The notes under the pieces: generated by a model
What the model was told of the DNA's origin: nothing
The model's database searches: none
What the model saw: only the letters and a program-made list of their open reading frames with translations
NCBI RefSeq assembly: GCF_047511655.1
Contig: NC_133387.1
Coordinates: 142,532,853-142,596,852, forward strand
Direction of reading: 5' to 3'
Length of the DNA: 64,000 bases
From: Castor canadensis
Lineage: Eukaryota; Chordata; Mammalia; Rodentia; Castoridae
Made by a program: the position numbers and the translations under genes
Shown here: positions 1-64,000 of the stretch, in pieces
Position numbering within the stretch: the first letter of the stretch is position 1
Layout of the letters: each line of letters starts with the position of its first letter

Positions 1-899
1 AAAAAAGTGAATGATTTCTACAATGAACATTACAAAACACTGATGAAATAAATTGAAGAGGACACATCAAAAAACACAAAGACATCCTGTGTTCATGGAT
101 TGGAAGAATTAGTACTGCTAAAATGTCCATGCTACCCAAAGCAAACTACAGACTCAATGCAACTTCTATCAAAATACCAGTGACATTCTCCACAGAATGA
201 GAAGAAAACAACAAACAGGAAATTCATATGAAATTACAAAAGACATCAAATAGCCAAGGCAATCTTAATCAAGAAGAACAAAGCTGGAGGCTTTACTATA
301 CCTGACTTTAAAACATCCTACAAAGCTATAGTAACCAAAACAACACGGTACCGGTCTAAAAACAGACACATAGACCAAAGCAACAGAACAGAGAGCCCAG
401 AAATAAACCCATGTGCCTATAGCAAATTGATTTTCAACAAATGTAATATATATATATATATGTATATATATATGTATGTATATATATATATACATACATA
501 TATATATATGTATGTATCAGGATAAAGAAAGTCTCTTCAATAAATGGTGCAGGAAAAACTGGAACTCCATATGCATAAGAAAGAAACTATACTCTTCTCT
601 CTCATTACATAAAATAAAAACTGACTTCAAGTGGATCAAAGACAAATACAACAGCTACAACTTTGGAACCACTACATGAAAATATAAGGAAAATGCTTTA
701 GGATATTGGTATAGACAATATTTTTTGGAATGTGGTCTCAAAAGCACAGGCAACAGAAGCAAAAATTGATAAATGGGACTAAATCAAACTAAAAAGCTTC
801 CATATAATAGCAAAGGAACAATCAATACAGTGAAAAGACAACCCACAGAATGGGAGAAAATATTTACAAACTACTCATCTGGTAAGAAATTAATTTCCA
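1..899 (+). mobile_element. Old L1 ORF2 fragment (left part of element A)
   Basis: Decayed LINE-1 ORF2: 'tggattggaagaattag' and 'gctggaggctttactatacc', then 'aaatgggactaaatcaaact' and 'agaatgggagaaaatattta' follow the order of the ORF2 C-terminal half. Many stops and indels are present. It is broken at 899 by a younger insertion and resumes at 4863. Confidence 0.88.
445..517. repeat. TA-rich microsatellite with a 46-bp perfect palindrome
   Basis: Alternating TA/TG tract inside the old L1. Positions 463-508 are exactly self-complementary, centred on TATATATATATA between TATGTATG and its complement CATACATA. Confidence 0.9.
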
Positions 900-2845
900 A
901 GTTCCTCAACATTATAAAAGCTATATATGACAAACCTACAGCCAGCATTATACTTAACGGAGAAAAATTAAAACCGTTCCCTCTAAAATCAGGAACCAGA
1001 CAAGGATGCCCACTATCTCCACTCCTATTCAACATAGTACTGGAATTCCTAGCCAGAGCAATTAGGCAAGAAGAAGGAATAAAAGGAATACAAATAGGTA
1101 AAGAAACTGTCAAAATATCCCTATTTGCAGACGACATGATCCTATACCTTAAAGACCCAAAAAACTCTACTCAGAAGCTTCTAGACATCATCAATAGCTA
1201 TAGCAAAGTAGCAGGATATAAAATCAACATAGAAAAATCATTAGCATTTCTATACACTAACAATGAGCAAACGGAAAAAGAATGTATGAAAACAATTCCA
1301 TTTACAATAGCCTCAAAAAAAATCAAATACCTAGGTGTAAACCTAACAAAAGATGTGAAAGACCTCTACAAGGAAAACTATACACTTCTGAAGAAAGAGA
1401 TTGAGGAAGACTATAGAAAGTGGAGAGATCTCCCATGCTCATGGATTGGTAGAATCAACATAGTAAAAATGTCGATACTCCCCAAAGTAATCTACATGTT
1501 TAATGCAATTCCCATCAAAATTCCAATGACATTCATTAAAGAGATTGAAAAATCTACTGTGAAATTTATATGGAAACACAAGAGGCCACGAATAGCCAAG
1601 GCAATACTCAGTCAAAAGAACAATGCAGGAGGTATCACAATACCTGACTTCAAACTATATTACAAAGCAATAACAATAAAAACAGCATGGTACTGGCACA
1701 AAAACAGACATGAAGACCAGTGGAACAGAATAGAGGATCCAGATATGAAGCCACACAACTATGAGCAACTTATCTTTGACAAAGGAGCTAAAAATATACG
1801 ATGGAGAAATAGCAGCCTCTTCAACAAAAACTGCTGGGAAAACTGGTTAGCAGTCTGCAAAAAACTGAAACTAGATCCATGTATATCACCCTATACCAAG
1901 ATTAACTCAAAATGGATCAAGGATCTGAATATCAGACCCCAAACTCTTAAGTTGATACAAGAAAGAGTAGGAAATACTCTGGAGTTAGTAGGTATAGGTA
2001 AGAACTTTCTCAATGAAACCCCAGCAGCACAGCAACTAAGAGATAGCATAGATAAATGGGACCTCATAAAACTAAAAAGCTTCTGTTCATCAAAAGAAAT
2101 GGTCTCTAAACTGAAGAGAACACCCACAGAGTGGGAGAAAATATTTGCCAATTATACATCAGACAAAGGACTGATAACCAGAATATACAGGGAGCTTAAA
2201 AAACTAAATTCTCCCAAAACTAATGAACCAATAAAGAAATGGGCATGTGAACTAAACAGAACTTTCTCAAAAGAAGAAATTCAAATGGCCAGAAAATACA
2301 TGAAAAAATGCTCACCATCTCTAGCAATAAAGGAAATGCAAATTAAAACCACACTAAGATTCCACCTCACCCCTGTTAGAATAGCCATCATCAGCAACAC
2401 CACCAACAACAGGTGTTGGCGAGGATGCGGGGAAAAAGGAACCCTTTTACACTGTTGGTGGGAATGTAGACTAGTACAACCACTCTGGAAAAAAATTTGG
2501 AGGCTACTTAAAAAGCTGGACATCGATCTACCATTTGATCCAGCAATACCACTCTTGGGGATATACCCAAAAGACTGTTACTCCAGAGGCACCTGCACAT
2601 CCATGTTTATTGCGGCACTATTCACAATAGCCAAGTTATGGAAACAGCCAAGATGTCCCAGCACTGACGAATGGATTAAGAAAATGTGGTATCTATACAC
2701 AATGGAATTTTATGCAGCCATGAAGAAGAACGAAATGTTATCATTCGCTGGTAAATGGATGGAATTGGAGAACATCATTCTGAGTGAGGTTAGCCTGGCT
2801 CAAAAGACCAAAAATCGTATGTTCTCCCTCATATGTGGACATTAG
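773..2845 (+). pseudogene. Chimeric L1 ORF2 open frame, 690 codons
   Basis: Not a host gene. Residues 1 to about 42 come from the old L1 ([19 protein letters not shown]). The frame then passes at about 900 into a younger L1 ORF2 that starts inside the reverse-transcriptase domain ([15 protein letters not shown]). The catalytic FADD box is at residues 118-121, and the C-terminal Cys/His motif [18 protein letters not shown] is near 548-565. The frame ends ...FSLICGH and a TAG stop. The PTEWEKIF segment therefore occurs twice, once out of order at the start and once in its proper place, which proves fusion of two elements. The endonuclease domain and the N-terminal part of RT, including the first catalytic Asp, are missing, so it cannot be an autonomous transposase. 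The long intact frame shows that the younger L1 is recent. Confidence 0.92.
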
Positions 2846-3341
2846 ATCAAGGGCAAACACAACAAGGGGATTGGACTATGAGCACATGATAAAAGCGAGA
2901 GCACACAAGGGAGGGGTGAGGATAGGTAAGACACCTAAAAAACTAGCTAGCATTTGTTGCCCTTAATGCAGAGAAACTAAAGCAGATACCTTAAAGCAAC
3001 TGAGGCCAATAGGAAAAGGGGAGCAGGAACTAGAGAAAAGGTTAGATCAAAAAGAATTAACCTAGAAGGTAACACCCACGCACAGGAAATCAATATGAGT
3101 CAATGCCCTGTATAGCTATCCTTATCTCAACCAGCAAAACCCCTTGTTCCTTCCTATTATTGCTTATACTCTCTCTACAACAAAATTAGAGATAAGGGCA
3201 AAATAGTTTCTGCTGGGTATTGAGGGGGGGAGCGGGAGGGGGTGGAGTGGGTGGTAAGGGAGGGGGTGGGGGCAGGGGGGAGAAATGAACCAAGCCTTGT
3301 ATGCACATATGAATAATAAAAGAAAAATGAAAAAAAAAAAA
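900..3341 (+). mobile_element. Young 5'-truncated L1 (element C)
   Basis: Starts in the ORF2 RT domain, runs through the ORF2 stop at 2845, a 3' UTR of about 490 bp, a G-rich tract (3221-3283), the signal AATAAA and a short poly(A). Its 3' UTR is shared with the copies at 50715-50858 (plus) and 62654-63081 (minus), so the family has been active in this lineage. Its left edge coincides with the left edge of a 16-bp target duplication whose partner is at 4863. Confidence 0.9.
3221..3286 (+). repeat. G-rich tract of the L1 3' UTR (G-quadruplex candidate)
   Basis: Many runs of three to seven G separated by one to four bases, on the L1 sense strand. Polypurine/G-rich 3' UTR tracts are common in mammalian L1s and form G-quadruplexes in others studied. 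Confidence 0.8.
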
Positions 3342-3420
3342 CAATTTGCAAAGGAAAATGGACAATAGCATATGAAGAGATACATATCTTCATTCAAAGC
3401 AATGCAAATTAAAATACTGA
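3342..3420 (+). mobile_element. Old L1 ORF2 remnant
   Basis: 'catatgaagagatacatatc' and 'aaagcaatgcaaattaaaat' match the conserved ORF2 segment that precedes the Cys/His motif. It lies between the young L1 tail and a SINE. Confidence 0.65.
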
Positions 3421-3770
3421 GACCAGTTCTAGCAGCTCAGCAGCTCATGCCTGTTAATCCTAGCTATTTGGGAGGCAGAGATAGGAGGACTGAGGTTCCA
3501 GGCCAGCCTGGGCAAAATACGTTAGCAAAGCTGGGTGTGGTCGCTCATACCTGTAATTCTACCTACTTGGAAGGCTGAGATTAGGAGGGTCGCAGTTTGA
3601 GGCCAGCCTGGGCAAATAGTTCTCAGGACCCCTTCTCCAAAATAAACAAAGCAAAGTGGACTACAAGTATGGGTCAAACAGCAGAGTGCTTGCTTTGTAA
3701 GCACAAAGCCCTGAATTCAAATCCCAGTCTCATTAAAAAAATTTTTAAAAAGAGAGAGAGAGAAGTTAGT
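3421..3770 (+). mobile_element. Two SINEs: B1-like fragment, then B1+ID composite
   Basis: A B1-like half (3421-3530, 'catgcctgttaatcctagct') is followed by a second copy at 3531-3770 with 'gtggtcgctcatacctgtaa' and an ID-like right half ('cagagtgcttgctttgtaag'). The tail is A-rich with (AG)n. Confidence 0.85.
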
Positions 3771-3789
3771 GAGACTCTGTGACACAAAG

Positions 3790-4017
3790 CCAGACAGTGG
3801 TGACACATGCCTATAATCCCAACTATGCTGTAGATGTAAATAGGAGGACTGCAGTCCAAGGCCAGCCCCAGGAAAAAAGCAAGATTATATCTGAAAAATA
3901 ATTAAAGCAAAAAGAGTTGATGGCATGACTCAAGTGGTAGACTGCCTGCCTAGCAAGCTCTAGGCCCTGTGCTGCCAAAAACTCTAGAACTGCCGGAAAA
4001 AAAAAAAAAAAAACTAT
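3790..4017 (+). mobile_element. B1+ID composite SINE
   Basis: Contains 'gtggtgacacatgcctataa' in the left half and 'gactcaagtggtagactgcc' in the right half, with a poly(A) tail at 4000-4014. Confidence 0.85.
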
Positions 4018-4091
4018 GAAGACAAACATTATTATATAAATTAGTGCAGAACACTGTGCAAAATTCAACATATATCTATGATAAAAACTCA

Positions 4092-4124
4092 GGCTAGCAG
4101 AGTGGCTCAAGTGGGAACCCCAGT

Positions 4125-4170
<46 letters not shown>
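4092..4170 (+). repeat. ID-like SINE remnant with (CA)n tail
   Basis: 'gagtggctcaagtgggaacc' is a shortened ID-like unit; its tail has become a (CA)n run from 4125 to 4170. Confidence 0.7.
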
Positions 4171-4174
<4 letters not shown>

Positions 4175-4189
4175 CCTCAGTGCTAGGAG

Positions 4190-4440
4190 TGTAAAGGAAC
4201 TTTCTCAGCTTGATGAAAAGCATCATGCTAATGGTGAATGGCTGAATTATTTACCCCTGAAACTAGGAATAAAAGCAAGGATGTTCACATGTGCCACTCA
4301 ATATTCAATATTGCTACCTGATGTCCTAGCCAGTGATATCAGGCAAGAAACAGAAATGAAAGGCATACAAATCAGAAAGGAAATATAAAACTGGCCCTAT
4401 TCACAGATGACATGGTGATCTATATAAAAAATCCCAAAAC
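4190..4440 (+). mobile_element. Old L1 ORF2 fragment, RT region (element B)
   Basis: 'gtcctagccagtgatatcag' and 'ttcacagatgacatggtgat' encode a decayed copy of the FADD-box region. It covers almost the same ORF2 interval as the start of the young L1 at 900 but is much more diverged. Confidence 0.82.
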
Positions 4441-4640
4441 CCTGGCACTCAGAGGAGGCTGAAGCAGAAGGTTCATGTATTTGAAGTCAGCCTGGGCTAT
4501 ACCGCAAGATTTTATCTGGAAAGTCCAGTGTGGTAGTACACATATACAATCTCAGCAATTGGAAAGCTGAGGAAGGAGGACTCCAAGTTTCACTTTGGGC
4601 TACATAGTGAGTTTGAGACCAGCCTAAAACATGTAGCAAG
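4441..4640 (+). mobile_element. Two B1-like SINE copies
   Basis: 'gaagtcagcctgggctatac' (4441-4515) and 'gtgtggtagtacacatatac' through 'gagtttgagaccagcc' (4516-4640), both degraded B1 monomers. Confidence 0.7.
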
Positions 4641-4649
4641 TCTGTGTTG

Positions 4650-4862
4650 AAAAATGGTCAGGGAAGAATTGTGGGTTATAGGAAGGGAGTAAATACTGTC
4701 AAAGTACATTATATACACATGTGAAAATCTCATAATGAAACTTGTTATTTTGTATAATTAATATATGTTAACTCAAAAGTCACACTGTACCCCTTTAATG
4801 TATTTCTTGCCAATTAAAAGTCAATATATGTTGAATAATGAAAAAAAAAAAAAAAAAAAAAA
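4650..4862 (+). mobile_element. L1 3' UTR and poly(A) closing the insertion complex
   Basis: Contains 'aaagtacattatatacacat' and 'tgtataattaatatatgtta', a common rodent L1 3' end, then an A-run of over 20 bases. The run is followed directly by the 16-bp duplication aagaaattaatttcca (4863-4878), identical to 884-899. Confidence 0.8.
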
Positions 4863-4940
4863 AAGAAATTAATTTCCAGAATACACAAGGACTCAAATCA
4901 ATAACAAAAAAAATCCAATATAAAAATGGGTGAAACAGAG
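4863..4940 (+). mobile_element. Old L1 element A resumes
   Basis: 'aatttccagaatacacaagg' and 'ccaatataaaaatgggtgaa' continue ORF2 exactly where the sequence before 899 stopped, apart from the duplication. Confidence 0.8.
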
Positions 4941-5225
4941 CTGGGGGTGCAGTTTAGTGGTAGAACACATTCTTAGTATGCTTAAGACCCTGGGTTCAAT
5001 ACCTAGTACAAAAAACAACAAACAGCCAGGCGCTGGTGGCTCACGCCTGTAATCCTAGTTACTCAAGAGGCAGAGATCAGGAGGATCACAGTTCAAAGCC
5101 AGCCTGGCAAACAGTTTGTGAGACTGTATCTTGAAAATACCCAATACAAAAAAAGGGTTGATGGAGTGGCTCAAGTGTAGGCCCTGAGTTCAAGCCCCAG
5201 TATCACGCACACATGCACGCGCACA

Positions 5226-5261
<36 letters not shown>

Positions 5262-5262
5262 A
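4941..5262 (+). mobile_element. ID element, then B1+ID composite, then (CA)n
   Basis: 4941-5016 is an ID-type unit ('gtgcagtttagtggtagaac'). 5025-5205 is a composite with 'ggcgctggtggctcacgcct' and 'gatggagtggctcaagtgta'. A (CA)n tract at 5228-5262 grew from its tail. Confidence 0.87.
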
Positions 5263-5264
5263 CA

Positions 5265-5425
5265 AATAGGGGGTAGGACCTGAATAGACATTTCTCTAAA
5301 GAGGATATGTAAGTAACCAAAAAAAGCTCAGTATCACTAATCAGCAGGGAAATGCAAATCAAAATCACAGTGAGACATCCTCTCATGCAAGTTAGAATAG
5401 CTATTATGAAAATAATTTTTAAAAA
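5265..5425 (+). mobile_element. Old L1 element A, continued
   Basis: 'gacctgaatagacatttctc', 'gggaaatgcaaatcaaaatc' and 'caagttagaatagctattat' are consecutive pieces of L1 ORF2. Confidence 0.85.
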
Positions 5426-5426
5426 A

Positions 5427-5640
5427 TAGCTGGGCGCTGGTGGCTCTCACCTGCAATTCTAGCTACTCAAAAGGCAGAAATCAAGAGGATCGAGGTCTGA
5501 AGCTAGCATAGGCAAATAGTTCTCTTGACCCTATCTCAGAAAAATCCCAACACCAAACAGGGCTCGTGGAGTGGTTCAAGTGGTAGAGCACCTGCCTAGT
5601 GAGTCTAAGTCCCAGAGTTCAAACCCCAGTGCCATCAAAA
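5427..5640 (+). mobile_element. B1+ID composite SINE
   Basis: 'agctgggcgctggtggctct' begins the B1-like half; 'ggagtggttcaagtggtaga' is the ID-like half with B-box-like 'gagttcaaaccccagtg'. Confidence 0.9.
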
Positions 5641-5662
5641 AAGATAAAAAATAACAAATGCT

Positions 5663-6033
5663 TGTGCTATTGTTTGGATATGGGATGTCTCCATAAGGTG
5701 ATGTGTCAGGGGACTGGCTGCCCACCATGGACACTGTTAAGATGGTGGAACCCTTGGGAGGTGCCGCTGAGTGGAAGGAAGTATGACATTAGGGGCATGC
5801 CATTGAAGGGGACATTTGGACCACAGTCCTTCCCCCATCTTTTCCCTCCTCTCTGCCATGAGTTGAAAAGACTTCCTCTACCACATGCTCCCACCATGAT
5901 ACACTGTCCCAAAGTTACAGGGCCAAGTGACATGGATTGAAACCTCTGAAACCATGAGCCAAAACAACCCTTTCTTCTTTTTAGCTTGTTTGTCCCAGGT
6001 GTTTGGCTCCTTTATAAGAAGCTGACTAACACA
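5663..6033 (+). mobile_element. Solo LTR of the ERVL-MaLR type
   Basis: A 371-bp segment starting TGTGCTATTGTTTGGATATG and ending GCTGACTAACACA, with 'attgaaacctctgaaaccat' near the 3' end, the layout of MaLR LTRs. The flanks 'caaatgct' and 'ggcaatgatgcagagag' are adjacent pieces of old L1 ORF2, so the LTR inserted into L1 element A. Only non-coding LTR sequence is present. Subfamily not assigned. Confidence 0.75.
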
Positions 6034-6650
6034 GGTGGCAATGATGCAGAGAGAAGGAAGCTTACAGATGGTTAGTGGGAATGTAAATTGTAAAGTCATT
6101 ATGGAAAATAGTATGGGGTTTCATCAAACAAATTAGGAATTGAAGTGCTATATGATCCAGCAATCCCATTACTTGCTATACATGGAAATGAAATCAGATG
6201 TCAGAGTCATCTGCACTCACATGTTTATTGCAGCATTAGTCATAATAGCAAAGGTAAGGAATCAACCTAGGTGTCCATCAATGAATGAAAGGATAAATAA
6301 AATGTAGAATATATCTGGGAATATTATTCAGTCATAAAAGGGGTGAAATCCTGTCAATTGCAGCAACATGGATGAAACTGGAGGACATTATGTTATGAAA
6401 TGAGCCAGGAACAGAAAGACAAGCACCACATGTCCTCACTCGTGTGTGGCAGCTAAGGTTGATCTCAAAGAGGTAAAGAATAGAATAGTGATTCCCAGAT
6501 CTTGGGGTGGGTATGGGGGGAGGGAGGGATAAAGAGGGCTGGTTAGCGGTTAGGGGGGAACAGCTGGGTAGGAGGAATGACTTACAGTGTTCTATAGCAC
6601 AGTAGGATAGCTGTGGCTGGTGACAGTTAACTGAATACTTTAAAATACCT
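6034..6650 (+). mobile_element. Old L1 element A, ORF2 C-terminus and 3' UTR
   Basis: 'tgatccagcaatcccattac', 'gtgtccatcaatgaatgaaa' and 'acatggatgaaactggagga' are the L1 ORF2 C-terminal signature, heavily mutated, followed by a G-rich 3' UTR patch at 6500-6560. Confidence 0.9.
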
Positions 6651-6654
6651 AACA

Positions 6655-6780
6655 GAGATGATTTTCTTTTTGGAGACAGGGTCTTGTTATATAGCCCAGG
6701 CTGGCCTCAAACTCATGGTCCTCCTGCCTCAGCCTCCTGAGTACTGGAATTATAGGCATACACCACCACGTCCAGCTATA
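6655..6780 (-). mobile_element. B1 SINE
   Basis: Antisense B1: 'gagacagggtcttgttatat', 'cctcctgcctcagcctcctg', 'ccaccacgtccagc'. Confidence 0.88.
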
Positions 6781-6945
6781 GAGAGAATTTTGAATGCTCC
6801 CAACACAAAGAAATGATAAATGTCTGAAGTAACAGGTATGCCAGTTACCCTGACACATTACAATTGTATTCATGTATTGAAATGTCACACTGTACTCCAT
6901 AAATATATACAATTACTATGTGTCAACTTAAAATACCCTCCAAAA
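6781..6945 (+). mobile_element. 3' end of old L1 element A
   Basis: 'tgaaatgtcacactgtactc' and 'aatatatacaattactatgt' are typical of L1M-type 3' ends. Element A therefore spans 1-6945 with its insertions. Confidence 0.75.
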
Positions 6946-9556
6946 AATGTTGCATTCTTTCTCTGTATACTGATAACTGTGCAGAGAGTAAACCACACAG
7001 TGTATCCACATGAGGAACCACATGAGTGTATCCTGGGTTGAAGGACCTTAAAGCATTCCAATACTCCATGTACCCCAAATCAGAGCCAAGGGATACTGGA
7101 GCAGAATATAACCTGAGTGACTAAATTCTGAGCTCCAACTTTCTGTGCTCATAGCGCCCAGAATGCATTTGACAAACCCAAGCTCTCATATGGGGGTAGA
7201 GGAGAAGAAGAACTAAGGGTACTTGGTGGGGTTTTTGGGAGGCTCAGTGGCTAAGAAAATGTATCAGAATAGATTCTTGTTCTTCAGAGGCACTGAGAAG
7301 CAAGAGAATAGAATTTCTTGCTAAGTAATTTCCTCTGGAGTCACTGTTGACAAATTAGAAACTCCAGGCTTCCCCCCACTTCTGGTTCCAAATTAATTGA
7401 GAAAGAGGCACACAATTCTAATGGGAAGACTAGAGTAGAGACATGGCTTGCCCTGTGGCCTGGGGAGGGACTTCTTCCAACCAGAGTTTGAATCTCCTGC
7501 TTTTGATCATCTGTGCATGGGGAGAGCTGCTCTTCAGAACAAACCTGCCTCTGCCCAGGGGACGTCAGTCTCCACAAGGAGACCCTGAGCCTTCTGCCAG
7601 TTCTGCCTGACACATAGGATTAAAATGAGGGAGGGAAATGTGGATGAAGGTCCCAGAGAGAATGAGCAAGCAGAGTGACTTGTGCCCCCATCTGCCCGGT
7701 CACATGGGTCACTCCTCCCTAAGGGACAGAGCTGGGAACAGCTTTCTCACTCTTTGAGAAGACAAAGTACGGCAAAAGATACTATTTTAGAGGCCAATGA
7801 TGGAACATGAGAAGAAGGAGAGAAGTGTTCCATCAGCTGACATGCAACTCAGTCTTATCCTTTCAAAAGTACATTCTAGAACAGGTGGGTCCTGGAAGCT
7901 AGATCTGTAAATAAGTTCCAGTTTTAATCAGGGCAGTGCTGGCTCACATCACCTCCTTGTTGCTCATGACGGATGGGTGATTTGGGAGAGGCAGATGTAA
8001 TTTGTAGTCTGAATTTTGCAACTGAAATTCTGAGATCAGTCCTGGAGAGGAGCCAAGGAATCCCTCCCAAGAGCCCCACAGGCCTTGCTTGGGGAGAAGA
8101 AAGGAGTTTATTTTTATTTTAAATTGCCCTGATGATGAGGGGTGTCTCCCTCCTGAGACTGTCAGTCAGAAGAGGGAAGTCTGGGTTGGGGAAGGGGTAT
8201 TCAGATATATTTTGGGGGGGGGCAAGGCTGAGTTTTGGTGAAATCGTGAATATTAGGCTCAACTCTAATATTCTCTTTCTGTCTTTCCTTTGAGCAGAGC
8301 CCTCTTGCACGACTCCTTCATCTTCCACGTCACCTTTCCTTCCATCAAACTCGTCAAAAAACAGGCATTCCTTCATTCCTTTAAGTGTAGCTCACAAGTA
8401 GATGGCAGGAGAAAAGTTAATTAATTAAAATAATTAACCATGAAGTGTGACTCTTAGGTCTCTTTAGCCGCTTCAGACGCAATTGTATTTCGAAAGAACG
8501 TGTGTTTACAAGAATAACTATCTTACTGGTTTATATTTCATGCAGAATTCTGAAGCTGTTTGTCTGGGAGTTGGAGAGAGAATTGTTCTCAGCCCGTGCA
8601 AACAATGCAGTCTTCTCTGAGAAGGAGAGTGAGTAAGGACCAGGCACGATTCAGCAGAGGTCAAGGATGAAGACATGGAAATGACCATTGATTGGTATAG
8701 AATGAGGTCATTGGTAGCTTAAAGGAATAGGGGAGGAGCAGCGATGATGAAAAACAATGCCATGTGGAATCAATTCAGTCAGGAGTTGGGGGTTCTTATC
8801 TGCCAAGCTCTGAATTGGGTATAACAAACCCTGGGAAAAAGAATCCATTCACTAGGAAGAATGGCACATTGCTGGGAGAGGGTTCTAGAAGGAAGCCTTT
8901 TAATATATTTAAAAATACATTTCCCTTTTTCTAAGCAAACTCCTAGTCTTGAACAAAGGAAATGCCAGCTTCTCCCTGGCTGCAGAATTCATGGGCATCT
9001 GTCCCTTTGCTGAGGTCTGCTGGCTGGGTCAGTCTTCTCATCCATCCAGACAGCCACCATTCCATTCCCCACCCCAAGCAATCCCTCTGCTCCATCAGGC
9101 TGCTTACCCTCTGTTCCTTGCATCCCTCATTCCTCTCTCTTCAGAGGTTCTCCCCTCCACCTCCTTAGCTGGGGCTCTTACTGCCTCTCTGAATCCTGCA
9201 CATCATTGGCAGCTGGCTCAGTTCTCAAGTACTTCTTTCTCAGGCAGGCTGCCCTGAGTACCAGGACAGTGCGCCCCTGAACTCTGAGTGTTATATGAAC
9301 AATCATGGCAATGATCACAGCAGTAAGAATAATGGCTTACGTGGGAATAATTAAGAATTTTTTAAAGGGCCGCTATGTAACTTGTTACATGTGTGCTTCC
9401 CAGGACTATTCAAAAGACAAGGGATTAATGTTGTTCTAGCAACAGAACAGAACAATCAACTGAAATCCAGAAAGAATAAATGTGTTTCCCAAGGCCCATA
9501 CTCCAGCAGGCATTACATCTGCCATTGTGGTCTCTGATGTAAAGTATAATTTCTGG
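6946..9556. other. Unique sequence, no gene recognised
   Basis: 2.6 kb without a recognisable SINE, LINE or exon. Short frames such as 7341-7613 and 8949-9257 show no known protein features. G-run at 8213-8222. Confidence 0.6.
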
Positions 9557-9645
9557 GGCTGGTGGAGTGCCTTAAGTGGTAGAGTACCTGCCTAGCAAGT
9601 GTGAGACCGAGTTCAAGTCCCATTACTGCCAACCCCCGCCCCCTA
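9557..9645 (+). mobile_element. ID-like SINE
   Basis: 'gggctggtggagtgccttaa', 'gtggtagagtacctgcctag', then 'gagttcaagtccc'. Confidence 0.85.
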
Positions 9646-9684
9646 ATCTTGAAGTATAGTTTCTGATTAAATTATTTTACAGAC

Positions 9685-9807
9685 GCTGGGTATGGTGGTA
9701 TATGCCTACAATTCCAGCTATTCTGGAGGCTGAGGCAGGGGGATTGGAGAGTTCAAGACCATATAGTAAGTTTAAGGCAGGCATAAGCAATTCAGCAAGA
9801 CCTATCT
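9685..9807 (+). mobile_element. B1-like SINE
   Basis: 'gctgggtatggtggtatatg' to 'cattcagcaagacc'-like end; its tail seeds the following GGAA repeat. Confidence 0.85.
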
Positions 9808-10019
9808 GGAAGGAAGGAAGGAAGGAAGGAAGGAAGGAAGGAAGGAAGGAAGGAAGGAAGGAAGGAAGGAGAAAGAAAGAAGGGAGGGAGGGAAGAAGGA
9901 AGGAAGGAAGGAAGGAAATAAGGAAGGAAGGAGAAAGAAAGGAGGGAGGGAGGGAAGAAGGAAGGAAGGAAGGAAATAAGGAAGGAAGGAGAAAGAAAGG
10001 AGGGAGAGAAGGAAGGAGG
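9808..10019 (+). repeat. (GGAA)n polypurine microsatellite, about 210 bp
   Basis: Nearly pure AAGG/GGAA units with short GAAAGAAA and GGGAGG interruptions. The block 'aagaaggaaggaaggaagga' with its interruptions recurs about three times, suggesting slippage of a larger unit. Confidence 0.95.
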
Positions 10020-10204
10020 ACAGAGAAAGAAATGTTATCCTGCAGTGTCTTCAAATTCTTTCCTGCTGTACTAGTCTTGGCTGTCTTGTAAAATTGTCCA
10101 TTTCTTTGGGGTAGGAATAATCTATTGTGGGTTTTGTTTTGTCATTTATTTTTTCAGCACCCAGAATTACATTGACTGCACAAATGGGCTTAGCAGATGC
10201 TTCA

Positions 10205-10310
10205 GTGGGGGCTGGGGATGGAGCTCAAGGGTGGAGGACTTGCTGAGCATGCCTGAAGTCTAAGATTCTATACCCTGCACTGTAAAAAACAACAAAACAA
10301 AAAACAAATG
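10205..10310 (+). mobile_element. ID element
   Basis: 'gggctggggatggagctcaa' followed by 'ggacttgctgagcatgcctg' and an A-rich tail. Confidence 0.8.
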
Positions 10311-10587
10311 GAAAGAATGCAAGAAAGGAGAAAAGACTACAGAGGTGGTGAAGATGGCCTCAGGTTGTGTTCCTGCACATTGTGAGTTTGGATGTTGGAG
10401 TATGCTGGCAGGCTCCAGGACCCTGGGAGTCCATTTGTCTGCATTTGGGGTGTTGGAGATCAGGGAACACAGGGGGACTGAGGAGCATCTCTCTGAGATG
10501 ACAAGGACTTCAGAGTTAGTAGAAAAATGGGAAGGAATGAAGCATTACTTTTATGGTGTCACTTCCATAGTTCCTATGATGTTAAGT

Positions 10588-10681
10588 TTATTTATTTATT
10601 TTGGTGGCACTGGGGTTTGAACTCAGGGCCTCATGCTTACAAGCAGCTGCTCTTACTCATTGAGCCACTCCACCAGCCCTT
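10588..10681 (-). mobile_element. ID-like SINE
   Basis: Antisense: 'ggtggcactggggtttgaac', 'cattgagccactccaccagc'. Confidence 0.88.
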
Positions 10682-11774
10682 AAGTTTAATTTGGATGCAT
10701 GCTCCTGACCCTTTGAACCATCTGATGTGAAAGTCCTTGCTTGCTGCCCTCTTTCCTGTCAATAGTGACATTTTGGCCTCTACCTGGTTCGGTGGGGAAG
10801 AAAGAAGCCCCTGATTCATTGAATGGTGCTGCGGTAATAATGCTGGTGGAGAAGCCATACTGGGAAGATTGAACATTATGCTGGTGGCTTGTCCACCTAG
10901 AGGGAACTTGGGGAGGCATGAGACAGCCCTCTGTCTCCTGGGGCTTGGGGTTGGAAAGATGGTAGTTGATCTCTGGAAGAGGGGAAAGACTGAATTTGCA
11001 CACACTTCAGGCCAGATTACTTAATCTCCTGGGATGTCAGGGGAAGGACAATTTGGGATCCTGTGCAGTGGGGGGCTGTCCATGTGTTCTAGGGCTGATG
11101 GAGCCACTGGTTGATGTATCTACTGGCTTGTTGCCATCTAGATTTATGTCCCAGAATTAAGGTAAACAACCTCTAAATATAATGGCATCATGAAGATTTG
11201 CTTAAATTTACATCTGTGAGCACAATGGAACTTTATAGTTTTAATACTTGGAGTAAATCCTACCAAGTATTGATCATTGTGTAAAAGATTAATTTGAACA
11301 GCATTCAAATTTGAGTGTGGAAACATGTTAGCAAGATTATTGAGGCCAAAAAAATCAATATATGCCTCCAAGTTTCTGATCCACTCTTGTGGATCACTTT
11401 TAATAAACATGCAACGACTACTTCATTTCTAAATGATGACATCAAATGATTCAGAGAGCTTGAACTTCTCAAGAAAGAGATCAATCAAGCTATGACAAAC
11501 ATGCAGGAACAAACATATAGGCAAGAAGAAAAAGAATATTGACTATGAAAAAAATGATTTCCTTTTACAGAATTTTTACCCTCAAGTTTATCAGACTAGA
11601 AAGTCTTACAATTGGCTGTGAAATGAAAATAAGGAAGGAGTTTAAAATTTTTTAATTACAAAAAGATTTATTTTATTAATATTAAAGTATAAGACATATT
11701 AAAGCATAAAATCATATTTTAGAGCCAAACCAGCAACAGGAAATAGTTTGAAAACAATGCAAGGTAACATTTAA
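10682..11774. other. Unique or decayed sequence, no gene recognised
   Basis: No known repeat or exon identified. A 122-residue frame (10637-11005, minus) overlaps an ID SINE and an 88-residue frame (11144-11410, minus) has no recognisable motif. Confidence 0.5.
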
Positions 11775-12160
11775 TTAGTAACTGTACTTTAACTAGGCAC
11801 CAGTGACTCAGTACTGTAATCCTATTTACTTGGGAGGCTGAGATGAGGAGGATTATAGTTCAAGGTCAGTCCCCCCAACTCCCTTCCACCCCCCACAAAT
11901 AGTTCTCAAGACCCCATCTCCTATCACCAAAAAAAAAAAAAAAAAAAAAAAGCTTGGAACTCTTTAGTAATAAAATGATTCTATATTTTGTCTAAAAAAA
12001 AAAAAAAAAAAAAAAAGACCCCATCTCCAAAATAACCAGAGAAAAGTGAACTGGTGGTGTGGCTAAAGCAGTAGAGTGCTTGCTTTGCAACTGAGAAGCC
12101 CTGAGTTAAAAAAAAAACAACAAACCCAGTCCCACCAAAATAAATAAATAAATAAATAAG
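11775..12160 (+). mobile_element. B1+ID composite SINE interrupted by a 93-bp insertion
   Basis: B1-like half 11775-11921 and ID-like half 12029-12160 ('ggtggtgtggctaaagcagt'), tail (AAAT)n. The element is split at 'aagaccccatctcc', which is present on both sides of the insertion. Confidence 0.87.
11922..12014 (+). mobile_element. Mini-retrocopy of a polyadenylated RNA 3' end
   Basis: Contains 'gcttggaactctttagtaat', an AATAAA at 11969-11974, then a poly(A) tract from 11994, 20 nt after the hexamer. Perfect 14-bp duplications (aagaccccatctcc at 11908-11921 and 12015-12028) flank it. An additional A-run lies at its left end. Source RNA unknown. Confidence 0.78.
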
Positions 12161-12289
12161 AAAGAAAGAAGAACAAAAGAAACCGTACTTGAAATTAGAA
12201 AGATCAAGATAGAGGATATGACACATGAGGACTGGTACAGGGTGAGAGCTTATCATTAAAGGTAAAATAGAAAACGTTCATGCAGTGCT

Positions 12290-12525
12290 CATCACAAGCC
12301 AGACGTTATTCTCAGTGATTTAAATATATGTTAATATATTTATATATGAATGTGTTAAGATTTAACTCTCAACCTGATAAGTTAGGTCTGATTATATACT
12401 CATTTTAGAGGTTAAGAAACTATGGCCCAGATAAGTAATAAATCACACAGCCGGCAATGGACAGTGCTAGAAGTATAACCAAGGTTGTCTATTTCCAAAG
12501 TCTGTGATCTTAACCACATGGAATC
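12290..12525 (-). mobile_element. MIR element
   Basis: Antisense MIR: 'cattttagaggttaagaaac', then 'taaatcacacagccggcaat', and 'tctgtgatcttaacca' at the 5' tRNA-derived end. Confidence 0.72.
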
Positions 12526-13894
12526 TGATGCTTCTGCTACGACTAATAAATACAATAATAACTTCTTTGTTATTTTTTCCTGTTAATACCTGAAGGAAAA
12601 GTTCAGATATTAAATGAAATATGAGTGTCAATGATTGTTGTTCTGTAGCAAGCTATATTCAGAATATCCCATCTTCCAGTCTCCTGGACTATAGTAGATA
12701 GGCTGGACAAGTGACCTGTCATTATCCAGCTCACTCCCCACAATGTGTCAAATTATCTGGGGACCCATAGTCCATTCTGAGGACTTCCTTAAACACAGGT
12801 TGCACGGAGAAATGCATGCCCCCCATTCCAGGCATAGACACCCGCTCCAAAGAAGCCATCTGGAGATTGGCCAGTGACCTGTGGGTTGGTGTCTGCTGAG
12901 CCTTTGGCCAACATTCTGGTGAGTGGACTGCTCAGACTTGCCCTTTGAGACTTTTCCTGAAAGGCAGAGAGAAGATGCTGAATGGTGTTGAATTAGAGAG
13001 AGACTCAGAGAAAGCAGTGTAGAGAAGTCATGAGACAGATAAAACCACAAGCTATAAGAAGATAGGGAAGGCAGGAGAGCTGTGGAAAACCGGCAGAGAC
13101 CAGGCCTTAGAGCCAAGCACAGACCCAGCTGGTGGTGAGGACTCCAGGCCAGGCTGGATTGACAGTGGATGACATCTTGAACTGTCAGGAGTGACATTTT
13201 CCATGAAGCCAGCAGTACAGATACAGAGATGGTCTCTTGTCCTGTTGAGGTCACCATGTCCCCTCAGCGTAAACTCAAATTCACTGAAGTATGTTGAAAA
13301 TGTTTTCACATCTCACAGCCTGAAAGAAACTTTCTGACCCAGCACTTGGGATCTAGCCTTCTCCTTCTCTCCCTTCCCCTCCCCACCCCCGTGTCTCCTG
13401 CCAAATGTGTTCTCCCATCTGCCTCTCCAGCCACTTCTTGACTGGAAACCCTTAACTGTGCTACACTTCTGCAGGGGTTTCCTGGCAAGATCAACTTCAA
13501 ACTCTCAGAAGCAGAATGTTCTGGTTTGTTTAAAAATCATTCTGATGAAGAATTTCAATGAGTTTTTGATTCATTTATTACAAAAGCAACTTAAAATTCA
13601 CCCCTTCTGATTAGTATGCTATTATTACTGATTGGGATCAAAGAGTATGGAAATTTCCTAGCTGAATTTCAAAAGAATGCTTGCATAATGGGTATGTGGG
13701 ATTGAGAAAAAGAATTACCTTGATTTATAAGCACATTTATTCCTTTGAGTCTGCCTTACTTTGGTGAGGTATCATTTATCAGACATGACAGCCACTAAAA
13801 CTCTGTGTCAAAATATACCAATCTTCAGTAAGTCGAGATTTTTAAAATGACTGATCATCACCCATCTTACTGCTTACACCTAAACTGTCAATAT
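12526..13894. other. Sequence without a recognised gene
   Basis: No confident repeat assignment. The 169-residue frame 12748-13257 (minus) lacks recognisable domains and looks like chance. Confidence 0.5.
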
Positions 13895-13897
13895 TGG

Positions 13898-14005
13898 GGT
13901 TTTTTTGTTGCTTGTTGTTTTATTTTTTGCAGTGCTGAGGATGGAACCCAGGGCCTCATACATGCTAGACAAGCACTCTAACTGTGAGTCACATCCCCAC
14001 TCCTT
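13898..14005 (-). mobile_element. ID element
   Basis: 'cagtgctgaggatggaaccc', 'catacatgctagacaagcac', antisense ID. Confidence 0.82.
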
Positions 14006-14046
14006 CAATACTGTTTTTAGGAAAAACAAGTATTAAAAAATAATTT

Positions 14047-14130
14047 GGGGGCTGGGTTACTAGCCCATATGCTTAGTATATGAAGCCTGGGTTCAATCCC
14101 CAGCATCATAAAGAAAAATAAAAAAAGTAA
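14047..14130 (+). mobile_element. ID element
   Basis: 'gggctgggttactagcccat' then 'cctgggttcaatccccagca' and an A-rich tail. Confidence 0.75.
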
Positions 14131-14204
14131 ATTATTTGAAAATGTTTATATTATCTAATTCATCTCATTAAAATGAAATGAGTATATGTTTTGCTTTATT
14201 TTAT

Positions 14205-14332
14205 TATTGTTGTTGAGTTTTTGAGACAGGGTCTCACTATATAGGCCAGGCTGACCTTGAACTTGCAATCCTCCTGCCTTAGCCTCCCGAGTGCTGGGAT
14301 TACACACCTGCACCATCACACTGGGCTTGAGT
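14205..14332 (-). mobile_element. B1 SINE
   Basis: 'gagacagggtctcactatat', 'cctcccgagtgctgggatta', antisense B1. Confidence 0.9.
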
Positions 14333-14461
14333 ATATGTTTTATAATGTGCATTGTACTGCATATATTGTAATATATTATACATAGGGGCACAAACTCAAA
14401 ACACTTTAATGAATGAGATAATAAAAAAATTGGGGGACTCTGAGCCTACAAAATGTTAGTT

Positions 14462-14552
14462 TTTTCTTTTGGTGGCATTGGAATTTGAACTCAGGGCCTC
14501 ACACTTGCTAGCAGGTGTTCTTACCACTTGGACTATTTCAATAGCCCAAATT
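14462..14552 (-). mobile_element. ID-like SINE
   Basis: 'ggtggcattggaatttgaac', 'cacacttgctagcaggtgtt'. Confidence 0.85.
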
Positions 14553-14969
14553 ATTAGGTCTTTATCAGCTATCCTCCACCACAGTGTCTTACTCCTTTCA
14601 AGCTTGGCAGATTTCTGGAAGATTCTGCCACACCAAGTTCTCCTCCCAGCTTCTTCTCAGTCAGGTTATTTCAGCTGATCTCCTTCCATCCAGATGGTGA
14701 AATATTATTCTTTTTTGTAAACCTTACAGTTCCTAATTTTTTATTGAATTTCTGTAATTCAGACACTTGTTTAAATATGCCTGTGTCTAATGCTTTAGTT
14801 CTTTTCTGTTTTGTTTTTGTGTTGGATTACAACTTAGACACCAGCATTATAATTTCATATCAACAGCCTTTGTTTACATTTACTTTCATGGTAGCCATGG
14901 TATAAGATGCTCCTTATAGAGAACTGGGCCTTCTGCTTCTAAAATCATTTTCCATTTTCCTGTGGTAGA

Positions 14970-15425
14970 GTAGAATTGCAAGTAACTCTTCCATCTGCCC
15001 TTGACCTTACTTTCCAGGTCAGCTAGTCCTCCGTCCAACTCTTAGCCCGTGTGGCTCTGCCACAGGTCGGGAGGTCCTGACTCTACAGTAACTTAATCCT
15101 GTCAGGGGTGGGTAAAGTGTGAGGGGGTAGTGATGTCTCCTGGGAGCAGCCCTCCACCAAGACCTCAAGGGGGATGTTGGATAGCCCAGCTCTCTTCCCC
15201 TTCAGGCATGAAAATTCTCAGAACTTTCCTACACTGTCTTCCTCAATAGGATGAAGCTCCAGTTGCCCATGGTGGTGACTTCCTCGATACCTTTTTTGGG
15301 CTTCCTTTCCTTTCCTTTCTAATTTTCCCATTTGCCTATAAGTATTTTCCTGGAATCAGTTCTTGAATAAACCATATGCACTCAAATCAGAATATATTTC
15401 AGGGGAACTCAAACTAAGACAAGAT
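14970..15425 (+). mobile_element. Possible LTR relic
   Basis: Near the right end 'cttgaataaaccatatgcac' supplies an AATAAA and 'ggggaactcaaactaagaca' is a typical LTR terminus. Left end and family uncertain; non-coding. Confidence 0.4.
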
Positions 15426-15900
15426 CCTTTAAAAAAATCCCCCTACTACAGATCTGTTGGTGGCAAATTCAATTTTTGTTAATCTGAAAACACATTTTCA
15501 TTTCACTTTTGCTCTTAAAACATAGTTTTGCTAGCTGTCAGTGCTAGATCAACAAGCTGTTTCTCTCAAACTTTGAAAGCATTGTTCTGCTGTCACCTGT
15601 TGTTCTAATCACTATTCCTTTGTAGGTAATCTGTAAAGTCTTTACCTTTGTCTTCAGTGTTCTGCAGATTTTACTGATACAGGTCAGGTTATTAGACCTA
15701 CAGATTCTTAACTTTCATCATTCTAGAAAATTCACAGTCATGATTCCTTTAAATATTGCCTCTCTTGCAGTCTTTCTGGTCTTCCCTTCTGTGACTCTAA
15801 ATACACACATGCAAACATTTTCTAATGTTTAAACATTTTAAGATTTCCAGGTAGCCATTTTTCTTCAACTTTTTCTAATCTACTTAATCTCTATATTGAG

Positions 15901-15902
15901 TG

Positions 15903-15936
<34 letters not shown>
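15901..15936. repeat. (TA)n
   Basis: Perfect alternating TA run with one TG at the end. Confidence 0.95.
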
Positions 15937-15939
15937 CTA

Positions 15940-16027
15940 AATTTTGCGGCAATTCTGAGGTTTGAACTCAGGGCTTTTTAGTGCTTGCTAGGCAGGTACC
16001 TACCACTTGAGCCATGCCTCCAGTCCC
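15940..16027 (-). mobile_element. ID-like SINE
   Basis: 'ggcaattctgaggtttgaac' and 'gccatgcctccagtccc', inserted in the L1M relic. Confidence 0.88.
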
Positions 16028-16259
16028 AAATATTCTGAATTTTTATATATATTTTTTACTTGAAAGGTTCTCTGTGGATTTTTTTCCAATCAGCATTTTT
16101 GTGATTCCAACTTTTATTTCTTTAGACATTTCATGCATTTTGTTTCATATTCTTCATCTGATAATTCTAGTACTTAAAGTTTGGGGGGAGGGGGGTCTGT
16201 CATCTGCTAAAATCTAAGGCTCAGCATCTTCTGTTTGCTGCTGGTCAAGTTTTAGTCTC

Positions 16260-16641
16260 TGTTATGGCCTGAATTGTACTTCAAAGGTTTGAATCTGCAT
16301 CTTTTCCGGATTCATGTTGAGGTCCCAAACTCCCTTATCTTAGAATATAGCCACATTTGAAGATAAGACCCTAAGAGGTGATTAACTTACAATGACTCCC
16401 TTCAGGTGGAATCCTAATGTCTTTATAAGAGGACGGGACACCAGGGAGGTGTGCACACAACAATGACCATGGGGAGAGGCAGCAGAAGGCCACAATCTGC
16501 AGGCTGAGGAAAGAGGCCTCCCAGGAACTTCACCACACCTTGATCTTGGACTTCTAGCTTCCAGAATGGTGAGAAAACACATTCCTGTCATTTCAGCCAC
16601 CTGGACTGGCATTTTGTTACAGCAGCTCTGTCAAACTAATA
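16260..16641 (+). mobile_element. Solo LTR, MaLR-like
   Basis: 382 bp from TGTTATGGCCTGAATTGTAC to 'ctgtcaaactaataca', with 'ggacttctagcttccagaat' near the 3' end. Both flanks are L1M sequence. Non-coding; subfamily not assigned. Confidence 0.65.
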
Positions 16642-16899
16642 CAGGCTCTCTAGCACAGTTTGTTGGGGCTTGCTTTTGGGTGATTTCAGCCTTCCTGTGC
16701 ACTTTAACTTTCACCATTTGGATTCAGCTCACATTTTTACATCTCTGACCCTGGGAATTTTCTCTTACTTCCCACAAGCCCACAGAGGCAAAGAAAAGAA
16801 TGTTCTAGTGCAAGTCTAGTTGTTTTGTTGGGATATCTGTTCAGAGTGTTGAGTCTGCTATCTTGCCAGAGTGCCTCAAATTCTATTGCTTCTGAAAGT

Positions 16900-17980
16900 G
16901 CTGATTCCACTTGATTCTTCTGGGATATCTTCTTGATTACTTTTCTGTCATGGGACTCCTTCCCTCTAAAACTCTTAGACTTATACGTACATTATTTGTT
17001 AGGCTTCCTGAGAATTGCTCACTATTTCCTTAAAAACGTAAGTCAGGCCTTACACCTATTGAGCAGCTCATAAAGCCATCCTAGCCACAGTATGTGTTAA
17101 TTTCATATTTAAGGACCAGAACTCTGTCACCAATCTATATGGCATTAAACATGCTTCATAAAGCAGATGATTGACTGTGGTTCTGAAGTGGTCCAAACAT
17201 GTTTGAACAATGAAAAGATCCCATGTCAGGCCTGATTTTCAGATCGCCTTTTAGTAATTAGTGAAAAGACTTTTCGTTATTGGTCAGAAACATCCCTGAA
17301 GGAAATGACAATTGAAGTGTGTCAGATAGGTCATCATGATTTGTTTAGCAAGTCCTAATCTTCCTGACAAACAACACAAATAATAGGAACTAAATTTATC
17401 TTGCTCTGCCTCACCCGGAAAGGAAAATACAGTCACCTGTTGGGACGTGCAGTTCATCTGGCAATGGCTTCTATATTCCTCTTCCAATTAAGAAGTCAGG
17501 CTGAAGGACCAAGAGTGTTTAGCTGAGTTTGTGTGGCAGCAGGTATTAGACATAACTACATAAAGTCACTTCCATCATGGGGGCTGAGTCTGAAGATGAA
17601 TTTTGGATTTAAAAATTACTCAGACACAATTGTGTCATTTTATATTGCAGAAGAAATAAAAAGGAATGAAGGGAAAGATTTAACATGTAGCCATGTGGTC
17701 ATATTAATTCTGTTATTTTAGAAATTCATTTTTTAAAAAGCTAACCAATAAGGTGGGAAGAAGAAGGAGTAGTTAGGAAGCTGAAAGGGTGCTAAGACGG
17801 AATTGAAGTCCAGTAGACATCCCATAGCTGAGAGGAAGCAGTCACCAAGGCCACCATTTGGAGGTTACTTGGAAATCTGGAAGTAGGTCCTCCTCCCTTC
17901 CTGGGGCTTCTGAAGGGGTCGCAACCAGGCAGTTGAAATCTGGATCAAGATAGACAGTTATAAACTTATATCACCCTGTT
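16900..17980. other. Unique sequence, no gene recognised
   Basis: No repeat or exon identified; only short frames without known motifs. Confidence 0.55.
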
Positions 17981-17984
17981 CAAC

Positions 17985-18300
17985 CCCTGTGGTGTTGGTG
18001 TTTGAACTCAGGGTTTTGAGCTTGTTAAGCAGGCGCTCTACTGCTTGAGCACATCTCCAGCCCTTTTTGTCCTGGTTATTTCAGAGATGGGGTTTTGCTT
18101 TTTTGCCCAGGCTGGCCTGGACTGAGATCCTCCTCTATTTTACGTTTCCCACCATAGCTGAGATGACAGGCACATGCCATCACACCTAACTTTTTTCCAC
18201 TGGGGTCTCAGTAACTTTTTGTCTGGCCTGGCCTCCAACTGAGAATAATCCTCTCCATCTCAGCTTCTATGTAGCATACCACTACACCAGCTATTTCCCT
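17985..18300 (-). mobile_element. ID + B1 composite SINE
   Basis: 'ggtgtttgaactcagggttt' (ID half), then two B1-like segments with 'gcccaggctggcctggactg' and 'ctggggtctcagtaac'. Confidence 0.85.
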
Positions 18301-18482
18301 GTTCCTCCCTTGCAATTGGGGAGCATTCTATGTCCCTGAAACAAGAGAAGGCAGTTCTTTGTCTGCCCTGACTTGAGAAACCACTAGGAGTTCAAGCTTT
18401 TTCTTAGGCCAGTGTGAGCGTCCCATACCTAGAATTTGATTAGACTCTTGAATAGGTTCCATTTTCTGAATAGCTGCAGAAT

Positions 18483-18595
18483 TAGGTGGGTTCACACCTG
18501 TATCCTGGCTACTCAGGAGGATGAAGCAGGAGGACTGAAAGTTTGGAGCCAATGTGGGCTGTGCAGGGAGATCCTGTCTAAAAAGAAAAACAGCC
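18483..18595 (+). mobile_element. B1-like SINE
   Basis: 'cacacctgtatcctggctac' and 'gggagatcctgtctaaaaag'. Confidence 0.75.
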
Positions 18596-18714
18596 TTGCA
18601 ATTGTAATTTTGGCTTTCTCTCTGCTGTGTTTCTGTTTTGAACCAAACTCATTACTTAAGTTTAGCCTTTGTAGAAAATAGTGATCTCTAAATGCATGCA
18701 AATTACAGTTACTT

Positions 18715-19030
18715 TTTTTCCATTTTTGTCAGTACTTGGGTTTGAATTCAGAGCCTTGTGCTTGCTAGGCAGGAGCTCTATCACTTGAGCCATTCCCCAG
18801 CTTCAGCTATTTTTTTCAGACAGGGTCTTGTACTTTTTGCCCAGAGCTGGCCTCAGATTTCAATCTTCCTACCCCTGCCTCCCACATAACTGGGGTTACA
18901 GGCATCCACCAACACTTGTTTTTGAGATAGTGTCTCACTGCCTTTTTTTGCCTGGGCTGGTCTCAAACCTTGATCCTTCTACTTTTCAAGTAGCTGGGAT
19001 TTTAGACATGAGCCACTGCTCTAGTTCTAA
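18715..19030 (-). mobile_element. ID + B1 + B1 composite SINE
   Basis: ID half 'gtacttgggtttgaattcag', then B1 segments 'agacagggtcttgtactttt' and 'gagatagtgtctcactgcct'. Confidence 0.87.
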
Positions 19031-19139
19031 ACTAAAGTTACTTTCTATATCAAGTTCTGCTCTGCTGGAGGCTTGTGCTGACATGTAGTCACTTGACATT
19101 TCTGCATCCTCTTTTGTAAAAAAAAAATTGTAAATCAAA

Positions 19140-19245
19140 CTAGACATGGTGGAGCATGCCTGCAGTTCCAGCTACTTGGGGAGGAGGGTCATTTGAGCCC
19201 AGGAGTTCAAAGCACCATAGCAAGACCACATCTCAAAATTAACAA
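19140..19245 (+). mobile_element. B1-like SINE
   Basis: 'ctagacatggtggagcatgc' to 'agcaagaccacatctcaaaa'. Confidence 0.82.
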
Positions 19246-19249
19246 AGAA

Positions 19250-20120
19250 ATCTTTAAGTTAGTATTCTCTTATTCTCTTTTGATGAGAAAAAAAGTCCAC
19301 CCTTCCCCAACATGCATCTGTCTCCATCTTCTGGGAAACATGACCGATTTCCTGTTGATTTAACTCGTCTCACACACGTGCCATTAGATCTTATGACTAA
19401 TACACACCACCTCTGAAGAGCACCTGGTAACCCACCTGTAATTCTAGTTCTTTTGCAATAGGCCCTCATCTGGTTTCTCTTCCTGGACTAGTTAAGGCAG
19501 ATGATGTGGAGGCAATGTATTTATCTTCTTCCCCATGGGGGTGAGGGTGAGGCTAGCTACCCATCCCTGCATTGCACTTCTGCGTCAGAAACAAAAGGAA
19601 GCCACTATCCAGAAGGCTCTGGGGAATTGTAATAAACAGGTCTCACTTATTGCTGCTTTTCTGGTGTAGTTCTCCAAGGTGCACAGAGTTCACACATTGA
19701 GGTGGGCCAAATGAGTTTAAGTGTCATAGCTCAGCTTTCTTATCTTATAGCACACCCCAGAGAATACCTGAAACCCCGTGTAAGTCAATACCAAGGTTAA
19801 AAATACCTCTCCCTCTCTGTCTCCATCATTGTAGAGGTGAAGACCACACCACACTTGCTTAGTGAGGGTCACCCAAATACAAGTGTAGTCCACTGTACCC
19901 TTCCTTCAAGAAGCATGGTGGGACAGTCTTGAGCTGTCATTGTAAGTTCAGAAAAGCTGTAAAATACCTCTCCAGCCATCTGAAATGCCACCAGTGGCAG
20001 ATGCCTTTAACTGAAGTCATGTGAAACTGCAACTTTGCGTAAGAATAACATTATCTATCAATGTATTTAAAAAAAACAACTTGGGATTGTTTAAAAAGTC
20101 ATAAGTACACATAGAAAAAA
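19250..20120. other. Unique sequence, no gene recognised
   Basis: Nothing identifiable; possible old DNA-transposon remnants near 19740-19800 could not be confirmed. Confidence 0.5.
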
Positions 20121-20124
20121 AAAT

Positions 20125-20335
20125 TGAGCTGGATGTGGTAGAACACGTCAGCTACGAGGGAGGCAGAGGTAGGAGGATCCCTGTCCAAAGTTGGTTTGGA
20201 TAAAACCTCAACACCCTATCTGAAACATGACCTAAAGCAACAAGTGCTAGAGGCATGGCTTAGGTTGTAGAGCACCTGCCTAGCAAGTACAAGGCTCTGA
20301 CTTCAAGCCCTGGTATCCCCCTTCCAAAACAAATT
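20125..20335 (+). mobile_element. B1+ID composite SINE
   Basis: 'gagctggatgtggtagaaca' and 'gtagagcacctgcctagcaa'. Confidence 0.85.
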
Positions 20336-20888
20336 CAAGTGGTACAAAAGTTTATACATGAAAAGTAGTCTTCTTGCTACCTTATATCCTTCCTCACCTT
20401 ATATCCTTTGTGTCACCCAATTATTTTCTCACCCCTTATCCATCGGAGTTCATAGTCATCAGAGTCACCTAGAGCCTCCCAGAAAGATTTTATACCTATT
20501 CAGGCATGTGTATGACAGATGGTCCTTTATGGCTGCCTCTCCCTTCTGATTACCTATGTGTGAGCACACACTTGGGTCTACGTGCACACTCCCCACCTTT
20601 TTTTTTTTACTGCCTCCTCTCTTGTCTTCACAGGCCGATTTGCTCAGAGGTCACCTTAGCACATGGAGACTTCAGCCCTCTCTGGTTCTCCCTGGTCACC
20701 ACTCAGTGAGGGCAGAGGCTGCCTGGCTCAGAGATGATCCCAGCCCCAACATTTCCTTAAACAGAAAAAATGGCCAAGGTTACTTTAAGGTGGCTTGTTT
20801 TAGTAAGTTCATAGAACGAATGATTTATTCCATAAAACCTGGGAAAATGAATAGAATTGGGGGTAAAGTAAGTTTTGAAATTAGAAGT
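20336..20888. other. Unique sequence, no gene recognised
   Basis: Pyrimidine-rich patch at 20375-20630; short overlapping frames only. Confidence 0.5.
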
Positions 20889-20889
20889 T

Positions 20890-21000
20890 CTTGATGGTGG
20901 GGATGTAGCTTAGTGGTAGAGCACTTGCCTAGCATGCCTAAGGCCCTGGGTTCAAGCCCCAAATAACACCCCAGCACCCCAAAACAACAATAACAACAGA
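20890..21000 (+). mobile_element. ID element
   Basis: 'ggggatgtagcttagtggta' and 'gagcacttgcctagcatgcc', close to an intact tRNA-like A box, then 'gggttcaagcccc'. Confidence 0.92.
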
Positions 21001-21187
21001 ATTAGAAGCTCTGTAAGCCTTGAGGACAAGGTAGACACATCCAATCTTCACTTACCTGGATTTATTTCTGCTCTTGTTTGTTACTGTGGGTTTGGGGATA
21101 GGGTAGAGACCAGGTGTGAAATAGAAAGGGCTAGATCGTGACCAGAGCCAGGAGTGAGATCAAGGTAAGGCAGAGTCAGAAAGTAGA

Positions 21188-21535
21188 AACAAGTTGGGCA
21201 ACAGTGGCTCATACCTATAATCCTAGCTGCTTGGGAGGCTGAGATTGGGAGGTTCATGGTTCCAGGCCATCCTGGGCAAAAAAGTTTGTGAGACCCCATC
21301 TCAACTGGGAAAAAAAGAAAAACACTGGCCATCGTGGTACGTTCCTGTCATTCCAGCTATAGCAGAAATTGTAAAATTGGAAGATCAGGGTCCAGGCTGA
21401 CCTAGACAAAAAGCGAGGTCCTATCCTCAAAATCACCAGAGCAAAGAGGGCTGTAGGTGTAGCTCAAGCAGGGAGTGCCTGCCTAGAAAGTGAGAAGCCC
21501 TGAGTTCAAATCCCACCCCCAAGAAGGCCAAAAAA
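21188..21535 (+). mobile_element. Two SINEs: B1 monomer, then B1+ID composite
   Basis: 21188-21310 'gcaacagtggctcataccta'; 21320-21530 'ctggccatcgtggtacgttc' with right half 'ggtgtagctcaagcagggag'. Confidence 0.87.
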
Positions 21536-21814
21536 CAAAACAAATTTATTTCCAAGAGAAAATAAGATAGAAGGTTTAAATGTTCTGAGAGCTTTTGTGT
21601 AGACTTCTTCTATGTCATATTTGTGACTTACTATATTTTAAAAGTAGAGTTATAAGTAGCCTCCTACCCATATAATACATAAGCAGGCTTTGTGTTTCAT
21701 GAGATTAAGTGTAGTCTAACTGAGCTGGTACCAGTTTGATATATATATTTGCCACTTGACATAATTTAGGTATTTGGCATTTATACGATTCAGCTTTCCT
21801 TTTTCTTTTTTCTT

Positions 21815-22110
21815 TCTTTTTTTTTGTCAGTACTGGGATTTGAACTCAGAACCTGGTACTTGCTAGGTAGGCACTCTACCACTTTTTTGCTTTTTAGTTA
21901 ATTTTGAGATAGGATCTATTTATACCTGGCCCAGGTGGAATGGGCCAGGTATAAATTATTTGTGCTTCCCTATGAAGCTAGGGATGACAGGTGCATGCCA
22001 CCATGTGGGCCCAGCTATTGACTGAGATGGAGGTCTCTTGAACTTTTTGCCCAGGCTGACCTCTAACCATGATCCTCCCAGTCTCTACCTTCCAGTAGTT
22101 TGAGCTATCA
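21815..22110 (-). mobile_element. ID + B1 composite SINE
   Basis: 'gtactgggatttgaactcag' (ID half) then B1 segments ending 'ccacttataaa'. A partial inverted pair 'acctggcccagg'/'gggccaggtata' at 21922-21953 forms a small hairpin. Confidence 0.82.
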
Positions 22111-22338
22111 AACCACTTATAAAATATACTTAGAATTCTGGTACTTTTGAAACATTTAGCCTGAATAACTAACTTTTAGAGTTAACTTCCAGGTTACAGG
22201 AAGTTCAAGCTAAATAGCATCACAGATGCCTTGAGCCACACCCAGGAGGTCCAGCATTCTCCAGGTCAGCTGACCACATGTCTTCAGTGAGTCAGAAACA
22301 TGTAAAAAAGGAACTGTTGTGTTTTAAAAGACTATAGG

Positions 22339-22626
22339 TTTTATCACGAAAGGATGTTGAATTTTATCAAAGGTTTTTTTCTGCATCTATTGAGATGATC
22401 AAGTGGTTTTTGTCTTTGCTTCTGTGAATGTACATTTAATGATTTTCATATGTTGACCTACCCTTGTATCCCTGGGACGAAACTGACTTGGTCTTGCTGA
22501 ATGATCTTTCTGACATGTTCTTGGGTTTGGTTTGCCATTATTTTATTGAGGATTTTGCATCTATGTTCATTAGAGAAATTGGCCTGTAATTTTTTTGTTG
22601 TGTCCTTCTCTGGTTTTGGGATGAAT
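22339..22626 (-). mobile_element. Inverted 5' segment of the twin-primed L1
   Basis: 'ctattgagatgatcaagtgg' and 'gaaattggcctgtaattttt' are antisense ORF2 sequence encoding the RT domain. Confidence 0.85.
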
Positions 22627-22629
22627 GTA

Positions 22630-24362
22630 ATACATGTTCTTCACCCTGTACGAGTACCAGCTCAAAGTGGATTAAGGACCTTAATGTCAGACCTGAAACC
22701 TTGAAGCTAGTGCAGGAAAGAGCAGGGAATACACTGGAAACAATAGGCATAGGAAAGGACTTCCTCAGTAGAACTCAAGTGGCTCAGCAACTAAGAGAAA
22801 GGATTGACAAATGGGACTACATGAAATTAAAAAGCTTTAGCACAATAAAAGAAATGATCTCTAAATTGAAGAGACCACCCACAGAATGGGAGAAAATCTT
22901 TGCTAGCTATACATCAGACAAGGGACTGCTAACCAGAATATACAGGGAGCTCAAAAAACTAAACTCCCATACTTATCTGGCAGGGGAGATACCATGATCA
23001 TGAAGGTGGTTTTCCCAGGGCGAGGCTTATCCATTGCACTCTGTGTGCTGACCCCTGCGATTTCTCTAAATGTGGGAAACTCGACTGCATAATTTGTAGT
23101 AGTGGGGGACTGCATTTGCGCTCTCCCCTTTAAAACAAAAAAAAAAAGAAAACAAAAAACTAAACTCCCCAAAAATTAATGACCCAATGAAGAAATGGGC
23201 AAATGAACTGAACAGAGCCTTTTCAAAGGAAGAAGTCCAAATGACTAAAATACACATGAAAAAATGTTCAACATCTCTGGCCACAAAGGAAATGCAAATC
23301 AAAACCACACTAAGATTCCACATCACTCCAGTTAGAATAGCTGTCATCAAAAACACCACCAACAAATGTTGGCAAAGATGAGGGGGAAAAGGAACCCTCA
23401 TACACTGCTGGTGGGAATGCAAGCTAGTACAACCACTCTGGAAAACAATAAAGAGGCTTCTTAAAAATCTAAAAATAGAACTGCTCCATGATCCAGCAAT
23501 CTCACTCCTAGGGATATACCCAAAGGATTGTGAGTCAGCTTACAACAAAGGCACCTGCACACCCACATTTATTGCAGCACTATACACAATAGCCAAGCTA
23601 TGAAAACAGCCAAGATGCCCCACTACTGATGAATGGATTGAGAAAATGTAGTATTTATACACCATGGAATTTTACTCAGCCATGAAGAAGAATGAAATTT
23701 TGTCCTTCACAGGTAAATGGATGGAACTGGAGAATATCATCTTAAGTGAAGTTAGCCAAGCTCAGAAGGCCAAAAATCACATGTTCTCCCTCATATGCGG
23801 AAAATAGACCTAAAACAAATGCAGCAATGTTATGGGACATGGGTCACACCAAGGGGAGGTGGAGCATGGGAGGGATAGGGCAAGGGAAGGAAGCCTAAAA
23901 CTTGACTGTGGTTGATGTGCTCTCTGTACAGAAATGAATATAGAAATCTTAAACTGGTGGGGGCCACTATGGCAAGGGGACTAGGAAGGAGTGAAGAAGA
24001 TTAGAGGAGATGAACCAATTGGGGGTTGTAATACACATATGCATGGAAACAACACAAGGAAACTCCTGGGTAGCTACCTTTATCTCAAACTAGCAGAGCA
24101 GGAGGGCAGAACAGGGTCTGGGGTGGAGGCACCAGTGGGAGCGGGGAGGAGGTGGGGAAAGGGGTAGGAGGATGAATACAGTGCAAATAATGTGTGTACA
24201 CATGTATGTAGATGCAAAAATGATACCTTTTGAAACTGCTCCAGGAATGGGGGGCCAGGAATGAAGGAGAGAGGCGGAGGGGGTGAATCCAGGTATGATA
24301 TATTTGATACATTGTAAGAACCTTTGTAAATGCTACAATGTACCCCCACCCAGCACAACAAT

Positions 24363-24365
<3 letters not shown>
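22630..24365 (+). mobile_element. Sense 3' segment of the twin-primed L1
   Basis: From 'ctcaaagtggattaaggacc' through 'gtgggaatgcaagctagtac' and the ORF2 stop after '...FSLICGK' near 23808. The 3' UTR follows with purine-rich tracts and a final 'caacaataaaaagag' running into (GA)n. Confidence 0.88.
22969..23130 (+). pseudogene. RNU1: U1 snRNA retropseudogene (full length)
   Basis: Starts ATACTTATCTGGCAGGGGAG and keeps 'gatttctctaaatgtgggaa' and 'aactcgactgcataatttgt', covering U1 from its first base to near its 3' end (about 162 of 164 nt). Compared with U1 as I know it, most changes are transitions (ACCTG to ATCTG in the 5'-splice-site pairing region, GCGTTCG to GCATTTG), plus a 2-nt loss. 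An A-rich tail (23131-23153) follows, and perfect 16-bp duplications aaaaaactaaactccc lie at 22953-22968 and 23154-23169. L1-mediated retroposition into the L1 is therefore clear. It lacks U1 promoter elements, since both flanks are L1, and should be inactive. Confidence 0.95.

Positions 24366-24412
<47 letters not shown>
24366..24412 (+). repeat. (GA)n at the L1 tail
   Basis: Uninterrupted AG dinucleotide run replacing a poly(A) tail, directly before the duplication at 24419. Confidence 0.95.
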
Positions 24413-24415
<3 letters not shown>

Positions 24416-24429
24416 ATGAGACTATAGGG

Positions 24430-25285
24430 ACATAAAAAATAGGTGATATGTATTGTCCTGTATTGAATCCTAGCTTAGAGAAACCAACTAAAAAGGACAT
24501 TTTAGGGACAATTTGAATGTCAGCTGGAAATTGCACAGTATTAGGGGATATAATGATGTAAAGCATAACTTAATTTGATTAAATGTGGGAAGTATAATTT
24601 TGACTCTAGAAAAATGTTCTTATTTTTAAAGGTTGTACATTGCAGTTTAAAAAGAACAATTTTTTCCTCCCCTATAACTCTGAGTACTTAAAGGTTGCCA
24701 GACCGGGGTAGACATGGCCATGCTATGTTTTCATTTTTGTTCTGGTTGCTTAAAAGCACATGTAATTATTGACAGCCGGGGACAGGATATGTGGGGAAGA
24801 TATTTCAGCAAATTAAAGTGTTTGCATAGGTCCATCCACGGCTGTCACTCTCGAGTTGCCTCTTTGTGAGCACTGGGTTCTTGTGTTAAGTTTTGCCCTG
24901 TCAGTAGGGCAGGGTGTGTGTATGCAAAGCCAGGATTCTTGCATCGTGTTTTCAAGCCCTCTTACCCACATCCTATCACCACACTTGGCTGCAGATGAGG
25001 CAAGAAGCCCCAAAGCAGGAGAAAAGGCATGTTGCAGGACTACAACTGCACCCCGGGGCTCAGTCCCTCATGGGTGAAAGTAAGGCCTTGCTCGTGAGAA
25101 GGAAAGCAGTTGGACTCATGATACAGACCCAAGTGTACAGACCTCAGAATCATGTCGGTGGCTTTCTGTTCTATGAAGTCTTTTCTCAGAAAGAAAACCT
25201 TAAGGTTCCCACAGAGACAGTGGCCCTCAGTGGTCTTAGAGTGGGCCTAGACCAGAAACTCCTGAATGGCTCCTAGTAGAACCAA
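24430..25285. other. No gene recognised; possible old repeat at the left
   Basis: 24480-24650 resembles a decayed interspersed repeat ('aaaaggacattttagggaca') that I could not name. Overlapping frames at 24856-25276 lack known motifs. Confidence 0.45.
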
Positions 25286-25287
25286 AA

Positions 25288-25412
25288 GATTCAGCAGTGG
25301 TGTACGCGTGTAATCCCAGCACTCGGAAGGCAGAGGCAGGAAGATCGGGAGTTCAAGACTAGCCTGGGCTACATAGCAAGACCCTGTACCAAACAAACAA
25401 GCAAGCAAGCAT
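25288..25412 (+). mobile_element. B1 SINE
   Basis: 'gcagtggtgtacgcgtgtaa', 'gcctgggctacatagcaaga', tail (CAAA/CAAG)n. Confidence 0.9.
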
Positions 25413-25905
25413 AAAAGCTTGTCCTGTCAGTCCTTATATCTCTCAAGTCTGAGCCCTGGGATCCTGGATTCTGGCTGGTTCTGACACCATATCCTCCTAC
25501 CCATCCTTCCAGCCTGCTGCTTTGGGGAGCGGGCCTGGGAGTTTCAGGGTGCTGGGCAGTGAGTAGTAACAGAATATCGGTATTGCTGGGAGCTCCCTGA
25601 GCAGGCATCACCATGTCCATCTCTCAAGGAGCAGACGCCTATGGACCAGGAGTGATAAGAAGATGTTTTTAAATAAATTTCTTTGTGCTTTTGTTTGGCT
25701 TGAAGGCCTAGTGATTGAGGTCACTCTGGAACAAGCTTTAGAAGTAGAAGGAAGCTCTGGTCAGAGGTTTGGGTTTTACGTTTCTCAGCCATTATCCTTC
25801 CACTTCAGTGGGTGAAAAGACCTGGTTAGCTGGGTGGAGTAGGAAATGAGACACAGACGTTCTCAGCCTAGGAAAAAATCAGGATATGAAATATTATTAA
25901 AATAC
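25413..25905. other. Unique sequence, no gene recognised
   Basis: Nothing identifiable. Confidence 0.5.
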
Positions 25906-25911
25906 GTGTTT

Positions 25912-26015
25912 CAGGGTCAGAAACGTAGCTCAGGAAGTGTAGCTTGCCTGGCACGCAAGACGCCTGCGGTTTGATCTTTAGCACCGCAATTTTTTTTTTT
26001 AATAAATAAAATAAA
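25912..26015 (+). mobile_element. ID element
   Basis: 'cagaaacgtagctcaggaag', 'ttgcctggcacgcaagacgc', then a T-run/A-rich tail. Confidence 0.72.
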
Positions 26016-26403
26016 AAACACATACTTCACATGGCTGAGACAGTTTGGCTCGGTTGGTGCAACTCAACTCAATCAGGAAGTCTTGTTGCTCACTGCTGAA
26101 AACCAATCCAGAGCCTTGGCTCCCTTCAGCCCATCTTCAGTGGACAAAGGACACGAGCTTGGACTGGCTTTCTGCTCCATGATGGAGGAAAGAACTCCTC
26201 CAGAGTGTCTTAGCCCTGGCACTTGGCAGCCTTGCCACTTTAAATAAGTCTTTTAACTTTCCTGGGGCTCAGCATGTAACAAAGATAGCTGAGAGAACCT
26301 GTTAAGTGCTGACTTGGGCAGACCTGGGGTTTGTGAGGGAAGACAGGGAATTATGTGGAGTTTTTTCCAGGTGCATGACTCTAAACCACAACACAAAAAG
26401 CCA

Positions 26404-26432
26404 ACACACACACACACACACACACACACACA
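26404..26432 (+). repeat. (CA)n
   Basis: Pure CA dinucleotide run. Confidence 0.95.
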
Positions 26433-27065
26433 TCGTTCAGTTTTATTTAAAATGATTTAAGAATGATGACGCTTCCTATACGATGATATGATTTAGTCCC
26501 TTTGTAATTCATTCTTTGAAAGTCTTTAATCCTTTGTTACTCTTTCAACAGTGTGGCATCAGGCACACAGAGGAGCCAGTGCCTAGGGTGCCTCCATGAT
26601 GCCCCAGGCTGGAGGTAGGGGAAGGGTGGGGACTGGAAGGGGGTGGATAATTTTGTCTCCAAGCCTTACATCACTATTTACTACTTCATTCCTCCATTGC
26701 TCATCACTTAAGCGTCCATAAAAATGGCACCCCCTATGGTGACTGTACATCGAGTAATGCTGTCGCCTTCTGCTTGTCTGTAGGCCATAGCTCACTGTTT
26801 TACAGTCTTCGTTTCAATCTCCTTCCTGGGTTTTGTCTATAGGAAAGTGAGCACGTGCTGCCACCTACTGGCTCAAGTGTGTACAACTAAGGAGCTGAGG
26901 TCCCGAAAAGGTTAAGGGCCCTGGGTGTGGTGTGGTGTGGTGTGGTGTGGTTTGTGACATGTAGTTTGTAGTTTCCGGCTTGCTGCTTTTCTGATGATTT
27001 TGTGAACAACTTGTAAGACCAAGAAAGGATCTACAACTCTGCTTTCAGGAAAAATGAATCTGTAA
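26433..27065. other. Unique sequence with a short (TGTGG)n
   Basis: About six TGTGG units at 26924-26952; otherwise nothing recognised. Confidence 0.55.
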
Positions 27066-27069
27066 ATAG

Positions 27070-28340
27070 TTGTTTAATCAAAAAGTAAAAACTTTTTATG
27101 TTGAAATAATTTTAGACTTAACAGAAAAGTTGCACAAATAGTACAAAGAATTCCATCTACCCTTTATCGGTTTCCTCTAATACTATAATAATGATATTCC
27201 TATAATATTATTGCACTATGTAACTACAGTGCAATTACTGCAAGTGGGAATTTAACACCGATGCAATTCTTTTAACTACTCTACAGACATATTGAAATTT
27301 TTCTAGTTTTGCCACTTTACCCTTTTTCTGGCTCAGGATCCAGTCTGTGACCCCATACTGTATTCAGCTGTCAGGTCTCCTAGGGGTCCTTTAACCTCTC
27401 ACCATCCCTCAGCCTTTCTTGACCTTCATAGTTGAAGGGTATTTCCAGTTATGGTGTAGACTGTCCCTTTTGTCTGATTTCTTATGACGAGGCTGAGGTG
27501 GGGAGAATACCATGGTTCTAGTGCATCAATCAAGGGCAATGTGACATTGATATGTACTGCTTATTTATTTATTTCATTATTATGTGGGGGGGGGCAGTTC
27601 TGGGATTTAAACTCAGGGCCTTGCTCTTGCCAGGCAGGCGCTCTACCACTTGAGCCACACTATGGGCACTTTTTGCTTTAGTTATTTTTTGAAGAGGTTC
27701 CTGCATTTATTCCCCAGGCTCTGGACTGTCATCCTCTTGTTTTTATTTCCCATGGAGATGGGATGACAAGCACATGCTAGCTATTGATTGAGATGGCTTT
27801 GAACCTCATTCATTCCTCCCAATCTCCACCTCCTGAGTAATTAGGATTATAGGTGTAAGCTACCATACCTAGACCTATTTTTTGTTTTTTTGAAACAGGG
27901 TCTCACTATGTAGCCCAGGCAGGTCAGGAATTTGCAACCCTCCTGCTTCAGCCTCCTGAGTGCTGGGATTACAGGCATGTACTATCATACCTGGTTGACA
28001 TACGTTACTCATTAATAGCGCTAATGTTCATTTCTTGGTTAGGGTGCTGTCTGTCACAGTTCTCCTCTTAAATTCCTATTTTTCCCTTTGTAACTAACAA
28101 GTGACACCAACTTATGGGGAGACACTTTGAGATTGTTCAAATATCCTAATTCTTGTCATACTTTTACTTGTAGATTTTAGCACTCATGGATATTTCTTGC
28201 CTGGAACAATTCTTACTGTGTATTTGTATGATTATTAGCTTTTTCAATCTTTCCTACTTTTGAAAATTGGAAGTCTATCATAAAAAGTATGGGCTTATAT
28301 CAATATGGACTGATGGATACTTATGTTTCATCAGTATTTA
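27070..28340 (-). mobile_element. Ancient L1M-like relic, interrupted by SINEs
   Basis: 27070-27480 ('ttttagacttaacagaaaag', 'cacaaatagtacaaagaatt') and 28000-28340 ('tccctttgtaactaacaagt') resemble one old LINE-derived consensus read antisense, with SINEs between. Family name uncertain. Confidence 0.45.
27556..28000 (-). mobile_element. ID + B1 composite followed by a B1 SINE
   Basis: 27556-27668 ID half ('gggatttaaactcagggcct'); 27669-27880 B1-like; 27885-28000 a separate B1 ('cagggtctcactatgtagcc'). Confidence 0.87.
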
Positions 28341-28534
28341 CTTAGTATATTACACAAACTTTATTGAATAATCCAAGAGCATGACTTTCTTTTTATAAAC
28401 GTATCAACCAAATCATAGCTTTTCCTGGTTAGAAGGTCCAGTTAGCCAGCACTGTTCTCACCATGCTAAAGATCATTCTTGTTGCAAGTTGTGTACCTGA
28501 GGGCTATGAAAGAGTCTATAAAGAAGTTTTTGTT

Positions 28535-28754
28535 TTGTTTTTTTCTTTGGTGGACCTGGAGTTTGAACTCAGGGTTTACATTTGCTGGGCAGGTGCTCTA
28601 CCACTTCAGCCACTCCGCCAGCCCTTTTTTGTGCTGGGTATTTTGAGATAGGGTGTCAAGAACTATTTGCCTGGGCTGGCTTTGAACTGTGATCCTCCTG
28701 ATCTCTGCCTCCTGAGTAGCTAGGATTACAGGCGTGAGCCACCAGCACCGGGCG
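28535..28754 (-). mobile_element. ID + B1 composite SINE with target-site duplication
   Basis: 'ggacctggagtttgaactca' to 'gtgagccaccagcaccgggc', a well-preserved copy. Flanks 'tataaagaagttttt' (from 28517) and 'tataaagcagttttg' (from 28755) are duplications with one internal mismatch. Confidence 0.92.
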
Positions 28755-28759
28755 TATAA

Positions 28760-29214
28760 AGCAGTTTTGAAAAACACTGACATCTCACTTCCATGGTACA
28801 TACAGCACAGAAGAAAGCCAGAGTCCCAAGGAGGGACACTGGTATGGATGCAGTGCTCCCTAGATAATGGCCATCTGTGAACACGACAAAGGAGAAGGAG
28901 CTTCAGAAACTCATAGGCGTTACTCATTTAACTCTGCCGGATTCACTGTTCAGAACTATTTTTCTCTTCAAATTTGATATGATGTTTTTGGAAGATCTTT
29001 CTTACTAGTTCACCTCTCTCTAAGGTGGTCCTCACCATGGGAAGGCCAGTGGGACAAATCACTATGTAGTCAAATTCTCCATGGGTTGATGGTTGGGTTC
29101 AGAGTGTTCAGTCCATGGTTGTTTGGCCCCGTGCACCCCACATTATGGGGGAAGTGGCATATGTGGCAGAGGAGTCTTTTCACCTCATGGTGGACAGGAA
29201 ACAGTGACACCTGT
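28760..29214. other. Unique sequence, no gene recognised
   Basis: Nothing identifiable. Confidence 0.5.
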
Positions 29215-29364
29215 ATTTTTTTTTTAAATGGTTTTACTGAGGTGTAATTGCCAAATAAAAAATGCACATTTTGTGGTCTACAACTTGATCAAGCTAATTA
29301 ACAGATCCATCATTTTTATAATAACTTTATTGAGATGTAATTCACAGGCCATAAAATTCTTCCT

Positions 29365-29463
29365 TCCCTTCCCTTCCTTCCTTCCTTCCTTCCGTAGTAC
29401 TGGGGACTGAACATGGGGCCTCGAGCAGGTAAGCAAGTGCTCTACCACTTGAGCCATGCCCCT
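29365..29463 (-). mobile_element. ID-like SINE with (TTCC)n tail
   Basis: 'gtactggggactgaacatgg', 'gtgctctaccacttgagcca', preceded by CTTCC units. Confidence 0.85.
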
Positions 29464-29814
29464 AAAACTCATCCTTTTAAAGTATACAAGTCAGTGCTCT
29501 TCAGCTTATTCCACAAGGTTGTGAGACTGTCATTACTATCTAATTCAGGAACACTTTCATTGCCTCCCAAAGAAACTGCATACCCATACGCAGTCACTCT
29601 CCATTGCCCCTGTCTCTCAGGCCCTGGCCACCACTCATTTACCTTCTGTTCTATGCATTTGCCAGTTCTGGGCATTTCACATGCATGGAATCATATGACA
29701 GACAGCCTTTTGTGTCTGGCTTTAGACACAAAACATGCTTCAAACACAGCATGATGTTTTTGAGGTTTCTCCATGTTTCCGCATATATCAGTACTTCATT
29801 CCTTTATTTATTTT

Positions 29815-29915
29815 TGGGTTTTTTTGAGACAGGATCACACTATGTAGCCGTGGCCACCTGAGTCTCTTGAGTGCTGGGATTACAGACATGTTGTGCCACC
29901 ATGGTCAGTGTTCAT
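29815..29915 (-). mobile_element. B1 SINE, internally shortened
   Basis: 'gagacaggatcacactatgt' then 'gagtgctgggattacagaca'. Confidence 0.85.
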
Positions 29916-30149
29916 TCCTTTTTAATAGCTGAATAAGAGTGTATTATTTGGACATACAGCATTTTATTTATTCATCAGTTTGTGAACATTTGTCTTTTTC
30001 ACTACTATGACTAATGCTGCTATGGACATTTGTGTACATGTGTGAATTTGTTTTCAATTCTTTTAGTTATACACCTATGAGGATAACTGCTGAATCAAAT
30101 GGTGTACTGAATTGCTGAATCAAATGACTAGCTTTTTGAGAAAACACAA

Positions 30150-30248
30150 AGTTTTTTTTTTTTTTTTTTTTGATGTTGCTGGGGATTGAACCCAGATCCT
30201 TGCACATGCTAGATAAGCACTGTACCACTGAGCCACACTGCCATCCCC
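30150..30248 (-). mobile_element. ID element with poly(T) tail
   Basis: An 18-base T run, then 'gttgctggggattgaaccca' and 'gtaccactgagccacactgc'. Confidence 0.9.
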
Positions 30249-30760
30249 ACCAAATTGTTTTCTAAAAGCACCACACCTTTCTGCCAGCAACAAAAGAGGG
30301 CTTCGATGTTTCTATATTCTTTCTTACACTCACTCGTTAGGTCTGCCTTTTGTATAAATAGCAATCTTATATATGAAGTAATAGCTATTACGACTTTGGT
30401 TTTTATTTCCCTAATAAGTGTTAAGCATATTTTTGAGCACTCATTGGCCATTTTTAAATTGGGGCACTTATCTTTGTGTTTCTGAGTTGTAAGACTTCCT
30501 TATGTACTCTATGTAAGTCCCTGGTCAGATATGTGATTTGCAAATTTTTTTTCCAATTTTATGTTATCTTTCACCTTCTCAATGGTGTCCTTTAAAGAAC
30601 AAAGGTTTTAAGTTTTGTTAAAGTTGAATTTTCCTGTTTTTTCTTTTGCTGCTGTGTCATAGCTAAAAAACTATTGTCTAACCCAATGCTATAAAGATTC
30701 ACCCCTTTGTTTTCTTCTAAGAGTTCTATATTTTTGGTGATTACATTTAGAATAATGATT

Positions 30761-30975
30761 TTTTTTTTTTGCAGGGCTGGGAATTGAACCCAGGGCCTTG
30801 CACGTGCTAGGCAAGTGCCCTACCTTTGTGTAATAGCTTCAATCCATAAAATACTTTATTTTGAGTTAATTTTTTTGAGACAGAGTCTTATCATGTAGTC
30901 CAGGCTGGCCTTGAAATCCTCTTGACTCAACCTCCCAAGTGCTGGGATTACAGGTGTGCACTAATTCACCTAGCC
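30761..30975 (-). mobile_element. ID element and adjacent B1 SINE
   Basis: 30761-30835 'gggctgggaattgaacccag'; 30870-30975 'gagacagagtcttatcatgt'. Confidence 0.87.
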
Positions 30976-31129
30976 CTTGAGTTAATTTTTATATGTTATG
31001 TAAAGTAAATGTACAACTTCATTTTTTTGCATGTGAATATCCAGGTGTTTTAGCATCACTTGTAAAAAGATTAATATTAACTTAAGTTCAAGAATTCATA
31101 AAAAATTTGCTCCTATAATATTCCTCTTC

Positions 31130-31420
31130 TGTGAAGGTTGGTTTTATGTGTCAACTTGGCTAGTCTCTAGTCCCCAATTATTCAATTAAATTCTAATCAA
31201 GATGTTTATGTTTTTTTGGATGTGCTTATTGCTCATAATTTGTTGACTTCAAAAAAATGAAATTATCCTCCAGAGGTGTGCATACTGGTCAAGCTTTCCG
31301 GAACTGTGTTTAGGACTCTTGAAAGCCCTTTCTGGATGTCTCAACTTCTCAGCTTTACCTTTTAGATTTTTCGTTCAGCCTCGCTGTCACCTCACTGTCA
31401 TCACTGTCCCAGGCAGCTGC
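31130..31420 (+). mobile_element. Possible LTR or DNA-transposon relic
   Basis: 'gttttatgtgtcaacttggc' followed by 'ctagtccccaattattcaat' matches a repeated mammalian motif I could not assign to a family. Confidence 0.4.
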
Positions 31421-32357
31421 AATATTAAACACTTGTCCCTGATTGTTTTTGACAAAATGCCCTGGGACAGTGGTGTTGAATTGAGTGAGCTCTGAGACAG
31501 GTCACACAAATAAAAACCCTGTGAATGGAAGTCTCCAGAGAATTTCTACAGAGGTCACCTCATGACAATTATCTGAGGATGTGCTTTGGGAGAGAGAGCT
31601 TTAACCTTCTGCCCCCTCCAGGGGTTTCTGGGCCACTGGTTTTCATTGTGATTATGGGGTTGTTGGTTTTTAAGGCTAGTGCAGAGTTGGGAAGGGAGAA
31701 TGGGAGTGGCATAGGTCAACAAAGCTGGTTGTCCTTCCTTAAGTGTAACTTTTTATCTTTAAATAAAGTGTTAAATAAACATCCCTGGCAAACCTCCAGC
31801 TAAGTTCCAGAGCTCTGAAGAATTTGGTTTGGACCATATTGCCAGTGTTCTTGTTGCTTCTCTGGAGAGAGGCTTGTGGAGATCCTTCTCTGCCACCCCT
31901 CCACCTGCCTGCCCTAAGGATGAAGGCTGGGAGCCCATCTCCACGCACCCTCTTCACGAGATGGCCAGCGATCCCGTCCCAGGCAACCGTCTTCAGAGAT
32001 TCTTTTAAACTTTGTAACTTCACAGTAATGACTTTTGTCAAGCCGTGTCTATTCTGCATGGGGCAAAATGCAAAGGTCCCTGAGCTTTGTTGTGTCCTTG
32101 TGGTAATTATGTAACAAGTGGGCAGTGGTGCTGGGGAAGAGATTTCACTTTGGAGTTTGCACGTGGACACCATCATGCTGGGCTATGTGAGTGAGGCGCC
32201 AAGAAGGGGACAAACACTTCAGCTCTCAAGTTGTCCTCAGGTGTTTCATTCTAGATGAGGCTCCATTGTGAGTGTCAGCTCTAAGCCACAGGAAAGCCCT
32301 GGGGATAGGTGAATATTTTTGTGAGGAATGATCTTACTGAGTCTCCCACTGAGATAG
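31421..32357. other. Unique sequence, no gene recognised
   Basis: The two overlapping frames at 31739-32176 (minus) and 31824-32114 (plus) lack known motifs and show no splice context. Confidence 0.5.
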
Positions 32358-32360
32358 AGA

Positions 32361-32362
32361 TT

Positions 32363-32411
<49 letters not shown>
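32361..32411 (+). repeat. (TG)n
   Basis: Long pure TG/GT dinucleotide run. Confidence 0.95.
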
Positions 32412-32779
32412 GGAAAAGGGAACAGACAAAAGCAGGCAAATAAATACATAATCACAGACTGAGGATTGTGGAGATAAGGGGAAAGGGCTGTGTCAGAGAA
32501 TCACAGGGAGGGACAAGCTTCTTCATGTGACCAGACATGAAGGACAAACATCCAAGAAGAGACTGAAGGATGAAGCCTCAGCAGTGAATAGAGGGACAGT
32601 GTTGCAAGCTGAAAGAATGGCCTTTAAAGGCCAAGACAGACCTGGCACAGAGAAGAAGCCTGGGGAAGAATGGATGGGGATGAAGAGGGCAGTAAGGGCC
32701 TGCTCCCCAGCTCCCTTGCTCACAGGTCTTATGGGACCCTGTGTCCTGCTTTGCCCATTATATACTTTAGATGATACAT

Positions 32780-33075
32780 CTTTTTTTTTTTTTTTTTTGC
32801 TTTAGTCTATATTTTAGATAGGGTCTCCCGCTTTTGCCTGGGCAAGCTTCTTTGCCTCTCATGTAGCTGGGATCATAGGATGGGGTTTGAACTCAGGCCC
32901 TCGCGCTTGCTAGGCAGGTGCTGTAGTACTTGAGCCTCTCCACCAGCCCCCAACTTGTGTTTTGAGATGGGGTCTGACTAACTGTTTTGCCTGGGCCTGC
33001 CTCCCACCATTATCCTTCTGTTTCTACTTCCCAAACAGCAGGGATTACAAATGTGAACAACCTTGCTTGGCCCCA
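32780..33075 (-). mobile_element. SINE complex: ID half between B1-like segments
   Basis: 18-base T run, B1-like 'gatagggtctcccgcttttg', ID half 'ggatggggtttgaactcagg', B1-like 'gagatggggtctgactaact'. Confidence 0.83.
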
Positions 33076-33150
33076 AAGATGATAAATCTTATGGCCATCC
33101 TACTTATAGGCCATGGTAAACAAGATGGATATAAGGAACATAAATTTTAG

Positions 33151-33225
33151 GGGTGGGGGTGTAAGGGCTTAGTAGTAGAAATGTGCAAACCTCTCCCCTT
33201 CAATCCCCAGCACCAAAAAAAGAGA
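33151..33225 (+). mobile_element. ID element, degraded
   Basis: 'gggtgtaagggcttagtagt' and 'cttcaatccccagcaccaaa'. Confidence 0.65.
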
Positions 33226-33614
33226 TTATCAATTTTATCCTAAGAGGAGTGGACAGCCATGGATCTGGGGGTGGAGAGAGACCTTGACTGGGAAAAGGAC
33301 TGAAGGGCATACCCAGATGGCCCTCACACTGACTGTGCCACAGAGCACATGGCACTGGCAACTCTGATCCCGAGTTCTCCATCAGAATCACTTACTGCAG
33401 ATGTATATGGCCTGTTCCAAACATGCTTCATCAGAACCTACAAGGGAAGCCTGTATTTTTGGGCCAGCTCCCCAGTTGGTTCTGAACCAGCACTTGGGAA
33501 TTAACAGCAGGGGACGTTTAGTCATTCAGGCATGTTTCTTCATGTCAACAAACCACCAGCAGTCTGGCCAGCCTTTCTGAGGTGCTGGCTTGTGCTCACA
33601 GGGGTGTGGTGTGC

Positions 33615-33710
33615 TGTGCGTGAGTCACTGGGGATCTTGTTAAAATGTAGTAGGTCTGAGCCTGGGCACCTGGTGACCCTGTTGCTTTTGCTACTGGCTA
33701 TTAGATTATA
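33615..33710. mobile_element. MER5-like DNA-transposon fragment
   Basis: 'tcactggggatcttgttaaa' and 'atgtagtaggtctgagcctg' fit the hAT-Charlie MER5A pattern. Confidence 0.5.
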
Positions 33711-33784
33711 CTTTCTGTGGCTCAAATGACTAAATTTGCTTTGCCCTCTCTTAGGCATGTATTAATTAATTTAAAATAATAGCT

Positions 33785-33965
33785 ATTTATTATGTGCTTA
33801 CTCTTAGGAAGTTACATAAAAACTATATACTGACAGTTGTTTCATCAAACAAGTACTAACTATGCCCTTTTTACAGATGAGGAAACTGAATCCAAGAGAG
33901 AAATTAAGTGGTTCTCCCAAGATCGCAAGCCAGTGTCCTTTGTCATTAGTCTGTGCTGTGGACTC
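33785..33965 (-). mobile_element. MIR element
   Basis: 'tttttacagatgaggaaact' and 'gaaattaagtggttctccca', an antisense MIR core. Confidence 0.68.
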
Positions 33966-34278
33966 CCACTCCCTTACTTGTTTGCTCCCAGAAATCTTTT
34001 GTTTCTTTCAGAAGCTCTTCTAGCCCATCTAGGATCTCTCCTCATTCTCGCCCTTCAGGATCAGGAATCCAGCAGCATATCTCCACGTGTGACTGAAAAG
34101 AAATACTTGAGTGGATGTCATATAAGGCTTTCTGTCTTTGTCCCACCAAATGTTGTTCACCATAGTTCACGCTATCTTTATAAGAGACAAGGGCAGGCAA
34201 GACAAGAACACATGGTTTTCTGGTTAAAAAAAAAAAAGGAGAAATAAAGTTGATATGTGAATAAGCATCTGTGGATTT

Positions 34279-34471
34279 TTGGCTGGGCACTGGTGGCTCA
34301 TACCTGTGATCCTACCTACTCAGGAGGCAGCAATCCAGCCCAGGCAAATACTTTGGGAGTCCCTATTTTGAAAAATCTTTCACAAAAATAGGACTGGTGG
34401 AGTGGCTCAAGGTGAAGGCCCTGAGTTCAAGCCCCAGTACCACAATAAATAAATAAATAAAGAAAGAAAGC

Positions 34472-34503
<32 letters not shown>

Positions 34504-34520
34504 AAAAGAAAGAAAGAAAT
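34279..34520 (+). mobile_element. B1+ID composite SINE with (AAAG)n tail
   Basis: 'ggctgggcactggtggctca' and 'ggactggtggagtggctcaa'; the tail is (AAAT)n then a (AAAG)n run to 34520. Confidence 0.9.
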
Positions 34521-34624
34521 ATAATAAAAAAATTTGTGGATGTCTATGTTCTATTTTTTAAATTTCTAAAATTTTTGCATGCTTATTTTCTGTCAGGATG
34601 TAAGGTTTTTGTTTTGCTTTTGGG

Positions 34625-34732
34625 GGAACTGAGTATTGCTATATAGCCCAGGCTGGCCTTGAACTTGCAACCCTCCTGCCTCTGCCTCCCCAGTGCTGGG
34701 ATTACAGATGTGTACCACCATGCTTAGTTAAA
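34625..34732 (-). mobile_element. B1 SINE
   Basis: 'tatatagcccaggctggcct', 'cccagtgctgggattacaga'. Confidence 0.9.
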
Positions 34733-34734
34733 AT

Positions 34735-35719
34735 GTCAGCTCTTCACAGTTGTTTCCTCAGACTACTGGCTAAGCAAAGATGCCATATCCTATGACTGAA
34801 GTTCTTGTTTGCTGACATAACTTTTGGGATATGACCCTTTTTCCCAAACAAAAATCCTTACAGATGAAGTCAAGGCAAGAATACCCCTGCTTCATGTTTT
34901 CTCAGGAACCAGCTGGTATCTTAAACACTGGTTGGTTCTGACCACAGACAGCAACTTGACTCCAATGCAAGCGGTGGCCACAGGTGGGTGTGAAGTTTTA
35001 AGCACTGAGAAGCAGGTAAGGTGAATCCTCTCCACGTCCCTCCCTCATGACCATGAGCACGAGGATAACTGAGTGCATCCTGCTTTTCAAGAACACTAGA
35101 AGGGATGACCCAGACCAATAGCAACAGAGAATCTTCTTGGGAAGCAATGAAAACCAATTAAGTGTGATGGGTAGTTGCTGTCCTCTACTACACTATTGTC
35201 AGTGCTTTGAAGAAGTAGAGGAGCTTATGGGAGACTCCCACTTTTCTCCTGGCTTCCTTAGTCCTGGGCTTAGTTTATAAAGTCCTCTCCAAGTCCTCAG
35301 TCCCCTTGGGTTTTCCCTGCTTTCCAGACCTGCGAGAACTACCTGTATGTTGGGGACCATGGATGCCTCCAGCAGCCTCTTCTTTTGGTATAAGGTTCAA
35401 AGTCAACTCATCCTTCAAAAACTTCTAGCTGGGGAACTCTACAGGGCCAATCCACTGGGCCACTTAAGGGGTCTCTATTCATATGTTATTTTGTAGCCTC
35501 CCCCCTCCACTGCCTGTGGTTGGAGAATGAAATACAAGGGATGGAAGTGTGTCAAGAAAGCAGCTCTGCGGCTCTGTTGTTTTTTAAAATTAAAAACCTG
35601 ACTTAAGAATTAGCTGTTTTTGTTTTGTTTTGTTTTTATGGTGCCAGGGACAGGGTGGAAGAAAAAAACAACAAAACCCTCCATTTAGCAGATAAGCTAG
35701 GATTTGTCAATAATTTCTA
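34735..35719. other. Unique sequence, no gene recognised
   Basis: Nothing identifiable; intergenic, downstream of ONECUT1. Confidence 0.5.
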
Positions 35720-35890
35720 TGCTAGGACACTGTGCTAAGCTCTTCCTACTTCTAAGTTCTAATCCTCACACATGCCCTGTAATGTAGCCATGCCATTTTG
35801 CAGACAAGGAAAGTGAGATTTGGAGAAGTTAATTCATCCAAGATCATACAACCAATAATCACCATAGCAGGAAATGCAAACCTGGTTTCT
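35720..35890 (-). mobile_element. MIR element
   Basis: 'cattttgcagacaaggaaag' and 'caagatcatacaaccaataa', an antisense MIR core. Confidence 0.65.
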
Positions 35891-35914
35891 TTTTTCCCTT
35901 CTTTCCACCCTTCC

Positions 35915-36015
35915 TTCCGTTGTTGAGATGGGTATCTTGCTATGTTTTCCAAACTCCTGGGCCCAAGCAATTCTCCTGCCCCAGCCTCATGAGTAGCTGG
36001 GATTACAGACTTGGC
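35915..36015 (-). mobile_element. B1-like SINE
   Basis: 'gttgagatgggtatcttgct', 'catgagtagctgggattaca'. Confidence 0.8.
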
Positions 36016-36239
36016 CCAAGAGTCTTGATGACTGACTGCCCTCCCCTAGCTCCTGAGACACACAAGCACACAAGTGGGTGTTCCCACACCGAAGAGGACA
36101 TTTAAGAGCCAGTCTTTCTAATAATAATTTTCATTTCTTCTGAAAGGCCATCAGGTTGTTATAAATGGTTAACCTCCAGAAACAGAGGGTCCTACTTTTA
36201 TTTAAAGACATCCTCTTCCTCTACTAGTGAATACCTCTT

Positions 36240-36335
36240 TTTTGTTGTTGTTTTTTGCGGTGCTGGGGTTTGAAATCAGGACCTCCCACTTGCTAGGTAG
36301 GTGCTGTACTTCCTGAGCCACACCTCCAGCCCTTT
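36240..36335 (-). mobile_element. ID-like SINE, last repeat before the ONECUT1 block
   Basis: 'gcggtgctggggtttgaaat', 'tgagccacacctccagccc'. The next interspersed repeat to the right is at 44579. Confidence 0.88.
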
Positions 36336-36517
36336 TCTTTTCTCTTAATTTTTCTTTAGCCATGGTACTGGCTTTTGTGCTCAGTTATGCTGCAAGGGCA
36401 TAGTTTTGCTCTTCCTCCAGAGAAAATCCACAAACTACTCCCTTAGGATTGCAGGTAGAATAAAAACAAAAGAAGGCAAGAGTTGTCTAAATGTAAAGTG
36501 CTGGAAAAATCCAACAT

Positions 36518-36523
36518 TTTATT
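36518..36523 (-). promoter_or_regulatory. ONECUT1: Candidate distal poly(A) signal AATAAA of ONECUT1
   Basis: The plus strand shows TTTATT, so the transcript has GTGAATAAAATG. About 20-60 nt further on the transcript becomes T/GT-rich (CTTCTTTTGTTTTTATTC), a suitable downstream element. Cleavage would fall near 36500. It marks the left end of the repeat-free block; a SINE follows at 36240-36335. Confidence 0.5.
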
Positions 36524-37078
36524 CACTACATTTCGGTGACTACATAAATGCAGAAACATCTTAACACTGAGAAGCGTGATGGTGTATCACCACTTGCTTT
36601 TTTTTTCTTTTTTTCTTTTTTGCTTAGCAAACACAGCAGATGATATTGCACGGCATAAAGTGAGAACAGTAGCGAAGGCTTAAAAAAAAATGAAAGAAAC
36701 CTTAATGCAGTACAGGAGATACTCAAAACAACCGAATAATGCCTAATGCATTACACTTCTTGTTGCTACACACGAAAGTACAGGAGAAGCATTGGACATA
36801 GAGAAAGAGAGAAAGACAAAATATCAGCAAACAACCATAGCTGGGTACAGTAATCATTTCGTCTGCAATGTTAATGCAATGTAGAAACTAGCACTGTTTT
36901 CTCCTTGATAAAGAAAATGACAGCAATATTTATCTTTTCTCAAAAATCTTCTAAGCCCCTCATGGTTAGGTCTTTAATTATTTAATTATTCATTTATTTT
37001 TTTTTGTTGGGTTTTTTTTTTTTCACTGCTAAGGAAGAACTCCCTCTGCTCTTGGAAGATTTTCTACTCTACTGATCT

Positions 37079-37115
37079 TTTATTTATTATTATTATTATT
37101 ATTATTAATTATTTA
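37079..37115. repeat. (TTA)n within the ONECUT1 3' UTR
   Basis: About eight ATT units; the transcript strand reads AATAATAAT and includes AATAAA hexamers. Confidence 0.85.
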
Positions 37116-39443
37116 CCTGATGATTGTCTTAGGCACCCTCCTTACATAATAAACCATCAAGCTAACTTGAACAGGGAAACTGAGTCATACTCGAACAATA
37201 TCTATGGTCAAAGGTATACTGGAAATAGAAAGGGGAGGGGACAGGTCTACGTGAATGTGTGACAGATGGGCGAATTCAGACAGGACAGTAAACACGGGAA
37301 GATATGAAGACAACTACTGAAGCAAGTGGAAGACAGTGTTTTAAAGTTTATTATTATTATTTTTTAAAAAATATTTGTCACTTGGTTCAGACAGCAAATC
37401 TAAAATGAGACCACAATGATTATGTAATAAATGCAGAGCATACCACAAAAAAGAAAAAAATCAAGACTAACACAGAAATAGAAAATGTGATCTTGGAATA
37501 CAACTCTGCTCAAAGCTTCATTGCTGGTCCTCTAACTCACTGTCCTCAAACTGTTTCCCTTGTCTTTCTAGGACTGACTGCCCAGCATTTGTATTAAACA
37601 CAAGCAACTTATCAAGGCTTATCAACAGAGCACTGAATGATTCTGCAACTCAGAGCAGATTTATTGCCCTATTAAAATACATAATCAGTATAAAAATGTC
37701 CCTAAGAAAATGCAACTTTGAAGTCTAAATCTAAGCCCACCATTTCCTTCCCCACCCCAAACATACCTGCAAATGAAAATAAGGTAAAATGTTTGTGAGG
37801 AGAGGGAAAGTATGTACATCTGTGAGTTTAGGACATGTCCTTAGAGCAACTTCTTTCAATAAAATGAAATGAAATAGTGGCTGGCTCTTCTGGGGATGGC
37901 CCTAGGCATCTAAAATTCTGTGAGTGCTAATCCAATGCGCTGGCACTGCCTTGGTTAAGGGGCCTGTGGCAAGGATCGTCTCTAGTGTGAAGAACAAAAC
38001 TAGCTGGAAGATGAAGAGTGAGAAGAGAAAAACTCAAATAGCTCTGGGGTGCGCTCCCCTGGCCCCTTACTCCTGACATTTATAGAGAATCTGCCCGTTT
38101 TGGTAGGGAGGGGGAGGGGACAACCGTGGGTAGCAGATTCCAAAAAACAGATGTGGAGAGGAATGTGTAACTTGGATGAGACACTTTTCTCAAATTAGAA
38201 TGATAAGTGAGGCCAAGCAATGATGCTTTGCTTCTCCATGGGCTGGGCCCCAGCCATGACTTTTCTTTTAAGGGCAGGAAGCCACTTTGCTCTCAGCCTG
38301 GCAAAAAGGAATGGTGTCTCCAGGCCCTGCTCACTGCCTGGGAGCACAGAAACTCTGGGAAACTTAGAGGATTTCCAAATTCAAGTTAGCTTGTCTTTTT
38401 TTTTTTTTTTTTTTAAAACACTCTTTACTTCTCATACCCGTGAGAATGGTTAACCAAAAAATAAAAATAAAAAAGTAGCAAAGTATCTCACAAATGCCGG
38501 TGCTTTGAAACATTAAAAAAGTCTTAAATTCTTTGGAATTTCAGGTCTTACCTGCAAAGTAATTTTTTTTTCAAAATAAAATTAATAAATTAAAGGGAAA
38601 TACAAATAATGCCTTTCTTCGTTCTAAATGACAGAAAGGATTACCTTGAAATACTTGTTTTGGCATGAACAGGTGTTTGAAGGGGTCTGGCAGTGTTCCC
38701 ACACACATCCAAAGGCCTGCCAAGAGGAGCTGAAGGCTCACCCTGCAGGTAAGAGGAGCTTTTGCCTTCAGTTTATCTTAGCATTGAGAACAAAAAGATT
38801 GTAACATAAAGCTTTGGCCATTTCGATTCTACTATATACATTTTAAAAAACTACACAGTCATAAATTAAAACAGTGATTAAATAAGCTCATATAAAATGT
38901 AATTAAATTAAAAAAAATCACAGCACATTATAGAGAAAAATAGGAACCAGTTTCACAAAAAAGAGATTATAGATATATATATAGATATATATATATATTT
39001 TTTTACCCTGTGGAAACAAATTTTTTATGAAACACAAAACCTTCATAAGTAACCCTCAAAATGAAAATATTTCTTAATCCATTCTTGCGTTTCTACACAA
39101 CCCTTAACCCACCTGGGGAAAATTTCCAGAAATTAAGTCTTCCTTGAGCAACAGAGCAGTTCTGCCAAGAAAATAAACCCCAAACCAAAGAGGGAGGGGA
39201 GGGAACATCCCAACATACAAACTACAAAATAAATAAGAATTATAAAGTTTTTTTTCCAAAGTAACCTTAACAATTATCAAACTAGTAAGTTCTGCCTTAT
39301 CACATAGACTCTCTATAGAACATAACCCTAAAACTTTATTACTATGAGGTATTTGGAGAAATTGGTAAAAGTGTTGCACGGCCTGCCTGGGGAAGGGACC
39401 CAGTAAAGTGGGGAGGACCTTGAGAAGGAGCAAGGAGGAGGAG

Positions 39444-40497
39444 CTTTGGTTTATCAGCAAGAAATTGGGGGGAAAAGTATCCTTTGGTATCAAAGAAAGT
39501 TTCATTGCATGGTTGCACGGAAAAAGCACCACGGTGAATAATTATTCCTTTTTTTTTTTTTTTCATTAGTGGCCTTTCTAAGAGGCTGAGGTATTCAAAG
39601 AGTATAAGGTGAGAGAGGTTAACAGCGGTTTAACACTTTGGTTCAAGCAAGGCACTCATCCTAGGAGTTTACAAAGTTCGCAACATGTTTGCCTAAAGAA
39701 TTACAAGAAGAACTAGCAGTAATAAGAGTAGTATTTGCTAATGTTGTCGTCATTATCGTATCATTGTTAAGAATGAAGACAAGTTTACACACGGAGGAGT
39801 GAGGAGGGGGAGGAGGGGCAAGGAAAGGGTGGAGTTCCCTCTGCAGACCAAGGCCGTGCATGAAAGTATCTTTGGTATCATCAATGTGATTAAGATCACC
39901 AATGGAAATCGAGTGAGGTAGCGTCTTTGGTTCACACTAGAAATAGTAGATCTTTACACTTTTTTCTTTTGGTTTTTTTCTTTTTTTTTTTTTCCTTTTT
40001 TTTTCTTTTTTTTTTTAATATATATTTTTTACACGTGGAAGTAGCTATTTTTTACCTTCTGCTTCTTTGTCCTTACTATTCAGGAAGTAGTTACCAAATG
40101 TAGTGTAAAGCTAACCACACCACAATAAGCCAGAAGGCCAATGCATTTCAAAACAGCCTTTGGGATTTGAATGCACCCTAAACAACTAGATAGAAAAAGG
40201 AGAAGTGCTTTCTCTTTGTTTGCTAAATGCATAGTTTTTCATCCTTTATGTACAAAGAAGGGAAGATCTTTCTTAGGGAAAATGCCTTTATATAGGACTC
40301 TTTGGTATAGCAAAAGTTTGCATTTAACCTGCAAAGTTGGGGTGTTCACCTGGGGTTGTGATGGGGTGGAATGAATCCAAATGTCTCATAGTGCTTTTAT
40401 ATTGTCCTGGAAAAATAATTAGGTTTTTAGGGAGGACACAATAAGTGACATGTTCAGTTAGAACGTCTGTTCCCCACACATTTTCTTTGGTCTTTGG
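39444..40497 (-). promoter_or_regulatory. ONECUT1: Cluster of eight miR-9 seed-match sites in the ONECUT1 3' UTR
   Basis: Read on the minus strand, miR-9-5p targets have the core ACCAAAG, with A added for an 8-mer (ACCAAAGA). 8-mers lie at 39869-39876, 39924-39931, 40299-40306 and 40484-40491. 7-mer-m8 sites lie at 39444-39450, 39482-39488 and 39636-39642. A 7-mer-A1 site lies at 40491-40497, sharing one base with the neighbouring 8-mer. A 7-mer-m8 match for miR-124 (GTGCCTT) lies at 39649-39655, beside one miR-9 site. Isolated further miR-9 matches are an 8-mer at 41146-41153 and a 7-mer-A1 at 38530-38536. The matches are seen directly; that they act in vivo is inferred from the known miR-9/Onecut relationship. 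Confidence 0.75.
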
Positions 40498-42600
40498 AGT
40501 CTATTCCAGGTGCATCCAGGGACTGGAATCCTCATTTCCTGACATCCAGAACTCTTTTATCTGAACACTAACTGAAGTGTGGGCTTTTGGAGCATCCAGA
40601 CTTCATACCTCCTGGTCCTCTTTCAGGAAAATTTCCAGGTATGAGAGGACTTGAATGATTTATGACCAAAACGAGACTAACTTCCATTCTACCAAAAACA
40701 AACAAAAAAACCCCCCAAAAAACAGAAAAAGGTATTGTTTGAAGTGCAGTTTTGTAATTAACACGAAAAGTATGCAGATGAAAAAGATAATGTTTTAGGG
40801 AATTTTTGCTACAGGATTGAGAAATAATGAGTGAACAAATGACACATGATCTGCTCTGTTGAATGTGGTAGGTCACAAAACAGGACCATGAGTCAATGCT
40901 ACATAAACGTGCCAGTTTAGAAGCAAACAGAGAATCAGTCATACATGATGTGATAAGTGGATTGCTTGTGAGAGACTGAGCTTATCCATTAGGTCTCTAA
41001 AAAGCAAAGGTCATGAGTATGATTAAACAGTCAAGTAAAAAAATTGCGTTTCAGGCTCTGATTTGTGCATCTGTTTATGAGAAAATACATTTCTAGGCCC
41101 TGAAATTGCATAATGGAGTCAAATTCATTGCTGGTATGAAAACCATCTTTGGTGTTAGCAAGTAGGATAACTGGTTATTTTTCAAAGAAACCCTTACAGT
41201 GGGATATATTTAAAATGTAGTAAGAGTCTTTGAGACTGTGCCTACACAGAATCAAAATAATTGATTGAAAATACAGAATGTATTGGTTTATTTTTTTGGG
41301 GGGGAGGTAATACAGTAAAAACAAAGCAAAAAAATGTGGTCATCTAAATTTAATTTTTGTCTTTCCTGGAGAATTGAAATTTGGTAAGATTGTGTGTAGA
41401 CACAGCTTGAATTTCCCTGCATTTTAAATCCTCTTCTTTTAAATAAGTAAGGCTTTCCCCCCTCCTAAATTACAAATACATTATACCCAACACCCTCCAC
41501 TTGTGGAGAGAGAGAAAATGTTAACCATTCTTTCCTTTTTGTTTATGTCATTGATAAGATTATATTTAGCACATCTTACAAGGTGGCCATTTAAACTGTC
41601 TCTTAATAGCTGGACTATAATTGTGCCATATTTAGAAGGGAAAAACTTTAAGCTGAAATTCTGGATAAAATTTTAAAAAGTACTAAGACAAAGTATGTCA
41701 AGGTGAATGTAGTGTTTCATTGAAGGAGAGGTATCTGTTGGTTTCCCTTTCTCAATCTACAGGAGACATGGCGGACAGATGGACAGATAGCTTGGTTTAG
41801 CTTCACCTCTCTTGGTGCCTGCCAATTCTAGCCCAATTTAAGATGCTGAGATTTGATTCTAAGGAGTTAGGTTTTGTGCAAGATTGATTTTCGTTTTTCC
41901 TTTGGCATTTTAGTGAATCTAATAAACAGTTTATTATCAGGATAACTTTTAGTTTTCTAGTTTTAGTTAGGTGTGGTAATAATTAAGAGTATCTAATTCT
42001 TTACTGAATGGTACAGCAGGCACCATTTGCCTAAATTGCAACCCAATTGAATTGAAAAAGATGCTTGTGGGAATCAAGCGAGTCACTGGGATGTAATTAG
42101 TGTTTTATTATTTTTTTCTTGATTTATACAGCCCCAGTTAAGTGATTTGGGAAAATAGAGATTTAAAATTTTGTTTTGGAAGTCCAGGTCTAGTTTTTCT
42201 TATCTGTCCCTGTTAGAGAGGGGATTACATGTTATAAAAGTTCCAGCTTCATGCAATAGCAAGAAAGAATGTAGTATAATTTGGAGGGCATTCTTAGTGA
42301 AATAAATCGCTTAATACCAATGGATCAGAAAGTCCTGCGTTTCACTAGAACTCTGGTTTTCCCTATACAGTTTCACCAATTCTACCATTTTCCAGTAGCA
42401 CCTGCTGTTTGATTGACGGCCAACTCAAAAATGTCTAGGATTGGCAGTAAAAATCAATTGATTACTTTTTAGGATGGCTATAAAATATGGAACAATGAAT
42501 TTTAATAATAATGTTGGTTTGGTCATTTTGCAAAGTGTTTTAAAAAGGTATTTAGTACCAAATGCATAAAATGAATTTAAGCCAAAATTAACCTAAGTTC

Positions 42601-42606
42601 TTTATT
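42601..42606 (-). promoter_or_regulatory. ONECUT1: Candidate proximal poly(A) signal AATAAA of ONECUT1
   Basis: The transcript reads ACCCAATAAAGAACTTAGG followed by GGTTAATTTTGG, moderately GT-rich. Use of this signal would give a UTR of about 1.27 kb that keeps only the proximal miR-9 sites. A further AATAAA on the same strand is at 41930-41935. Hexamer evidence only. Confidence 0.3.
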
Positions 42607-43021
42607 GGGTGGTCTTTTATTTAAAAATATCACTTTAAACAAATATTCTAATTTAGTTCCCTGCCCTGTTAGACTTAGTTTTCTAGTGTACTAGTGGGGT
42701 CCTACTTTGGAAGGATCCCCAGATTTTCTCAGCTATGAACAGATTATGCATCATGTCTATTTCTTGATGTAAGTGACATTTATGAATCCTGAAAAGGTGT
42801 GTGCATCTAAACATGTGTATCTGTGCATTTGTCTTGTATCGACCTCTTTGCCATGATATTAATTGCTTCCCTGAAGCTACATTCTTTCTTGCCAGTTCTG
42901 AAAACTCATATTTCAAATGCTCCAAAAGTCATAAATAATAGTCATGGATCTATGTGGCATGTGTATTACAGCTAGATCAGTTCATACGTATAACTTTACA
43001 TAGTATCTTGTGTAAAAATAG

Positions 43022-43717
43022 CTTTGGTTATTAAAATCATTGCAATAAAATACCTGCACTATAATATTAAGTGTGTTCTTTGGTACCTAGGTGATTTTTT
43101 TTAAATGGATGGGCTCTTGTGTCATTTCTTAAAAAATATCTGAACATTCCTTAACAAACAAAGAGAATGCACTGGTTTAGGTGTCATTCAAATTTTCTTT
43201 GCTGGGTTTGAATCTGCATTTAGGTTGCTGGCCTGGCAGGTTCAAACTCTAGGCTAGACGAGCAAAATCACACTCCTAATCCAACAAATTTAGACAACCC
43301 CACGCCATGTTGGTCGTACTCCTATAGCACAACCCTTCCTGAAGACCAGCCCTGCCTAAGTCCCTAACCACTGGCGGTGTGTGTGTGTGTGTGTGTGTGT
43401 GTGTGCACGTGTGCACATGTGTGTGTGTGTACACATGCACATGCACTCACACGTGGTACTGAGACACCATACACCTTTATGGTGTGGTGGAACAGGTGAG
43501 AAAGTTTGATCTTAAAAGATGTCCACTCGATGGTTCAAAATCACTGTGCTCCAAGCCGCTAACCAGCCAAGCACAGCAAGAATGATCGCAGATTGAAGAT
43601 GTGAGATCCAGTGGGTTTCCCGCTCCTAATTCTTTTTGCCAAGTTGTTGCCCTGCTGAAGAGTGGGTCTCAGAACAAAGTCAGAATGCAGGTGAGCTTAA
43701 GTCTTTGGTTTCTTTGG
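43022..43717 (-). promoter_or_regulatory. ONECUT1: Proximal miR-9 seed-match cluster near the ONECUT1 stop
   Basis: On the transcript strand there are 8-mers ACCAAAGA at 43077-43084 and 43702-43709, a 7-mer-m8 at 43022-43028 and a 7-mer-A1 at 43711-43717. The site at 43022 extends to TAACCAAAG, pairing with miR-9 bases 2-10. The last coding codons also contain ACCAAAG (43853-43859) and CCAAAGA occurs in the homeodomain (44008-44014); those two are coding and may be coincidental. These proximal sites would be kept even in a short-UTR isoform. Confidence 0.7.
43378..43438. repeat. (TG)n within the ONECUT1 3' UTR
   Basis: Interrupted TG repeat with GCACGTGTGCACATG in the middle; reads as CA repeats in the transcript. 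Confidence 0.95.
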
Positions 43718-43847
43718 ACTATAAATATCACTTTTTTCTTCAAATATTTCTAAGTATAAACCTGCTATCTTGAGGTCCTGGTCTTAAATTTTTTTTTATT
43801 TTTTATTTAAAGCTTTTCCACCGAGGTTTTAGTTTGTGGTTCTTCCT

Positions 43848-44140
43848 TCATGCTTTGGTACAAGTGCTTGATGAAGAAGATGAGTTGCCTGAATTGGAGC
43901 TGCCCTCGTCCTGCCATTTGTCCAGACTTCTCCTCCTTGCATTCATGAAGAAGTTGCTGACGGTGCTCAGCTCCAACCCCAGCTGCTGGGAAATGGTGAT
44001 TTGCAATTCTTTGGATGGACGCTTGTTTTCCTTGAATATTGCATGGAGAGTTCGACGCTGGACGTCTGTGAAGACTAACCTGGGCTTTTTGGGTGTGTTG
44101 CCTCTCTCTTTCCCGTGTTCTTGCTCTTTCCTTTTACATG
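43848..44140 (-). CDS. ONECUT1: ONECUT1 (HNF6) last coding exon, partial CDS
   Basis: Reading the minus strand from 44140 gives 96 residues and a TGA stop (43848-43850). The exon starts with the last two bases of an Ala codon, then CKRKEQEHGK. A homeodomain follows at about residues 14-74 of this piece (KKPRLVFTDVQRR ... VSNFFMNARRRS), then a Ser-rich tail ending SSTCTKA. The Phe48/Met50 pair in recognition helix 3 (NFFMNARRR) is the hallmark of ONECUT homeodomains. The residues LDKWQDEGSSNSGNS and the HG..RGNTPKKPR linker fit ONECUT1 rather than ONECUT2 or 3, as I remember those proteins. ONECUT1 is a nuclear CUT-homeodomain activator of liver, biliary, pancreatic and some neuronal genes. 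The CUT domain and N-terminus are encoded upstream, outside this window. The frame is intact with no stop or frameshift, so this is the functional locus and not a processed copy; an intron precedes it. Confidence 0.97.
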
Positions 44141-44168
44141 CTGCAAAGAAACACAGAAGACATTAGAA
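44141..44168 (-). promoter_or_regulatory. ONECUT1: 3' splice site of the ONECUT1 last exon
   Basis: On the minus strand the bases before the exon read tctgtgtttctttgcag, a pyrimidine-rich tract ending in the acceptor AG (complement of 44141-44142). A branch-point-like TTCTAATG lies about 20-28 nt upstream (44161-44168). The split codon G|CA implies that exon 1 contributes one base, which agrees with the RLAACKRK junction expected in ONECUT1. Confidence 0.88.
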
Positions 44169-44566
44169 CAAATTCCCTGACGGATCTACGAGGAAGGCAG
44201 GGCCAATAGCATTTGTTAGTCATTCCTCAGAGCCTGCTTTTTGTTGGCTGATCTCTGTCTGGAGCACCATTGGGGCTGGGAGTGAAGTGACAAAAGGCAA
44301 GAGAACTGGAACAAGGGTGGGGTTCTATGTGACCGATACCTGCTCATTGTCTTAAGTAAGTCAATTAACCATCTGGGCCTCAGTCTCCTTAACTGTAGAA
44401 TGTAAGCCTCTGACTAAATGAACTGGTCACTTTGAACTTTTACTTCTCCATGTGAAAAATGAATATAAAGACGCTTATCTTGCTGGGGTCATGCTAGCGG
44501 AAGTGGTTTACAAGCACAACGTTGTTAATAGAAGGGGTTGTGGCCTCAGTAAACCACAGCCTGCTG

Positions 44567-44688
44567 CTGGGACAGTATTATTTTTATTTTTTATTTTTTG
44601 ATGGAACTGGGGTTTGAACTTTGGGCCATGTGCTTACTAGGCAGGTGCTCTACCACTTAAGCCACAACCCCAGCCTGGGACAGTATTA
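44567..44688 (-). mobile_element. ID-like SINE with a perfect 14-bp target duplication
   Basis: 'ggaactggggtttgaacttt' and 'gccacaaccccagc' flanked by ctgggacagtatta at 44567-44580 and 44675-44688. A relatively recent insertion into the ONECUT1 intron, about 430 bp upstream of the last exon. Confidence 0.93.
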
Positions 44689-44705
44689 AGAATCTAACTT
44701 GAGGC

Positions 44706-44912
44706 AGGGAGCCAGCAGCTCACACCTGTTAATTCTAGGTACGTGGGAGGCTGAAATCAGAAGGCTCACAGGTCAAGGCCAGCCCAAGCAAATAATTTGC
44801 AAGACTCCATCTTCAAAAGAACCGGAGCAAAATGGACTGGAGGTGTGGCTCAAGTGGGAGAGAACCTACTTTGCAAATGTGAAGCCCAGAGTTCAAACCC
44901 CACCAAAAAAGG
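44706..44912 (+). mobile_element. B1+ID composite SINE
   Basis: 'gccagcagctcacacctgtt' and 'ggaggtgtggctcaagtggg'. Confidence 0.87.
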
Positions 44913-45009
44913 AGGGGCATTGTCCAGAAATGTAATAAAAAAGGAACTGCATTTGTTTCCTTGCTGGTATTTTTTGGATTCCAGGAAATTCTGAACATAA
45001 GGAAACAAT

Positions 45010-45265
45010 GGGGCTAGACATGGTGGCATACAATTGTAATTTTATGTACCTAAGAGGTGGCGGTAGGAGGAATACTGTCTGCGGCTGGCTCTGGGCAAAT
45101 ACGTGAGACTCTATGTGAACAATAAACTAAAGCAAAAAAGGACTAGGGGCGTGATTCAGCAGTAGAGCATCTGCCTAGCAAGTGTGAGACACTGAGTTCA
45201 AATTCAAGTTCTGCCAAAAAACTCCCAAAACAAACAAGCAACAAAAACAAACAAACAAAAAAACC
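45010..45265 (+). mobile_element. B1+ID composite SINE with (CAAA)n tail
   Basis: 'ggggctagacatggtggcat' and 'gggcgtgattcagcagtaga'. Confidence 0.83.
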
Positions 45266-45269
45266 CAAC

Positions 45270-46230
45270 AGTCCTCTACTGTTCTGAGTGGAACCAAGAA
45301 TTGGGGAAGTGGGAATGCCTCTTCCTTGCATCAAGGCTAAACCTGTCAAGTTAGCTATGTTTACCTTTGGGGTTCTCTCTACATCTTCGTTTTGCTCCTG
45401 TGTATGTCTTGCTCCTGGAGATCCCCTCTAGTTTACTTGGTCCCCCAACGGGAGACCCATTCCTTGCCCATGCCTTTGTGGTCCTATATCATGAAGCTGC
45501 TTCTTGTCTGCTAGAGGTATTCTGGTCCACCATGCGCCTGTGGCCCTTGGTCCCCCATGGATGGGTGCTGGATGAGCATCTTTTCTCATCTTACTTGTTC
45601 TACTCTACTTTCCAACACAATGTGGCTCATAAGGACCACATTACTGACACTGTCCTTCCCTGTTCCCCATCTCCATCACCAATCAACCCCTAACCATGCA
45701 ACCTAGGTAGAAACAGTGCTCTAGTTACACTAAGGCAGCTTTAAGGCAAGGCTCCTATGCCAGACTCTATCAGATGGTGCCTCTTGGCCCCCTGTGTGGG
45801 CACTCTGGCTGCCATCTTCAGATCACCTCCGACCCCAACCACAGTGACAAGTGAATGGAGTGTGCTTCCTGGTGGAGGTAGCGATGGCTGGCCACTCTGT
45901 CCTGTCTGCTCCCTCCAGGTGGTGGCTTGCCTGTTGCTTCTGCTCCATTGCATCTTCTGAGGTCCAGGCTCTCGATTGCTTAAGAGATGGTTCAGTGGTT
46001 CTGGCTAGATTCAGCCTCTCTGCTTTCTCCAGGTGACCTGCTCTCCCGCCTGCCCCAGCTACTCCAGATCCTGGATTTCAGAGTTCCCACATAAATTTAG
46101 GTGCCCATTAGTGCCAATTAGCTCAGCAACAGATCAGCTGAAAAGCTAATAGGTGAAAGCTAAAGAAGCCTTTGGAGTCCAATCAGAGGGTGTCCAGTTA
46201 AAACAAAACAAAATAAAACAACAACAAAAA
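45270..46230. other. Intronic unique sequence
   Basis: No exon recognised. Overlapping frames in both strands at 45741-46036 show no domain. Confidence 0.5.
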
Positions 46231-46237
46231 ACATGTG

Positions 46238-46562
46238 TCTGAATACCGGTGGCTCACATCTATAATCCCAGCTACTTGGGAGGCTGAGATTAGGAGGATT
46301 GTGGTTCTAAGCCAGCTCAGGCAAAATAGTTCTTGAGACCCATCTCAACCAATAGCTGGTTGTGTATGGTGGTTCACACCTATCATCCCAGCTACTCTGG
46401 AAAGCATAAATAGGAGGATCATAGCTCAGGCCAGCCTAGGCAAAAGTGAGACCCTATCTCCAAAACAACAAGAGCAATAAGGGATGTAGATATGGCTCAA
46501 ACGGTAAAGTGCCTGCCTTGCAAGCTCAAAGCCCTGAGTTCAAACCCCAGTATTGCCAAAAC
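46238..46562 (+). mobile_element. B1 SINE and B1+ID composite in tandem
   Basis: 46238-46345 'ataccggtggctcacatcta'; 46355-46562 'gtatggtggttcacacctat' with 'gatatggctcaaacggtaaa'. Confidence 0.87.
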
Positions 46563-46617
46563 CAAATGAACAAGAACCATGCAAATACAATGTCTTACTC
46601 AGTAAAAAAATGTTTTG

Positions 46618-46700
46618 GAGGCTGGAGAAGCAGCTTAGTGGTACAGCACATGTTTAACTTGTGCAGGGCCCTGAGTTCCATCTCCAGCACCTAAAAATGT
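46618..46700 (+). mobile_element. ID element
   Basis: 'aggctggagaagcagcttag' and 'gccctgagttccatctccag'. Confidence 0.83.
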
Positions 46701-46704
46701 TTTG

Positions 46705-46895
46705 AGTATATGTATATATACACACACATATATATGTATATATACATGTGTAAGTATATACACTTCTTTTATTATTTATATACAAATTATATATATGGGT
46801 TACTATAGTATATATTCTTTCTATTATTTATTTATAAATAATATATATGTTTACTTTACTACTGTATTCTATAAATTATAACATATACACAAAAT
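46705..46895. repeat. TA-rich low-complexity tract
   Basis: Alternating TA/TG/CA runs ('gtatatgtatatatacacac'). Confidence 0.85.
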
Positions 46896-46992
46896 GTAGA
46901 CAATGTTAAGGAGCAACATAAAAATACGTAGAAATGGAAATTCTCTTTACATATGTATCAGTTGCCTAGGCTCTGGAAGTACATTCACTTTA

Positions 46993-47112
46993 TTGTATTT
47001 TATTATATTATATTTATTTTATTATATTTTATTATATTTTGTTTATTTTGGGGGGGCAGTCCTGGGGTTGGAACTCAGGGCTTGCACTTGATAGGCAAGA
47101 GCTGCATTTCCC
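46993..47112 (-). mobile_element. ID-like SINE with (TTTTA)n tail
   Basis: (TTTTA)n-like 46993-47045, then 'gtcctggggttggaactcag'. Confidence 0.78.
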
Positions 47113-47129
47113 ACTTTAAAAGAACAGTG

Positions 47130-47230
47130 GTCTGCTGGGCATATGGTACAAGTCCATAATCCAAGCACTCAAAATGAGTTCAGATCTAGCCTGGGCTACA
47201 TAGCAAGACTCTGTCTCAAAAAATAAAAAA
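47130..47230 (+). mobile_element. B1 SINE, internally deleted
   Basis: 'gggcatatggtacaagtcca', 'tagcctgggctacatagcaa'. Confidence 0.83.
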
Positions 47231-47784
47231 GGGTCAATGATCTAACCATTAATAAATATGAGTAAGAATTTAAAAATGAACATGAGGGGAGAGAGAGCTC
47301 AGTCATAACAGAGAGATTTGGGGGCAGGTCAGGTGTTAACAGTACCTTTCATAAAATATCCCATAGTCACTGGTGAGACCTCTTGCTCACTGTATGGGAG
47401 ATCATCAACAGAACAGGAAACAGTTATGAAATGCCCAGTTCCCTCACAGCACTGAGCTGTACATCCTGAACCAAATGGGCTTCTTTAAATAGAATTCCTT
47501 CCCTTGCAGGCCTACAGCCCTCATTAGGCAGCTAAATTAAATGCCTAAAACAACCAACTAGACTGAAATCAACTCCAGTTAGTTTGGGTTAACCCTAGTA
47601 GAAACAGACTTGTACAATACTGATGTACAAAGCTGATGGGTTCATTTACTCACATTCAAAATGAATATAACCCAGACCTGGTTCTCAAGGACATTTTTCT
47701 AGTGGTCATGAAAGCATATGCAGGATATCACATCTATTTGAGGTTGCCATTGGTGATGTTGCTATTGTTATAGTTTTCTTTCTT

Positions 47785-47888
47785 TTTTTTTTTTTGTGAC
47801 AGGGTCTCACTATGAAGTCTAGGCTGGTTGAAACTCATAATCCTCCTGCCTCAGCTTTGTAAGTGCTGGGATTATAGGTGTGCAGAGG
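47785..47888 (-). mobile_element. B1 SINE
   Basis: 'gtgacagggtctcactatga', 'gtaagtgctgggattatagg'. Confidence 0.87.
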
Positions 47889-48824
47889 AGGTACTTAAGA
47901 TGAACCCAAAGGATAAACAGGTTTGCTGGTAAGAGAGGTGGTCCCCATCCCCAGCAGATGAGTAGCATTTGAGAGTCACCAAGAAGCAATGGCAGACTGA
48001 CCCTCACAGCACCAGAGTGTGGTGAGGAGAAGGGTGGTTGGGAGATGAGCCTTTGTGGTGGACAGATCAGATTTGAATTATCTTGTGGGGAAGGAGGGAT
48101 TATTGGAAGATTTTTTAAAGCAAGGGTGTAGTATGATTAAATTTGGGGTCAGAGACACCCCTCAGGTGGTGAACTGAAAATCAACAAGATTAGGGACAGG
48201 AACAATGCAGAGGGAGTTGTGGTCTGTCACCCTGCTCCCATTCAGGACTGAGGCACTCACACCGTAGCAGCTGGAAGAGCTGGTGATTGTTGGCTCTCAG
48301 CTGAGTTCTACTCTGGGAATTCCACTAGGTCAAAGCTTATGCCACCTTGGGGTGAGGTGGGGGCTTCTCACAGCTGCTGGGGGTTAGGAGGAGTAGAGAT
48401 GGGGGGGATGGATGGTGAAGGTGGACAAGAGAGGAATTTAGTGGTTGAAGGTCCCCTCCCAATCCCTTGCATCAAGTTAGGACAAGTCTAAAGGGCCCTC
48501 TGGTTCCAGAGCATCTGTAGGATGTGTCTTACTTCCTCCACAGGAGGCTCTCTCTACAGCACTCTCCAGTAACCTTCTAGCATGTGAATCTGAGAAACTC
48601 AGAGTCTATTTCCCCGCCCTAACACAAAGACCAGTTAGAAAATCACTGTAATGAGGACCCAAGGTTAGTCAGTGGCAGTTGAGGATGAAGAGATGCTTCT
48701 TAAGAGATAGAAAGGAGAGGACTTACTGACGACTTGGCTGGGATGGTGGAGCTCAGAGCATCTCCCAGGTTTTTGGTTGGATGGTAGTATTAGGGCCGTT
48801 AGGGAATGTGCATGGAGAAATGAG
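47889..48824. other. Intronic unique sequence
   Basis: Nothing identifiable. Confidence 0.5.
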
Positions 48825-48827
48825 GAT

Positions 48828-48942
48828 TTTTATTTTGTGTTTTTGATACAGGGTTTTGCCATGTAGCTCAGGCTGGCCTCAAGCTTGTAATCCTCCAGCC
48901 TCAGCTTTCTGAATGTTGGGATTATAGGCATACAGAGAAATG
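48828..48942 (-). mobile_element. B1 SINE
   Basis: 'gccatgtagctcaggctggc', 'ctgaatgttgggattatagg'. Confidence 0.85.
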
Positions 48943-49755
48943 AGGTTTATAAAGGTAGTAATTATTTCTATTTAGGACAAAATGCATCTGAAGTGTTTGT
49001 GTGGGACATTCTGTTTAAGATCTCCAATGGGTGATCCCAGCAGCCAGGAGGACAGGGTCTGGAGCTCAGGGAAGAGGTCTGGACTGGAAATTATTAGGGC
49101 TCTAGATAATGATTTATACAACACCTACTTATGGAAAAGTAAGTAACAGAGTGTTGGGAGAAATCTCGACTTCTCTCTCATTCAAAAGGAAGAGAAGTCA
49201 TAAAGACATATCCACTTTCCACCTAACCAGGATGAACATTTGAATGACCAGACGAGGTGAGGAGGGGCAACCCACAGAAATAAAATCTTCCTTCTAGAAA
49301 CTTTCACAGGACTATGAGAGAAAATGAATGAGAACAATGCTGTGGAATGTCTGTGGAATTTGTTTCAGGGTAGTGATCACCCATTACAATGTAGGAAAGC
49401 ACCAACTGGAGGAGGTCTGAGTGTTGACATAATCATGAGGGAGAGAGAAGAGTGTGGGGGGAATTAGAGCATCACAAGCTTGTACTGCTTCTTAGGGCAG
49501 AGCAGTGCATGCATTTCATGTGTAAGCACTGTTTTCTGTGTGGATGTAAAGTTTCCACTAAAAATAGAGAAATGTTTACCATAGGACTGATTAAGGGTAA
49601 TTGTTGTGACAGAAGTACTAAAGATGAAGATCCATCATGGGTCACCTCCATGAAGGTGGGCAAGCAGGTATGCTTTTAGGATTCAGTGGCAAATTGAAGT
49701 GGGAGCTGTCTTGAACAGTCAGACAGGTGTCTTTGACTTCACACTATTCAGGAGG
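48943..49755. other. Intronic unique sequence
   Basis: Nothing identifiable. Confidence 0.5.
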
Positions 49756-49756
49756 C

Positions 49757-49980
49757 ACAAGTAGGCTTGGCAAGTGCTCTACCCCTGAGCTACATCCTCA
49801 GCCCTTGTCTTTGTTTTTGTTTTGAGGCAGGGTTTTACTATGTATCCCAGTCTGGTCTTGAATTCACAGTTCTCCTGCCTTGACCTCCTGAGTGCTGGCA
49901 TTATAGGTGCTGGGGATTGAACTTGGGGCCGTGTGCATGCCAGGAAGCACTCTATCACTGAGCTATAACCATAGCCCCAG
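49757..49980 (-). mobile_element. ID element split by a B1 and followed by a second ID
   Basis: 49757-49803 partial ID, 49805-49905 B1 ('gaggcagggttttactatgt'), 49908-49978 ID ('tgctggggattgaacttggg'). Confidence 0.82.
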
Positions 49981-50704
49981 GACGTACTTTATAAACTTGG
50001 TATATAGTAGCATCTTCGAATGTTCAGCGGTCAGCACAGCATTTGTGTATCAACTTGTATCCATCTTCCTGATTTAATAACACAAAGGCTTTACATTTCA
50101 ACTGTTGACTGAGTTATGAAAAAGTCTGCCAAGAATTCTTAGATGAACTTGGACTCAGAAGACAGAGGCCAGCTCTAGGGCCACTGGCAGTTGTGGGATG
50201 TTGGGTAAGAGAGAAGCTAGCCTTCTTTGAGCTTCATGTTCCCAGCTGCAAAATGGATGACAATGGGTTTCTTACCTCCCAGAATGGAAATAAGCATTAA
50301 CCACCACGATATGGTCAAGGTGACTAAAATTGTAAGCCCTTAAAGAGCATTGTAGATGTCTGCAAATTAATTTACCCTTTTTTCCTATCTACTCTACTCA
50401 AATGCAAGTGTGAGCACTGCATTGACACACAGATTTGAACCTTTGCCCTGAATCTAGTCTCTGATATGAACTTGGACAAGTTACTTACTTTCTTTTTTGG
50501 CAGATCCCTTTAAAGAAGCAGACAGTATTCTCAGGCCCTGAGGGTTCTAAAACCCTCACACACAGGCGCAGCATTGCTTCTGTTCCCAAAGTCTATAATT
50601 ACCACAGTTAAACAAATTCCAAGGTAACCTTTCTCTCTTTTTTCTAATAAATAGCTACTACACTGACTTTTCCATTGCATTATCTCCATCCTTTCTTAAA
50701 AAGA
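49981..50704. other. Intronic unique sequence
   Basis: A short MIR-like patch near 50210-50260 ('cagctgcaaaatggatgaca') is possible; otherwise nothing. Confidence 0.45.
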
Positions 50705-50714
50705 GCTGATGTCA

Positions 50715-50858
50715 AAATAATTTCTGCTGGGTATTGAGGGGGGAGGAGAGGGAGGGGGCAGAGTGGGTGGCAAGGGAGGGGGTGGGGGCAGGGGGGAGAA
50801 ATGAACCAAGCCTTGTATGCACATATGAATAATAAAAGAAAAATGAAAAAAAAAAAAA
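50715..50858 (+). mobile_element. Extremely 5'-truncated young L1 (3' UTR end only)
   Basis: About 140 bp: 'tttctgctgggtattgaggg', G-rich tract, 'aaccaagccttgtatgcaca', AATAAA and poly(A). Nearly the same as the end of the L1 at 3205-3341. 'agctgatg' on both sides shows insertion into the 5' end of the following SINE. Confidence 0.92.
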
Positions 50859-51085
50859 GCTGATGCCAGTGGTTCATGCTTGTAATTCTAGCTACCTGGG
50901 AGGCTGACATCCAGAGGATCACGGTTTGAGGCCAGCCCAGGCAAATAGTTCATGAGATCCCATCTCCAAAATAACCAGAACAAAATGGACTGGTGGTGTG
51001 GCTCAATCAGTAAAGCACCTGCTTTGTAAGCCCAAGGCCTGAATTCAAATCCCAGTCCTACCCCTACCCTCCAAAAAAGAACTTC
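50859..51085 (+). mobile_element. B1+ID composite SINE
   Basis: 'gctgatgccagtggttcatg' and 'ggtggtgtggctcaatcagt'. Confidence 0.9.
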
Positions 51086-51091
51086 TGGCAA

Positions 51092-51238
51092 ACCAGAAGT
51101 GGCAACACATTTCTATAATTCCAGCACTTGGGAGGTGGAGGCAGGGAAATTATGAGTTTGAGGCCAACTTGGGCTACATTTGAGACACTGTCTCAAATAA
51201 CAAAAACAAAGACCAAACAAACAAACAAAAAAAAAACC
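51092..51238 (+). mobile_element. B1 SINE with (CAAA)n tail
   Basis: 'aaccagaagtggcaacacat', 'gcacttgggaggtggaggca'. Confidence 0.87.
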
Positions 51239-51239
51239 A

Positions 51240-52200
51240 ACAAGCAACGGCTCTGAAATCAGTTAGTCCTGCAAATAATCCAGATCCATATTCATCTAAA
51301 CTAAAATGACAAAACATAAACTCACACTCCTCACAATTGCTTCACTCTTATAAACTTTAGAGGTCAAAGGAATAGCAATAAACAGACTCCACAAAGAGTT
51401 CGGTGGCTGTCCTCCTAGGACTATGAGCCATTAAGCAATGGGCATTAATATATATGTGTATAAATATATTTATATATACACATTGGAGAACAGTTTGTCT
51501 AGCGTGCCTCATGTTGTCCTTGGTATGGTTGTCCCAGGGTTGGCAGCTCATAGATGGAAGTGTGGGCTGGAGCAGGGCAGCCTCCTCTCGTGGGTGCAGA
51601 GTGGTGTGTTTCAGTGTATATGTGCTGGGGGTATGCCAGGGGTCCAGCTGGACTGGGGGTAGACTCCAACTCCCAGACGATAAGAGAGATGTACCATGGA
51701 AAAAGCATCGCTCTAGTTGACACAAGATTTGTCTTCTGCTTCTGACTCTGTCACTAATTAGTTGAAAGTCTGGGTTAAATCCTTTAGCCAAGCTGGGCCA
51801 GGCTCCTTCCTGGTAAAATGAAGGGGCTGGATGAGACATTCACAGTCCTTTCTAGGTGCAGCTCCATGACTTGATGTATGTAAACAGCCTTCAGCACCAC
51901 CCCAGGGGGGAGTGGCAGGCAGTGCCAGGACTGTCTGTTTCTGCGTAACAAATGGACACCCTGAGAAGTGTGAGGGTTGAACTATTCTCTCTAGAGAGAG
52001 CTGGGCGACTGTTCTGGGGCACACCCCCTCTTCTGTCAGACAATCCATATATCACCTCCTTAATCGCACTCCTGGCAGGCAGAGATGAGGGGGAGGTGGG
52101 TCTTTTGGGGATTCCACCTTCAGAAGGAGTAGGAAAGGGAACAAGATCTGTGCTTAGTGAGCAATATTGTCAGGCTTTGTATGATTCGTGGATTGGACTT
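51240..52200. other. Intronic unique sequence
   Basis: TA-rich patch at 51447-51482. The 160-residue frame 51357-51839 (minus) overlaps three other frames and shows no domain. Confidence 0.5.
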
Positions 52201-52206
52201 CATAAA

Positions 52207-52324
52207 TGAAGTTACTATTATTTAAGATAGGGCTTTGCTATATATAGACAAGCTGGCCTTGATATCCTCCTGCCTCAGTCTACCCAGTGTTGGGATTATA
52301 GGTACCCACCACCATGTCCAACTC
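52207..52324 (-). mobile_element. B1 SINE
   Basis: 'aagatagggctttgctatat', 'cccagtgttgggattatagg'. Confidence 0.85.
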
Positions 52325-53345
52325 AATGGAGTTATTCTTATACGCAGTGTGTAAAGGTCCTTTTGAAAATTCTAGTACAGTTTAGTTACACGGAGGGTAA
52401 ATGGAGAAGTACATATTTTGGGGGAAGGTGGTAGACAAGTGAAAAATCAGGGGTTAGCACATTTCTGGAGAGCCCAGCTAAGAGTGAGCATGCCTCTTTA
52501 AAGTCATTATTTCATTCTCATGAAAGTTCTCTGATGTATCACAGTTAACAGGTTGAAGGAAATTTAGGGACTGAGTCTCAGGAAAGGGAAGTTTCAGTGC
52601 AGGAGTCTGCATGGAGAACTCCAGGAGTCAGGGCAGGAGATTGAGGCAGCCCTGGAAGAATCAGGCTTGCCGCCTTCAGATCAGTTGGTCTCCTGAGCCT
52701 ACCAGGTTGAGGAAGGAGACCGTGCTGACAGCTCACTCACCCACCCTCATGTTCTTTGTGCTCTGGGAGTTCTCATACTATGACCAAGCACTTTTTCCCT
52801 CCAACAACTGCCCCTCGATGTTGTCCTAATGTCATGGCAGAAGCAGCGGGCCAGAGAGAGAGGTAAAGGGAAAGGCTGAGACTTCAGGTCACTGTTAATT
52901 GCCTTGCCACCAAAGGACAGTTTGGCATTTTAATAAGAGCCTGCTGGGAATCCATCATCTTCCCCCTGAGGGCCAAAACCAATGCTGAAGACTGGCCCTT
53001 GGCAAGTACTCTTGGGCAGGTAGGCCTGGATTGCCCATGTCACTCAAGGGTGGTCTGGCCTGGGTCTGCAAGAGCAAGGTCCTCAGATCCTCTGGCAAAA
53101 GTGCAGATGAACTGGTTAGGCTAAGCCCACCCTGAGATTCTCACAGCCTGCCCAGGCCTGCCACCCAAACTCCTGACAGGCCTGGCAGTGACATCCCTGC
53201 ACATGCTGCTCAGAGGAGTCTGGGTTTTAGGGGCTTCAAAAGGATCAAAAAGTGTCTGGACCAGAATAGGCAAACCCCTAGGGACAGGTAGTAGGTTGGT
53301 GGTGGCCTATGGCTGAGGCGGTGATAGGGAAATGCTAGTGACTGC
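52325..53345. other. Intronic unique sequence
   Basis: Nothing identifiable. Confidence 0.5.
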
Positions 53346-53349
53346 TAAT

Positions 53350-53490
53350 GGTAAAGGGTTTCTTTTGGGGGGGTGATGAAAATGATCTAAAATTGCACTG
53401 TACACTGACAACCATGGAATTAAGCACTTCAAATGGGTGAATTATGTGGCATATAAATTACATCTTCATAAAACTGGTTCAAAAGGCAGC
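53350..53490 (+). mobile_element. Ancient L1-like 3' end
   Basis: 'gatgaaaatgatctaaaatt', 'gcacttcaaatgggtgaatt' and 'gtggcatataaattacatct' follow a common old LINE 3'-end consensus. Confidence 0.5.
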
Positions 53491-54235
53491 ATGTCTGGGG
53501 GTGGGGGATGAACCCTCAACTCTCATGCCCACTGTGCCACCGAGAGAGCCCCTTCTGGCCTGTGACAAGGGTAAGAGGTGGTGGCTACTTGTGTTCATTG
53601 AGCCCTCAAGGCCCTCTCTCTTCAGCTGATGCTGCTTTTCAAAGTAAACTCCAGGAGATGACATGTAGACATTCAAATACCCAGATTCCATTAAACAAGA
53701 CAGCGATGGTAGGGGAGACACGTCAAGGGGGATCATGGATATGACCATGGCAGGTGTGTCCTGAGCCCATTGTCCAGGCCAGTACCTGCACACACTGTAG
53801 AGATAAAAGAGTGAGTGGATTAACTGTGACACTGTCAAGATTACATCTCAGACTTCAGGCATCCCAGGTCAAAACGCTATCTGCCTTGCCTTGAGTTATT
53901 TTGCTGTGCTGTGGATATTTTTATAAGTTGGCCTCCTGATTGTGTTGGCATAAGGCAGCTTTTAAGTGGAAAACTCAAAGGGTGTGGCCCAGTGTGCAAT
54001 TTGAAAGCCACACCAAGTGAGTCCTGACTGATACGGCTGAGGGCAGCCTTCCATGGGAACCTAACTCCTGTGTGGACTGCCTGCACTGTGAGGTCCAGCA
54101 CAGGGAGATGGAGCCCATACAATCGGCTGGACACAGGCTGCATTTGCTGCATGTCTGTACCCATCCGTGGGTAGTCAGAGAAACTGTGGGAACTTCTGGG
54201 TATGCACATGAAAGGCCTAATAAAAATACACAAAG
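53491..54235. other. Intronic unique sequence
   Basis: Frames at 53479-53838 and 53877-54377 (minus) are overlapping and featureless; the second runs into a SINE. Confidence 0.5.
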
Positions 54236-54237
54236 AT

Positions 54238-54372
54238 AGCCAGGTGCCGTGGTGCACATCTTGTAACCCTGGTACTTGGCAAGCCGAGACAGGAGGATTG
54301 ATTGTGAGTTCTAGGCCAGTCTGGGCTACAAAGAGAGACCCTGTCTCAAACAACCAAAACAAAACAAAAGCA
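54238..54372 (+). mobile_element. B1 SINE
   Basis: 'agccaggtgccgtggtgcac', 'gtctgggctacaaagagaga'. Confidence 0.9.
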
Positions 54373-54514
54373 CTCAAAGAGCATACTTTCCCAGCAAAAA
54401 AATGATAACTGTAACTCTCCCTATATCTTTGTTAACAGGGCTAAAACACCTCCAGAAAACCTTTCCATGTGAACCCCACAAAATTCAGGTGAGGAAAAAA
54501 TGGGTATTTTTTTT

Positions 54515-54835
54515 TCCTTTTTTGTTTTTTTCTGTTCTGAGGTTTGAACTCAAAGCCTTGTGCTTGCTAGGCAGCCACTATACCACTTGAGCCCTCCTTC
54601 CCATCTTTTGTACTTTGGGTATTTTTGAGATAGGGTCTTACTCTATACCCAGCCAGCCTGGACCACGAGCCTCCTGTTTACTTTTCTCCCATAGCTGGGA
54701 TGACAAGCACCAGCCACCATGCCCAGGCATTTGTTGAGATGGGTTCTTTAGAACTTTTTGCTTGGGTTGGCCTCTCAATCTCTGCCTCTGAGTAGCTAGG
54801 ATTACAGGCATGAGCCACCATGCCCAGCCCTTTAT
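54515..54835 (-). mobile_element. ID + B1 + B1 composite SINE
   Basis: 'gttctgaggtttgaactcaa', 'gagatagggtcttactctat', 'gattacaggcatgagccacc'. Confidence 0.88.
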
Positions 54836-56275
54836 TCTTTCCTTTTTAATAGATGAAACCCTGTCAGTGACTTGCCTGGGGACATATAGCTGGTGAGTGT
54901 GTGATGAGGGCCTCTAACTCCACTGCACCTCTGAGAAAGAGGTGAGTGTGCTAGACACACTCAGGATGGTGAAAGAGGGCCAGCCAGGAGCTGAAGCAGT
55001 GGAACCTGATGCAAAGAGGACAGCAGGCTGACTGTCAGCCAGACCTGTCTATGTGTGACTGAGAGGATAGAGGTTTGCCCACCCAGGAAAATGGGCTGGA
55101 TGGTTGTTGAGATGGAGCAAGTGTGGGCAGCACAGTGGACAGGACATCCACACTGGCTGGGGAGAGGGACTGAGGGAGTCTACTGTGAGAAGGGTCACAG
55201 AGGACCATGGAGCTGACTCCATGTGGAAGAGGAGTGCTGAGGAGTGGAGGGCTTTAGCTAAAGCCAAGAGAGTTTTGCTCCAACACACTCCCTGGGCACA
55301 GGCACCCAAACCTCCCCCAACAACCTTCAACCTTGTTATATTTTTGAACAGAGTTGTCCAGAACAGACACTTGCCTGCCCAGGCATCTGCTGCCTGGACT
55401 CCTTCCAGATTTAGCACATAGAACACTTTGACCTCTCGTCTCTAGGTAAAGCTCCACAGCTGCAGCCCAGCAGAGGTGGGACCCCTGGACTTTGTGATAA
55501 AAGGAGGGTAGAGACTGTTGGGGGCCTGGGAGGGGTGGAGCAGGATCCCTATGCTAAGCCCCATTTGTGAACGGCTTTACACAGCCTGACAATAACTATT
55601 GTCTCTACTTGAGGCTCTGTGAGGTTAAGGGCCATGTCCAAGGCCATCTCAATGGTAAATGGTGTAACTGAGGTTTGAGTCAATGCTGGGGTTGGTGATG
55701 GACTGGAGGAGACCAGGACGTGTAACCCCAACTATTCCTCACCACACTGGGGAAGGTAGCAAATCATATTAGCTTCCATTTTCCGGGAAAACAGCCCTTT
55801 CTGTGTGTGTGAGTCTAGAAAATCTTAATTCTTTTCCCTACAAATGTCGTCTTCTCTTACTTGGCCTGTTTTCCCTTCGGCACAGACTGATCCCAGGCTA
55901 GAAAAGTGAGCTGGGAATCCTTGTTGAGTGAAGGCATTTCATACCCAATGAGACTGCCATTGTCCTCTTGCTGGCATTCTCACTACATGCACACACTTCC
56001 TGAGCACAGGCTCAGGTTTTCTGTACACACAGGAAGAGATGCCAACCGGAACCCTCCCTTTGGAGGGTTCATCAGTAAGAATGCTCTCCCTGTATTAGGG
56101 CTCAAGGTTGATGGTAGAAAAAGAAGCTACTGCCTCATACCTGCTTGTTTGGTCAGTAGCAAAGGGTAATACGGCTCTTTTCTGAAAGGTCAGTTCAAGA
56201 GTTTTGATTTGTAAATTTAAGAAAGAATTTTGATTTGTAAATTCCTAAACTTCTGTTAATGCCTGGCCCACAAGA
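54836..56275. other. Intronic unique sequence
   Basis: 55590-55680 resembles an antisense MIR core ('gaggttaagggccatgtcca'). The overlapping frames at 55049-55457 have no recognisable features. Confidence 0.45.
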
Positions 56276-56278
56276 GTT

Positions 56279-56505
56279 GTGTTTTTTTTTTTTTCTTTTG
56301 CTGGGACTGGGGTTTGAACTCAGGGCTTTGCATTTTAAAGCAAGTGGTCTACTATTTGAGCCAAACTTCCACTCCATTTTGCTTTGGTTATTTTGGAGAG
56401 AAGGGTCTCATGAACTATTCTCCAGGGCTGGCCGTAAACTACAATCCTCCTAACCTCAGCCTCCCAGATAGCTAGGATTATAGGCATGAACCACAGCACT
56501 GGCTT
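56279..56505 (-). mobile_element. ID + B1 composite SINE
   Basis: 'gggactggggtttgaactca', 'gatagctaggattataggca'. Confidence 0.9.
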
Positions 56506-56509
56506 TCAC

Positions 56510-58280
56510 TAGAAAGCCCTCATTTTAAAAAGACCTCCAATGGTTTGGATCCTAATAATTGGAAATATATGACATGGATGCCCTAGTCGTGATGTTTACT
56601 CTACAATGCAGTTAAGACAGCACACTTGAGGAATTCCATGCCTATCACGCAATTTTACCTCATGAAGGTCTATGGTGAATTATAAAGTCTATCGATCTCA
56701 TTTCTATAACTGTCTATATTACTTTATAGTGTTCACAGCAACTGAAAATTCCAAAACAGAATTTCTTCAGAAAAAACCTGCAATTCTGACTTTCTACTAA
56801 GTCATCATTTTCTATAATTAATTTCAAATTAGTAAGGCTTGCCTTATTTGCATTTCTGGAACATTGACTGTAAATGCTATTCTACCAACAACATGTATTG
56901 TACAATTAGCTTCAGGGGTCTCCCAAAAGCCTAGGAAGAAAGCTCTATGGCTGTTCTACCGTAATATTGAAGGACCCTGACACTTCGGCCTCAGCGACTA
57001 CCCATCACTCCTGCCACACTGTTTAGACATCATTCCTACACACATCATGTCCTTTCACACCTTCATTCCTTTAGCTAAGTTGTTTCTTCCACCCAGAATA
57101 TCCTTCCCTTTTTCTTTCCTGAACAGAGAATTCCTTATGGAATCAAGATCAGGTTCAAGCATGCCATTTTCTGCTAAACCTTCTCCTTCCAAGAGAGACT
57201 TGTTGTCTCCAATGTCCAGGGAGCACCTCCCCAACACAATTAGTTATTTACCTATCAGTGTTTGCTGGCAGACTGTGAGATAATCTCTCTTGCATAGTCC
57301 AAAAAGCTGGAGCATGGATTATGTCTTTGACATACATTAACTTCCTTGTTGGCTAAATAAGTTGTATGTGGTTCCATAGGAAACTGTGGCAAGTTTTTGT
57401 ATCAAGTTTCATGAGAACTCCTCAGTCCCTTTACTCCCAGTTTATGGCACTGTGGAGTTCAGTCTCTAAAGTGCCATTGGGAAGTCAATGAAGATTGGCC
57501 AAGTCATGGCAGAGGATGCTGCTTTGCCACCACTCCTACGACTAAGTGAGAAGGTGATTCAGGGCCAGGTAGGAAGCAGAACAGAGAGACAGAAGGTGCA
57601 AGGGAAATTAATTTGGGCTGGGACATTGAAAGGAGTTGAGAGTAGAGTAAGCAGAACCCTTCATGCATGACGAAGTGAGCAGGGGAAAGCACAAGTCACT
57701 GCAGGGCTGAGGTGCGCTGTCTGTGACCTTTGCTCAGTTTAGTGGTGATCAGTCCACGTATGCCTTACTTAGTTAAATACACAGGAGAAAATAATTAGAT
57801 TTACGGATGATGACAGCGCATATCTGCAGAGTGTGTGTGGTAGAAACCATAACAATAAATTAATGAGACGACTCCAGGGGACCAGTCTTGGAGAAATTCA
57901 AATTCAAGGGATGAAGGACTCAGATGAAGGATTCCTTATAAATAAAGTGAAGTGAAATACCAATTTTCTTCTGGTAATTACCAGGTCATCGCACTGTTTG
58001 CTGTTTGGGCCTCTGGCTATTGGTGCCCTGGATCCCTGGTTGAGAGGACCACTCTTTTTCTCCTGGTTGGCCTGGATTTTGCAGTGGGAGAGGCTGGAAG
58101 GACCCTCAAAAATTTTAAGTCTTGACTATAATTTGGAACCAGCTGAAAACACTAAATGCATGGTAGCTGGGACCCTTTTCAAGAGATACTGATGCAATCG
58201 GTCTTGCATAGGCCTCAGCCTGGAATTTCTGAACGCTCCCCATGTAAGACATGTAACTAAAGCTGAGACCCACTACTGTA
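56510..58280. other. Intronic unique sequence
   Basis: No repeat or exon recognised over 1.8 kb. Confidence 0.5.
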
Positions 58281-58281
58281 A

Positions 58282-58425
58282 ATCAGTGCTTCTCAAACCT
58301 GAATCATATGCACATCTTGTTAAAGTGAAGATTCTGATTCAGCAGGTCAGGGTGAGGCTCGAGATTCTGAATACCTAACAGGGACTAGGTTATGCCTGGC
58401 TGCTGGTTCAGAACCACACTCTGGG
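58282..58425 (+). mobile_element. MER5A-like DNA-transposon relic
   Basis: 'cagtgcttctcaaacctgaa', 'gattctgattcagcaggtca', 'gagattctgaatacctaaca': the hAT-Charlie MER5 non-autonomous pattern. Confidence 0.75.
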
Positions 58426-58479
58426 GAGTGAGGGCCTAGAGTCTAGAGAGTGAACTCTAATCAAGGTGTGATCTGAATA

Positions 58480-58780
58480 CATCAGCATCACTGTGACATG
58501 AGGGAGCAGCTTGTTCATTCAGGAACTCCAAAGATACCTGATGAATTAGAATCTCTAAGAACAGGATAGGATTCATAAACAGACACTTAAAACAAGCTTC
58601 CCAGATAACTGAGATTTCCAATAAATCCAGAGCTACTTGCCCCTAGGCCAGTATTTTCAGACTTCCTAAGATCAAAAGAATCACCCCATAAACTTGTCAA
58701 AACCAGAGACCTGTGGCATCAGGATCTTAGGAGGGTGGCCTAGAAATCTATACTATTGGTGATTCCTATGCAATCAGATC
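58480..58780 (+). mobile_element. Two further MER5-like relics
   Basis: 58480-58620 ('gatgaattagaatctctaag', 'acaagcttcccagataactg') and 58645-58780 ('ccagtattttcagacttcct', 'aaaagaatcaccccataaac'). Confidence 0.5.
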
Positions 58781-59054
58781 TAGGAAAGCCTGTTTCATGG
58801 GACATTTCAGTGGGACCATGGAAGGACTAGGTAATCCTTTTATTCCTCCCCACAATGAAATTGTCCATATAAAATCCAGCTGCACTGATTGTCATAGACA
58901 GTCTGGCAGAGGGAAAGAAGTGGGATGTGTTTGGGGCAAGTCCAGTGTTTGGGATGTCCACAGACCTCAGTGCTGAATGTGGAGTCCTTTGTCCTGTGAT
59001 TTGGATGAAAGGAGAGTTGGGTAAGACAAGGGAAAGGGTCTGATTAATGGCTGT

Positions 59055-59152
59055 GAGGTTTTGGGGTGGGGGTGCTGGTGGTAAGGATTAAACCCAGGAT
59101 TTACACATGCTCTCTACTTGACCTACACCCTCCTCCGCAAGTCCCTGGCTGT
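59055..59152 (-). mobile_element. ID-like SINE, degraded
   Basis: 'ggtgctggtggtaaggatta', 'aacccaggatttacacatgc', 'cttgacctacaccctcc'. A T-run (59158-59174) follows. Confidence 0.55.
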
Positions 59153-59369
59153 GAGCTTTTTTTTTTTTTTTTTAACACTAATAAACAGAGCCTCCTTTAT
59201 CTTGTGCCAAGTGCCTCAGGTGGAGAGAAGGGAGCCAGCTGTGGGACTGGAAAGCACTCTTATGGGCAAGCAGGGCCTGGAGAGAGGAAATGCAGTATTT
59301 CTTTGCCATGCTCTGATTTTCCACTGGGTTGGCATCCAAACATACACAAAACTAGTGATGCATATTTTA

Positions 59370-59490
59370 AGCTGTACTTCCCAAACTTTAGCATGCATTA
59401 GAATCACTGTGAGGGCTTGTTAAAATACAGATTACTGAGCTCTGCCCCAGAGTTTCTGATTCAGTAGGATTTGTAACAAGCTCTCAAGTG
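59370..59490 (+). mobile_element. MER5A-like DNA-transposon relic
   Basis: 'cttcccaaactttagcatgc', 'gcttgttaaaatacagatta', 'gtttctgattcagtaggatt'. Confidence 0.78.
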
Positions 59491-60960
59491 ATAAGGGGCA
59501 TATGTATGGGAGAGAGGGGAAGAACAGCAAATGAATATTGTCTAACAGTGTTTAAGCAGGTTTGTTTATTTTATGCCTATGTATGGAGCAATTCTGAAAC
59601 ATCCGAGATATATTACAGGAGAGAGAGAGATTGAGAGATTATTGGGTGTCAAGGTTCTCACTGTGAAGTAAAGGACATGAGAGAAGGTAAGGAGGTGGAA
59701 ATACTTGTATGAACTCATGATGTTTAAAAATATGTTCACAAGCATGTACGTAGCATGTTTTTGTGCACACTTATGTGTGTATAATGTGTATATGTATATT
59801 AGTGTGTGTACATAAATACACACAAACCACACACACACCATCTCCTGCATCTGTCTATGAGTGTGGGAAAACAGTCATTCTAACAGACATCAGCATGTCA
59901 GTACCAAGATCTTCTTGGTCTCTAATACCATATTCACCAAAATAAGCCAGAGCTCATCAAAGAAATGGCAGATTCCAGGCTCAGGGCAGAATAGTAGGTT
60001 CCAGATAAACTTGGAACATTTTTTATACCAGAAAGTTTTTGAAAAGTGTCCCAAGGACATAGAAGAAGCCAGGTTAAAGGAGCTTCCATCAGTCGAATCT
60101 GGTATGACTGGGGCACCAAAATGCTTAAGTACCGTAATGAATTATAAACTATTGGAAAAAAGGAATGTGTATGTCCACATCAGTAGTAACTGTGCAAGTG
60201 AGTGAGAGAGAAGGCAGGGCTGTTGCTTGCTACAGAAAGTTGAGGGCTCCCCATCAAAAATGGGAGGAGTGCTGGAGATGGAAAACCATTCTGAAGCCAT
60301 GGGATAAAGATAAGATCAGGCAAGAATCAGTAGATGTAAATCTGTGGGAAATTTTGATGAGGAATGGGATATTTGCATGGTCTAGAGTGTCTCCCCATAG
60401 AGTTGTAAGTGAGGGAAAAAATACCCAGTGGCTAGACAATGGAGAAATTAGACACCAATTTGGGTGATCAAAATTAACTCACTAGTTAAGTGAGGGACAG
60501 ACAGTTGGGGGCCCTCAGATGTGATCCTCTGTCACCTATGCAGCTTTCTAGGTAAGAAAACATAAGCTCAATAGATCCATGAGGAAACATCAGGAAAACA
60601 CAAAAGGAGACCTCTCTTATTTAAGAAGTGGGGATTGTGTTCTTCAAACATGTCAGTATTGTGGAAGACAAAGGAAACGCATGGAAATGTTTCATATTAA
60701 AATAAGCAAAAGCAATATGACACTGTGGACCTGAGAGTGGACACTGTGCTGGAGGGGAGCAATTCTCAAAGGACATTACTGGGTCAACTCACAAAGCTGA
60801 GCTGTGACTATACAAGAGAACATCCCTATTCAACATTCTTAAGTATTTAGCAGTAAGAGCCATGATGTAGGTAACTTACCCTCAAATGCTTCAGGAAAAA
60901 AATTCTGTGCATGAGAGAAATAGAGCAAATGATAAAACAAGTGGGGTAAAATGTTAACCA
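59491..60960. other. Intronic unique sequence
   Basis: TG/CA-rich patch at 59765-59840. Two overlapping frames at 59861-60467 are not recognised. Confidence 0.5.
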
Positions 60961-60964
60961 TTGG

Positions 60965-61065
60965 TCAACGTTAACCAATGAGAAGAGGGTATACCAATGT
61001 TCTTTGTTCATTTATTTTTGCAACTTTTCATAATTTGAAATAATTTCCAACTAAAAATTACAATT
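60965..61065 (+). mobile_element. Possible old LINE 3' end
   Basis: 'tttgttcatttatttttgca' and 'ttgaaataatttccaactaa' follow an old LINE 3'-end pattern. Confidence 0.4.
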
Positions 61066-61139
61066 TTTAATAGCATTACTGACATTAAGACATATCCCAT
61101 TGTAAATTCTGTACCAACTTAATTGTGTATAAAAGAAAA

Positions 61140-61295
61140 AATTTAGCATATATTAATTGTACAAGGTGATGGGTTTCGTTATCACATTTCCATACCTGCA
61201 TATAATCTGCTTTGATGAATACGTCCCTTCCCCTTTCTTATTCCCTCCCTCTTTTCTCTTTTCCCCTTCTATGTTCCTAGAAGTCCCCTGAAAAG
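61140..61295 (-). mobile_element. L1 3' UTR fragment
   Basis: 'attgtacaaggtgatgggtt' and 'cacatttccatacctgcata', then a CT-rich tract, fit an antisense rodent L1 3' UTR. Confidence 0.5.
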
Positions 61296-62540
61296 TGAAA
61301 ATTTAAAATAGATTTTATATATGTACTTCTAAAAAGCTAGAAGGAAACAAACCAATATATAGGTAGGTGCTATTTCTGGATTAGGGAATTATGAGCAATT
61401 TGATTCCAATTAATTATAATAATGTTTCAAATTTGCTAATGTTTCCATGCACAGTCTTAATACTTAGAGAAAATTATTTTTGAAAGAGGCTACCAAATAT
61501 TTGGTCAAGTTTCACGTATAGTTTACAGGGTGCTGTGACATTCAATAATAGCAAGAGTAAAACAAAGCAAAAGGAAAAAAAACAAAACCCTGAAGACAAC
61601 GAAAATACTCAGTGACAGGAATGGTTGTTGGAGCAGTCATATGAATTATGACACTTTAAAATGTAAAATCATAAGAATCTGTTTCCCTAATCAGTTTGTG
61701 GATCAATCTAAGTATCTAAAAATAGGAGATTGGCTAAATAAATTGTACATAACTGTAAAATAGAAGGCCTGTAGACTGTTTTCTGACAGAGTGCTCCAAG
61801 AGCACAGGCATTGCTCTCCCCTCTTGCTCTGGTAGCCTACATATTGTGAACATCACAGCTATACCCACCTGTTCAATGAATGAATGCTCACTCACTGTAT
61901 TTGGGAGAGGGCACGGATGGTAGAATTACTAGGGATTTTTATTGACTCTATTATTCTTTTATGTGCTTTCATATACTCCAGTACAGATTTAGTAACATGG
62001 GATTTTTAATTAAAAAAAACTCACAAAATAGTATGAATGTATCATCCCACTGAGAAAAGAGTGGAAGGAGATTCATCCTCCAAAAGAGTCATTTATGTGT
62101 GGATGCAATGTGTGGATAATTCTTTTGAATACATGAGTAATTCTTGATTACTGTTTAGTATTTTGCTGCAAGAAAGTAAGTTGGCTTTAAAATTAGAATT
62201 AAAAATAAATTATAAAAATAAGATGCAAGGTGTTTAACTTGGCAGGTATGCAACAAATGATAAAACAAATATTATACTAAGGCTATATCATGGCAAAAGC
62301 AGGAAGTAAAATTATACTTCCATAATATGGCAATTAGCTTGCTGGAAAAATCCCCCCAAATCTCCACTTTCATGTTAAAGACAGTGCTTTAAAATGATAT
62401 TGTAGTTATATTATATTATTTTAAAATAAAGGACTGGATGGTAGATAGAATATATTTTATAAGCTTAAATCTTGAATAACTGTCATGCCTGGAATTGCCT
62501 TTTATAAAAGAGCTGGAATAAGGGAACCACTATTGAAGAT
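61296..62540. other. Intronic unique AT-rich sequence
   Basis: Nothing identifiable. Confidence 0.5.
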
Positions 62541-62545
62541 CTTGG

Positions 62546-62653
62546 GACTGGGCATGGTGGCTTATACCTATAATCCTAGGTACTTTAAAGGCAGAGGTGG
62601 AGAGGATTGCAGTTTGAGGCCAGCTGGGGAAAAAAGTTTGTGACACCACATCT
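62546..62653 (+). mobile_element. B1-like SINE half, interrupted
   Basis: 'gactgggcatggtggcttat' to 'gtgacaccacatct', where the L1 inserted. Confidence 0.85.
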
Positions 62654-63081
62654 TTTTTTTAAAATATTTGTATGTGCATACAATGTTTGGGTCATTTCTC
62701 CCTCTTCCCCCCTCTTCCCTTACTTTCCCCCCACACTCCTTCCCTCTCCCCTCCATCCACCTAGCTACCAGGCAGAAACTATTTTGCCCTTATCTCTAGT
62801 TTTGTTGGAGAGAGAGTATAAGCAACAATAGGAAGGACCAAGGATTTTTGCTAGTTGAGATAAGGATAGCTATACAGGGAGTTGACTCGCATTGATTTCC
62901 TGTGCATGTGTGTAACTTTCTAGGTTAATTCTTCTTGATCTAACCTTTTCTCTAGTTCCTGGTTCCCTTCTCTTATTGGCCTCTGTTGCTTTAAAGTATC
63001 TGCTTTAGTTTCTCTGCGTTGAGGGCAACAAATGCTATCTAGTTTTTTGGGTGTTTTACTTATCCTCATACCTTCCTTGTG
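62654..63081 (-). mobile_element. 5'-truncated young L1 (3' UTR only) inside a SINE
   Basis: Reverse complement of the 3' UTR of the L1 at 900-3341: 'ggcagaaactattttgccct', 'gaggcaacaaatgctatcta'-type blocks and a C-rich tract in place of the G-rich tract. Flanks gtgacaccacatct (62640-62653) and gtgataccacatct (63082-63095) are duplications with one mismatch. Confidence 0.92.
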
Positions 63082-63106
63082 GTGATACCACATCTTAATC
63101 AATAAA

Positions 63107-63310
63107 AGCTGGGTATGGTGGTGTATACCTGTCATCCCAGCTACCTGGAAAGTATAAATAGGAGGATCAAAGTCCAAGCCAGTCAGGGCAAAAATCCAAG
63201 ACCAAAAAGGGCTAGGGGTGCAATCCAAGTGGTAGAGCACCCGCCTAGCAAGTGCAAGACCCTGAGTTCAATTTCCAGTAACACCAAGAAAAAAAAAGAA
63301 AAGAAGAAAG
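63107..63310 (+). mobile_element. B1+ID composite SINE
   Basis: 'aagctgggtatggtggtgta' and 'aagtggtagagcacccgcct', with an A/G-rich tail. Confidence 0.88.
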
Positions 63311-63700
63311 AAAATCAGAAAAGACAAGAAACACTTGGGACCATTTTCCAGCTACCTAGAAGGATGGCTACTCTGTTCTACTTCTCTAATTTCATCACTC
63401 ATACCATTGTCCTGAATACCACTTTGATGAAATACATTTCTAGGGGACGATGTTGGTAAAAAGAATTAAACAAACAGGAGTCATTCACTAGGAACTTATA
63501 GTTTTAGATGGAAGAGGCCCTTAAATATTTTAAAACACACATACACAGGTCACACACTTGAAAAGTCATAGAGGTCTCTGAAGAAAACACAAGAATTGGT
63601 ACCAGGGGGTAGAGAAGGGGGACTAGGTAGCAGAGCATAGTTTGGGAGGAAAATAGAGTTTTTCTTGTATATCTATTTATGCTGGGTAGCTTTTAAAATA
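63311..63700. other. Intronic unique sequence
   Basis: Nothing identifiable. Confidence 0.5.
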
Positions 63701-63704
63701 TGAT

Positions 63705-63905
63705 GTGGAGACCAACCATGGTGGTACATGCCTGTAATTCCAGTTCTTTGGGAAGCAGAGGTAGGAGGATCAAGGACCCCAGGCTAGCTGGGCAAGTTAG
63801 TGGGAGAACTTAACTGAAAAAGAAACTAAAAGCAAAAGGACTGGGGGTGTGGCTCAAGTGGTGGAGTGAAGCCCTGAGTTCAATTCTAAGTACTGCAAAA
63901 ATGTG
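63705..63905 (+). mobile_element. B1+ID composite SINE
   Basis: 'accatggtggtacatgcctg' and 'gggggtgtggctcaagtggt'. Confidence 0.88.
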
Positions 63906-64000
63906 TAGTATGTGCACATTTAATATATATTGGCATAGTATATATTAAAAACAAATATATATTAATTGAAAACAATTCTTTCTAAAATTTGGGGCTCATG

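Follow-up and report, generated by a model that had tools for sequence, protein, structure and literature searches.

A probable miR-9 target array in the long presumed 3' UTR of ONECUT1, with a distal core that seems older than the ONECUT paralogs

Control of human ONECUT1, ONECUT2 and ONECUT3 (OC1, OC2 and OC3) by miR-9 is already known (PMC10914762), in agreement with the preliminary description of this DNA, which had called such control of Onecut factors established. Reporters with the human OC1, OC2 and OC3 UTRs were repressed by miR-9, the mRNAs of all three genes went down with miR-9 in 293T cells, and endogenous human OC1 was lowered in these cells as monitored by Western blotting and qPCR (PMC10914762). 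In Neuro-2a cells miR-9 lowered OC2 and OC3; mouse OC1, said in the same paper to be without miR-9 sites, was unrepressed, and PAR-CLIP gave few OC1 reads. A Onecut1 3' UTR reporter, presumably of Xenopus, served as a target of miR-9 (PMC3361082), a review treats miR-9 and OC1 in chick motor neurons (PMC4284387), and Plaisance 2006 and Luxenhofer 2014 are cited elsewhere for the regulation of 3' UTRs in the ONECUT family by miR-9. The OC2 UTR spans 14,575 nt and contains up to 26 sites for miR-9; in prostate cancer cells, OC2 mRNA was described as resilient to this microRNA (PMC10356556).

The locus described here shares with PMC10914762 the gene, the microRNA, the multiple 8-mer sites and the targeting of all three family members. 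Like the OC2 UTR, the OC1 UTR is long and rich in miR-9 sites, although it has about half the length (OC2, 14.6 kb) and 14 matches versus up to 26 (PMC10356556). In the excerpts of PMC10914762 each ONECUT gene is treated apart and miR-9 alone is named, whereas the present comparison concerns site homology across the three UTRs and the let-7 and miR-124 neighbors of the sites. What is new here is the apparent homology of the distal cluster, with these neighbors, between paralogs. Among titles and abstract openings of the open-licence literature, no description of paralog-shared modules was found.

The window, by which we mean the whole 64,000-nucleotide stretch of Castor canadensis DNA analyzed, contains the last exon of OC1 (Table 1), which matched the homeodomain PF00046 (E 2.5e-11) and the HNF-6 chain 2d5v (E 1.6e-47) and ends in a TGA stop at 43848-43850. 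Together with the AATAAA 7.3 kb further on, these matches support the earlier assignment of the array to the presumed OC1 3' UTR. The presumed UTR gave 0 BLAST matches to 20 background loci (200 kb), and 36337-44577 was the longest run of the window without a match to these loci. On the minus strand, 14 miR-9 seed matches were found, seven 8-mers, four 7mer-m8 and three 7mer-A1 matches, all of which the preliminary description had placed correctly; its packing of eight sites into about 1.05 kb was likewise confirmed (39444-40498). Four of the 14 sites, two of them 8-mers, lie 130-820 nt from the stop, one lies at 2.7 kb, eight lie at 3.35-4.4 kb and one lies at 5.3 kb. A long UTR is thus not required for every site, as the first 830 nt past the stop already hold 4 of the 14. 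Since sites 40484 and 40491 share a base and sites 43702 and 43711 are one base apart, simultaneous binding of both members of either pair is hardly possible.

Table 1. Features of the OC1 locus (window positions; distances are from the OC1 stop)
Feature	Position	Strand	Remark
Coding part of the OC1 (HNF-6) last exon, including homeodomain and TGA stop	43848..44140	-	acceptor by eye
miR-9 7mer-A1 (43711) and 8-mer (43702), a close pair one base apart	43702..43718	-	+130/+139 nt
miR-9 8-mer	43077..43084	-	+764
miR-9 7mer-m8	43022..43028	-	+820
miR-9 8-mer	41146..41153	-	+2695
Overlapping miR-9 pair, one base shared: 7mer-A1 (40491) and 8-mer (40484)	40484..40498	-	
miR-9 8-mer	40299..40306	-	
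Module A: TTTCTAGTG (39935-39943), miR-9 8-mers 39924 and 39869, let-7 8-mer 39914-39921	39868..39943	-	
Module B: GAGTGCCTT (miR-124 7mer-m8, 39649-39655) and CTTGAACCAAAG (miR-9 7mer-m8)	39636..39657	-	
let-7 7mer-A1	39587..39593	-	conserved OC1/OC2
miR-29 7mer	39525..39531	-	conserved OC1/OC2
miR-9 7mer-m8	39482..39488	-	common to OC1/OC2, not found in OC3
miR-9 7mer-m8	39444..39450	-	not kept in OC2
Module C: block around let-7 7mer-A1 39345-39351	39270..39375	-	aligned in OC1, OC2, OC3
miR-9 7mer-A1	38530..38536	-	+5.3 kb
Presumed OC1 3' UTR, about 7.3 kb, putative 3' end	36501..43847	-	no BLAST match to background loci
AATAAA, likely distal poly(A) signal	36518..36523	-	+7.3 kb; putative use

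Candidate poly(A) signals were located at about +41/+48, +1.23 to 1.34 kb, +1.74, +1.91, +2.5, +3.8, +4.5, +6.2 to 6.9 and +7.3 kb. Alternative poly(A) choice might fix the number of miR-9 sites and hence the repression, a length switch in line with the preliminary description, which would add to a target array and not oppose it. A transcript ending near +1.2 to 2.6 kb would carry 4 of the 14 sites, one ending at +3.8 kb would carry 8, one ending at +4.5 kb would carry 13, and one ending at +6.2 kb or beyond would carry all 14; the reported species difference, with human OC1 repressed and mouse OC1 not (PMC10914762), would fit such a site-number effect. However, several of the candidate signals, judged by eye, are without a GT-rich downstream element, and two 8-mers are already present within 775 nt of the stop. 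We regard this switch as conceivable but doubtful.

The number of miR-9 sites was compared with chance expectation. Seven 8-mers were observed in the OC1 UTR, compared with 0.29 expected from 2000 dinucleotide shuffles (mean; highest 4) and 0.33 expected from an order-2 Markov model (Poisson P 6e-8); the 0.1 given previously is right under equal base use but too low for the real composition, which gives 0.29-0.33. For all miR-9 sites, 14 were observed versus 1.7-1.8 expected, and the shuffle maximum was 9. The 8-mer ranked first of its 168 anagrams (7 vs a mean of 0.30), and the background (20 loci, 399,110 strand-bases) held 0.18 8-mers per 7347 bases. ACCAAAG occurred 11 times versus 0.93 expected and ranked fourth of 4832 observed 7-mers, preceded only by an A run and by a CA repeat in two of its phases. 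Among 85 microRNA families, miR-9 came top in both OC1 (14 vs 1.73, P 5e-9) and OC2 (17 vs 4.79, P 1e-5). An origin by chance, base composition or a dispersed repeat might be suggested by the A-richness of both the UTR and the word, and by one 10-kb background strand that contained 13 sites of any type, with a maximum of two 8-mers on any background strand. Yet the shuffles, the anagrams and the Markov ranking all argue against it, the UTR matched none of the 20 background loci, and the 39265-39665 block was detected only once, at a search sensitivity that also missed OC2. Such an origin is extremely improbable.

BLAST of the regions downstream of OC1 and OC2 yielded two colinear blocks, one of 75% over 185 columns (E 5e-29, 121 bits) and one of 62% over 424 columns (E 1e-15, 76.8 bits), and the reversed control reached 26.8 bits at best. 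Within the blocks, 9 of the 13 seed matches were conserved versus 66 of the 562 7-mers overall (hypergeometric P 1e-6, with overlapping 7-mers treated as independent). The conserved matches were those of miR-9 (4/5), let-7 (3/3), miR-124 (1/1) and miR-29 (1/1), and those of miR-141, miR-18 and miR-17 were not conserved (0/1 each). When the flanks of all OC1 and OC2 sites were compared (238 pairs), five pairs beat the null maximum of 28.6, involving OC1 sites 39924, 39869 (with two OC2 partners), 39636 and 39482, the last of which exceeded it barely (29.0). The next pair, with site 38530, had a nominal P of 0.003, uncorrected for the 238 pairs. Of the 14 OC1 miR-9 sites, 4 were conserved in OC2 and 2 in OC3, and no OC2 partner was shown for 10.

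Modules A (let-7/miR-9), B (miR-124/miR-9) and C (let-7) were alignable in OC3 too, with their order kept, and scored there above all 40 background strands of the 20 loci; these modules came first from the site-flank comparison and were then scored against the background strands. The let-7 match 39914-39921 and the miR-9 site 39869 of module A are common to OC1, OC2 and OC3, and the 8-mer 39924 is present in OC1 and OC2 only and absent in OC3. In outline, module A reads CTACCTCACT...ACCAAAGAT. Its OC2 copy has at its end two 8-mers that are one base apart, resembling the close 'sites 7+8' of PMC10914762, and OC1 module A is without the second member of this pair. The module B motif GAGTGCCTTN{1,5}CTTGAACCAAAG had no fourth match in 2.81 Gb (reversed control, 0), and CTACCTCACTN{28,45}ACCAAAGAT had one further genome match beyond the three copies (control, 2), both motifs having been written from the three ONECUT copies themselves. 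Of the 56 OC1-OC3 flank pairs, the best reached 27.2 (nominal P 7e-4) and that of module B 21.2 (P 0.01), both below the null maximum of 28.6. With plain BLAST, the OC1 UTR had no significant match in OC3 (lowest E 0.03, outside the modules), and OC2 and OC3 shared nothing but repeat-like matches. Homology of OC3 to the distal cluster is suggested more weakly than that of OC2. Because part of the cluster is common to the three ONECUT genes, the distal core seems, from these alignments, to be older than their duplication. The 39482 region was considered as a further OC3 homolog and rejected, 4 of the 40 background strands scoring equally high.

Cooperating microRNA site pairs lie about 8-40 nt apart. 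By spacing alone, this range includes the miR-124/miR-9 pair of module B, which is 13-15 nt apart in OC1, OC2 and OC3, and the let-7/miR-9 39924 pair, which is 10-11 nt apart in OC1 and OC2; the spacing of let-7 and miR-9 39869 (45-48 nt) is just beyond it. The miR-9/9* and miR-124 set used for neuronal conversion (PMC3834235) involves the same microRNA pair as module B, which differs in that its two sites lie 13-15 nt from each other within a single mRNA family. The excess of let-7 matches in the OC1 UTR was by itself weak (3 vs 0.84, P 0.05). A let-7/miR-125/miR-9 developmental timing set in the retina was reportedly described by La Torre in 2013, and because of this set a miR-125 partner was looked for in the OC1 UTR, which differs from the set in having no miR-125 7mer-m8 and contains one 7mer-A1 at 42868. 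In a passage of PMC7961372 on this retinal let-7/miR-125/miR-9 set, retinal progenitors show a joint rise of let-7 and miR-9. ONECUT1/2 are early factors of the retina (PMC6761228).

The conserved blocks might instead be duplicated DNA enhancers beside the ONECUT genes, with the seed matches as passengers. Conserved noncoding elements are common beside developmental genes after genome duplication, and some of the conserved words correspond to no known seed, such as TTTCTAGTG, which occurs in all three paralogs and is kept in OC3 without the adjoining miR-9 site. However, of the 880 possible seeds with a match in the blocks, only ACCAAAG of miR-9 and the TACCTC (let-7) group recurred as conserved words, reaching three places, when A-runs were set aside. 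The miR-9 sites also favored the sense strand, with 14 sense versus 1 antisense in the OC1 UTR, 18 (one coding) versus 5 in 20 kb of OC2, and 4 versus 0 in 10 kb of OC3, and in each gene the blocks follow the stop codon in an unchanged order. An enhancer origin is unlikely.

Site statistics, paralog homology and the published human OC1 data (PMC10914762) give good support to the reading of the array as a miR-9 target region of the OC1 3' UTR. The explanation we prefer, and consider quite probable, is that a long OC1 3' UTR holds a genuine miR-9 target array, whose ancient distal core predates the split of OC1, OC2 and OC3 and persists in each of them. Argonaute with miR-9-5p would bind the seed matches, and OC1 mRNA and protein would fall where miR-9 is abundant, in neurons and differentiating progenitors. 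The Onecut ancestor of the three genes would already have carried, in its 3' UTR, this core, which consists of modules A, B and C with miR-9 sites beside let-7 and miR-124 sites. The OC1 UTR would be transcribed as far as the distal cluster, let-7 and miR-124 would be active at their sites, and neighboring sites may act additively or cooperatively, which would lower ONECUT output as the three microRNAs rise. No miR-9 gene was matched in the parts of the genome covered by an exact-pattern search and by a covariance-model search in which 64 of 492,122 candidates were scored.

Alternatively, the OC1 UTR could be a sponge that soaks up miR-9 and protects other targets instead of lowering ONECUT, as has been put forward for OC2 in prostate cancer cells (PMC10356556). 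Contrary to this, miR-9 lowered the OC1, OC2 and OC3 mRNAs in 293T and OC2 and OC3 in Neuro-2a (PMC10914762), the abundance of OC1 relative to miR-9 would probably not suffice, and exactly kept composite sites would be unnecessary for a sponge; we consider it highly unlikely. For a target array with an old core, the statement on mouse OC1 (PMC10914762) fits poorly, unless it reflects a short annotation, loss in mouse or a short UTR in Neuro-2a.

A more far-reaching proposal, which we put forward only tentatively, is that all vertebrate ONECUT mRNAs have one inherited let-7/miR-9/miR-124 module that is read jointly, so that they would be shut down by the joint rise of a timing microRNA and two neuronal ones. 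This module would date from about the time of the vertebrate genome duplications, would lie kilobases from the stop and would work in long-UTR mRNA only. A set of sites kept in the UTRs of three paralogs would make microRNA control datable to before the split of the gene family, and modules A and B offer exact short elements for mutation. The modules would add let-7 and miR-124 to a circuit so far described, in the excerpts cited, with miR-9, and an old core makes a sharp prediction for mouse Onecut1, the gene called devoid of miR-9 sites in PMC10914762.

The preliminary description had placed an array of miR-9 sites in the presumed ONECUT1 3' UTR, and its coordinates hold: all 14 seed matches (8-mer, 7mer-m8 or 7mer-A1) were found again, each in its place, on the minus strand and downstream of the final ONECUT1 coding exon. 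That exon was identified by a profile match to the homeodomain (PF00046), by an 80-residue match to the HNF-6 chain 2d5v and by a frame ending in STCTKA-stop (TGA, 43848-43850, minus strand). The sites lie 130, 139, 764, 820, 2695, 3350, 3357, 3542, 3917, 3972, 4206, 4360, 4398 and 5311 nt from the stop; four are proximal, and the earlier view that a UTR longer than 4 kb is required to include the array was too strong. Since the sites at 40484 and 40491 have one base in common and those at 43702 and 43711 are separated by one base, neither pair is likely to be occupied simultaneously, leaving about 12 independent positions. Two further matches in the coding part (43853, in the last codons, and 44008) and others elsewhere in the window, including an 8-mer at 28544, were left out of the 14. 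ACCAAAG at 43853-43859 (minus strand) is formed by the codons of the final residues Thr-Lys-Ala, and ONECUT2 has it at the same codons; the protein sequence accounts for it, and it is still a miR-9 match immediately before the stop. The tract downstream of the stop had no match to 20 background loci and lies within the longest match-free run of the window (36337-44577), as judged against a 200-kb background that rare repeats could escape.

The miR-9 array exceeds chance. Seven 8-mers were observed versus 0.33 expected (order-2 Markov; Poisson P 6e-8), and 2000 dinucleotide shuffles gave a mean of 0.29 and a maximum of 4; the expectation of 0.1 proposed at first is right under equal base use only and gives way to 0.29-0.33 with the actual composition. 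With all site types counted, 14 were observed versus 1.7-1.8 expected (shuffle maximum, 9). ACCAAAG ranked fourth among the 4832 observed 7-mers, the three above it being a run of A and a CA repeat in two of its phases. The background (399,110 strand-bases) held 0.18 8-mers per 7347 bases and no more than 2 in any 10-kb strand; one background 10-kb strand contained 13 miR-9 sites of all types.

Searching the animal's own genome (2.81 Gb) with the last exon of ONECUT1 recovered two relatives. That on contig C4 was matched best by ONECUT2 chains (8t0f, E 1e-44, versus 3e-38 for HNF-6); that on contig C14 encodes an ONECUT protein that resembles HNF-6 chains and ONECUT2 chains to about the same degree and is presumably ONECUT3, by exclusion. 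The 20 kb downstream of ONECUT2 contained 18 sense miR-9 sites (one coding) versus 5 antisense, and the 10 kb downstream of ONECUT3 contained 4 versus 0. The region downstream of ONECUT2 also had 11 miR-218 matches versus 3.6 expected (nominal P 0.001) and 9 miR-9-3p matches versus 3.4 (nominal P 0.009), among 85 microRNA seed families.

Two colinear blocks were shared by ONECUT1 and ONECUT2, at 39866-40047 (75% identity, E 5e-29, 121 bits) and 39270-39661 (62%, E 1e-15, 76.8 bits), versus 26.8 bits for the best reversed-sequence control. Other ONECUT1 matches outside the exon were SINE-like stretches past the AATAAA at 36518 and one CA-rich ONECUT3 match (E 0.03); the remaining weaker ONECUT1-ONECUT2 matches had E values of 0.06 or worse. 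A whole-genome DNA search with 39265-39665 found no other copy, at a sensitivity that also missed ONECUT2. Of the eight miR-9 sites in the distal cluster, five fall inside the blocks. Within them, 66 of 562 ONECUT1 7-mers were conserved in ONECUT2, as were 9 of the 13 matches to the 85 families: miR-9 at 39924, 39869, 39636 and 39482 (39444 was not conserved), let-7 at 39914, 39587 and 39345, miR-124 at 39649 and miR-29 at 39525. None of the single miR-141, miR-18 and miR-17 matches was conserved there. When all 880 possible seeds matched in the blocks were scored without a microRNA list, only ACCAAAG (4/5) and the TACCTC group (3/3) were conserved in at least three places, A-runs excluded.

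Three elements of the distal cluster could be aligned in ONECUT3, in the same order as in ONECUT1: module A (39868-39943; TTTCTAGTG, a let-7 8-mer, 45-48 nt and a miR-9 8-mer), module B (39636-39657; a miR-124 7-mer, 13-15 nt and miR-9) and module C (39270-39375; the block surrounding a let-7 7mer-A1). They scored 29.0, 20.0 and 27.5 versus at most 23.0, 17.5 and 23.5, respectively, in 40 equal-length background strands. The ONECUT1-ONECUT3 link is weaker than the ONECUT1-ONECUT2 link: plain BLAST of ONECUT1 against ONECUT3 missed the modules, and the best of 56 pairs in a flank test (nominal P 7e-4) lay under the null maximum. In ONECUT3 site 39924 was absent and no counterpart of 39482 was found. 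Genome-wide, GAGTGCCTTN{1,5}CTTGAACCAAAG had three matches, the three ONECUT genes (reversed control, 0), and CTACCTCACTN{28,45}ACCAAAGAT had four, the three ONECUT genes and one unrelated by inner sequence (reversed control, 2); because both patterns were derived from the three copies, these searches test rarity elsewhere and not the ONECUT matches. TTTCTAGTG (39935-39943, minus strand) is identical in all three genes and, to our knowledge, corresponds to no known seed; its CTAG could pair with miR-9 outside the seed beside 39924, and ONECUT3 retains TTTCTAGTG without 39924. A short inverted repeat, GTGAT...ATCAC (39886-39899, minus strand), separates the let-7 site from the miR-9 site in ONECUT1 and, by eye, in ONECUT3, and is not obvious in ONECUT2. 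The SINE-like stretches of the window, which we take to be rodent-like, are perhaps castorid.

Further features of the window
Feature	Position	Strand	Remark
AATAAA	36518-36523	-	7.3 kb downstream of ONECUT1 stop
U1 spliceosomal RNA match	22969-23130	+	full-length; gene or retrocopy; RF00003, 145 bits
Long ORF resembling LINE-1 ORF2 (reverse transcriptase)	773-2845	+	ordinary repeat; by eye
tRNA match	10602-10674	-	may be tRNA-derived SINE
tRNA match	46486-46558	+	may be tRNA-derived SINE

The miR-9 array of ONECUT1 is already known matter. In one study (PMC10914762), the top vertebrate-conserved TargetScan candidates for miR-9 include all three ONECUT genes; it gives human ONECUT1, ONECUT2 and ONECUT3 multiple miR-9 8-mers each, and describes repression by miR-9 of ONECUT reporters and endogenous human ONECUT1; mouse ONECUT1 is said there to be without miR-9 sites and was unrepressed in Neuro-2a. 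The strongest ONECUT2 PAR-CLIP signal in that study is at a close pair of sites, which is resembled here by two ONECUT2 8-mers one base apart; the first of these 8-mers is homologous to 39869. Elsewhere the ONECUT2 UTR is put at 14.6 kb and its miR-9 sites at as many as 26, with the UTR argued to be a sponge (PMC10356556), and miR-9 is tied to ONECUT1 in chick (PMC4284387) and probably in frog (PMC3361082). Modules common to the three paralogs were not described in the accessible text of the literature searched. Our genome search recovered no match to a miR-9 gene, possibly for technical reasons.

Each of the three genes, on a contig of its own, has the elements downstream in the same order, and the surrounding DNA barely aligns otherwise; most simply, judging from one genome, the shared elements would predate the split of ONECUT1, ONECUT2 and ONECUT3. 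The three genes derive from vertebrate genome duplications. These are dated to ~500 million years ago in PMC12688097. The blocks might instead be duplicated DNA enhancers beside the ONECUT genes, with the seed matches as passengers, which we consider unlikely. The retained elements are mainly miR-9, let-7 and miR-124 seed matches. A miR-9 target array in a long ONECUT1 3' UTR, with a distal core predating the paralogs, is the best explanation and in our judgment a probable one. let-7 and miR-124 would also act at the module sites. UTR length might in addition set how strongly miR-9 represses ONECUT1, as the preliminary description proposed. The simplest account is that the elements were kept by selection because they place the mRNA under microRNA control, which would imply that the UTR has long extended to this distance.
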